Assembly: GCA_008081395.1 (NCBI GenBank)
Contig: VMCJ01000021.1
Coordinates: 1-39,344, forward strand
DNA from: Rhodospirillales bacterium
GTDB lineage: Bacteria > Pseudomonadota > Alphaproteobacteria > Bin95
Length of the DNA stretch: 39,344 nucleotides
Direction of reading: 5' to 3'
The notes beneath the pieces are model-generated. The model was given only the letters and a program-made list of their open reading frames with translations. It had not been told where the DNA came from and ran no database searches. The stretch's first letter is position 1, and each line of letters opens with the position of its first letter. The translations under genes and the position numbers were made by a program. Below are positions 1-39,344 of the stretch, piece by piece.

Positions 1-36
1 ATAGCCGTCATGTATCGAAGGCGGTAGCGCCGACAT
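1..36 (-). CDS. Possible 5' end of a gene running off the left edge
   Basis: An ATG at 36-34 on the minus strand opens a frame that stays open to the window edge (12 codons, peptide MSALPPSIHDGY). An AGGGGA-type ribosome site lies about 7 bases upstream. It follows ctpA on the same strand. From memory of alphaproteobacterial gene order, the RNA pyrophosphohydrolase gene rppH often lies near envC-ctpA, and 'GYR...' fits the beginning of that family, but 12 residues cannot prove it. The competing reading is the tail of a plus-strand gene ending at the TAA at 84-86. No symbol is given for this reason. Confidence 0.3.
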   Translation of the reverse strand, partial: MSALPPSIHDGY

Positions 37-110
37 TTGCATTCCCCTTTTGCGATTTTGCTAATCTCAATAGCCAGAGTGCTTAAGCTAGACATTGCCA
101 CTCCATGGCC

Positions 111-150
111 ATTGGCGCCTGAAGTCATTTCGTGCGCCAATTTTTATTTC
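111..150 (+). terminator. Stem-loop followed by a T-rich run
   Basis: An 8-bp perfect inverted repeat, ATTGGCGC (111-118) and GCGCCAAT (134-141), encloses a 15-base loop and is followed on the plus strand by TTTTATTTC. That is the layout of a Rho-independent terminator for plus-strand transcription. In the ctpA (minus) direction there is no T run after the stem. It may therefore end a plus-strand transcript entering from the left, or be a folded 3' region of the ctpA message. Confidence 0.35.
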
Positions 151-196
151 AGAAAAATAAATAGGTCACTGGCTTCTCTATATTTGTTCCAGGCGA

Positions 197-1483
197 TCAC
201 TTACTCATGATGGATTGCCGATAAAATGAAATACCACGCAGAACATCAAGGGCCCGGATTAACTGATAATCTTGTGCAGCCGCCTTTGCTTCTTTTTGCT
301 CTCGCGTCAGAGGTACTTTATCTAAAGTCTTTTCTTCCGAACTATCTAATGCACCATCCAAATCAGCTTCACGACGACGCATAGATGTATCCAAAGCCTC
401 CACTTTCGCTAAAGGAACATTGATGTCCGGTTCAATTCCTTTTGCTTGGATAGAAATTCCTGAGGGCGTGTAGTAGCGCGCAATAGTTAATCGGATAGCT
501 CCATGTCCAGGTATACGCTGAATTGTTTGAACCGAACCTTTCCCAAAAGTACGCTCGCCCACTAAAATTGCTCGGCCATGGTCATGCAGAGCTCCTGCAA
601 CAATTTCTGAAGCGGAGGCCGAGCCACCATTGATAAGAATTACCAGCGGCAATCCATCAATTATGTCACCAGACTGTGCATTATATCGTTGAGCTTTTTG
701 TTTTTCTCTTCCACGAGTTGAAACAATTTCACCCTTGTCTAAAAACGCATCAGAAACTGATATCGCTTGGTCAAGAAGGCCTCCGGGATTATTTCGGAGA
801 TCAAGGACAAAGCCCTCAATGTCTTCGCCTATCTCTTTCTTCAGCTCATCGACGGCTTTAATCAAATTTGGCTCAGTTTGGCGAGTAAAGCTGGAAATCC
901 GAATGTACCCAATTTTACCCTCTGATCTGGCACGGATAGGACTTACCTTAATCACAGCCCTCACAATTTCTACATCAAAAGGGGCTTGTTCTCCCCGGCG
1001 CACCGTAAGCTTAATCTTATCTCCTACTTTGCCACGCATTAGTTTTACGGCATCACCCAAAGCCATGCCTCTTACACTTTTTCCATCTAGGGCAATGATA
1101 AGATCGTTGGGTTGCATACCCGCCTCTGCAGCGGGAGTGTCGTCTATTGGAGACACAACTTTAACGTAACCACCCTCCATTGTGACTTCGATACCTAAGC
1201 CACCAAACTCTCCCCGAGTATCAACATCAAGACGCTTCCTGTCTTCTTCATCAAGATATGAAGAATGCGGATCAAGCGAGGTCAGCATTCCATCTATTGC
1301 TGCCTTAATTAACTCTGCATCGCTCACCTCTTCGACATAATCAGAACGAATGCGGTCAAGAACGGTCCCAAAGAGCTCAAGCTGTTTATATGTATCCGAT
1401 GAACTCTTAGAGGACTGAGCTTGAACTTGGGTTGCAGACAAAAACACAAAAGCAGTTGCTGCGGCAATTGCAATAAATCGCAT
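197..1483 (-). CDS. ctpA: Carboxyl-terminal processing protease (S41 family), periplasmic
   Basis: This is a serine protease of the tail-specific CtpA/Prc family, which cleaves periplasmic proteins near their C-termini. I chose the ATG at 1483 because it starts directly at a signal peptide (MRFIAIAAATAFVFLSATQVQAQ, trimmed at AQ) and avoids overlap with envC; an upstream ATG at 1546 would add 21 residues and lie inside envC. The mature part has an N-terminal helical region, a PDZ domain (about residues 85-165, containing GGLGIEV and GMQPNDLI) and the S41 core. The expected Ser-Lys dyad is Ser290 in the GSASASEI motif and Lys315 in FGKGSVQ, 25 residues apart as in the family. Length of 428 aa is normal. 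It lies 16 bases after envC in the same transcript, a pairing common in Alphaproteobacteria. Confidence 0.93.
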   Translation of the reverse strand: MRFIAIAAATAFVFLSATQVQAQSSKSSSDTYKQLELFGTVLDRIRSDYVEEVSDAELIKAAIDGMLTSLDPHSSYLDEEDRKRLDVDTRGEFGGLGIEVTMEGGYVKVVSPIDDTPAAEAGMQPNDLIIALDGKSVRGMALGDAVKLMRGKVGDKIKLTVRRGEQAPFDVEIVRAVIKVSPIRARSEGKIGYIRISSFTRQTEPNLIKAVDELKKEIGEDIEGFVLDLRNNPGGLLDQAISVSDAFLDKGEIVSTRGREKQKAQRYNAQSGDIIDGLPLVILINGGSASASEIVAGALHDHGRAILVGERTFGKGSVQTIQRIPGHGAIRLTIARYYTPSGISIQAKGIEPDINVPLAKVEALDTSMRRREADLDGALDSSEEKTLDKVPLTREQKEAKAAAQDYQLIRALDVLRGISFYRQSIMSK

Positions 1484-1499
1484 GTCGAAGCGGCATCCT

Positions 1500-2759
1500 T
1501 TATAACGAAGAGGCAAACCAAGGTGTGGGATCAATTGGTTTTCCATTTTTTCTTATTTCGACATATAGCTCAGGAGCGGCTAACTCGGAAGTACCTGAGC
1601 GCAATCGTTCCGGCAAAGTACCTATCAATTCCCCTTGAAGCACCCAATCTCCTTCAGCGATGTTGACCGTTTCAAGGCCGGTCAAAAGGGTATGATAACC
1701 ATCACCGTGTTCTATCAATGCCATCGTTGCATAACCTTTAAACGGACCCGCGTAGACAACTCTGCCATCATAGGGAGCAAATACTTCTGCAGAGGGTAAA
1801 GCACTGAAAATAATTCCTCTCGAGTACAGTCCCGCCCCCTCTCCAAACTTCCTTTTCGCCTTACCTACGACTGGAATTATTGCTGGATTCAATTGATTAA
1901 GACCTTTGAGACGCAATTCTAGATGATTTTCGTTCTTATCAACACTTCTCTGCCGTATCAGCTTAGAAGGTTGAATGGATGCATCACGCCCAGTTACTTT
2001 TTGTTCCAGGAGCCCAGTTCGCACTAGCGCAAGAGCCTCTTCACGAGAAGCTAGCTTTTTGAGAAAAGCGTCAAGGCTTTGAGCCTTTTCTGCAAGCCTT
2101 AATAGCTCATTACTCAGTTCTTTATCTCTCGTCTCCGTTTGATTAAAAAGCTTACGTCTCTTTGCAATCTTATTAATCAGATTACGACGTTCCTTGTGAA
2201 GGTTTGCTACCGACAACTTCGCCTCACGCTGTCGTGCCAAGTAATTTTTCTGTGAGACTTCGGCAGCCTGCAATTCATCTCGAGCTGAGGAAATTCTGCG
2301 CTCAATTTCTGGCAATAAACTTCTTAGTGCCAATCGAACCTTTACCGCATTTGATGGTTTTTCATTCAACGCTACTAATGCTTCGGGAGGCCTTGAAGTC
2401 AGGCGCACCATTGCGCCCAAAAGGCTCCCCAATTCTCTTCTGCGCTGAAGGACAGCTAGTTGGGCTTCTTTTATGTTCTCAGTTGCGAATTGAAGTTCTT
2501 TGGTTGCTTCAGCAACAGCAAGACGGCGAGACTTTAGTTTTTTTGAAGATCTGTTGATATCAGCTCTTAGCTTCTGAAGATCCACCTCCAAATCACCTAA
2601 TATTTCCTTTGATTTAGCTTTAGCACCATTAGCGACCGCAAGCTCTTGCTCCAGAGAATTTATTTGACCTTTGACATCCTCACGCAAGGTTTGAGCAGAT
2701 ACCGAAACAACCGCCAGAGTGGTTGTAAGCAGAACCACGGTGCAAATTACACGAAGCAT
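1500..2759 (-). CDS. envC: Murein hydrolase activator EnvC-like protein with degenerate LytM domain
   Basis: This periplasmic coiled-coil protein with a C-terminal LytM (M23) domain is expected to activate cell-wall amidases during division. The ATG at 2759 puts a signal sequence at the N-terminus (ends near VSVSAQ); the longer frame from 2807 runs into the upstream gene. Residues about 25-250 are rich in Lys, Glu, Arg and Leu heptads, consistent with long coiled coils. The last 100 residues are LytM-like (APYDGRVVYAG...GYHTLLTGL...LYVEIRKNGKPIDPTPW). The zinc-ligand HxH of active M23 peptidases is replaced by LYVEIR, so the domain should be catalytically dead, as in EnvC. At 420 aa its length is typical. 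The stop is 16 bases before ctpA. Confidence 0.9.
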   Translation of the reverse strand: MLRVICTVVLLTTTLAVVSVSAQTLREDVKGQINSLEQELAVANGAKAKSKEILGDLEVDLQKLRADINRSSKKLKSRRLAVAEATKELQFATENIKEAQLAVLQRRRELGSLLGAMVRLTSRPPEALVALNEKPSNAVKVRLALRSLLPEIERRISSARDELQAAEVSQKNYLARQREAKLSVANLHKERRNLINKIAKRRKLFNQTETRDKELSNELLRLAEKAQSLDAFLKKLASREEALALVRTGLLEQKVTGRDASIQPSKLIRQRSVDKNENHLELRLKGLNQLNPAIIPVVGKAKRKFGEGAGLYSRGIIFSALPSAEVFAPYDGRVVYAGPFKGYATMALIEHGDGYHTLLTGLETVNIAEGDWVLQGELIGTLPERLRSGTSELAAPELYVEIRKNGKPIDPTPWFASSL

Positions 2760-2776
2760 TTGGCTTTTAAAGAAAA

Positions 2777-4222
2777 TCAGACCCGACGCAGGGCCCGGCC
2801 AGGACACTCTCCCGTTGGCTTACCGGCCCACCAGATAAATGTTCCGTTGTTCATCACAGCATCTATACCCTGCGCAGGCTGAGTTGGCTGATCAAAACTC
2901 GCACTATCCAAAATAGTTTCGGGATCAAAAATAACTATATCAGCAAATGACCCTTCGCTTATTAAACCACGTTCCCGCAATCCAAATACAGTCGCCGGGA
3001 CAGAGGTCATTCTTCTCACAGCCTCCTCCAAAGACAATAAGCCTACTTCACGCACATAGTGACCTAGGACACGCGGAAATGTGCCCCATAGCCTTGGATG
3101 AGGCTTTTCATCATGAGGGATCCCATCAGACCCAATCATAGCATCTTCGAACGATATAACTTCTTGGACGTCTTCCTCCGCCATAGAAAAGTATATTGCT
3201 CCCGCTGGCTGAAGGCGATCGACCATCTTTTCAGGAGTTTGCTGATATTCCATTGCAAGTTCGGCTAAGTCGCGGCCCGCGACTTCAGGCATAGGTTCTG
3301 ACCAGGTGATTAGTACTTTTGCTGAATCAGCTACACGCTCTGCTAATAATACAGTGGAGCTTGCTATATAGGGGTAAACGTCTAACGCCACTTTTTGAGT
3401 TTTTCTAGCTTCTCTAATTAAAGGAAGGCTTTCCTTGACTCGTCCGTGATTTGCTACACCAGATGCCTTGTGGTGCGATAAAACCACTGGAGCATTACTC
3501 CTCAAACCTATCTCAAGAGCTTCTCGCACTGATTCTAAGAGTTTAGAGCCTTCATCCCGCAGGTGTGTGGCATACAAACCTCCAGCCGCACCAGCAATCT
3601 CCGTCAAAGCGACGACTTCATCAGTAGAGGCAGCGCGAGCTGGCGGGTAAAATAATCCCGTTGACAGACCTATTGCCCCGGCATCCATTGCTTCCGCTAC
3701 ATGTGCACGCATTGTAACAATTTCGTCGTGTTTAGCCGGTTGATAAAGGTCGGAAACTTCACTAATGCGAAGTGTCTGGTGGCCCACAAGGAACGCAGCA
3801 TTTGTTGCTGCAGGCTTATGATCTACGGCGTCTAAAAATGCGCCAAACGAAGAGAATCGAACAGGGTCAAGTCCAAAAATTAGATCTAAGGGTGGCTTTG
3901 GTCGTCCAGGGGATGAGAAAGGTGCAAGGCTGACTCCACAATTACCTACAATGACTGTTGTGACTCCTTGCGAAGACTTTGCCTTCATTGCAGGATCAGC
4001 AAACAGCAAACGGTCGTCATGCGTATGGGCATCAATAAAGCCAGGCGCCACAATTTTGCTTGAAGCATCCACGCGTTTATCTGTCTTGGCAACAGAGAGG
4101 TCTCCGACAGCCGCTATACGATCACCAAGAATGCCAACGTCTGCTTTGAAACGCGGGCTACCAGAACCGTCAATTATAGTCCCATTAGCAAAAATTACAT
4201 CAAAATGCTCAGGGTTTTCCAT
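2777..4222 (-). CDS. N-acyl-D-amino-acid deacylase (D-aminoacylase, amidohydrolase superfamily)
   Basis: The protein is predicted to hydrolyse N-acyl-D-amino acids to a free D-amino acid and a carboxylate. The 481-aa length and every metal or catalytic position known from the Alcaligenes D-aminoacylase are present at nearly the same numbers: His66 and His68 (DAHTHDD), Cys95 (GNCG), His220 (ATHLRDE), His250 (LSHHKASG) and Asp366 (GSDG). A small N-terminal beta domain and a C-terminal strand (ADIVIFDPETI) complete the amidohydrolase fold. There is no signal peptide, so it is cytoplasmic. An AGGAA site lies 8 bases before the ATG and overlaps the end of the upstream Sua5-like gene (5-base gap), suggesting coupling. 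The exact acyl or amino-acid preference cannot be read, and dihydropyrimidinase-like activities remain possible. Confidence 0.88.
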   Translation of the reverse strand: MENPEHFDVIFANGTIIDGSGSPRFKADVGILGDRIAAVGDLSVAKTDKRVDASSKIVAPGFIDAHTHDDRLLFADPAMKAKSSQGVTTVIVGNCGVSLAPFSSPGRPKPPLDLIFGLDPVRFSSFGAFLDAVDHKPAATNAAFLVGHQTLRISEVSDLYQPAKHDEIVTMRAHVAEAMDAGAIGLSTGLFYPPARAASTDEVVALTEIAGAAGGLYATHLRDEGSKLLESVREALEIGLRSNAPVVLSHHKASGVANHGRVKESLPLIREARKTQKVALDVYPYIASSTVLLAERVADSAKVLITWSEPMPEVAGRDLAELAMEYQQTPEKMVDRLQPAGAIYFSMAEEDVQEVISFEDAMIGSDGIPHDEKPHPRLWGTFPRVLGHYVREVGLLSLEEAVRRMTSVPATVFGLRERGLISEGSFADIVIFDPETILDSASFDQPTQPAQGIDAVMNNGTFIWWAGKPTGECPGRALRRV

Positions 4223-4227
4223 AAAAC

Positions 4228-4932
4228 TTATTCCTGTATCCGCAGTGGCGAAGGAGCGGCTGGAAGATTTATTCCAAAGCGTCGTTCGAGCGTATCTTGT
4301 ATGAGTTCATAACTGGATCCAAATCTTACCACTTGAAAAGTAGCAAGATTCAGAAGTGTCGACGACGCTCTGTAAGGCCAGCATTTTCTCAAACCATGGT
4401 CTATAACAACATCTGCAATGGCCAGGATATCTGGCTCAATATCTATCGCACGAAACTTTGTACCTTGCATTGAAAGATTCGCTGAAGATCCAAAAAGCGC
4501 ATGACCTGCCTCTCGACTTCGACGCGATATGGCCGAGTGAAAGGGGCCAGCATTTGTCAACATACACAGAGTTTTATTCTTAGTTGACATGTCCAGCGCC
4601 TGCGGCTCCATAGATGCAAGCATTGGATGATCCATTCTGCATGGGCCAATCACTCCTAATGGAAGATCATCATCAAGAGTGATTGCATCAAAAACATCCC
4701 AACTGCGATCCGGCAGCAAATATAATTCACGGGCAAGTTCATTATCGCCTATCATGGCATTGAATTTTGAAGGCTCACGCCGTTTAGCTTCAAAAATTCG
4801 ACGTAAGGCCGAGAGAGAACCACCTATCGCTGAATAGCCGACGTCCATTGGCATGATTGCAATCCCACCAGATTTTAAGACTGCGAAAGCTTTGTCAGCC
4901 TCTGAAGCCATAAAAGGCGTTTCGGGTTGCAT
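4228..4932 (-). CDS. Sua5/YciO/YrdC-family protein
   Basis: The protein belongs to the YrdC fold, whose best-known members make threonylcarbamoyl-AMP for the t6A tRNA modification. Family signatures visible are GGIAIMPMDVGYSAIGG near residue 20, KRREPSKF near residue 50 (nucleotide and bicarbonate-threonine site) and SSANLS near residue 150. At 234 aa it has only the YrdC domain and lacks the C-terminal Sua5 domain of the roughly 320-aa alphaproteobacterial enzyme. The KRRxx-KP stretch is also altered to KRREPSKF. It may therefore be a paralogue with another role rather than the essential tsaC. AGGAG 7-8 bases before the ATG at 4932 fixes the start. It sits between an MFS transporter and a D-aminoacylase, an odd place for a tRNA-modification gene. 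Confidence 0.8.
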   Translation of the reverse strand: MQPETPFMASEADKAFAVLKSGGIAIMPMDVGYSAIGGSLSALRRIFEAKRREPSKFNAMIGDNELARELYLLPDRSWDVFDAITLDDDLPLGVIGPCRMDHPMLASMEPQALDMSTKNKTLCMLTNAGPFHSAISRRSREAGHALFGSSANLSMQGTKFRAIDIEPDILAIADVVIDHGLRKCWPYRASSTLLNLATFQVVRFGSSYELIQDTLERRFGINLPAAPSPLRIQE

Positions 4933-4959
4933 GAGTGATCTCCTATGAAAACTCGTACT

Positions 4960-6387
4960 TTAAGAAAAACGGCGAAAAGACCAGGCTAAAGTTGCACCAG
5001 CAAAAGCTGATGCCGCAGCAACTAAGAACACCGTGTTATAGCCTTGCAGGAAAGCATCTACCGCTCCTACATCATTTTGTAGTGCAGATTTTTGCACATG
5101 ACTGAACAATAAGGTCAGCATCGAAGCCGCCGCAATTACACCTATTGTTCTGGTAACCATTGCCAATCCACCCGCAACCCCTCGATCTTTTTCTGGCAAG
5201 ATACTCGTGACACCATCCAGATAGGCTGTCTGAAATAAACCCAGGCCAACTCCAGCTATTGCTAAAGTTAAAATAACCTCGGCTAGTGTTGCGTCTGTCT
5301 GCACCTGACCAATTAGTCCAAGTCCTAAGGCTGCTAAGCTTGCCCCAAATACAGCGACTGTAGCCCCAGAAATTCGTTCAATCATTCGCCCTGCTAAAGC
5401 TGCAGCTATCGCTGCACCCAACGCCCCAATTGCAAGAGCTAATCCTCCCGATGCTGCGTCAAATCCAGCATGGCGTGTCAAGAAAAAAGGAGTGAATAGA
5501 AGAGGGGTAAAGGTCGCGCCACAAATGATAATGTTAAGGACATTTAGAAGACAAAATCTAACATTCTGGAAAGCACGGATCTGCAGCACGGGATCCGAGG
5601 CTGTTTTCTCAACTCTGACAAAAAATACTGCTGAAACAAATCCCAAAAACCCAACACATATGGCTTCTACTGTTAGGCCCCATCTAGCTAAGCTGAGCGC
5701 AAGCGCAAAACTAGCAAGTGTTGCCACAAGAAGAATGGCTCCTAAAAAGTCAAAAGAGGTTTCAAGGTCTCGATGGTTTCGATCTGAAGGCAATGTCCAC
5801 AGAAGTCCTAGCACTGTTAAAGCCAATGGGATTCGAAACCAAAAGACAGCTTGCCAACCAAAAGCATCTGTTAAGGCGCCTCCAATCACAGGCCCAATAG
5901 CACCAGCAGCAGCAAACATCGCCGCATAGTAACCAATTACTCTGCTCCGCAGACTTTCAGGATACAAGGATGTAGCAAGCGCCGGGCCACAGGCGATTGC
6001 AAGTGCAGTTCCTAGACCTTGCGCAACCCTCGCTGGCAACAATGCACCAAAACTTGGTGCCAATGAGCATGCGGCAAGTCCAATACAACTGGCTGCCAGA
6101 CCTATTTTGAATATGCGCCTACGGCCATAGCGGTCACCAAGTTTTCCCGCAATCAAGGTCAGACTAGAATAAGTGAGAACATAACAGATTATGATCCATT
6201 GGATCATTTCGAGTGGCAATTGAAACTCCCCAACAATTGCCGGAAAAGCGATATTCACCGCTGTATCTAAGGGGCCGACGGCAACACCACACCCCACTAC
6301 TATTAGACCAGTAATAGCCTTAGCTCGTCGAGTTGAGGAATTACTCACAAACAAAACCTTACTGTCGAAGTAAAAGGTTGTTGCCAT
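4960..6387 (-). CDS. MFS transporter, DHA2 (EmrB/QacA) drug:H+ antiporter type
   Basis: This is an integral inner-membrane exporter of the major facilitator superfamily. The hydrophobic profile suggests about 14 membrane segments in 475 residues. Two motifs are diagnostic: LDTAVNIAFPAI in helix 1 (the DHA2 motif D1, usually LDxTIVNVALP) and the loop 2-3 motif A, GKLGDRYGRRRIFKIG. Motif C-like glycine and proline residues (AAGAIGPVIGGAL) occur in the antiporter helix 5 region. It lies 13 bases after the cyclic-nucleotide-binding gene and 27 bases before the Sua5-like gene, so it is part of the same transcript. No clear Shine-Dalgarno is seen for the ATG at 6387, and a start up to about 20 codons later is possible. 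The substrate is unknown. Confidence 0.87.
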   Translation of the reverse strand: MATTFYFDSKVLFVSNSSTRRAKAITGLIVVGCGVAVGPLDTAVNIAFPAIVGEFQLPLEMIQWIIICYVLTYSSLTLIAGKLGDRYGRRRIFKIGLAASCIGLAACSLAPSFGALLPARVAQGLGTALAIACGPALATSLYPESLRSRVIGYYAAMFAAAGAIGPVIGGALTDAFGWQAVFWFRIPLALTVLGLLWTLPSDRNHRDLETSFDFLGAILLVATLASFALALSLARWGLTVEAICVGFLGFVSAVFFVRVEKTASDPVLQIRAFQNVRFCLLNVLNIIICGATFTPLLFTPFFLTRHAGFDAASGGLALAIGALGAAIAAALAGRMIERISGATVAVFGASLAALGLGLIGQVQTDATLAEVILTLAIAGVGLGLFQTAYLDGVTSILPEKDRGVAGGLAMVTRTIGVIAAASMLTLLFSHVQKSALQNDVGAVDAFLQGYNTVFLVAAASAFAGATLAWSFRRFS

Positions 6388-6400
6388 GCGAACATTGGGA

Positions 6401-7099
6401 TCATCTGTTTGAGGTATCCATAGTTTGTGCGGTTAGTTTAACCGCCAGATCCGCTGAAATCAGGGAATTCATAGAAAGGCGCATAACGGGGTATCTATTA
6501 AAAAGGCCGGTAAGTCTTTCATGTGTGAAGGAAAGACAACGCAACTGTGTTTCCGCGTAAACAGCTGCAGTTGTTCTACCTCCATTCAAAAAACTAATCT
6601 CTCCAATAACCGACCCCGGGGCGAGTTGGGCTATTGCAATATTCTTCCTTTTAACTGTCGCTTTGCCTTCAACTATTACAAAAAGATTGTCGGAGGATAT
6701 GTTTTCATCGAGAATTTGATGCCCCTTTGAAAAGGATTTTCTTTCTGCGATGTTCAACAAGCGCATAAATTCGACAGTATCGAAACCTCTAAAAATAGTG
6801 GAGTGGAGTTCACGTTCCTCCTCGGAAAAATGGACACCTCTGCGTTCAGAAAAAATACCATAAATCCGCCACAGATGGATTATCGAAAATATAACGAGCC
6901 AAAAGATTACAAGCCAAAGTGGCCCCCCGGGCAAAAAGTAATTGTAGCTAATGCCTAGCAAACCTGACAGTACGCCTAAAAAGCGCAAAAGCAGCATATC
7001 TCTCATTGCTAGTGAAGCAGCTGTTACCGCAAACGAAAGATGACCAACCAAATTTAAAAGGGTAATCTGATCCGCAAGTACTTCTTGGATCTCTGACAT
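6401..7099 (-). CDS. Membrane protein with Popeye-like helices and a cyclic-nucleotide-binding domain
   Basis: A 232-aa protein with three predicted membrane helices (about residues 14-32, 35-56 and 61-83) is followed by a CAP-family cyclic-nucleotide-binding domain (about 105-215). The phosphate-binding cassette reads GEISFLNGGRTTAAV, with the Gly-Glu and the Arg that contact cAMP or cGMP phosphate, so ligand binding is plausible. This architecture matches bacterial relatives of the animal Popeye-domain proteins. There is no helix-turn-helix, kinase or cyclase output, so it probably senses or tethers at the inner membrane. It starts 5 bases after the acyltransferase-like gene and ends 13 bases before the MFS exporter, implying co-expression. 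Its function is unknown; a role in regulating neighbouring envelope or export proteins is only inference. Confidence 0.8.
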   Translation of the reverse strand: MSEIQEVLADQITLLNLVGHLSFAVTAASLAMRDMLLLRFLGVLSGLLGISYNYFLPGGPLWLVIFWLVIFSIIHLWRIYGIFSERRGVHFSEEERELHSTIFRGFDTVEFMRLLNIAERKSFSKGHQILDENISSDNLFVIVEGKATVKRKNIAIAQLAPGSVIGEISFLNGGRTTAAVYAETQLRCLSFTHERLTGLFNRYPVMRLSMNSLISADLAVKLTAQTMDTSNR

Positions 7100-7104
7100 T
7101 TTAC

Positions 7105-8268
7105 TTAGCCAGAAACTTTCTTGAAGGGAGAGAATTCCTCGAGAAATTCAATCTCTTCTCCAACGGCTTCAAGCTCTCGCTCAAGAAAATCTTCAACAGC
7201 TCGTCTGAAATTAGGATCTACTATGTAGTGAATGCTGTAAGTTTGAGCGGGTAAGTAACCTCTTTGTAACTTATGCTGCCCTTGAGCACCTGCCTCTACT
7301 CTTTTGAGACCCCGTTCGATGGCAAATTCGATAGCTTGGTAATAGCAAGCCTCAAAATGTAAATTCTTAAAATTGTCGGAACAGCCCCAATTTCTTCCGT
7401 ACAGAGTATCTGAGCCAATCAAATTTAGGGCTCCTGCCACCCATTCCCCTTCATATTCAGCCATCACCAGCGCGACACGATCAGGCATACGTTCATGTAG
7501 ATAAGAAAAAAACGGTCGCTTAAGGTAATCCCAACCCCATTTCTTGTCAGTTGTGTTTCTATAAAAGCGGTAGAAAGCGTCCCAATGCTCTGTTCTCAGA
7601 CTGTCACCAGTAAAAACGCTCATCTTAACGCCTTGCTTATAAACTGCCTCGCGTTCCTTTTTTATGTTTTTTCGCTTTCGGCTCGAGAGAGCATCCAAAA
7701 AATCCTGGAATGTCTGGTAATTTGCGTTAGTCCAATGAAACTGTTGGCCGGATCTTTGAAGAAACCCTAGGCTCCCCATCCGTTCCCATTCCCCTCGGGT
7801 CAGAAAATTAACGTGAAGGGTAGCGACATTGGTTTGCTCAACAACCTTAAGTAAAGCCTGCACAAGAACATTTTCATAAGTAGCAAGGTCTAGACCTGGA
7901 CGGACTAAAAAACGCTTTCCAGTTACTGGGGTAAAAGGTACCGCCGATAAAAGCTTAGGGTAGTACTGGCCACCTGCCTTTTCCCAAGCATGTGCCCAAC
8001 TATGATCAAAGACGTACTCACCTTGCGAATGCCCTTTTAAATATAATGGCATCGCGGCAGCCATCACACCATTCGGATCATTTGCAACTATATGCCGAGG
8101 CAACCAACCTTCTTCCGCCGACACTGAAAGACTCTCTTCTAGTGAGCTCAGAAAGTCATGGCATAGAAAAGGGTTATCCGCTCCAGCACATTCGTCCCAA
8201 TCCGAACGATTTATATCGGATATGCGCTCTAGCACGCGGACTTCGATATCACTTTCCCTATCAGCCAT
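7105..8268 (-). CDS. FemAB-like GNAT acyltransferase (DUF482 / COG3146 type)
   Basis: This 387-aa protein matches the family annotated as 'peptidoglycan biosynthesis, FemAB-like' or GNAT N-acetyltransferase. Recognisable features are the N-terminal SDWDECAGADNPFLCHDFLSSLE block, HSWAHAWEKAGGQYYPKLLSAVPFTPVTGKR near residues 90-120, RKNIKKEREAV near residue 200 and a C-terminal EAGAQGQHKLQRGYLP segment. All are typical of this family. No member has a firmly known substrate; aminoacyl or acyl transfer to a cell-wall or small-molecule amine is expected from the fold. No signal peptide is seen. The gene lies 23 bases after the RidA-like gene and 5 bases before the Popeye-like gene. No strong ribosome site precedes the ATG at 8268. 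Confidence 0.82.
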   Translation of the reverse strand: MADRESDIEVRVLERISDINRSDWDECAGADNPFLCHDFLSSLEESLSVSAEEGWLPRHIVANDPNGVMAAAMPLYLKGHSQGEYVFDHSWAHAWEKAGGQYYPKLLSAVPFTPVTGKRFLVRPGLDLATYENVLVQALLKVVEQTNVATLHVNFLTRGEWERMGSLGFLQRSGQQFHWTNANYQTFQDFLDALSSRKRKNIKKEREAVYKQGVKMSVFTGDSLRTEHWDAFYRFYRNTTDKKWGWDYLKRPFFSYLHERMPDRVALVMAEYEGEWVAGALNLIGSDTLYGRNWGCSDNFKNLHFEACYYQAIEFAIERGLKRVEAGAQGQHKLQRGYLPAQTYSIHYIVDPNFRRAVEDFLERELEAVGEEIEFLEEFSPFKKVSG

Positions 8269-8291
8269 TTATTTAAGCCATGGATATAGGA

Positions 8292-8756
8292 CTAAGAGAT
8301 CTCAAACACCGCATCTATTTCAACGGAGTAATTAAACGGTAAATTCGGTGCCCCAACTGCAAAGCGTGCATGAGAACCAATTTCCCCAAACACTTCTACC
8401 ATTAAATCAGAAGCTCCATTAATTACTGCAGGTTGTTGATCAAAATCTGGAGAACAATTTACAAACCCTCCGAGTTTCACGCAGCGCGTAACTCGGTCTA
8501 GATTGCCTTCAACAGCCGCATTCAATTGCCCTAAAATAGCTAACGCACAGGCACGAGCCGCCTTCAGGGCATGGTTAATGTCTACTTCGGCGCCAACTTT
8601 ACCAATAAACTTTTCTGCACCAACTGCAGATACCTGACCAGAAACAAAGACCAAATTACCAGTGATCACAAATGGCACATAGTTAGCAACTGGCTTTGGG
8701 GCGTCGGGCAAATTAATCCCAAGCTCTTGTAATCGGGCTGCTACACGACCGGCCAT
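8292..8756 (-). CDS. RidA/YjgF-family protein
   Basis: The protein is a 154-aa member of the RidA superfamily. The archetype hydrolyses reactive enamine/imine intermediates from pyridoxal-phosphate enzymes, protecting the cell from 2-aminoacrylate damage. The C-terminal part carries HARFAVGAPNLPFNYSVEID; Arg131 occupies the place of the substrate-binding Arg of active RidA. The longer N-terminus (RVAARLQELGINLPDAPKP) marks it as the extended subgroup (about 150 aa) rather than the 128-aa canonical form. AGGAA about 8 bases before the ATG supports this start. It is first in a close-packed run of seven or more genes. From memory this subgroup often neighbours FemAB-like genes in Alphaproteobacteria, as it does here. 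Confidence 0.86.
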   Translation of the reverse strand: MAGRVAARLQELGINLPDAPKPVANYVPFVITGNLVFVSGQVSAVGAEKFIGKVGAEVDINHALKAARACALAILGQLNAAVEGNLDRVTRCVKLGGFVNCSPDFDQQPAVINGASDLMVEVFGEIGSHARFAVGAPNLPFNYSVEIDAVFEIS

Positions 8757-8826
8757 TCAAAGTTCCTCTCAATAATGATGATCAAATGATGAGCTGGGAA
8801 TCTTACACTTACAAAAGGTTAATTGC

Positions 8827-8848
8827 CATGTTTGTTCCTCAAAACATG
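8827..8848 (-). other. Stem-loop just after the rraA-like gene
   Basis: A perfect 7-bp inverted repeat, CATGTTT (8827-8833) and AAACATG (8842-8848) with an 8-base loop, starts 12 bases after the stop of the upstream gene. No T run follows in the direction of transcription, so it is better read as a 3'-end stabiliser or weak pause site than a full terminator. It separates the RraA-like gene from the RidA-led operon. Confidence 0.35.
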
Positions 8849-8860
8849 AGACCAATAATC

Positions 8861-9574
8861 CTATTTCTTTTTCCTACTTGCTTCATATCTTGCGATATTT
8901 TCAGCGTTCGGTGGGTATAGTCCAGGAAGAGATGCTCCGGCCTCAACTTCAGACATAATCCATTCTTCTTGTGCTTCTTGTTCTGCGCCCTGAGCCGCCA
9001 CCTCTTCGACAATGGATCGCGGAATAATCACCGCACCATCGTCATCCGCGACAACAGCATCGCCGGGAACAATACATACTCCCCCACAAGCAATGGTCTC
9101 TTGCCATCCAACAAAGTGTAACGCTGCAACAGAAGGCGGTGCTGCTGCCCCTGTTGCCCAGACAGGTAAGCCAGTTCCCATAACGCCAGCCAGATCACGC
9201 ATAACGCCGTCAGTAATTAGACCTTGAACACCCTTTTTTACCATCCGCGCACATAGAATATCGCCAAAAATTCCAGCATCAGAAGAGCCCATAGCATCAG
9301 CGACTACCATCGCTCCGGAAGGCATTGCTTCGATTGCGGCACGAGTAGAAACTGGAGATGACCAAGAAGCAGGGCTAGCTAAGTCCTCCCTGTAAGGAAC
9401 AAAACGCAAAGTGAATGCAGGGCCAGCAAGGCGCTCACCACCTGATCTAAGAGGCGTGGCACGACGAATCCAGGTGTTTCGAAGCCCTTTCTTCAGAAGA
9501 ACAGTCGTTAACGTTGCAGTCGTTATACCTGCCAATGTTTTGAAAACTTCGGGGGCAATTGGTTCTTCTGTCAT
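8861..9574 (-). CDS. RraA-like protein (HMG/CHA aldolase superfamily)
   Basis: The protein belongs to the RraA/RraA-like superfamily, which contains class II 4-hydroxy-4-methyl-2-oxoglutarate aldolases and the RNase E inhibitor RraA. Family hallmarks are the central GDILCARMVKKGVQGLITDG block and MRDL (the catalytic Arg-Asp pair). The acidic residue that, as I recall, follows two residues after Arg-Asp in the aldolases is Gly here, so aldolase activity is uncertain. At 237 aa it is longer than RraA, as usual for the catabolic subgroup. I prefer the ATG at 9574 (MTEEPIAPE) because CAGGAG lies 6 bases upstream; starts at 9580 and 9595 would place that site inside the gene. It is divergent from the di-haem oxidoreductase gene. 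Confidence 0.8.
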   Translation of the reverse strand: MTEEPIAPEVFKTLAGITTATLTTVLLKKGLRNTWIRRATPLRSGGERLAGPAFTLRFVPYREDLASPASWSSPVSTRAAIEAMPSGAMVVADAMGSSDAGIFGDILCARMVKKGVQGLITDGVMRDLAGVMGTGLPVWATGAAAPPSVAALHFVGWQETIACGGVCIVPGDAVVADDDGAVIIPRSIVEEVAAQGAEQEAQEEWIMSEVEAGASLPGLYPPNAENIARYEASRKKK

Positions 9575-9627
9575 AATCATCTCCTGACTGATCAAGCGAC
9601 TGGCGTACGAATAAATTTTGGCGTGTA

Positions 9628-9633
9628 ATTATA
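9628..9633 (-). promoter_or_regulatory. Candidate -10 box for the rraA-like gene
   Basis: On the minus strand a perfect TATAAT lies about 54 bases before the ATG at 9574, inside the short divergent gap with the oxidoreductase gene. No good -35 hexamer is visible at 16-18 bases, so it may depend on an activator or be accidental. Confidence 0.3.
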
Positions 9634-9635
9634 CT

Positions 9636-10952
9636 ATGATTAGTCAGTTGTCTCATACGCTCATACTTTTAATTGCAAGTATTATTTTTGCAGTAGCGCC
9701 AGCAGATAGCGAACCCGTTTCTAGATTAATTAATCATCATCCTGGTGGTGCCGCTACATCCGAAATTATTGAACCTGACACAGCTTTTTCCCGCCCAGTT
9801 GCAACACTGCCAAGTTCGGCTTTGCCGCATTTTACTGCTGGAGCGACACTCTTCTACACTCGATGGGTTGCGAGACCGGCTAAGCAGCCAGCCCTAGAAG
9901 GCCTTGGTCCTTTGTTCAACGCACTTTCCTGCGAGCAATGCCATCGGAATGATGGCAGAGGACGTCCACCAAAAGATAATCTCACTGAAGCTGAAGTAAC
10001 AGGAACAGTGGTGAAGTTTCCCCTCGGAAGCCAAAATTATGGTCTGCAATTGCAAGACCGAGCTGTTAGAGGATTAAAACCAGAGGGGCAACTTCAGCGT
10101 CGCATCCTATCAAAAGAAGAATTTTACGCCGACGGGCAAAAAGTTGTGCTGTTCTATCCGAGCTGGGCAATCACTAGTTTTGAGATAGCCCCACCACCAC
10201 AATCCTATTCAGTCAGAACAGCCCCTGCAATTTTTGGATTGGGACTTCTCGAAGCAATACCTGAACAGCGATTGCATAGTCTTGCTGACCCTGACGACCA
10301 GAATAATGACGGCATATCAGGCCGACTAGGGATTGGGCGATTTGGTTGGAGAGCTAAGCAAACTTCTCTTCTACAACAAACTGCTCATGCCTTGATTAAT
10401 GATATGGGAATTTCATCGGATCTCTATCCTTCAGCTTTTGGCGATTGCACTATCAATCAAAAAAAATGTCATATGCTGGCAGGTACAGGGTTAGAGGCAG
10501 ATACAAAATTTCTGCAGACCGTTACAGACTACGTCGCTAACCTTGGGCCACCACCCCGCTCCGGTGAACCTGAAAATTTCAAGGCCGGCCAAAGTCTATT
10601 TCATAGTCTTAATTGTCACGGATGCCACACTCCCAGTCACAAAACTGGAGAACACCGTCTCACTTGGTTATCTGGACATAAAATCTGGCCTTATACTGAT
10701 CTTCTTCTCCACGATATGGGAGACGGTCTTGCCGATGGTGGCGGAAGGGAATGGCGCACGCCTCCGTTATGGGGGTTAGGTCGACACAAAGCAGTAAATG
10801 GAAACTCTTTTTATCTACACGATGGCCGAGCGTTGACACTTGAACAAGCTCTACTGTGGCATGGTGGCGAGGCAGAATCATCGCGTGAAAACTTTAAAAA
10901 ACTATCTGCTTCGGAGAGAACAGCACTGATAGATTTTCTGGAAAGTTTATAA
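9636..10952 (+). CDS. Periplasmic di-haem oxidoreductase (DHOR / DUF1111, 'thiol oxidoreductase')
   Basis: This secreted c-type cytochrome is of the di-haem oxidoreductase family. The ATG at 9636 gives a signal peptide (hydrophobic LILLIASIIFAVAPADS); the frame extends to a TTG at 9618 that would only blunt the signal. Two haem-attachment motifs are present: CEQCH at residues 99-103 and CHGCH at 327-331. Two further cysteines at 271 and 278 (GDCTINQKKC) match the extra Cys pair of this family. GLGPLFNALSCEQCH, RTPPLWGLG and FYLHDGRALTLEQALLWHGGEA are family-typical. At 438 aa it is of normal length. Members often sit beside imelysin or iron-uptake genes; none is here. It needs haem maturation (ccm) genes elsewhere. 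The electron partner and substrate are unknown. Confidence 0.87.
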   Translation: MISQLSHTLILLIASIIFAVAPADSEPVSRLINHHPGGAATSEIIEPDTAFSRPVATLPSSALPHFTAGATLFYTRWVARPAKQPALEGLGPLFNALSCEQCHRNDGRGRPPKDNLTEAEVTGTVVKFPLGSQNYGLQLQDRAVRGLKPEGQLQRRILSKEEFYADGQKVVLFYPSWAITSFEIAPPPQSYSVRTAPAIFGLGLLEAIPEQRLHSLADPDDQNNDGISGRLGIGRFGWRAKQTSLLQQTAHALINDMGISSDLYPSAFGDCTINQKKCHMLAGTGLEADTKFLQTVTDYVANLGPPPRSGEPENFKAGQSLFHSLNCHGCHTPSHKTGEHRLTWLSGHKIWPYTDLLLHDMGDGLADGGGREWRTPPLWGLGRHKAVNGNSFYLHDGRALTLEQALLWHGGEAESSRENFKKLSASERTALIDFLESL

Positions 10953-11045
10953 CCTAAAAAGATCCTTAAATTGCAGACTTTACCGAGCTGCTGATGAGCT
11001 TTACCTATACCTATCTTAGCTTTAACCCTGAGAGGGAACGCTTTC

Positions 11046-11672
11046 ATGCTCGATTTCTATTTCTCGCCAGGATCCTGTGCACTAGCCAGCCACATATTGC
11101 TAGAAGAGATCGGTGCCAAATACGAGTCTCATCGGATCGACTTTTCTCAGAATGAGCAACAGGGTGAAGCCTACTTAAAGTTAAATCCCAAAGGCCGAGT
11201 ACCAGCACTTGCTACGCAGCATGGCACTCTTACAGAAACACCCGCGATTTTAGTCTATTTAGCCGAAACACATGATCGGGGGGATCTCATCTTCAAAGCA
11301 GACCCCTATAACTTCGCTCGTGTACAATCCTTTAATAACTATCTCTGCGCCACTGTGCATGTTGCTCATGCGCACAAAGGTCGTGGCCACCGTTGGGCAA
11401 GTGAGCCCGGAGCCATCAAAGCAATGCAAGCCCATGTTCCCACGTCCATGTCATTATGCTTTGAGTATCTTGAAAATGAAGGAGTTACAGGTCCCTTCGT
11501 AATGGGTGAGACGTACTCCGTCGCAGACCCTTACCTTTATACAATTTGTCGCTGGGCTCCTGCGGACGGAGTGGATATTAGCAAACTGCCAAAAATAAAA
11601 GCGCATATGGAAATGATGGCCAAGCGAGACTCGACACTTCGCGCGCTAAGAGCGGAAGGACTTCAGCCTTAA
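11046..11672 (+). CDS. Glutathione S-transferase, beta class
   Basis: The 208-aa protein has the thioredoxin-fold N-terminal domain and helical C-terminal domain of cytosolic glutathione transferases. The N-terminus (FYFSPGSCALASHILLEEIG) closely follows bacterial beta-class GSTs, with Cys11 at the place of the active-site Cys10 of Escherichia coli GstA. LNPKGRVPAL contains the conserved cis-Pro, and TETPAILVYLAE corresponds to the glutathione gamma-glutamyl-binding motif (usually E-S, here E-T). GAGAGG lies about 10 bases before the ATG. It follows the di-haem oxidoreductase by 93 bases on the same strand and faces the acyl-CoA dehydrogenase tail to tail. Expected to conjugate or reduce electrophiles with glutathione in the cytoplasm; substrate unknown. 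Confidence 0.88.
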   Translation: MLDFYFSPGSCALASHILLEEIGAKYESHRIDFSQNEQQGEAYLKLNPKGRVPALATQHGTLTETPAILVYLAETHDRGDLIFKADPYNFARVQSFNNYLCATVHVAHAHKGRGHRWASEPGAIKAMQAHVPTSMSLCFEYLENEGVTGPFVMGETYSVADPYLYTICRWAPADGVDISKLPKIKAHMEMMAKRDSTLRALRAEGLQP

Positions 11673-11704
11673 AGGAAAATTTTAATCTTACTCAGAAGAC
11701 CTTT

Positions 11705-13504
11705 TTATAGTGATAGTAATTCTTGAGCTATCTCAAGTGAAATTGGAGCGTCCTCTAGCAATACTGATGTTGCCTCAGCCTCAAATTGCCCCCTTTCAAG
11801 AGTAAAGGGATCTGCTGAATTCAATCGCCGGTCAAGGACAAGGCGAGCAATCAAAAGTCTTCGAGCGTCTCCTCCAGAGGAACCTAGTACAGAACCCTCC
11901 GCCGCCATCAAAGCTGCAGTATGCGCATTATACAAACCTGCCGCAGCTCGCCGACAGTGGTGCTCATTTGCTGGATCACTCGCAACTGACCGTGCGAATT
12001 CGATTGCTCGATCTAATGTTTGTAAAAGTCTTGATTTGAATTGGCCCGGACATCCTCCAGCCGCATCCAACCACTGAATAACATCTTCACGAAGGGCCTG
12101 CTCAGCATGCTCTTTACCCACTGCACGCATGACAACATCAATTGCATTCATATTTGTCGTACCTTCCCAAAGAAGGCCGATCTGCGCATCACGTATCAGC
12201 CGGGCATTCACCCATTCCTCTATGTATCCGAGACCCCCACGTGTTTCCATTGATGCTGTGGCAACTGGTACATTATCTCGGCAAGCCATCATCTTTAGCA
12301 GAGGAGTGGCGATACGAAGGGCTTTGGTTCCTGCTTCGTCATCATTGTTCGCTCGTCGCATGGCGGATGCAGCGTAGAAAAATGCTGTCAGGGCTTGCTC
12401 GGTTGGAATCAGGATATCAAGTAACTGTTCACGCATTAAAGGCTTGCAAACTACTGGCTCACCAAATTGTCTTCGGAAGCGAGCAGCTGCAAGGGCCTCA
12501 TTTAAGCACCGACGCATCATACCCGCAGCGCGCACACCGTGAGAAAGTCGAGATAGGTTTACCTGGCGAAGCATTTGTTTAATGCCATTCTCGACATCGC
12601 CGACAGCATACGCCAACGCACCATCAAAAATTATTTCGCCCGATGCCATCGACTTGGTCCCAAGTTTATCTTTGAGACGAACTATTCTGTAACTGTTGCG
12701 ACTGCCATCCTCTAGGCGCCGCGGCATTGCAAATAAGCCCAAACCTTTTGTGCCGGCAGGTGCTCCCTGCACGCGCGCTAAAAGCAACGCTACATCGGCA
12801 TCGGCATGGGAACAAAACCACTTCTCCCCATACAAGCGCCAATGCTCTCCATCTGGTACCGCCATCAAAGTTGCTTCGCCAACATCCGAACCTGCCGCTT
12901 TTTCAGTCATGAATTGCGTGCCAGTTAGACGTTTATCAAAATCAAGTGAGGTCAAACCCTCCCAGAACATTTCTTTTAACTTAGGGTTGTCATTCCATTC
13001 GAAGTGGTAAGCCGATGTTTCAGATACAGAAAGAGGACAAAGGAGGCCAAATTCTGACTGAGAGAACATGTACTGAAACGCATATTTCACTGGAGGCGAT
13101 GTTATCTCGGGCCAACCAAGGGCTCCTGGACGATGAGCCATTGCTGCCATCTGAAAGTCGCCCCAGCAAATCTTTTCCATCTCTCTGTATGCAGGGTGGT
13201 ATTCAATCCAATCGATATCTCGCCCAAAACGATCTCTTGGATGAAGCACAGGACCATTTTTATCAGCAACCATGGCAAGCTGATTTAGCTGACCACCAGC
13301 CACCTCACCCATTCTCTCAAAGTGCGGACTGAAATGATCCAGTTCTGCTTGGGTTAAATAAAGGGGCAGTAAACTTTGAAACTGGTGATCAATATCAAAA
13401 AAATTTAAGCCCGCACAATCAGGGGGAATTCTGTCACTATCTGACTGCCCTGGACGAATAGCAGAACGGAATGCAAGGCTACTCGAGGAGGTATCTGGGC
13501 TCAT
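11705..13504 (-). CDS. Acyl-CoA dehydrogenase family protein, AidB-like
   Basis: This 599-aa flavoprotein resembles the long AidB-type branch of acyl-CoA dehydrogenases rather than the 380-aa classical enzymes. The FAD-binding motif TEKAAGSDVG (200-209), the GEKWFCSHADAD strand (226-236), RRQFGEP near 344, ETRGGLGYIEE (420-430) and the catalytic Glu447 in LLWEGTTNMN are all in place, so it should be active as a dehydrogenase. The N-terminal 150 residues and the C-terminal 130 residues are the extra AidB-type domains. It is the last gene of the ggt-liv run, 65 bases after livF, hinting that it oxidises the CoA thioester of whatever the Liv system imports. An Ada-regulon repair role like E. coli AidB is less likely here because no ada or alkylation gene is near. 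Confidence 0.87.
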   Translation of the reverse strand: MSPDTSSSSLAFRSAIRPGQSDSDRIPPDCAGLNFFDIDHQFQSLLPLYLTQAELDHFSPHFERMGEVAGGQLNQLAMVADKNGPVLHPRDRFGRDIDWIEYHPAYREMEKICWGDFQMAAMAHRPGALGWPEITSPPVKYAFQYMFSQSEFGLLCPLSVSETSAYHFEWNDNPKLKEMFWEGLTSLDFDKRLTGTQFMTEKAAGSDVGEATLMAVPDGEHWRLYGEKWFCSHADADVALLLARVQGAPAGTKGLGLFAMPRRLEDGSRNSYRIVRLKDKLGTKSMASGEIIFDGALAYAVGDVENGIKQMLRQVNLSRLSHGVRAAGMMRRCLNEALAAARFRRQFGEPVVCKPLMREQLLDILIPTEQALTAFFYAASAMRRANNDDEAGTKALRIATPLLKMMACRDNVPVATASMETRGGLGYIEEWVNARLIRDAQIGLLWEGTTNMNAIDVVMRAVGKEHAEQALREDVIQWLDAAGGCPGQFKSRLLQTLDRAIEFARSVASDPANEHHCRRAAAGLYNAHTAALMAAEGSVLGSSGGDARRLLIARLVLDRRLNSADPFTLERGQFEAEATSVLLEDAPISLEIAQELLSL

Positions 13505-13569
13505 AATTTCTAGCTCTCAAGTTAAGCAAAATTTATAAAAATCTTAATCAACCTCGTCACTATACGAAA

Positions 13570-14214
13570 TCAAGCAGATGTCACGCTACCACGCTCAACA
13601 ACATACATCCGGTCCAACAACTCCGCACAGTGTGCCGTATTAGACTCCGCGATAAGTATAGTTACGCCCTCTGCCTTTAAATTAGAGAGAATTTCAGACA
13701 TTCTCTTTGCTAGAGCCGGGGCAATTCCTTCCGAAGGCTCGTCCAAAAGCAGCATACGCTTGCCAACAAGAAGAGCGCGGGCAAGAGCAGCTAGTTTCTG
13801 CTGACCTCCAGAAAGACTAGTAGCCGGGCGATTACGAAACTCTCTGGCCTCCGGGATAAGTGAGTAAACCCACGCAAGCCTTGCTTCCCAGTCCTCAATT
13901 CCTACCGCCCAAACCGGGATCATGATATTCTCCTCCACCGTCAATGAAGGCACCAATTTGCGATCCTCTGGCATGTAGCCAAACCCAAGGCCAGCGCGTT
14001 TTTGTGAAGGCAAGACGGTTAAATCAACATTATCAAATTTCATTTGTCCTGAAACTGCGTTTAGCAATCCCATTAAAGAACGAAGAAAAGTCGTTTTGCC
14101 TGCCCCATTTCGCCCAATGAGACCAACCATTTCGCCGGCTTCAATACGTAGAGAAGCATCCTGCAGAATGCGGATTGGTCCGATATCCACGTTTAGTGTT
14201 TTAACTTCAAGCAT
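13570..14214 (-). CDS. livF: Branched-chain amino acid-type ABC transporter, ATPase LivF
   Basis: This is one of the two ATPases of a LIV-type importer. Walker A is GRNGAGKTT near residue 35, the signature is LSGGQQKLAALARAL, and Walker B is MLLLDEPSEGIAP, whose 'EGIAP' ending is typical of LivF. I place the start at the ATG at 14214 (MLEVKTLNV); the start 7 codons earlier is not needed. Its first 8 bases overlap the last codons of livG (ATGCTTGA arrangement), a mark of translational coupling. At 214 aa it is slightly shorter than the usual 230-240 aa, lost mainly at the C-terminus. It acts at the cytoplasmic face of LivHM. Confidence 0.92.
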   Translation of the reverse strand: MLEVKTLNVDIGPIRILQDASLRIEAGEMVGLIGRNGAGKTTFLRSLMGLLNAVSGQMKFDNVDLTVLPSQKRAGLGFGYMPEDRKLVPSLTVEENIMIPVWAVGIEDWEARLAWVYSLIPEAREFRNRPATSLSGGQQKLAALARALLVGKRMLLLDEPSEGIAPALAKRMSEILSNLKAEGVTILIAESNTAHCAELLDRMYVVERGSVTSA

Positions 14215-15001
14215 GAATAGCGTCTTCGCTAGCATTCATGTTGGGCGCATGCTCACCACCAATCACGTATTCAATAACTTGCGGATTTATAAGAGCTTCT
14301 GCTGGGGGAGCATCACATATAATTTCACCTTGGTAGAACGCTAGAACTCGATCTACGTAACGCTCGACGATCTCCATATCGTGTTCGACAAATAAAACGG
14401 TCGCTCCCTGCTCTCTAAGGGCCTGGATCACAATGTCCATTATTCCAAACTTTTCCTCAACCGAAACTCCTGAGGTTGGCTCATCCAGAAGGAGGATTTT
14501 GGGATTGGAAACTACCGCCATGGCAATATCCAGGAGTTTTCGCACCCCCTGGGAAAGGGTGCTGGCGACTTGGTCTCTATGACCAGTAATATTGTAGAGC
14601 TCCATCAACTTTTCACACTCAATCAGTAAATCAGGTGCTCTGGGAGACTGCAGCATCGCACGACCCGCTTGCTTACAGATTGAAAGCGCTGTCAGAAGGT
14701 TCTCTTCAACAGTCATGCTCATAAAGACCTGAGATACCTGAAATGAGCGGCAAACGCCCACATGGGTCGCATTCCTTGGCTCAATGCCTGTAATATCTTT
14801 GCCCTGAAATTCAATTTTACCGCTTGTGGGCTTTAGATAGCCCGTAATCATATTCACAAAAACAGTCTTACCTGCGCCGTTAGCTCCAATGATTCCAATG
14901 ATTTCTCCGTCTGCCGCCTCTACATTGAGGTTGTTGGCAGCCATTATGCCGGAAAAAGATTTACAGAGATCAGTGACCCTTAAAGCCGGCACTGCAGTCA
15001 T
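14207..15001 (-). CDS. livG: Branched-chain amino acid-type ABC transporter, ATPase LivG
   Basis: This is the second ATPase of the importer. Motifs are Walker A GANGAGKTV near residue 40, the ABC signature written LSQGVRKLLDIAMAV, Walker B KILLLDEPTSGVSVEEK and the switch His in LFVEHDMEIVERYVDRVLAFYQGEII. The ATG at 15001 overlaps the livM stop by 4 bases (ATGA), which decides the start over a much longer reading that would run 35 codons into livM. At 264 aa it is the normal LivG length. 'SGVSVEEK' replaces the commoner 'AGLN' after Walker B, as seen in several urea- or amide-type LIV paralogues. That could mean a substrate other than leucine, but this is only a weak hint. Confidence 0.92.
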   Translation of the reverse strand: MTAVPALRVTDLCKSFSGIMAANNLNVEAADGEIIGIIGANGAGKTVFVNMITGYLKPTSGKIEFQGKDITGIEPRNATHVGVCRSFQVSQVFMSMTVEENLLTALSICKQAGRAMLQSPRAPDLLIECEKLMELYNITGHRDQVASTLSQGVRKLLDIAMAVVSNPKILLLDEPTSGVSVEEKFGIMDIVIQALREQGATVLFVEHDMEIVERYVDRVLAFYQGEIICDAPPAEALINPQVIEYVIGGEHAPNMNASEDAIHA

Positions 15002-15954
15002 GATGAAACTCCTCTTCGCTTCCAAATTCGCTCTAACAAGGACCAGAGTCCCATCGGAAGGAAGAAAATGATGCCAAGTAAAGTGGCACCCACTATGAGT
15101 TGCCAAGCTTCAGGTGCGAGTTCAAAGGCGTAGGTTCTTAAAAATTCAAACGCAACACCACCAAGAAAAGGTGCGATAACGCTTCCTGGTCCAGCCATCA
15201 CAGTGATGAAGACCAACTCACCCGAAACCGGCCAATTCACCATTGAATCCGGATCTACTTGACCGAGCGCCATAGCAAGTAACGCACCAGAAGCTCCCGC
15301 CAATCCAGCAGACATAATATATTTTAGATGAATTGCTCGAGCGACTGAGAAGCCAAGGTATTCAACGCGAAGCTCGTTATCCCTGATAGCAGTCGTCAGG
15401 GTTCCAAGGGCAGTTTTTAGATAACATTGAACAAGAATAGCACCTACCGCACAGACAAAAACAATTGCAGCAAATAGGGCATATTTGTTCTCGGGGGTCC
15501 ATCCCAGGATAGTAGTTTGAGATACCGAAAATCCATCAGTTGACCCTAAGCTCTCGACCTTAACAAGGATACCGTACAGAACCATAGAAAATGCCAGATT
15601 AAGCATCGCAAAGAAGATTCCGCGATATTTTCTTAGAATAAAGCCTAGGAAAAAACCCACAAATGCGGAGGCACCAACCGCGAGGAATAACCTAAGAAAA
15701 ATATCCGAAATTCCAAAATTACGATCAACCAAACCCACCACATAGGCGCCAATGCCAAAGTAAAGAGCATGGCCAAATGAAATTAGTCCCGTTCTCCAAA
15801 GTACCATAAGACCCAGGACTGCAAGACCTCGCGCCAAACCAAACATAATGTTGTTTTGGACCCAGGCCTCCATAAAGTAGCCCGCGACAGCGAGCACGAA
15901 AAATCCGAGCACTGCCCATCGAATTGTGGCATCGTTTTTTAATATTTGGTTCAT
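14998..15954 (-). CDS. livM: Branched-chain amino acid-type ABC transporter, permease LivM
   Basis: An inner-membrane permease of 318 aa with about 8-10 hydrophobic segments. The conserved LIV permease motifs are present: GLISFGHALYFGIGAYVVG, RKYRGIFFAMLNLAFSMVLYGI and TAIRDNELRVEYLGFSVARAIHLKYIMSAGLAGASGAL, the last being the cytoplasmic EAA-like loop that docks on the ATPases. AGGAA 8 bases before the ATG at 15954 overlaps the end of livH, which stops 11 bases upstream. The 3' end overlaps livG by 4 bases. It works as a heterodimer with LivH. Confidence 0.93.
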   Translation of the reverse strand: MNQILKNDATIRWAVLGFFVLAVAGYFMEAWVQNNIMFGLARGLAVLGLMVLWRTGLISFGHALYFGIGAYVVGLVDRNFGISDIFLRLFLAVGASAFVGFFLGFILRKYRGIFFAMLNLAFSMVLYGILVKVESLGSTDGFSVSQTTILGWTPENKYALFAAIVFVCAVGAILVQCYLKTALGTLTTAIRDNELRVEYLGFSVARAIHLKYIMSAGLAGASGALLAMALGQVDPDSMVNWPVSGELVFITVMAGPGSVIAPFLGGVAFEFLRTYAFELAPEAWQLIVGATLLGIIFFLPMGLWSLLERIWKRRGVSS

Positions 15955-15965
15955 TAGTTAGGTTC

Positions 15966-16865
15966 CTAAATTGTCCGAGCCTTAGGAGGCGCAAAAAGCC
16001 CTTCAGGACGAACGATTAAGACACCTGCCATTACGGCAAAAACAACAAAAAGCTCCAACTCAGGAAATTGATGGACGGCAACAGCTCGTAAAACGCCAAC
16101 CAGAATTGAGCCAATTAATGCTCCAGGGATTGAACCCATACCTCCGATTACAACAACAGCGAAGCTAAGAACAATGACATCAATGCCAAACCCCGGTGCC
16201 ACTGATGTAGTTGGTGCCACATAAGCTCCACCAAGCGCGCCAAGTGCAGCCCCAATGATAAATACTATGAGGTAAACAGCGGAGACATTAATACCCATAG
16301 CCTGACTTATTTCTCGATCATAAATCACGACAGCTATTAATTTGCCCCATTTTGTCTTGGTTAGAACCCACCAACAGCTAACCGCTACCACGAGAGCCAG
16401 AGCAAAAAGTGTCAGAGAGTATACATCGCGAAACACTCCGCCAATTACAACGTTTCCAAGCACAGCCATTGGTTGATAGGCAAAATAAGGATCAACTCCA
16501 AAAACTAAGAGTATGGCGTCCTCCAAACAGAGAAACACACCAAAAGTTGCAAGTGCAATTAAAACCTCGTCCTGGGCATACATTCGACTAAGAACCAATC
16601 GTTCTAAAATGGTACCTAGGACCAATCCAACAATGATGGAGGACGCAAAAATCAAAAGGAAACCGATCCAGTCGGGATAACCTAACTCTCCCGCTTGGGT
16701 TATCGAAAACGCTGCCGCATAGGCCCCCCAAGCGTAAAATGCCCCATGAGCAACATTCAGGATCTTAAGAACCCCAAAGACAATAGTGAGGCCTACTGAG
16801 ACAATAAACAGGAATGAGGCATAGTTCAGTCCGTCTAAAAGGATAGTCACGACCTGAGCCAACAT
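15966..16865 (-). CDS. livH: Branched-chain amino acid-type ABC transporter, permease LivH
   Basis: An inner-membrane permease of 299 aa with about 8 membrane segments. LivH hallmarks are LNYASFLFIVSVGLTIVFGVLKILNVAHGAFYAWGAY at the N-terminus, ISQAMGINVSAVYLIVFIIGAALGALGGA in the ATPase-contact loop and VIGGMGSIPGALIGSILVGVLRAV near the C-terminus. A strong AGGAGG lies 9 bases before the ATG at 16865. It is separated from the binding-protein gene by 100 bases holding a stable hairpin, a common layout that lets the binding protein be made in excess. Confidence 0.93.
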   Translation of the reverse strand: MLAQVVTILLDGLNYASFLFIVSVGLTIVFGVLKILNVAHGAFYAWGAYAAAFSITQAGELGYPDWIGFLLIFASSIIVGLVLGTILERLVLSRMYAQDEVLIALATFGVFLCLEDAILLVFGVDPYFAYQPMAVLGNVVIGGVFRDVYSLTLFALALVVAVSCWWVLTKTKWGKLIAVVIYDREISQAMGINVSAVYLIVFIIGAALGALGGAYVAPTTSVAPGFGIDVIVLSFAVVVIGGMGSIPGALIGSILVGVLRAVAVHQFPELELFVVFAVMAGVLIVRPEGLFAPPKARTI

Positions 16866-16911
16866 GGTCGAGCGCCTCCTATCACAAAGGTAAGCAATAT
16901 TTGAGTGGCAA

Positions 16912-16939
16912 GCCGAGGTAATTTTTGGGTATCCTCGGC
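16912..16939 (-). other. Intercistronic stem-loop between the binding-protein gene and livH
   Basis: A perfect 7-bp GC-rich inverted repeat, GCCGAGG (16912-16918) and CCTCGGC (16933-16939), has a 14-base loop. It lies 26 bases after the stop of the substrate-binding gene. On the transcribed strand it is followed by TTGCCACTC, not a T run, so it is more likely an mRNA 3'-end stabiliser or partial attenuator than a full terminator. Such elements typically raise binding-protein mRNA relative to the permease genes. Confidence 0.55.
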
Positions 16940-16965
16940 CAACCTCCTAATTGTGATACACTACC

Positions 16966-18288
16966 CTAGTTGCACTTTGCACCAGGCATTCCTGCGTTGA
17001 GCCAATCCTCCGAGAGGATCCCTTCAGGAGGATTTATACATTCAGCACCATAAAATCTAACTTTCTCAACCCCTGGCTCGCCCTTTTTGGCATCCCACTT
17101 CGTTAGACCATAACCTACCGGATGTATTGCCTGTCGACCTTTAGCAAGAGCCATTGAGACTTCCCCATCGAAGCTCTGGAAGCTAATACCCTTCAATGAT
17201 TGCATAACTTCATCTTGGCTTGGAAATCCGCCAGCTGCTTGAGCTGCTTTGTCCATTCCTAGCTTGTAATAAAGGATTGCTTTTGCATATTGATAAGAGG
17301 GGGCAAGCGGATAAACGCCATACTTGGTTTTGTACTCACGAACGAACCATGCATTGAGAGGATCACTGAGATCATTGCGCACTAGCAAGCCATACTTGCC
17401 TCGCGTGCCTATTACGACGCCATCGGGAATTTTTTTACCCAAACTATCTACGGCAGACGCACCGGTCACTGAGACTAACTTCTTTTGCTGAAAGAAGCCT
17501 CGGACCATTCCTTGGAGCATAAATGCTTCAATATCACCATCCCAAAACGAAGTATGCACCACTGCCGACTTGTCCAGAAGCATGGTTGAAATTTCAGCTG
17601 AGTATTGACCAGAGAACAGCTTAGGAAACTGTGGTTTACTTGAAGCCTTGCTTGTTGGATCAAGCTTCTGCATCGCTAGGCTATAAAATTTCCAGCTATC
17701 CTGACCCCAAGCATAATTTTGATTTATTCCAGTGTAAGTCTTAAGTTCCGGGAACATCTCGATCATATAACGAGCTGCAGCAATAGAATCACCAACAGCG
17801 TTTCCTTGGGTCCTGAATACATGGGAACGATCTTTTTCCTCGAAGAGACGCGGAGTGCCACAAACTGACATTATGGTCAGCTTCTGTAACTCATCGGCTA
17901 TTGGTGCAATTGCCATACATGACCCAGACGATATGTACCCAATAACGGCATCAACCTTTTGCTTCTCAACCAGATTTCGATACTCTGCTACCTGCTTGGC
18001 ACCACCTCCAGATTCATCAATAAAAAGAGGCTCTAACGTGGCCCCACCAAAACCTTTTGAATTGTGAGGAGCAGGCAACGTACCAGCATTGATTGCGTCA
18101 ATGACCAATTCAGCACCATTTTTTCCAGGCACTCCAAATGGCCCAGCTGCAGGCCCACTTAAAAAAGTTACAACCCCCACCTTGATAGTATCTTTTGCAG
18201 ATGCAGACCCTGTCGTCACAGCAGCAAGCAGAAGGCAACTTGCCAACGCTGCAAGACGAGGTTTAGCTCGCTTCAGTATATTCACCAT
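16966..18288 (-). CDS. LIV-type ABC transporter substrate-binding protein
   Basis: This periplasmic type I binding protein (Peripla_BP_6 family) feeds the LivHMGF importer. The ATG at 18288 begins a signal peptide (RAKPRLAALASCLLLAAVTTGSASA), while the frame extended to 18333 would put 15 unneeded residues ahead. AAAGG lies about 9 bases upstream. The mature protein begins KDTIKVGVVTFLSGPAAGPFGVPGKNGAELV, the standard first strand-helix, and continues with VDAVIGYISSGSCMAIAPIADE and VFRTQGNAVGDSIAAARYMIE. The pair of cysteines in GSCMAIAP and SVCGTPR, and two more near the C-terminus, could form disulphides. At 440 aa it is longer than LivJ/LivK (about 370), as in binding proteins for aromatic, amide or short-chain substrates. 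Ligand unknown, so no symbol is given. Confidence 0.88.
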   Translation of the reverse strand: MVNILKRAKPRLAALASCLLLAAVTTGSASAKDTIKVGVVTFLSGPAAGPFGVPGKNGAELVIDAINAGTLPAPHNSKGFGGATLEPLFIDESGGGAKQVAEYRNLVEKQKVDAVIGYISSGSCMAIAPIADELQKLTIMSVCGTPRLFEEKDRSHVFRTQGNAVGDSIAAARYMIEMFPELKTYTGINQNYAWGQDSWKFYSLAMQKLDPTSKASSKPQFPKLFSGQYSAEISTMLLDKSAVVHTSFWDGDIEAFMLQGMVRGFFQQKKLVSVTGASAVDSLGKKIPDGVVIGTRGKYGLLVRNDLSDPLNAWFVREYKTKYGVYPLAPSYQYAKAILYYKLGMDKAAQAAGGFPSQDEVMQSLKGISFQSFDGEVSMALAKGRQAIHPVGYGLTKWDAKKGEPGVEKVRFYGAECINPPEGILSEDWLNAGMPGAKCN

Positions 18289-18310
18289 GTTCTTGTACCT
18301 TTTGCTAAAA

Positions 18311-18334
18311 TTTGAAGACGCTCCAACGTCCAAA
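18311..18334 (-). other. Weak bulged hairpin between ggt-like gene and binding-protein gene
   Basis: TTTG-AA-GACG and CGTC-CAAA arms around CTCCAA form an 8-bp stem with a two-base bulge. On the transcribed strand it is followed by TTTTAGC. It could cause partial termination before the binding-protein gene, but the energy is low and the T run is short. Confidence 0.25.
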
Positions 18335-18355
18335 GGTTTTTTGTGATTATCGTTA

Positions 18356-19945
18356 CTAGTAGCCCAAAGCTATTCCATCTTTACGAGGATCTGATCCACC
18401 GACGAGAGTGCCATTCTTGTGATCGATGAAGATAGCCTGTCCACCACCATGTGGCATTCCAATATTTGTTATTTTATGACCACGGCTGGCCAATATCTCT
18501 GCCGCAACCTTGCTAATGCCGCGCTCCACCTCAACGTTACCCTCGAACGCGAATATCCTAGGCAGATCCATCGCTTCTTGCGGGTCTAGACCAAAGTCAA
18601 ACATGGAGGAAAGTGTCCATGCATGCCCTACGGGTTGGAAATGCCCACCCATGACCCCGAATGGCATTACAGGTCGCGAGTCTTTGGCTACCATTCCAGG
18701 AATAATGGTATGCATGGGCCGCTTCTTCGGCTCAATTTGGTTTGGGTGCCCATCTTCGAGGGTAAAGCCAAAACCTCGATTTTGGAGAATAACACCCGAC
18801 TTAGCTGCAACAATACCGCTACCAAACCCCTTAAAGAGACTATTGATAAACGAACAAGCGTTACCGTCAGCATCAACAACGGAGATGTAAACAGTGTTGC
18901 CTTGCGGAGGCATGCCAGCCGGCGGCAAATCAGAGGCCGCATGCATATCATCAATAGAAGTTACAAGCTTAGCGGCGTAGTCCTTCGAAAGAAGAATATC
19001 TAATGGAACATCAGAAAATGCTGGGTCAGCAATGAAAGCATTTCGGTCACGGTATGCGAGCTTTGTTGCCTCTATAAGATGATGAAGCCTTGTTACATCA
19101 AGTGGCGCTCCAGCTATTGGCAATGCTTCCAACATATTGATTAAGAGTAGAGCAATTGCCCCAACACCATTGGGTGGCAATTCAAAAACATCATATCCAC
19201 GGAAGGTCGAATGTATTGGATTTACATACTCCCCGGAGTGTTCTGAAAAATCAGATAGATCGTGCAATCCACCCTTAGTGTTTAACGTGGCGATAATATC
19301 TTCCGCTACTGCACCCTCATAGAAAGCACTTCGACCTTTCTCAGCGATCGCTCTCAAAGTGGCCGCAAGAGCAGGTTGCCTGAAGTTTTCACCTACGGTT
19401 GGAAGCTTACCCGCGGAATTGAAGTATACTTCCCGCGCGCCCGTATCCTTAGAGAGCTTTCCATACCCATTTGCAAAGTCGACGGCTGTGCGCTCATGGA
19501 CAGCAAAACCCTCTTGTGCATAACGAATTGCAGGCTGAAGAATTCGATCTAAACCCAGACGCCCGTGATCTCGAGATAGTGTTTCCCAAGCATCTATAGC
19601 ACCAGGGACTGTAACGACATGAGCACTAGTGGGATCTAATTCCCTGATACCCTGATCTTTAAAGAATTCGATATTTGCTTTGGCTGGTGCGCGACCTGAA
19701 CCATTGAAGCCTATTGGAACTGCGGCATTAGAGGGTTGATAAAGACAAAAGCAATCACCTCCAATTCCTGTTGAACCAGGCTCGGTTACACACTGGACCG
19801 CACAAGCGGCAATTGCAGCGTCCAAAGCATTTCCACCTGCCATGAGGATTTCAATTGCAGCCAGCGTAGACGATGGCTGACTAGTAGATGCCATGGCATT
19901 TCCCGAACGGGCGGCTGACCTGCCAGGCATGTGAAGATCACGCAT
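18356..19945 (-). CDS. Gamma-glutamyltransferase family protein (N-terminal nucleophile hydrolase)
   Basis: The protein is of the gamma-glutamyltranspeptidase family, which is made as a precursor and cut by itself before a Thr that becomes the nucleophile. Thr351 in GNTVYISVVDADGNACS is that residue (TVYISVVD against TTHYSVVD in E. coli Ggt). Also visible are GGNALDAAIAACAVQCVTEPGSTGIGGDCF (34-65), PPNGVGAIALLLINMLE (257-273), KRPMHTIIPGM and the FGVMGGHFQPVGHAW block. At 529 aa the length is normal, giving subunits of about 350 and 179 residues. No signal peptide is present, unlike periplasmic Ggt, so it is probably cytoplasmic; cephalosporin-acylase-like amidase activity is also possible. 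GAGGA 7 bases before the ATG supports this start. It heads the ggt-liv-dehydrogenase run. Confidence 0.87.
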   Translation of the reverse strand: MRDLHMPGRSAARSGNAMASTSQPSSTLAAIEILMAGGNALDAAIAACAVQCVTEPGSTGIGGDCFCLYQPSNAAVPIGFNGSGRAPAKANIEFFKDQGIRELDPTSAHVVTVPGAIDAWETLSRDHGRLGLDRILQPAIRYAQEGFAVHERTAVDFANGYGKLSKDTGAREVYFNSAGKLPTVGENFRQPALAATLRAIAEKGRSAFYEGAVAEDIIATLNTKGGLHDLSDFSEHSGEYVNPIHSTFRGYDVFELPPNGVGAIALLLINMLEALPIAGAPLDVTRLHHLIEATKLAYRDRNAFIADPAFSDVPLDILLSKDYAAKLVTSIDDMHAASDLPPAGMPPQGNTVYISVVDADGNACSFINSLFKGFGSGIVAAKSGVILQNRGFGFTLEDGHPNQIEPKKRPMHTIIPGMVAKDSRPVMPFGVMGGHFQPVGHAWTLSSMFDFGLDPQEAMDLPRIFAFEGNVEVERGISKVAAEILASRGHKITNIGMPHGGGQAIFIDHKNGTLVGGSDPRKDGIALGY

Positions 19946-20078
19946 TTACAAATCCTCAATCAGTGAGTGAATGGAGCTTAAGTCTCATTAAACAACAAGA
20001 CGTAACTTCTAACCTGCAGCAGATTTTTTTTAAACAAGCCGTTTTTTGGAACGCAATCCTAAATTTAACAAGACATTC

Positions 20079-20109
20079 TGAATGACTAGTCATTGAAGCT
20101 AGTGAATGA
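20079..20109. promoter_or_regulatory. Palindromic operator resembling the TetR-family FadR site, plus a second half-site
   Basis: TGAATGACTAGTCATTGA at 20079-20096 contains a perfect 14-bp palindrome (20081-20094). As I recall it, the Bacillus FadR consensus is TGAATGAMTANTCATTCA; this site differs at one position. A second TGAATGA half-site follows at 20103-20109, 24 bases after the first, close to two helical turns. It lies about 135 bases upstream of the ggt-like gene, whose run ends with an acyl-CoA dehydrogenase. An acyl-CoA-responsive TetR-type repressor is therefore a reasonable candidate, but no such regulator gene is in the window. Confidence 0.55.
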
Positions 20110-20185
20110 TTTTGATTGCATTGTTGGATGTTGGGCAGGGCAAAGTTTCCGTTCGTTCAAAATTGAGATCGTCCCAATTCTTTTG

Positions 20186-21955
20186 TCAAGAAGGTTTGAA
20201 TTGAAGCTTTGCCAGGCGAGCATAAAGACCATCAGAGGCCATTAGGCTTTCATGTGTGCCTTCCGAAACAATTTGACCTTGATCAAGAACCAATATTCGA
20301 TCTGCATTCTGCACGGTTGCGAGACGATGTGCGATAACGAGGGTAGTTCTATTTTTTTGTAATCGCTCCAAGGCAACCTGGACACGTCCTTCGCTCTCAG
20401 AATCAAGAGCGCTGGTTGCTTCGTCAAGTAATAGAATTGGAGGATCACGCAAAATTGCACGAGCAATTGCAAGTCTCTGACGCTGCCCTCCGGATAACCT
20501 TACCCCTTTTTGCCCTAGATCTGACTGAAACCCTTCAGGCATTGCCTCAATAAATTCCAATGCCGCCGCTGCCTCAGCTGCCGCACGAACTTCAAGATCG
20601 GAGGCGTCTGGTCTTCCGAAGCGAATGTTCTCGGCAACAGTCGTTGAGAAAATAGCCGGCTCTTGAGGCACAAAGCCAAAATTGCCTCTAAGTGCAGGTG
20701 GATCCATTGCGGAAGTTTCGATCCCATCTAGCATGATTTTGCCAGTCTGCGGATCATAAAAGCGGAGTAAGAGCTGGAAAATTGTAGTCTTTCCTGCTCC
20801 TGATGGACCAACTAATGCTACGGTCTCTCCTGATTGGATTGTAAAAGAGATTTTATGGAGCGCTGGTGTTTCAGGTCGGGCCGGATAATTAAACGAAACA
20901 TCCTCAAAACTAATATCACCTTTAGATGGTTTTGATGGATTAACGGGGTTGTCGGGTGATTTGATCATCGGCTCTTCAACCAATAATCCTAATAATCGCT
21001 CTGTAGCTCCCGCAGCTCTCTGAAGGTCACCCCAAACCTCACTTAAAGCACCAACTCCTCCAGCCGTAACCACAGCGTAAAACACAAAAGCTGATAGCTC
21101 ACCGCCTGTCATCTCACCCGACAAAACCATCCGACCGCCTAACCATAGGACAAAACCGACAGCTCCAAATACTAGTAAAATCACAGTGGCGGTTAGCCAT
21201 GCTCGAGCTCTAATTCTCCGCACGGCACCAGAAAATGCATGTTCAAGCCTTGAAGAGAAACGTCCTAAATCTGCTTGCTCCTGGGCGAAAGCTTGAACAA
21301 TACGGATCGCATTGACACTCTCTTCAACATGCTCAGATACTGCGGCAATACGGTCTTGATTTTCACGACTTAAGCGCCTGACTTTACGTCCAAATATTAT
21401 TATGGGAGCGACAACAACTGGGATAGCTACCGCCGTCGCGCCTGTTAATGATGGACTTGCGATAGACATCAAAATCAAGCCGCCAATTACAAGCAGAAAA
21501 TTTCGTGCAGCAATGGAGGCAGCAGAACCAATGACTGTCTGAATTACTTCGGCATCAGCTGTCAAACGTGATAGGACTTCACCTGTGGGCCTCGTCTCAA
21601 AGAATGCCGGACTAAATTGAAGTACTCTTGCGTAAACGGCACGGCGCAGGTCAGCAACAACGCGTTCGCCAATCCATGTCACGAGAAAATATCTACCAAA
21701 CGTACCTAACGCGAGCAGTACGATCATAACCGCAAGCCATAATAGCGCAGAATTCAGTACACTTGGATCATTAGCTGAAAAGCCAAAATCAATGAGCTTT
21801 CGCAGCCCCATGCCGATAGTCAGAACGGCGCCAGCGGCAAGAAATAATGCCAATAAGGCTGCAAAAATCCTAGCTTTATATGGCTTAAGAAATGGCCCCA
21901 ACATTAGAAGTGGCTTCAAGTCACTTCTTCGTCTCACAGGCGCTTTATTGGTCAC
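20186..21955 (-). CDS. ABC exporter, fused membrane and ATPase domains (MsbA-like type IV)
   Basis: A 589-aa half-transporter that works as a homodimer. About six membrane helices occupy residues 25-320, followed by the nucleotide-binding domain: Walker A GPSGAGKT (383-390), Q-loop near QEPAIF (431-436), signature LSGGQ (487-491), Walker B ILLLDE (507-512) and the switch His in AHRLA. It resembles the ABCB/MsbA-like lipid or multidrug exporters common in Alphaproteobacteria. The start is GTG at 21953-21955 with an AAAGGG about 12 bases upstream; no in-frame ATG precedes it, and the next Met is at residue 18. It stands 91 bases after the CaiB-like gene, so co-transcription is possible but not required. 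Substrate unknown; lipid A flipping would be one guess. Confidence 0.9.
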   Translation of the reverse strand: MTNKAPVRRRSDLKPLLMLGPFLKPYKARIFAALLALFLAAGAVLTIGMGLRKLIDFGFSANDPSVLNSALLWLAVMIVLLALGTFGRYFLVTWIGERVVADLRRAVYARVLQFSPAFFETRPTGEVLSRLTADAEVIQTVIGSAASIAARNFLLVIGGLILMSIASPSLTGATAVAIPVVVAPIIIFGRKVRRLSRENQDRIAAVSEHVEESVNAIRIVQAFAQEQADLGRFSSRLEHAFSGAVRRIRARAWLTATVILLVFGAVGFVLWLGGRMVLSGEMTGGELSAFVFYAVVTAGGVGALSEVWGDLQRAAGATERLLGLLVEEPMIKSPDNPVNPSKPSKGDISFEDVSFNYPARPETPALHKISFTIQSGETVALVGPSGAGKTTIFQLLLRFYDPQTGKIMLDGIETSAMDPPALRGNFGFVPQEPAIFSTTVAENIRFGRPDASDLEVRAAAEAAAALEFIEAMPEGFQSDLGQKGVRLSGGQRQRLAIARAILRDPPILLLDEATSALDSESEGRVQVALERLQKNRTTLVIAHRLATVQNADRILVLDQGQIVSEGTHESLMASDGLYARLAKLQFKPS

Positions 21956-22046
21956 TGAGCAAGAGCCCTTTCTAAACAGACATTACTCCGTTCGCGTAGC
22001 GCAGCCGATACACCCGGGTCAACCGGTACGGCAGTCGCAGGACTAT

Positions 22047-23444
22047 TTAATGATCCCAACGAGCCTCATGAGCATTTAAAGGAGAAGCCGGCAAATCCCA
22101 CCTTGGTGGAGTATCGGAGAGTTCCGTCGCCATTGGGACTCTGCGGACCTGACCATAAGGGCCATTTTCTTCTATCATATGCGCCGCAACGCTTGATTTC
22201 GATGGGGCCTTCGCATTAATGGCGTCAATCTCTCCTAAGTCTTCAAGCCATCTTCCGGTCCAAGCTAGCGCTGTACGGACGCGCCAAGCACCCCCTTCTT
22301 CCCGTTGACGCTTTAAAGCACTCATCGCGGCAGCCGCCATTAAGTACCCACATCCATGATCGAGAGCCTGAGCTGGCAGAGACTTTGGTGCCCCATCTAC
22401 AAGACCAGCCGCTCGACCTCCTGCTTCGGCAATACCGGAGACCGTTTGCACTATAGAGTCAAACCCGCGCCTAGATGCCCAAGGCCCCTCATAGCCAAAA
22501 GCACAAAGGGTTACAGACACGATAGAAGGATTAATTTCTTTCACTGCGTTGGGCCCAAGACCCGCTTTATCGAGCGATCCAGGCCTATACCCTTGAACCA
22601 CGATATCGGCCTCGCCAACCAGTTTTTCAAATACCTTCCGACCTTCAGCCGTCTTAACATCTAGCATGGCATTTCGCTTACCTGCTCCACCATCAAGGAC
22701 AAGTGGACCACGATCCGGATATCTAGGTGGGGTTATCCTCAGCACGTCAGCACCAAATGCTGCGAGCGTGCGACCGCAAACTGGTCCAGCTATCACTCGT
22801 GTCATATCAAGCACGCGGATACCTGACAGCGGTCTAGTAGGGGAACTTTTCCATGGCTTAGGATCTGCCTCGCCAAAACGTTCGATCTCCGTTAAGCGCG
22901 CACCCTCTAGAGCACGCCCTTGGGGGGTCCCCCTCCATTCAGATTTTGATCGCATCATTCCACCGGGAAGACCGTGATCAATCATGACTTGCTCAACCTC
23001 AAGACCAGTCATTTTGTTTAAAACTGACTGCATCCCAGCTCGAGAAATAGGGGCTCGAAACGCAGCGGTTGTAGCTGCCATATGATGGGTGTAATTGCAG
23101 TGGAGTTGGACCCATCGCCCATCGCCGCATCTATAATGCCCGGAAATATCATCCCAAATGTATTCGGGCTCGACTCCCACTACATGAACGTGACGTTCCG
23201 AATTAAAACCAATGGAAGCAGCCTCACGGTTTACAGAGATTGTTTGGTTACGTCCGGTTCGCGCTCGCCATACTTCAGCTGCAGCAAGTCCCGCAGCTCC
23301 CTCAGTAACTTGAGCGCAGAGGCCAACTTTGAAGGCAGAGGGCAAACCGGGTCCTTCTCCGGAGAAACTTATACTTGACGTAGCTTCTGAGCATCCAAGC
23401 TCCGCCCAAACATCAGCAAAGACCTTCGATGTTTCACTAACCAT
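22047..23444 (-). CDS. CaiB/BaiF-type (family III) CoA-transferase-like protein with swapped halves
   Basis: The 465-aa protein contains family III CoA-transferase sequence, but in unusual order. Residues 30-130 (VTEGAAGLAAAEVWRARTGR...HYRCGDGRWVQLHCN) match the middle of classical CaiB proteins, and residues 205-350 (PLSGIRVLDMTRVIAGPVCGRTLAAFGADVLRITPP) match the usual N-terminus. The position of the catalytic Asp of formyl-CoA transferase (VDVSLLD-like) reads ISVNREAA in the first part and VRTALAW in the second, so the classical nucleophile seems absent. Similar 460-480-aa proteins are common in Proteobacteria and mostly uncharacterised. The ATG is 3 bases after the TPP-enzyme stop, so the two are coupled. 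CoA transfer is inferred from the fold only. Confidence 0.78.
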   Translation of the reverse strand: MVSETSKVFADVWAELGCSEATSSISFSGEGPGLPSAFKVGLCAQVTEGAAGLAAAEVWRARTGRNQTISVNREAASIGFNSERHVHVVGVEPEYIWDDISGHYRCGDGRWVQLHCNYTHHMAATTAAFRAPISRAGMQSVLNKMTGLEVEQVMIDHGLPGGMMRSKSEWRGTPQGRALEGARLTEIERFGEADPKPWKSSPTRPLSGIRVLDMTRVIAGPVCGRTLAAFGADVLRITPPRYPDRGPLVLDGGAGKRNAMLDVKTAEGRKVFEKLVGEADIVVQGYRPGSLDKAGLGPNAVKEINPSIVSVTLCAFGYEGPWASRRGFDSIVQTVSGIAEAGGRAAGLVDGAPKSLPAQALDHGCGYLMAAAAMSALKRQREEGGAWRVRTALAWTGRWLEDLGEIDAINAKAPSKSSVAAHMIEENGPYGQVRRVPMATELSDTPPRWDLPASPLNAHEARWDH

Positions 23445-23447
23445 TGC

Positions 23448-25142
23448 CTATACCGCTCCGGCTGCTCGGGAAACTTCTTCCATCTTTTCCAATGTAGTAG
23501 TGGTTGAAATAATGTTTGGATCCATCTTTATGTTGATTACCGCAGGCCTTCCCGAAGCCAAAGCTCGGTCAAGAGCAGGTCCAAATTCGGCTGTTTTTTC
23601 AACTGTTTCTCCATGACAGCCATAAGCCTCAACCAACTTATGGAAATCAGGATTCTTAAGCTCAATTGCTATTGCACGACCTGGATGACGCTTTGCTTGG
23701 TGTGCACGAATGGTGCCATACATCCCGTTATTGAAAAGAAAAATCACTGGATTGCCGCCGTATTGGGCTGCGGTGGCTAATTCTTGACTGGTCATCATGA
23801 AACCGCCATCTCCAACGAAACCAAAAACCTTACGATTGGGAAATGCTAAGGCTGCTCCAACAGCGGCTGGCACTGCATAGCCCATCGCCCCACTGGTAGG
23901 AGCCGCAAATGTATGTAGTTGTTGGAATTGCATATAACGCATAGCCCAACCAGAAAAATTACCCGCATCAACAGTTACGATTGAGTCAGCATCAGCCCTT
24001 TTACGGATTTCTGCCATGCACGTTGCAAGGTCAAGATCTCCATCCGCGGCAACTGGAGTTGCCCATTTTTCAAAATCAGCTCTAGCTGTTGCTCGCCAAT
24101 CAGCCCATGGGACCTGACTACTTTTGAGTGCTTTTGCTGCTGCAGCGAAGGAGGACATGCCAGACTGAATGCCAAGGTCAGGTTGATAAACACTTCCTAT
24201 TTCTTCGGCAGATGCATGGATATGTATAAACTTCTTTGACGGCTTAGGACTGTCCATCATGGAATAGCCCTGGGTAGTAATTTCACCAAGCCGTGCACCA
24301 ATCACTAAAAGCAAATCAGCATCTTTCACCATTTGGAGAAGCTTTGGAGCAGGTGCAGTTGAAAGGTCTCCAACAAAGCGATCACCAAAATGGTTAATGA
24401 TATCCAGGCGGCGAAATGAGCAAGCCACTGGAAGGTCCCAAGTTTTAGCAAAACTTTGGATATCGTTAGCTGCCTGCTGACTCCATCCACCACCACCAAC
24501 AACCATTAAAGGCCGCTCTGCGTTCTTTAACATTTCAGCCATAGATTGCATGTCTTCTGTGCTCGGCGCAGCACGGGTGTACCGATAAGGAGCTGCATCA
24601 GCCACACTTGAAAAATCACGGAGCATGTCTTCTGGTAACGCCAATGCAACCGGACCAGGCCTGCCTGACATGGCGACAGAAAAAGCACGAGCAATATATT
24701 CCGGGACTCGCTCCACATCCTCAATCTGCGCGGTCCACTTTGTGACCTGACCAAGCATTCTCCTATAGTCAATTTCTTGAAAAGCTTCGCGATCAAACTG
24801 ATCTCGCGCCACCTGACCAATAAGCATTATGAGTGGGGTAGAATCTTGGTAAGCAGTGTGAAGTCCAATAACTCCATGACAGGCACCTGGTCCCCGGGTA
24901 ACCATCACAACACCCGGCTTACCAGTTAATTTGCCATAGGCTTCAGCAGCATTGGCAGCACCTGTCTCATTTCTACAAGTGTAAAGCTTGAAATCTTTAT
25001 GATCATAAAGCGCGTCCAAAAGCTCCAGATAACTCTCACCTGCCACGCAAAATGCAGTGTCACAGCCATGAATACGAAGCTGATCCGCTAAGACCTGGCC
25101 ACCGTTTCGCATATTAGTATTAGCCTTAGTTGAGTCGGACAT
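23448..25142 (-). CDS. Thiamine-diphosphate-dependent enzyme of the acetolactate synthase superfamily
   Basis: The three domains of the POX/ALS family are all present in 564 aa. The cofactor-activating Glu59 lies in CRNETGAANAAEAYG, the central domain follows at about 180-340, and the C-terminal domain has the ThDP motif GDG (444-446) ... NN (471-472). AGGAG 7 bases before the ATG at 25142 fixes the start; the longer frame to 25205 would lose it. It is not a clear IlvB: no ilvN follows and conserved ALS active-site stretches differ. Partner context (a CaiB-type protein 3 bases downstream) recalls the oxalyl-CoA decarboxylase/formyl-CoA transferase pair, but its sequence is not close to Oxc. 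A 2-oxoacid decarboxylase or 2-hydroxyacyl-CoA lyase are both possible. Confidence 0.85.
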   Translation of the reverse strand: MSDSTKANTNMRNGGQVLADQLRIHGCDTAFCVAGESYLELLDALYDHKDFKLYTCRNETGAANAAEAYGKLTGKPGVVMVTRGPGACHGVIGLHTAYQDSTPLIMLIGQVARDQFDREAFQEIDYRRMLGQVTKWTAQIEDVERVPEYIARAFSVAMSGRPGPVALALPEDMLRDFSSVADAAPYRYTRAAPSTEDMQSMAEMLKNAERPLMVVGGGGWSQQAANDIQSFAKTWDLPVACSFRRLDIINHFGDRFVGDLSTAPAPKLLQMVKDADLLLVIGARLGEITTQGYSMMDSPKPSKKFIHIHASAEEIGSVYQPDLGIQSGMSSFAAAAKALKSSQVPWADWRATARADFEKWATPVAADGDLDLATCMAEIRKRADADSIVTVDAGNFSGWAMRYMQFQQLHTFAAPTSGAMGYAVPAAVGAALAFPNRKVFGFVGDGGFMMTSQELATAAQYGGNPVIFLFNNGMYGTIRAHQAKRHPGRAIAIELKNPDFHKLVEAYGCHGETVEKTAEFGPALDRALASGRPAVINIKMDPNIISTTTTLEKMEEVSRAAGAV

Positions 25143-25211
25143 GAAAACGCTCCTGATTACTAATTTGTTCTTTTGCAGAAGACCCTTCAGAGCTCTCGGT
25201 GTCAATTGCGC

Positions 25212-25239
25212 TTGTAGTTAATTCAGTTCTGCCTATATT
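25212..25239 (+). promoter_or_regulatory. Candidate sigma-70-type promoter for typA
   Basis: TTGTAG (25212-25217) and TATATT (25234-25239) are 16 bases apart and match the consensus hexamers at 4/6 and 5/6 positions. Transcription would start near 25247, leaving about 60 bases of leader before the typA ATG at 25308. It lies in the 165-base divergent gap with the TPP-enzyme gene. Confidence 0.4.
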
Positions 25240-25307
25240 CCCGGAAAATTTCCCTAACCTAGCCCGCACGATTTTCGCGCTTGGCACGCCCAAGGACGCT
25301 TCTCGCG

Positions 25308-27143
25308 ATGGATATTCGCAACATTGCAATAATTGCCCATGTCGATCATGGAAAAACAACTCTAGTAGATTGTCTGTTAAAACAATCAGGAGCCTTTCGT
25401 GAAAATCAGCGCGTGATGGAACGCGCGATGGACTCCAACGACCTAGAACAGGAACGCGGGATTACAATCTTGGCAAAGTGTACATCCGTGGAATGGAAGG
25501 ATGTGCGTATAAATATTGTCGACACCCCCGGACACGCAGACTTCGGTGGCGAGGTTGAACGGATCTTAGGAATGGTAGATGGAGTCTGTCTTTTAGTAGA
25601 TGCTGCTGAAGGTCCGATGCCTCAGACAAAATTCGTACTTTCGAAGGCATTAGCTCTTGGTCTTAAGCCAATTGTAGTCGTTAACAAAGTCGATAAGCCA
25701 GAACAACGAGCCTACGAGGTCCAGGATGAAACTTTTGATCTCTTTGGCGTACTCGGCGCCAATGAAGATCAGCTCGACTTTCCATGTGTTTTCGCCTCTG
25801 CCAAAGCTGGCTGGGCTAGCTTAGATCCTGAACAAACCGGCGAAGATATGGCCCCTTTGTTTGACTTGATTGTTCAACACACACCTGAGCCAGAAGTATC
25901 TGTAAACACGCCTTTCAGAATGCTTGCTACTACATTAGAGAGTAATCCCTATCTTGGACGTATACTGACAGGCCGAATTGAAAGTGGCTCTATTAAGGCG
26001 AACGCACCAGTTCACGCACTTAACCGAGATGGTGAGCGCATTGAAGCTGGTCGCGTAACCAAAATTTTAGCTTTTCGCGGGCTGGAGAGACAACCGATCG
26101 AAGAAGCTTTTGCCGGAGATATCGTTGCACTAGCTGGCTTAGCCGAGGCTACCGTCGCTGATACTGTTGCGAGCCCTGATGTCACAGAACCTTTACCAGC
26201 CCAACCTATTGACCCTTCAACACTAGCTATGACGTTTTCTATTAATGACAGTCCTTTGGCAGGTCAGGATGGCGACAAGGTAACATCAAGACAAATACGT
26301 GATCGACTAATGCGCGAAGCAGAAGGAAATGTTGCGATCCGCGTAACTGATACTTCGGATAAGGACGCGTTTGAGGTTTCGGGCCGGGGAGAACTGCAAT
26401 TAGCTGTCCTGATAGAGCAAATGCGACGTGAAGGTTATGAACTTTCAGTGAGCCGTCCGCGCGTCCTCTTCCGTAACAATCCAGAAACTGGGAAACGCGA
26501 AGAGCCTATGGAAGAGGTCTTTGTTGACGTTGATGAAGAATATGGTGGTTCAGTAGTTTCATCGATCTCTGAACGAAAAGGTGAATTGCAGGAGTTGCGT
26601 CCCTCGGGAGGTGGAAAGCAGAGACTCGTTTTTCTTGCGCCTGCTCGCGGTTTGATTGGGTACCACGGTCAATTTCTCACTGAAACGCGCGGAACTGGAA
26701 TTATGAACCGCGTCTTTCACTCTTATGGCCCGTATAAGGGCACCATAGCAGCGAGGAGAACTGGGGTTCTCATTTCTATGGAGAATGGAAAAGCCTCTCC
26801 ATATGCTCTCTTCAATCTTGAAGAACGCGGTTATTTGTTCATTCCAGCAGGGGTACCTGTGTATCAAGGAATGATCATTGGGGAGAATGCCAAACCGTCA
26901 GATCTAGAAGTAAACCCGCTCAAAGCGAAACAGCTAACGAACTTTAGGGCTGCGGGCAAAGACGATGCTGTTACGTTAACTACTCCAATTGACATGACCT
27001 TAGAAAAGGCCCTCGCCTATATTGCTGAAGATGAGCTCGTAGAGGTGACACCAAAAGTCATTCGGTTACGCAAACGGTTTCTCGACCCTCATGAGAGAAA
27101 ACGCGAGGCCCGAAAAGCTGCGGCGGTAGAAGCTGCAGAATAA
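25308..27143 (+). CDS. typA: Translational GTPase TypA/BipA
   Basis: A ribosome-associated GTPase of 611 aa, involved in 50S assembly and stress adaptation. G motifs are G1 [10 protein letters not shown]3 [13 protein letters not shown]4 NKVDKP and a G5-like [10 protein letters not shown]. Domain II ([20 protein letters not shown]), the EF-G-like domains III and V ([45 protein letters not shown]) and the BipA-specific C-terminal domain ([33 protein letters not shown]...[21 protein letters not shown]) follow in order. The ATG at 25308 ([11 protein letters not shown]) is the standard start, with AAGGAC upstream; the TTG at 25281 would add nine unconserved residues. It is transcribed away from the TPP gene and converges on hyuB with no gap between stops. 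Confidence 0.96.
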
Positions 27144-27155
27144 CTATTCTGCAGC
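27132..27155. terminator. Perfect hairpin spanning the two convergent stop codons
   Basis: GCTGCAGAATA (27132-27142) and TATTCTGCAGC (27145-27155) form an 11-bp perfect palindrome with two central bases; sterically a 10-bp stem with a 4-base loop is likely. It contains the last codons of both typA (Ala-Ala-Glu-TAA) and hyuB (Ala-Ala-Glu-TAG). It works equally for either strand but lacks a T run on both sides, so true terminator function is uncertain. Confidence 0.45.
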
Positions 27156-28775
27156 CATTAACCCATCTTCAATATCTCTATGGGTCCTTGCATTAGGACG
27201 CTCCTGGGGAGGCCCATATCCTCCCCCGGCTGCAGTTTGAACAATCAGTCGATCACCTTTGCGAAGAGAAAATTGGCATTTGGAAGGAAGATCGATTGTC
27301 TCCTCTCCTCGAATTACTTGGTTCTGTGCCGTAGAGCCTGAATGACCGCCAAATATTCCATCTGCGGCAATTTTAAATCGATCACCATAAGTGGCAAACG
27401 TGACCCCATCCTCGAGTATTTCGTAAACCTTTCGGAAAGCCAGCCCACCGCGCATGCGGCCACGACCAGCAGAATCCTTTATAAAGCTATAATCAATACA
27501 TCTAAAAAATTGGTGATCCATGTCTGTTGCTTCAACAGGAATGTTGGCGCAATTTGATAAAGGGCTATCCGCGCCGTCTATCCCATCATTTCTAGGCCCT
27601 GCTCCATATCCGCCCCCAAAGATCTCTAAATAAATGTCATAACCATCTGGCCCTAACCAGGACAAACAGCACGCTGTTGTAGTGTCAGTACCTGTTGCAA
27701 TAACGCTCTCCGGAGTAGCTTTTGAAAGTGCCTTCATCACAGCATCAAATGCTCTGTAACTAGGTAAAAGGCGTGCCCGAACTGGTGCTGGGTAGCGAGG
27801 ATTTAAGATAGACCCCTCTGGAGCTTTTACTGATATTGCTCGCGAACAACCGTCGTTAAATGGAATGTCAGGATCAGTCAAAACAGATTTTACAGCTGCC
27901 ACTGCGGCGGAGACCGTTGAGGCAAACGGATTATTCATATTGGAATTGACTTGATCGCTTGTACCAGAAAAATCGATAGCCATAGTGTCACCTGCGATGG
28001 TTACACTTGCTTTCACTTTGATGGGCCCTGACCCCTGACCATCATCATCAATTGCATCTTCACCTTTAAATATTCCATCCGGCGCAGCTCGAAGAGCGTT
28101 ACGTATCCGACGTTCAGAGTAGTCGAGCATCTCACTCATTGCTGCAGCGAGCTTAGATGATCCATATTTGTTAGCGAGCGCGATTAATCTCTCAGCACCT
28201 ACTGCATTGGCGGCAAATTGAGCATCTATGTCGCCAAGGGTTGCATCAGGCATACGCACATTGGCTCGAACGAAAGTTTCCCATGGGCCACGAACCCAAT
28301 CCCGGTCCCTATTTAGTTTAAGGGCAGGAAATATAAGACCCTCTGAATGGATGTCGGTCGCATTAGGATTAAGACCAGGCGCTCCTCCCCCAAGATCTAT
28401 ATGATGAACGACAGTCGCTGAAAAACCAATTCGCTGCTTTTGGAAAAATATTGGACTGAAAAGGAAAATATCCTGGATATGCTGTCCACCAAGATAAGCG
28501 TCGTTAGTGATGAAAAAATCACCCTCTTCTAAAGAGTCTAATTCATGACGTTCTGAGCAGTATCGAAAAGTGTGCGTTATGGATCCCAATTGCATCGGTA
28601 TAAGTTCTGCTTGTGCTACGACGCTTCCATCTGATGTCATCAAAGCAGCAGAGCAATCCTCAGCCTCCCGCACTATGGGAGAATGAGCAGATCGTATTAA
28701 CTTTGCACCCATTTCTTGGGCGGCTGCGACAAGCGATTGCGCAATCACAGCTTGTTCGAGCGGGTCAAGAGCCAT
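27144..28775 (-). CDS. Hydantoinase B / 5-oxoprolinase B-family subunit
   Basis: The 543-aa protein is the HyuB-type subunit of ATP-dependent amidohydrolases (N-methylhydantoinase, 5-oxoprolinase) and related carboxylases. Typical blocks are SPIVREAEDCSAALMTSDGSVVAQAELIPMQLGS, GDFFITNDAYLGGQHIQDIFLFSPIF, FSATVVHHIDLGG and QTAAGGGYGPP at the end. It begins 3 bases after the hyuA stop with GGAAG in reach of the ATG, so the subunits are coupled. No HyuC or racemase is nearby. The choice between 5-oxoproline, hydantoins or a ketone-carboxylase substrate cannot be made from sequence. Confidence 0.9.
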   Translation of the reverse strand: MALDPLEQAVIAQSLVAAAQEMGAKLIRSAHSPIVREAEDCSAALMTSDGSVVAQAELIPMQLGSITHTFRYCSERHELDSLEEGDFFITNDAYLGGQHIQDIFLFSPIFFQKQRIGFSATVVHHIDLGGGAPGLNPNATDIHSEGLIFPALKLNRDRDWVRGPWETFVRANVRMPDATLGDIDAQFAANAVGAERLIALANKYGSSKLAAAMSEMLDYSERRIRNALRAAPDGIFKGEDAIDDDGQGSGPIKVKASVTIAGDTMAIDFSGTSDQVNSNMNNPFASTVSAAVAAVKSVLTDPDIPFNDGCSRAISVKAPEGSILNPRYPAPVRARLLPSYRAFDAVMKALSKATPESVIATGTDTTTACCLSWLGPDGYDIYLEIFGGGYGAGPRNDGIDGADSPLSNCANIPVEATDMDHQFFRCIDYSFIKDSAGRGRMRGGLAFRKVYEILEDGVTFATYGDRFKIAADGIFGGHSGSTAQNQVIRGEETIDLPSKCQFSLRKGDRLIVQTAAGGGYGPPQERPNARTHRDIEDGLMAAE

Positions 28776-28778
28776 GAA

Positions 28779-30806
28779 TCAAACTTCCTTTTGAATAAGG
28801 ATGTTACCGGATGGATCAAGACGAGTTGACCATCCAACAGGGATAAAGACTGTCGCAAAACCATCATCGATCAGTATTGGGCCATGAATCACTTTTTCTT
28901 TCAAAGCCGCTCGAGAAACTAACAACGCCTTATGTGTTTTTCCACGTTCAAAAAGTTCAATTTCAGTTTCAACTGCCTCATCAAAATTCAGAGATGTTTC
29001 AGGAAATGCTGGTGGTGCCAATGAGCCTCCAGCCCTGTAGGCAACAATTTCAATTGCTTCCCCCTTGGGTTTAGCAAAGGAATACAACTGCTCATGGGCC
29101 TTTCTGAATAGATTTTCCAAATCTTCATGAGAGAGATTAGGTAAGTCGGACTCAGAAATGCTTACCGGCGCTTCAAACGCTTGGCCTCGATAACGCATAT
29201 CCAACAGGTAAGAAAAAGTATCTGGTTGTTGTATCTTATGATCAGCAAAATGAGATTTGATTGAATCATTCAGTGCTGTGAAATGCTTTCGTACTATCTC
29301 TGGTGCGGCCGAGTTCAGTGGTTGCCTATCTGTAAGTGCGTCATACCTAGCATAGTCTGCAACAAGCAACCCAAGGGCCGATAATACCCCAGCAAAGGGA
29401 GGTATAATAACAGATGAAAGCCCAATCTCTTCGGCAACACGGACCGCGTGCATTGGTCCTGCACCACCAAATGCGACTAATGAGTAATCTCTGGGGTCCC
29501 GACCACGTTCAGTCGATATCCGCTGAATAGCACGCGCAATATTGGACTCCGCAAGCTGGATGGCCGCGTCTGCTATTTCTAAAATTGATTTACCAAATTG
29601 GTTGGCTAGAGATTCAAACGATCTGCGCGCTTTTTCAACGTCTAAATGCATATCCCCAGCCAGGAAGGCTTCAGCTTGCATAGTTCCACGCACGACATGA
29701 GCATCAGTGATAGTTGGAGCCATTCCACCTCTACCATAACATGCGGGACCAGGGTCAGCGCCAGCACTCTCAGGTCCCACCCGCAACATACCTCCATCGT
29801 CTATCCAAACGAGTGAACCACCACCCGCCCCAACAGTAGCCATGTCAATGACGGGGGTTTTGACGGGCAGACCGCCAATCTCAGTAACTGAAGCTAAAGA
29901 AGGTTGACCATCGGGAGCCAGGCAAACGTCCGTCGAAGTGCCTCCCACATCTAAAGTAATAAAGTTTTTGTGACCTGAACGTGCAGCTTGTCGAACTGCG
30001 CCCACCACCCCAGCAGCTGGACCGGAAAATAAGGCAGAAATTGCATTCTCTGCCATAGCGGCGGCCGGCATTCTTCCACCATTGGACTGCATCACCGAAA
30101 ATGCCCCATCGAAGGCTTGTTCAGTGAGCGTAGCCTCAAAACGCTTAAGGTATCGACTAACTACTGGCTGAACATACGCTGAAAGAGTAGTTGTCGAGGC
30201 TCTTTCATATTCTCGAAATTCTTGTGCGACTTTATGAGATGGTGCCGTTGGCATTCCTGGAAACATCTCTTCTATAATTCGAACGAGGGACTCTTCATGT
30301 AAGGGATTTACGAAGCTATTAAGAAGACAAATCGCGACAGCATCAAATTCTCTCTCCCCAAGGACGGAAAGAATAGATTTGCGCGCATCTGTTTCATTCA
30401 GTGCGGTTACTATTTCCCCATTAGGGCCAAGTCGCTCTTCAACTTCTATCGTATCACGCCGACGAACAACGGGCTCAGGCTTTTCATAGTGAAGGTCATA
30501 GATCCTGCGTCGTTGGTGCCGCTGAAGAAGCAAAAGATCTCTGAATCCTTTGGTTACTATCAGCGCAACCCTTGCGCCCTTCCTTTCTAAGATAGCGTTC
30601 GTAGCCACGGTTGAGCCATGAGCCAGTTCACCAAGGCCTGCAATGTCAACGCCACCTTTGATTAACGCATTAAAAGCACCCTGATCAGGCGACTGCGGCG
30701 TAGAGGGTGCTTTTGCAACTGCAATGCGCCCGTTTTCCACGTATACAAGATCCGTAAAAGTTCCGCCTACCTCAACCCCCGCGCGCGAAAAACTGACCGT
30801 CAACAT
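28779..30806 (-). CDS. Hydantoinase A / 5-oxoprolinase A-family subunit
   Basis: The ATP-binding (actin-like ASKHA fold) partner of HyuB. Signatures are GVEVGGTFTDLVYVE at the N-terminus (phosphate loop), HGSTVATNAILERKGARVALIVTKGFRD near 60-90, LFSGPAAGVVGAVR near 260, ITLDVGGTSTDVCLAPDG near 285 and GAGGGSLVWIDDGGMLRVGPESAGADPGPACYG. At 675 aa it is a normal HyuA length. The ATG at 30806 has AGGAGG only 2 bases away; the next codon, TTG, would have better spacing (5 bases), so the true start may be one codon later, while the ORF extended to 30848 adds 14 unconserved residues. A 236-base gap separates it from aspS, so it likely has its own promoter. Confidence 0.9.
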   Translation of the reverse strand: MLTVSFSRAGVEVGGTFTDLVYVENGRIAVAKAPSTPQSPDQGAFNALIKGGVDIAGLGELAHGSTVATNAILERKGARVALIVTKGFRDLLLLQRHQRRRIYDLHYEKPEPVVRRRDTIEVEERLGPNGEIVTALNETDARKSILSVLGEREFDAVAICLLNSFVNPLHEESLVRIIEEMFPGMPTAPSHKVAQEFREYERASTTTLSAYVQPVVSRYLKRFEATLTEQAFDGAFSVMQSNGGRMPAAAMAENAISALFSGPAAGVVGAVRQAARSGHKNFITLDVGGTSTDVCLAPDGQPSLASVTEIGGLPVKTPVIDMATVGAGGGSLVWIDDGGMLRVGPESAGADPGPACYGRGGMAPTITDAHVVRGTMQAEAFLAGDMHLDVEKARRSFESLANQFGKSILEIADAAIQLAESNIARAIQRISTERGRDPRDYSLVAFGGAGPMHAVRVAEEIGLSSVIIPPFAGVLSALGLLVADYARYDALTDRQPLNSAAPEIVRKHFTALNDSIKSHFADHKIQQPDTFSYLLDMRYRGQAFEAPVSISESDLPNLSHEDLENLFRKAHEQLYSFAKPKGEAIEIVAYRAGGSLAPPAFPETSLNFDEAVETEIELFERGKTHKALLVSRAALKEKVIHGPILIDDGFATVFIPVGWSTRLDPSGNILIQKEV

Positions 30807-30910
30807 CGCCTCCTGACCAAAAATCAGCTGAAAGCTTAGTAAACCCACACGCCAAGGGATAGATCATAGAAATCAATTAATATTTGGACTTAAAAGCCTT
30901 TTCCCGAAGA

Positions 30911-30938
30911 CTAAATCCATTTCTATTAGGAGATTTAG
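30911..30938 (-). other. Small AT-rich stem-loop in the aspS-hyuA gap
   Basis: A 7-bp inverted repeat, CTAAATC (30911-30917) and GATTTAG (30932-30938), with a 14-base loop, lies about 105 bases upstream of hyuA and about 104 bases after aspS. No T run follows. It might be an operator-like dyad or a weak fold. I see no clear aspS terminator, -35/-10 pair, small gene or tRNA in the rest of this 236-base gap. Confidence 0.25.
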
Positions 30939-31042
30939 CCACATACTTGCTGGTCAACCCTGTTACAAGCCAATCAACATCAGATCAATCAATCGCTGTC
31001 ACTGAAGATTAAACTACACACAGAATGCTGAGGTCTAAAAGT

Positions 31043-32818
31043 TCAGTCCTTTGGGCCATCAACTCGAATACCAAGCTCTCGAAGATGTCTTGCATCAGCC
31101 GCAGCCGGAGCACCCATCATCAGGTCTTGAGCTTGTTGATTCATAGGAAATGCAATCACTTCTCGAATGTTAGGTTCATCCGCCAGCAACATGACTATCC
31201 TGTCAATTCCTGGAGCTGAACCACCATGGGGCGGAGCACCCAACTTTAGCGCGTTGATCATTCCACCAAAGCGTTCATCAACTACTTCCGGTCCATACCC
31301 TGCGATCTCAAAAGCCTTGTACATAATCTCAGGTCTATGGTTCCGTATTGCCCCCGATGACAGTTCTACGCCATTGCACACGATGTCGTACTGGAAAGCT
31401 TTGATTGTGAGGGGATCTTGGCTCTCAAGGGCCTCCATTCCCCCCTGCGGCATAGAAAATGGGTTGTGAGAAAATTCGATCTTTTGCGTTTTTTCGTCAA
31501 ACTCAAACATTGGAAAATCGACAACCCAACAGAACCGGAAGGCACCCTGCTCCACCAGGTCGAGTTCCTCACCAATTTTAATTCTTGAACTTCCGGCAAA
31601 CGAAGCAGCATCAGCTGGCTTGTCACATATGAAAAACACAGCGTCGCCATCTTCTAGGTTGCATGCCGAGCGGATCATCTCAACACGTTCGGGACCCAAG
31701 TTATTGGCAATAGGTCCAGCTCCTTCTCCATCTCTAAAGAATATGTACCCGAGACCTGGTTTACCTTGCGATTGTGCCCATGAATTCATTCGGTCACAAA
31801 ACGCTCGACTACCACCGCCGGGCCCTGGTACCGCGCGAACCACTGCGCCACTATCAATCAATCTTGCAAAAATCTTAAAACCTGAATCTCGGAAAGCCTC
31901 GGTTACATCTTTAATTTCGATCGGGTTTCGAAGATCCGGTTTGTCTGAACCATATTTGAGCATCGCTTCTTCGAATGGAATGCGTGGAAACGGTGCAGGT
32001 GTTACAGAGCGCCCTTCTGCAAATTCTTCAAAAACGCCATTCAAAACGGGTTCTATCGTTGCAAAGACGTCTTCTTGCGTGACAAAGCTCATTTCAAAAT
32101 CAAGCTGGTAAAATTCACCCGGGGATCTGTCTGCGCGTGCATCTTCGTCCCTAAAACAAGGTGCAATTTGAAAATAGCGATCGAAGCCAGCAACCATTAA
32201 AAGTTGTTTGAATTGCTGAGGCGCCTGCGGCAATGCGTAAAATGATCCAGGATGCATTCGTGAGGGTACAAGAAAGTCACGGGCGCCCTCGGGGCTGGCA
32301 GCCGTCAGAATCGGTGTTTGGAATTCCCGAAAACCTTGCTCAATCATTCGTCGACGAATTGAAGAAATAACATCAGAACGTAAAGCTATGTTTCGTTGCA
32401 TTTTCAAGCGACGAAGATCAAGGAAGCGATAACGCAATCTTGTTTCTTCCCCGTAGTCATCATCACTGTTGACTTGGAGGGGGAGATTTTCCACAGCAGA
32501 CTCGATGTGTCCTTCGCGAACTCGCAACTCAATGCCCCCTGTGGGCATTGCATCGTTAATTGTATCGCTTGAACGGGTGACACACGTGCCTGTAAGCGTA
32601 ATTACACTTTCAAGTCTTACATTCTCGGCTAGAGCAAATGCTTCCTCACTAACATCTCGATCGAAAACGCACTGCGTCAGACCATAATGATCTCTCAAGT
32701 CTATAAAAAGCAGACCACCGTGATCACGCTTACGATGAACCCAACCTGAAAGTCGGACTGTCTCATCTACGTTGGAGGGCCGTAATTCGCCGCATGTATG
32801 AGTACGAAAAAGATGCAT
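31043..32818 (-). CDS. aspS: Aspartyl-tRNA synthetase, bacterial type, probably non-discriminating
   Basis: A class II aminoacyl-tRNA synthetase of 591 aa that charges tRNA-Asp. The N-terminal OB-fold anticodon domain ([19 protein letters not shown]), motif 2 ([27 protein letters not shown]), the bacterial GAD insertion and motif 3 (GLAPGIDR-type, here [12 protein letters not shown]) are all present. The His in RKRDHGG sits where Pseudomonas and other non-discriminating enzymes have His and E. coli has Leu, suggesting it also makes Asp-tRNA-Asn for amidation by GatCAB. GAGGT lies 7 bases before the ATG. It is transcribed away from rnd. Confidence 0.96.
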
Positions 32819-32961
32819 TAGAAAGACCTCTACAGGAACGCCAGGTGTTATACGGCTTTAAGAATTTTTGGCCAGGGAGGCACGTACATTTTTAGATAAA
32901 AAGATAGATGGACGTGCGCTCGCCTCGCAATTTTATAACCTTATGCTATAAGCCGCTTTCG

Positions 32962-34140
32962 ATGACAAATAAGATTAATTTAATAGCCGATCAGTCGGCA
33001 CTCTCGGCATTCTGCAAGAACATAGCAGGATCGGAATATATCACCGTAGATACAGAATTTCTGCGTGAGTCTACATTTTGGCCAAAGCTATGCCTCGTGC
33101 AGGTTGCAACGCCAAATTATTCAGGGATTATCGACCCATTAGCGAATAATATAGATCTAACACCGCTGCTTAATATTATGGCCGATCCTTCCGTGAAGAA
33201 GGTTTTCCATGCCGGCAGGCAGGACATGGAAATTTTTTACCGGTTAATGAAACGAACCCCAGCCTCCGTTTTTGATACACAAATCGCTGCCATGGTCTGC
33301 GGCTACGGCGATCAAATTGGATACGACAAATTAGTTGCCGCAATTACACATCATAAAATTGACAAAGGCACCCGCTTTACGAATTGGGCAGAACGTCCAC
33401 TCTCTCAAGAGCAACTCGTTTATGCGTTATCGGACGTTACCCACCTATGCAAAGTTTATGAGCACTTACAAAAAATGCTCTTAACCACTGGGCGCTCCGA
33501 ATGGGCGTCGGAAGAGCTGCAGTCGTTAGTTGATCCAAGCACATACGAAATAGACCCGGATAACGCTTGGAAGCGTTTGAAAGCTCGAACAGATAAACCC
33601 CGTTTTCTTTCAATTCTCAAATCAGCAGCAGCCTGGCGTGAGCGGGAAGCAATGCGACGTGATCAGCCAAGAAATTGGGTGATGCGAGATGAGGCACTAC
33701 TCAACATAGCCGCCCAAGCGCCTAAGGATGTGAATGCTCTAGCAAGATGCAGAGGTCTTCCGAAAGGATTCATGAACAGTCGCCCAGGCCAAGATCTTTT
33801 AGCTCAGGTTTCCATGGCAGCTGAATTACCAGCAAGTCAGGCACCAAAACCAGAACCACGCCGTCAGTTAGACCCAGAATTAGCGCCTACCGTAGAATTA
33901 TTAAAAGTAATTTTGAAAAGATCGGCTGAAGAACATGGTGTTGCTCAACGTCTAATTGCATCAGCCGAAGATTTGGAATCAATTGCTTCAGGCCAAGATA
34001 GCAAGGCTCTAAGTGGCTGGCGAAACGATATTTTCGGAGCTGATGCTCAGAAGCTAATTCGAGGCGAACTAGGCTTGGCAATTTCCAAGAATAAAGTGCG
34101 CATCTTCAAGATTGCATCCAATCAGGCCTTGGCCGAGTAA
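32962..34140 (+). CDS. rnd: Ribonuclease D
   Basis: A 3'-5' exoribonuclease acting in tRNA 3'-end maturation. The DEDDy exonuclease domain shows Exo I VDTEF, Exo II FHAGRQDMEIFY and Exo III YALSDVTHL with the Tyr four residues before the Asp. The HRDC domain follows (AAWREREAMRRDQPRNWVMRDEALLNIA, RCRGLP), then the RNase D C-terminal region. The ATG at 32962 (MTNKINLIADQ) gives the normal 392 aa; the frame extends 18 codons upstream but without conserved residues. It is divergent from aspS (143-base gap) and its last six codons and stop overlap ppx tail to tail by 19 bases. Confidence 0.93.
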   Translation: MTNKINLIADQSALSAFCKNIAGSEYITVDTEFLRESTFWPKLCLVQVATPNYSGIIDPLANNIDLTPLLNIMADPSVKKVFHAGRQDMEIFYRLMKRTPASVFDTQIAAMVCGYGDQIGYDKLVAAITHHKIDKGTRFTNWAERPLSQEQLVYALSDVTHLCKVYEHLQKMLLTTGRSEWASEELQSLVDPSTYEIDPDNAWKRLKARTDKPRFLSILKSAAAWREREAMRRDQPRNWVMRDEALLNIAAQAPKDVNALARCRGLPKGFMNSRPGQDLLAQVSMAAELPASQAPKPEPRRQLDPELAPTVELLKVILKRSAEEHGVAQRLIASAEDLESIASGQDSKALSGWRNDIFGADAQKLIRGELGLAISKNKVRIFKIASNQALAE

Positions 34141-35618
34141 TTCTCAACAATTTTGCTCTCAAGCCCCAGCGCTTCGGCAAGGTTTTTAAAACGCCTTGTT
34201 GCCGTCTCACCAAGCATTTCTGCCTTATCACCCACGATAAGAAACAACGTCTCACCTGCTTGCCTCAAGTGGGTTTCATCCAAAAGACTTCTACTTTTTT
34301 TATAGTTTGAACTTACACCTATTGCGTGCGCTAAACGGAAAGCAAAGCCTAACGCAGACGCAATTGCACGTGTCTCTGGGTTAAGCAGTTCAATTGCGGG
34401 GCCTAAACCAGATTTTATCCCATACCCATGGTATCTAGCATAAACCACCGCGGCTAAGAATGCTCTATCTATGTGGGTCATACCTCCAGCCGTGAGAGTT
34501 AAAGTGCGAGCCGCAGCGTTATGCCCCCGATAATCAGGATGGTCATGGCCAGACATATCGCTCAGCCACGCTGCAGCTTGAACCATTCGAAAATCGACCA
34601 CAGTTTCAGGGAACACATTCTTTACCCACTGAGCTATCTGGAAGCCGTCAAACGGAATACGAGCGCCCGCAAGTCCTAGTTTTATGCAATGGTCGATAAG
34701 AGGGTCACTGTTACGAGCATCAGATATCAAATCCTCAAAGAGCACACCTTCTCGGAGACCAAAGCCTGAAAATATTACTTTTTCAGGCAAAACCTTTTGT
34801 AAAAGTGCAGACAAGAGTCTGGCTGAATAAGGTGCCATTGAACGACGTCTGCTAGAGATGCCCTTCAACTGGTTTGTTTGCTTAGGCTGAAGATTGCCAA
34901 CTTTATTAGAAAGCTTGAGAGCTTCAGCACAGCTGATTTCATACTGATGGATTATCTTGATAGGGTATTTCGTCTGCTCGAAATGATACTTTGCGAGAGA
35001 GCGCCAAGCGCCACCAACCAAATAAAGTGCGCGGTTCGATGCGATCCCGTCAGCAATCGCAGACATTGACCGGGCTATTTGCACTTGTTCCTCTGGCCCT
35101 CCAACTATCTGTCCTAAGGCCAGAGGACCAATTGGCAGGGATTGTACTGAATATACCTCTTCAGCTCTTATATCTGCAATCTCAAGACTGCCTCCGCCTA
35201 GATCACCTACCACGCCATCGGCATTTGGAATGCCTGAGATAACACCAAGCGCGGATAAACGCGCTTCTTGTTCACCCGATAGAACTTCTATTTTTTGGCC
35301 CAGCGCTTGTTCAGCGTTTTTAATAAAAACAGTGCCGTCCGATGCATCACGAACTGCTGCGGTTGCAACAGCACGAAGACTTGTCACGCACAAATCATCG
35401 GCAACTTTTCGAAAGCGCTTTAAAGTTAACAACGCTGACCCGCTACCCGCAGGATCAAGACATCCTGTTGAAAGCAAATTACGGCCTAGCCCGCTCATTG
35501 CTTTCTCATTGTAAAGAGGGGCTAAACAACGCTCTGCACCATCAAAAATAACCATGCGCACAGAATTAGAGCCAATGTCGACAACTGCAGGGCGAGAAAC
35601 ATTCCGTGAAATAGCCAA
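34122..35618 (-). CDS. ppx: Exopolyphosphatase, Ppx/GppA family
   Basis: This removes terminal phosphate from polyphosphate, opposing the ppk product next door, and could also act on pppGpp. The ASKHA-fold phosphate motifs are VDIGSNSVRMVIFDG near residue 15 and GVVGDLGGGSLEIADI near residue 140; the C-terminal half (HADPDYRGHNAA-like region, AFLAAVVYARYHG) is the HD-type helical domain. At 498 aa it is normal. The start is a TTG at 35616-35618: an in-frame TAA lies nine codons upstream inside the ppk end, with no ATG or GTG between. It is 16 bases after ppk. The 3' end overlaps rnd by 19 bases. Confidence 0.92.
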   Translation of the reverse strand: MAISRNVSRPAVVDIGSNSVRMVIFDGAERCLAPLYNEKAMSGLGRNLLSTGCLDPAGSGSALLTLKRFRKVADDLCVTSLRAVATAAVRDASDGTVFIKNAEQALGQKIEVLSGEQEARLSALGVISGIPNADGVVGDLGGGSLEIADIRAEEVYSVQSLPIGPLALGQIVGGPEEQVQIARSMSAIADGIASNRALYLVGGAWRSLAKYHFEQTKYPIKIIHQYEISCAEALKLSNKVGNLQPKQTNQLKGISSRRRSMAPYSARLLSALLQKVLPEKVIFSGFGLREGVLFEDLISDARNSDPLIDHCIKLGLAGARIPFDGFQIAQWVKNVFPETVVDFRMVQAAAWLSDMSGHDHPDYRGHNAAARTLTLTAGGMTHIDRAFLAAVVYARYHGYGIKSGLGPAIELLNPETRAIASALGFAFRLAHAIGVSSNYKKSRSLLDETHLRQAGETLFLIVGDKAEMLGETATRRFKNLAEALGLESKIVENYSAKA

Positions 35619-35634
35619 CGTTTCTAAATCCCAC

Positions 35635-37761
35635 TCAAGGCTTTACGAGCCGAAGGTCAGGGGTTTCTGTGGGTTTAAGCGCGCTGCCACGCCCAGACAG
35701 ACTTGGGTTCAACATAAAATACTCATGAGCACTAAAAGGCTTAGGTTTTTCCTTTAATCGGGAATAAGTCCCATCCGAATTAAGTTTCCAACTCTGACTA
35801 TCATCCAGAAGATTGGCTATCAAAATCTGCTCAACAATCTGCCTTCGAACGGTTGGATTTTCGATTGGAACTAGGGTCTCTACACGCCTGTAAAGATTGC
35901 GAGGCATCCAGTCAGCTGAAGAAATAAAAACTTTTGCAGCTTCTGATGGCAAACCGCCACCATTACCAAAGCAGATCATCCGGGCGTGTTCTAAGAACCG
36001 TCCTACTAGTGATTTTACAGATATGTTCTCCGAAAGACCTTTTACCCCAGGGCGGAGACAGCAAATACCGCGAACGATTAATTGAATTTGGACACCTGCT
36101 GCAGAGGCGGCGTAAAGCGCATCAATAATCGTTGGATCAACAAGTGAATTAAGTTTTGCCCAGATAGCCGCAGGCTGCCCAGCTTGAGCATAGGTTATCT
36201 CTTTATTTATTAGATCCAGCAATGATTGCTGCATCGTGTCAGGGGAATAAATCAGCTTTGCCATATCGGCAGGTTTTGCGTAACCGGTGATGTAGTTAAA
36301 GAGAAGGTTGGCATCTCGAGTAAGACCAGGGTCACAAGTGAAAAATGAAAGATCGGTGTAAGTACGAGCGGTTATAGGATGATAATTCCCTGTTCCAAAA
36401 TGGGCGTAACAACGCAGTTCCTTGGGCTCCTGCCGCACTATCAGGCTCATCTTGGCATGCGTTTTGAGCTTCATAAAACCATAAACCACTTGCACACCGG
36501 CTCGCTCTAAATCGCGTGCCAACAAAATATTATTAGCCTCATCAAAACGAGCTTTTAACTCAACGAGAGCGGTTACACTTTTTCCCGCTTCCGCCGCCTC
36601 AATAAGAGCTTGCACAATCGGACTGTCAGGGGTTGTTCTATACAGAGTTTGCTTGATTGCCATCACAGCAGGGTCACGCGCCGCTTGCCGCAAAAATTGA
36701 ACAACAACATCAAAGCTCTCGTAGGGATGGTGAACAACTATATCCTTGGCTTGAATAGCTGCGAAACAATCACCACCAAAGTCACGAATACGTTCTGGGA
36801 AACGAGCCTGGAATGGCTCAAACAATAAATCTTTCCGAATATCATCAATAAGTTCCGAAATATCGCTAAGCCCAACCATGCCTTCCATAAAAACAACTTC
36901 GCTTATTCCGACATCTGCTTCTCTCGCAAGCTCCGCTGCTAGAGCTAGAGGAATACCCGCATCACAAGACAAACGAACTACATGGCCACGCCGACGTCGC
37001 TTTAAGGCACTCTCAAATAGGTGAACGAGATCCTCCGCTTCTTCATCAATTTCGAGTTCGCTATCACGAAGTATGCGAAAGCAACCGCCCCCCTCTACAT
37101 CGAAGCCGGGGAACAGCCTTTCGGTAAACATACCCGCAACGTGTTCAATCGCTATCGCACGAATTTTTTGACCAGGCAGGCGAATAAAACGTGGAAGTCG
37201 ATTGGGGAATGGCAAGATAGCTGTTACTCGTTCCCCGTCATTCTGACGCTTCAACTTCAGTGCAAGACCATATCCATTGTTAGGAACAAATGGGAAAGGG
37301 TGTGCTGGATCAACGGCAAGGGGGGTCAGAACTGGAAAAATTTTATGATCAAATTGCTCATTTAAGAATTTCTGGTCCTGCAAGTTCAGATCGGTTGGCA
37401 TCAGTACATGCACATCAGCCAATTTTAACTCTGCTTGCATTTCATTCCATCGAGACTGTTGATTTTCCAAAAGGCGCCTTGCCCGAACATCAATTGCAGC
37501 AAGCTGTTCTTTTGGACTCATCCCATCGGCAGATAGTGTTGTAACTCCGGCATCTACCTGCCCTTTTAATCCTGCTACTCGAACCATGTAGAATTCGTCG
37601 AGATTGATTGCTGAAATTGAAAGAAAACGAAGTTGTTCAAAAAGTGGGTGGGAACGATTGGATGCTTCTTCGAAGACTCTCTCGTTGAAAGCCAACCAAG
37701 ATAGTTCCCTGTTTATCAACCTCACTTCAGGAGATTCTAGGTTTTCAGGTGAAATTTCCAT
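35635..37761 (-). CDS. ppk1: Polyphosphate kinase 1
   Basis: This makes inorganic polyphosphate from ATP. The 708-aa protein has the N domain ([20 protein letters not shown]), the head domain ([18 protein letters not shown]) and two phospholipase-D-like catalytic domains. The autophosphorylated His435 lies in THAKM and His592 in FLEHARM, the same numbers as in the E. coli enzyme; [19 protein letters not shown] (452-470) is also conserved. There is no strong ribosome site before the ATG at 37761. It is 76 bases downstream of the SDR gene and 16 bases upstream of ppx, forming a kinase/phosphatase pair in one transcript. Confidence 0.96.
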
Positions 37762-37837
37762 TATATCGATCTAGTCGCAGGATTCTTATCTTCCAATTTC
37801 AAGAACAAAGCATGTTCCTTATGTTGCCTTCTCAGAA

Positions 37838-38620
37838 TCAAATATTTCCTGGAAATGCGCCTCCGTCCATCAAAACATTCTGTGCCGTCATGAAGCCCAC
37901 GTGATTACTGCATAAGAATGCACACACAGCTCCAAACTCCTCCGGCGTTCCAAAACGTTTTGCTGGGTTTTTTCCAACACGTGCAGCGTAAACATCTTCG
38001 TACGCCTCGCCTGCTCGATCTGCTGCAAAACGCATATTGCCGGTTAGACGGTCAGTCTCGAATGGTCCTGGGAGCAAATTATTAATCACCACATTATGCT
38101 GAATTAGCTCGCGGCTTATAGTTGAGGCAAAACCAGTCAAAGCCATTCGGGCGGCCGTAGACAGTCCAAGGTTTTCCACGGGCATCTTCACGCTAGCGCT
38201 CGTTATATTGACGATCCTTCCAAAATTGCGAGCAACCATCTGATCCACAACCTTAGTAATCATATCTGCATGCCCGAGAAGTTGAGCCTCTAGTGCAGAC
38301 AGCCAACGCTCTCGGGTATCAGTTCGAAAATTCCCCGGCGCTGGACCCCCAGCATTAGTTACCAAAATATCTATCTGAGGAGACATTTTGATGAGAGCTT
38401 CCCTAATTTCGATCTGGGTAATGTCACCTGCGAGAGTAAGGACTTGTATTTCTGGATTGTCTGCTCTGATTTTGTCGGCTGTCTCTTCCAACGTTTCTTT
38501 TCCACGAGCATTGAGCACAAGATTAACACCTTCTGCCGCTAGTGCGGCTGCAGACCCCTTACCAAGTCCCTTTGAAGCTGCTTCTACGATTGCCCATCTG
38601 CCTTTGATGCCAAGATCCAC
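37838..38620 (-). CDS. Atypical short-chain dehydrogenase/reductase lacking catalytic Tyr and Lys
   Basis: The 260-aa protein has the Rossmann SDR fold: a nucleotide loop written EAASKGLGKG (13-22, usually TGxxxGxG), NAGG at 89-92, the Ser of NITSAS (139-143) and the C-terminal PEEFGAVCAFLCSNHVGFMTAQNVLMDGG. The catalytic YxxxK is missing: the aligned positions are Ser154 and Arg158 (GLSTAAR). This matches a recognised FabG-like subgroup with LSxAxR here, whose activity is unclear. The start is GTG at 38618-38620 with AGGAG 7 bases upstream, overlapping the hdaA stop (4-base gap), so it is coupled to hdaA. It lies between hdaA and ppk, which I recall as usually adjacent in Alphaproteobacteria. 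Confidence 0.87.
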   Translation of the reverse strand: MDLGIKGRWAIVEAASKGLGKGSAAALAAEGVNLVLNARGKETLEETADKIRADNPEIQVLTLAGDITQIEIREALIKMSPQIDILVTNAGGPAPGNFRTDTRERWLSALEAQLLGHADMITKVVDQMVARNFGRIVNITSASVKMPVENLGLSTAARMALTGFASTISRELIQHNVVINNLLPGPFETDRLTGNMRFAADRAGEAYEDVYAARVGKNPAKRFGTPEEFGAVCAFLCSNHVGFMTAQNVLMDGGAFPGNI

Positions 38621-38624
38621 GACG

Positions 38625-39314
38625 CTACTCCTGAAGTAAAAGGTCTTTCTGCATTTCCACTAGCACAGAACGTGCAAGAGGGATTGTGATACCAGAGCGT
38701 CTAGAAAGAGCTGCCCTATCTAGACGGTCAGCCAATTCCCTGGCCGTAGCAAAACTTCGCTCTGCTCTCAACAACAAGTAATTGATAGTTGCTTTATCAA
38801 TAACTAACTGGCGGTCTGCAAGTTGCTTAGCGAGGACTGCAGCGAACAGACCGTCATCTGGAGGGAGAACCTCAGAACTTTGCAAAGCCCGAAGGCGCGA
38901 CGCAAGATCAGGTAAAGCTACTGACCAACGAGCCGGAGCATCACGGGAAACAAGCAATAGACCGCCCCTGGTCTCACGCGAGAAATTCAATAAATGAAAG
39001 AGCTTTGTTTCTTGAGCAGCTGGCAATTTTTCGATGCCTAAGTCCAAAACAATTTTAAACTTCCGACTACAACCAAAATCTAAAACTTCAAGCCCATTTA
39101 AATCTATAACTTCAGCTCCTACGCGCCGCGCCCAGATCTGAGCTAGATGCGTCTTTCCTGCCCCCTCTAATCCCCAAATGCATGCGGCATAATTCGGCCA
39201 ATTCTCAGATTCATCCAGAAGGTCACGAGCGGCTTCATTGCAAACTGCGTGGAGAAAATCCGCCTCTGCATAAGTGGGTTGATGAGGTAACTCGAGCGGA
39301 TACTGTTTGTTCAA
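38625..39314 (-). CDS. hdaA: HdaA-like DnaA-related regulator of replication initiation
   Basis: A 229-aa AAA+ protein like the DnaA ATPase core, lacking the DNA-binding domain. In Caulobacter, HdaA with the sliding clamp converts DnaA-ATP to DnaA-ADP. Seen here: the N-terminal clamp-binding motif QYPLELP (residues 4-10; typical QxPLxL), Walker A GLEGAGKTH (48-56), a Walker B-like KIVLDLGIEKL (Asp91 without the second acid), SRDAPARW sensor-1-like and the C-terminal RSFATARELADRLDRAALSRR, including the sensor-2-like Arg residues. The start is a TTG at 39312-39314 with GGAG 7 bases upstream; an in-frame TAG at 39341-39339 excludes anything longer and no ATG lies between. Confidence 0.87.
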   Translation of the reverse strand: MNKQYPLELPHQPTYAEADFLHAVCNEAARDLLDESENWPNYAACIWGLEGAGKTHLAQIWARRVGAEVIDLNGLEVLDFGCSRKFKIVLDLGIEKLPAAQETKLFHLLNFSRETRGGLLLVSRDAPARWSVALPDLASRLRALQSSEVLPPDDGLFAAVLAKQLADRQLVIDKATINYLLLRAERSFATARELADRLDRAALSRRSGITIPLARSVLVEMQKDLLLQE

Positions 39315-39344
39315 GCCGGGTCTCCGCTTTCGTGATGACTATCA

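Follow-up and report, generated by a model that had tools for sequence, protein, structure and literature searches.

Two neighbouring genes in the stretch of DNA that we analysed (39,344 nt, hereafter the window) likely encode a working aspartyl-CoA transferase of new topology and, in the same young catabolic operon, a thiamine pyrophosphate (TPP) enzyme that cleaves 2-oxo acids. Both open reading frames were confirmed on the minus strand, where, as the original prediction had stated, 3 nt (23445–23447) separate the stop codon of the TPP gene from the ATG of the CaiB gene.

22047–23444, minus strand: 465-aa CaiB/BaiF-type (class III) CoA-transferase whose small domain is relocated (open reading frame; PF02515, E 2e-52, 179 bits, in two stretches; colinear relatives)
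23448–25142, minus strand: TPP enzyme, 564 aa, NCBIfam NF006052 (PRK08199; 784.5 bits, cut-off 539; three TPP-enzyme Pfam domains)

The CaiB protein as a whole scores far above the curated PF02515 cut-off of 23.3 bits. However, its segments depart from the canonical order of large domain (N-terminal part), small domain, and large domain (C-terminal part). Residues 37–133 match model positions 159–261 (E 0.0011; 18.6 bits, which alone falls below the cut-off), while residues 206–396 match positions 1–198. Profile-profile comparison (hhalign) with an 11-sequence profile headed by Escherichia coli Frc, controlled by column shuffling, gave the same order as Pfam. Residues 203–406 matched Frc 2–213 (E 5.5e-49), and in Frc numbering the chain runs approximately (137–355)(2–213)(347–394).

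22896–23426, minus strand: residues 7–183, a degenerate Asp-helix region plus the small domain (about residues 76–183), copy of Frc 137–355 and now N-terminal (hhalign over residues 7–181, E 3.9e-10; score 74.3, where 30 column shuffles reached at most 17.8)
22248–22847, minus strand: residues 200–399, N-terminal large-domain part, equivalent to Frc 2 to about 207, carrying the predicted nucleophile (hhalign, E 5.5e-49; Rv3272, E 7.1e-30; partial model matching CaiB-fold structures)
22062–22208, minus strand: residues 413–461, C-terminal large-domain part, equivalent to Frc 347–394, contiguous with the N-terminal part (weak in hhalign, at E 4.9e-4 and a score of 28.5, where 30 shuffles reached at most 14.8; in a low-confidence model, the alignments to MCR and YfdE run through this tail)

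By these alignments, it is the small domain that has been relocated, to an N-terminal position, and the large-domain halves are contiguous, which is not a simple swap of halves. The original prediction of conserved halves in reversed order was thus right about the non-canonical order but not about what had moved, as the tail corresponds to Frc 347–394. Because the small domain comes first, followed by the N-terminal and then the C-terminal part of the large one, we file the protein as a rearranged relative rather than a canonical member of PF02515.

The same prediction held that the catalytic Asp was lacking at both candidate positions. This is true of the N-terminal copy, but the second copy carries an invariant Asp.

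22359–22361, minus strand: codon of Asp362, predicted catalytic nucleophile (aligned with Frc Asp169 and Rv3272 Asp175; D in 55/55 family rows)
23319–23321, minus strand: codon of Leu42, which alignment to Frc places at the catalytic Asp position of the degenerate N-terminal copy; not conserved

Asp362 was D in all 47 rows of one family alignment, from which two duplicates (L001 and L055) and one partial match (L054) had been left out, and in all 55 rows of a larger one, the window included in each. The last-helix catalytic Asp of class III CoA-transferases is therefore present as D362, and in PDB 5yiy, the D175A mutant of Rv3272, the substituted Ala lies exactly opposite it. By contrast, the Leu42 column of the 55 rows holds E (18), T (11), D (10), A (7), L (4), V (2), and three others. 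Alpha-methylacyl-CoA racemases, which share the fold, have a catalytic His (His126 in MCR) in addition to the Asp; by eye, Phe328 would occupy that position. Transferring the mechanism of Frc and Mct, Asp362 would attack an acyl-CoA, the acyl-aspartyl anhydride so formed would give way to an aspartyl-CoA thioester, and CoA would pass to a second carboxylate.

Structure prediction bears mainly on the large domain, as neither AlphaFold2 (AF2) run produced a confident full-length model of the CaiB protein. A two-sequence alignment gave a mean pLDDT of 30.2 and a pTM of 0.20, and this model was not used. With 12 rows (the window, L055, and fragments from all but one, L114, of the 11 viral-contig CaiB loci), the mean pLDDT was 40.7 and the pTM 0.43. 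Residues 1–135 and 141–203 stayed below a pLDDT of 50 in the AF2 models, and ten-residue blocks between 201 and 310 ranged from 26 to 82 in the 12-row model. Since the ten added fragments cover the large-domain part alone, we used only that part, with caution. Its residues 203–455 align in order with MCR 2–337 (9i2u, Z 13.8, rmsd 3.4, 170 residues) and residues 203–449 with YfdE 7–351 (4hl6, Z 13.6, rmsd 3.9, 174 residues). Foldseek TM-scores by query length were 0.30–0.33 among the 50 matches listed. In this low-confidence model, the two alignments would trace the large domain and pass over the small one.

In canonical class III enzymes, each active site is built from one subunit's large domain and the other subunit's small domain. 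Published descriptions of class III CoA-transferases are of interlocked dimers, with the two subunits threaded through each other (PMC3720670 and PMC9813914). With its large-domain halves contiguous, the ring that the partner subunit threads in canonical dimers is probably open in the window protein. A tandem duplication followed by complementary loss could account for the relocated order: copy one would have kept the small domain and a decayed Asp region, and copy two the large domain with the nucleophile. However, the two Asp-region copies compared directly scored 19.9 where the highest of 50 shuffles reached 18.9, barely above the controls, so that the alignments hint only weakly at this history, and we rejected the view that duplication had been directly demonstrated. 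We tentatively suggest an un-interlocked class III CoA-transferase, possibly single-chain and single-site, in which exactly one large/small pair is left after complementary loss from a tandem fusion. If this is true, the aspartyl-CoA mechanism can do without the interlock. A subfamily whose order is expected to prevent linkage would offer a direct test of what the interlock contributes to catalysis, stability, and folding, and possibly a worked example of a domain-swapped dimer resolved into one chain.

The rearranged form is not confined to the window; relocated CaiB proteins make up a large and widespread natural subfamily. Colinear relatives spanning both parts were found in 47 of the 289 genomes sampled in the class and 28 of the 299 sampled in the phylum, the window's own genome counted in each. 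Among plasmids of several phyla, 32 of 551 matching records had one place covering at least 80%. Searches of viral contigs found no relocated-domain relatives, and a genome-contig scan with a single protein as query returned one locus only. The neighbourhoods that we looked at, including those of seven annotated plasmid records, held no conserved partner. Citrate synthase was considered as a fixed partner and rejected, being present in two of those seven. The same seven records label the relocated proteins plainly as “CoA transferase.” A rearranged class III transferase was not found in the accessible text of open-licence papers, which leaves its unpublished status unproven.

The TPP gene encodes a separate, intact enzyme that probably cleaves 2-oxo acids; its active-site residues are near-invariant across 54 rows.

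24966–24968, minus strand: Glu59, presumed catalytic Glu (E in 54/54 rows, window included; aligned with E. coli Oxc E54)
23805–23813, minus strand: Gly444-Asp445-Gly446, which we take to be the TPP/Mg binding motif (in the set of columns showing 97% identity or more across 54 rows)

Its best named subfamily is NF006052, which carries no specific function; the next models are for acetolactate synthase, all below their cut-offs among the best 25 of 58 matches. The open-licence literature yielded nothing on PRK08199, nor on an operon of CaiB with thiamine pyrophosphate. TPP relatives lie by genes for an FAD-binding oxidoreductase, a TRAP transporter, and larB in two of the three roseobacter plasmids opened. 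Another relative (G116) lies near genes read as saccharopine and aldehyde dehydrogenases.

The two genes had been predicted to form a coupled pair, and a survey of neighbourhoods across relatives had been proposed. Because gene calls misread some GC-rich loci (14 of 53 lacked a TPP call), we counted neighbours by tblastn with neutral queries. Within the window's genus, the pair is adjacent and co-directional in all four genomes showing both genes; a fifth cannot tell. Two of the four junctions measure 3 nt, one measures 7, 19 or 34 nt according to which start codon is used, and one is an ATGA overlap of stop and start; the genes are probably translationally coupled. CaiB identity among these genomes is 69–83%. 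Beyond the genus, we saw no immediate adjacency: of 46 CaiB relatives (flank up to 1.5 kb), a TPP partner lay near three, all genus members, and in a sister genus (G291) the orthologues sit on different contigs, with no partner seen in the flank. The coupling therefore holds as a feature of the genus but not as a general partnership.

In the same four loci, an exporter gene and a gamma-glutamyltransferase gene follow downstream in a shared order; in the window, ABC uptake genes also lie on this side.

20186–21955, minus strand: MsbA-related ABC exporter, downstream, same order in four genus loci (TIGR02204, 838.7 bits)
18356–19945, minus strand: gamma-glutamyltransferase, next, same order in four genus loci (PF01019, E 6e-137)
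13570–18333, minus strand: branched-chain-amino-acid/urea-type ABC uptake genes (binding protein PF13458; an ATPase and a permease score under the cut-offs of the Liv/Urt models that they match)

For the permease at 15001–15954, no match was found at 1e-30, and the ATPase at 13573–14235 was read from sequence only.

What joins the two enzymes may be read in several ways. Linkage as close as that of frc and oxc, neighbours on one strand in E. coli, recalls a cycle between the two enzymes: the CaiB protein would convert a 2-oxo or 2-hydroxy acid to its CoA thioester, and cleavage of this thioester by the TPP enzyme would return formyl-CoA or another acyl-CoA to the transferase. Wider linkage also favours this cycle: TPP relatives adjoin CaiB genes of normal order, on the same strand, in 3 of the 50 non-genus loci (L129, L133, and L139, from two taxonomic families), and the two genes lie 6–21 kb apart, non-adjacent, in 3 of the 32 genomes holding both (coordinates compared by hand). 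In two of L129, L133, and L139, a gene read from sequence as enoyl-CoA-hydratase-like precedes the CaiB gene. Still, we consider such a cycle unlikely. The TPP enzyme is only 24.5% identical to E. coli Oxc, its subfamily ranking points to NF006052 and then to acetolactate synthases, and the Tyr118-Glu119 pair of Oxc beside the TPP site, which we presume to be important, is replaced by Phe121-Gln122 (Gln in 54/54 rows, Phe in 53/54). This replacement makes a strict Oxc/Frc-like cycle less likely than separate decarboxylation and thioester formation. Under this second scheme, the TPP enzyme may decarboxylate a 2-oxo acid that derives from transported amino or hydroxy acids; once the product has been oxidised elsewhere, the transferase may make the CoA thioester of the acid formed. 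We put this route forward with reservation; the scanned proteins of the window include no aldehyde dehydrogenase or aminotransferase, which it needs. As originally proposed, a 2-oxoacid or hydroxyacyl-CoA pathway not described before is possible.

The pairing could also be an accident of neighbourhood within one genus, with the enzymes serving unrelated pathways. This has an appreciable chance of being correct, given the absence of adjacency outside the genus and the 38 CaiB-type matches in the 2.57-Mb genome (a few genes giving two), at which density chance CaiB neighbours are not rare. However, the pair is kept in all four informative genomes with very short or overlapping junctions while the CaiB proteins have diverged to 69–83% identity, and TPP relatives have CaiB neighbours in two other families. 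The original prediction had suggested a CaiB protein that lacks a nucleophile and might serve the TPP enzyme by scaffolding or binding a CoA thioester, and it had named a recovered catalytic Asp as evidence against itself. The degenerate L42 position fits that role, but the invariant Asp362 contradicts it. A TPP partner seen, among 46 relatives, only in the flanks of the three genus members also speaks against it, and we regard it as very improbable. A working aspartyl-CoA transferase in a young operon with the TPP enzyme is the reading that we prefer.

Compared with known systems, neither protein closely resembles Frc or Oxc, as had been predicted. The TPP enzyme passes NF006052 but is not Oxc-like at the Tyr-Glu pair, and the CaiB protein falls far below the cut-offs of the formyl-CoA transferase models (110.5 against 442 bits for NF003809 and 106.8 against 504.2 bits for TIGR03253). 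Frc/YfdW and YfdE share with it the large-domain sequence, the nucleophile (Asp169 for Asp362), and, in the partial model, the fold class. However, their small domain sits between the large-domain halves, whereas that of the window protein is N-terminal and accompanied by a second, degenerate Asp region. The best sequence match in the PDB is Rv3272 of Mycobacterium tuberculosis (5yit/5yiy, E 7.1e-30), which has Asp175 opposite Asp362 but follows the canonical order: its residues 4–205 match window residues 200–392, and its residues 250–338 faintly match the N-terminal part. DddD and other tandem CaiB proteins presumably hold two CaiB-derived copies per chain, each more or less whole, whereas each copy in the window protein has apparently lost a part kept by the other. 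The window's own genome encodes a 767-aa open frame (C71) with two CaiB matches, and tandem CaiB proteins are a plausible intermediate toward the relocated form.

The original prediction placed two coupled genes here, and both were present on the minus strand, with 3 nt between the stop codon of the thiamine-diphosphate (TPP) enzyme and the start of the CaiB protein:

22047-23444, minus strand: CaiB-type gene, 465 aa
23448-25142, minus strand: TPP enzyme gene, 564 aa

The claim that the CaiB parts occur in an unusual order was borne out by both Pfam and profile-profile segments. Residues 206-396 matched PF02515 positions 1-198, and residues 37-133 matched positions 159-261, a match that would fall below the cut-off if alone. 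We then compared a 41-row family alignment with 11 ordinary CaiB proteins, including E. coli formyl-CoA transferase (Frc) and YfdE, taking the best score from 30 column shuffles each as a control. Residues 7-181 corresponded to Frc 137-355 (E 3.9e-10; score 74.3 vs. a shuffled best of 17.8), 203-406 to Frc 2-213 (E 5.5e-49; 342.7 vs. 23.5), and 413-461 to Frc 347-394 (E 4.9e-4; 28.5 vs. 14.8). The first 75 residues, a second copy of the Asp region, matched on their own (E 2.7e-4; 30.7 vs. 14.5); compared directly, the two copies fell in the expected register with a score barely above shuffles (19.9 vs. 18.9). In the second AF2 model, which was weak overall (mean pLDDT 40.7), residues 203-455 aligned with MCR 2-337 and residues 203-449 with YfdE 7-351, each in chain order. 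Both alignments follow the large domain of canonical enzymes and pass over the small domain; other top structure matches ended at residue 398.

The original prediction also held that the catalytic Asp was absent at both candidate positions. This was correct for the N-terminal candidate, where Leu42 lies opposite Frc Asp169 and the column varies across 55 rows (E18, T11, D10, A7, L4, V2, and three others). It failed for the second, where a profile comparison placed Asp362 opposite Frc Asp169 and the column was Asp in 47/47 rows (the window plus 46 relatives) and in 55/55 after adding eight plasmid-encoded proteins of Beta-, Alpha-, and Gammaproteobacteria, one cyanobacterium, and Streptomyces. 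Residues 200-392 also aligned with M. tuberculosis Rv3272 (phmmer, E 7.1e-30), with the Asp of the QALDHG motif opposite a position occupied by Asp in 5yit but by Ala in 5yiy, the entry titled as the D175A mutant. Judged from these alignments, the predicted nucleophile is present and the no-nucleophile headline is wrong. Within the relocated small-domain part, His115 and Trp170 were invariant (55/55 rows), and Glu151 (52/55) and Arg165 (53/55) nearly so; these four are candidate binding residues special to the relocated-domain subfamily.

Class III transferases are described in PMC9813914 as acting via an aspartyl anhydride and then aspartyl-CoA. With the large-domain parts contiguous, the hole of canonical enzymes is not expected to arise as it does there, and one chain now carries one large and one small domain, perhaps from two tandem copies. 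From this segment order, we infer that the CaiB protein may be a single-chain or non-threaded enzyme.

The order anomaly is conserved across the family and widespread, and for that reason more interesting than originally stated. Colinear matches across both parts, counted at E 1e-50 or better, occurred in 47/289 sampled genomes of the class and 28/299 of the phylum, own genome included each time and a few rows partial. Matches were found in 551 plasmid records, 32 of which had one place covering at least 80% of the protein. All seven annotated plasmid records inspected called it "CoA transferase," and no fixed partner was seen across their neighborhoods; further loci were likewise varied. Another two plasmid records carried no feature annotation. 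Nearby genes encoded ABC transporters (Ruegeria), tricarballylate dehydrogenase and aconitase (Shinella), four-carbon acid sugar kinase and pdxA (Caballeronia), and citrate-synthase-family proteins (Azospirillum and Ewingella, divergent to the CoA-transferase gene on both plasmids). At locus L095 (genome G095), the gene sat amid apparent biotin-carboxylase and carboxyltransferase genes, as read from sequence, with a distant TPP enzyme (27%) nearby.

The predicted TPP/CaiB coupling was real but, on the present sample, limited to one genus. Of 14 family genomes compared, five belong to the window's genus, and four of these had the genes adjacent and co-directional, with junctions of 3 nt, 3 nt, 7-34 nt by choice of start codon, and one ATGA overlap. 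One close relative showed 83% CaiB identity. In all four loci, an MsbA-related exporter and then gamma-glutamyltransferase followed the pair. In the fifth genome (G290, 83% complete), the TPP gene was truncated where its contig ends, and CaiB gave no match at E 1e-50. Sister-genus orthologues (TPP 69%, CaiB 48%) lay on separate contigs, with no partner gene within the flanks covered, and the eight genomes of the remaining genus were without a close TPP orthologue (best 37%). Outside the genus, this TPP gene accompanied none of the CaiB relatives (in flanks reaching at most 1.5 kb, some of them truncated where a contig ended); at L019, a distant TPP gene (27%) lay tail to tail with one.

In 32 genomes with both genes, whose positions were compared by hand, the genes were adjacent in three (all the window's genus), 6-21 kb apart in three (G116, G093, and G095), and far apart or on different contigs in 26. 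When 55 TPP loci, several short or ending at contig edges, were searched with neutral CaiB queries, seven had a CaiB-type gene within 400 nt: 4/5 in the genus and 3/50 elsewhere. A rough chance expectation is ~0.5 per 50 loci vs. the three seen, which came from two taxonomic families only. These three loci (L129, L133, and L139) each had the gene on the same strand, coding for normal-order CaiB proteins of 400-422 aa; L127 and L132 had a CaiB-type gene 2.4 kb away on the opposite strand. L133 and L139, from two genomes of one other family, shared a run of an enoyl-CoA-hydratase-like gene (read from sequence), normal-order CaiB, and TPP relative, which is a separate TPP/CaiB pairing.

The own genome, a 2.57-Mb draft of 176 contigs in which the window is C12, held 38 CaiB-type matches, a few genes accounting for two each. 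These included a second relocated-domain paralogue (C8:32549-33883, 33% identity) and, on C71, an open frame of 767 aa that matched CaiB twice. Around the pair, hydantoinase/oxoprolinase A and B type genes (27147-30848, minus strand), whose nearest named models are caprolactamase subunits with scores far under cut-offs, and a gamma-glutamyltransferase gene (18356-19945) suggest amide or gamma-glutamyl catabolism.

The TPP enzyme belonged to NCBIfam NF006052 (784.5 bits vs. a cut-off of 539), with all three TPP-enzyme domains found by Pfam, Glu59 in 54/54 rows, and a GDG motif. Its relatives adjoined FAD-binding oxidoreductase, TRAP-transporter, and larB genes on two of the three roseobacter plasmids examined, and saccharopine and aldehyde dehydrogenase genes (read from sequence) in G116. 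These neighbors suggest a 2-oxo-acid-cleaving enzyme. Identity to E. coli oxalyl-CoA decarboxylase was 24.5%, and where that enzyme has a Tyr-Glu pair, the window TPP enzyme instead has Phe-Gln.
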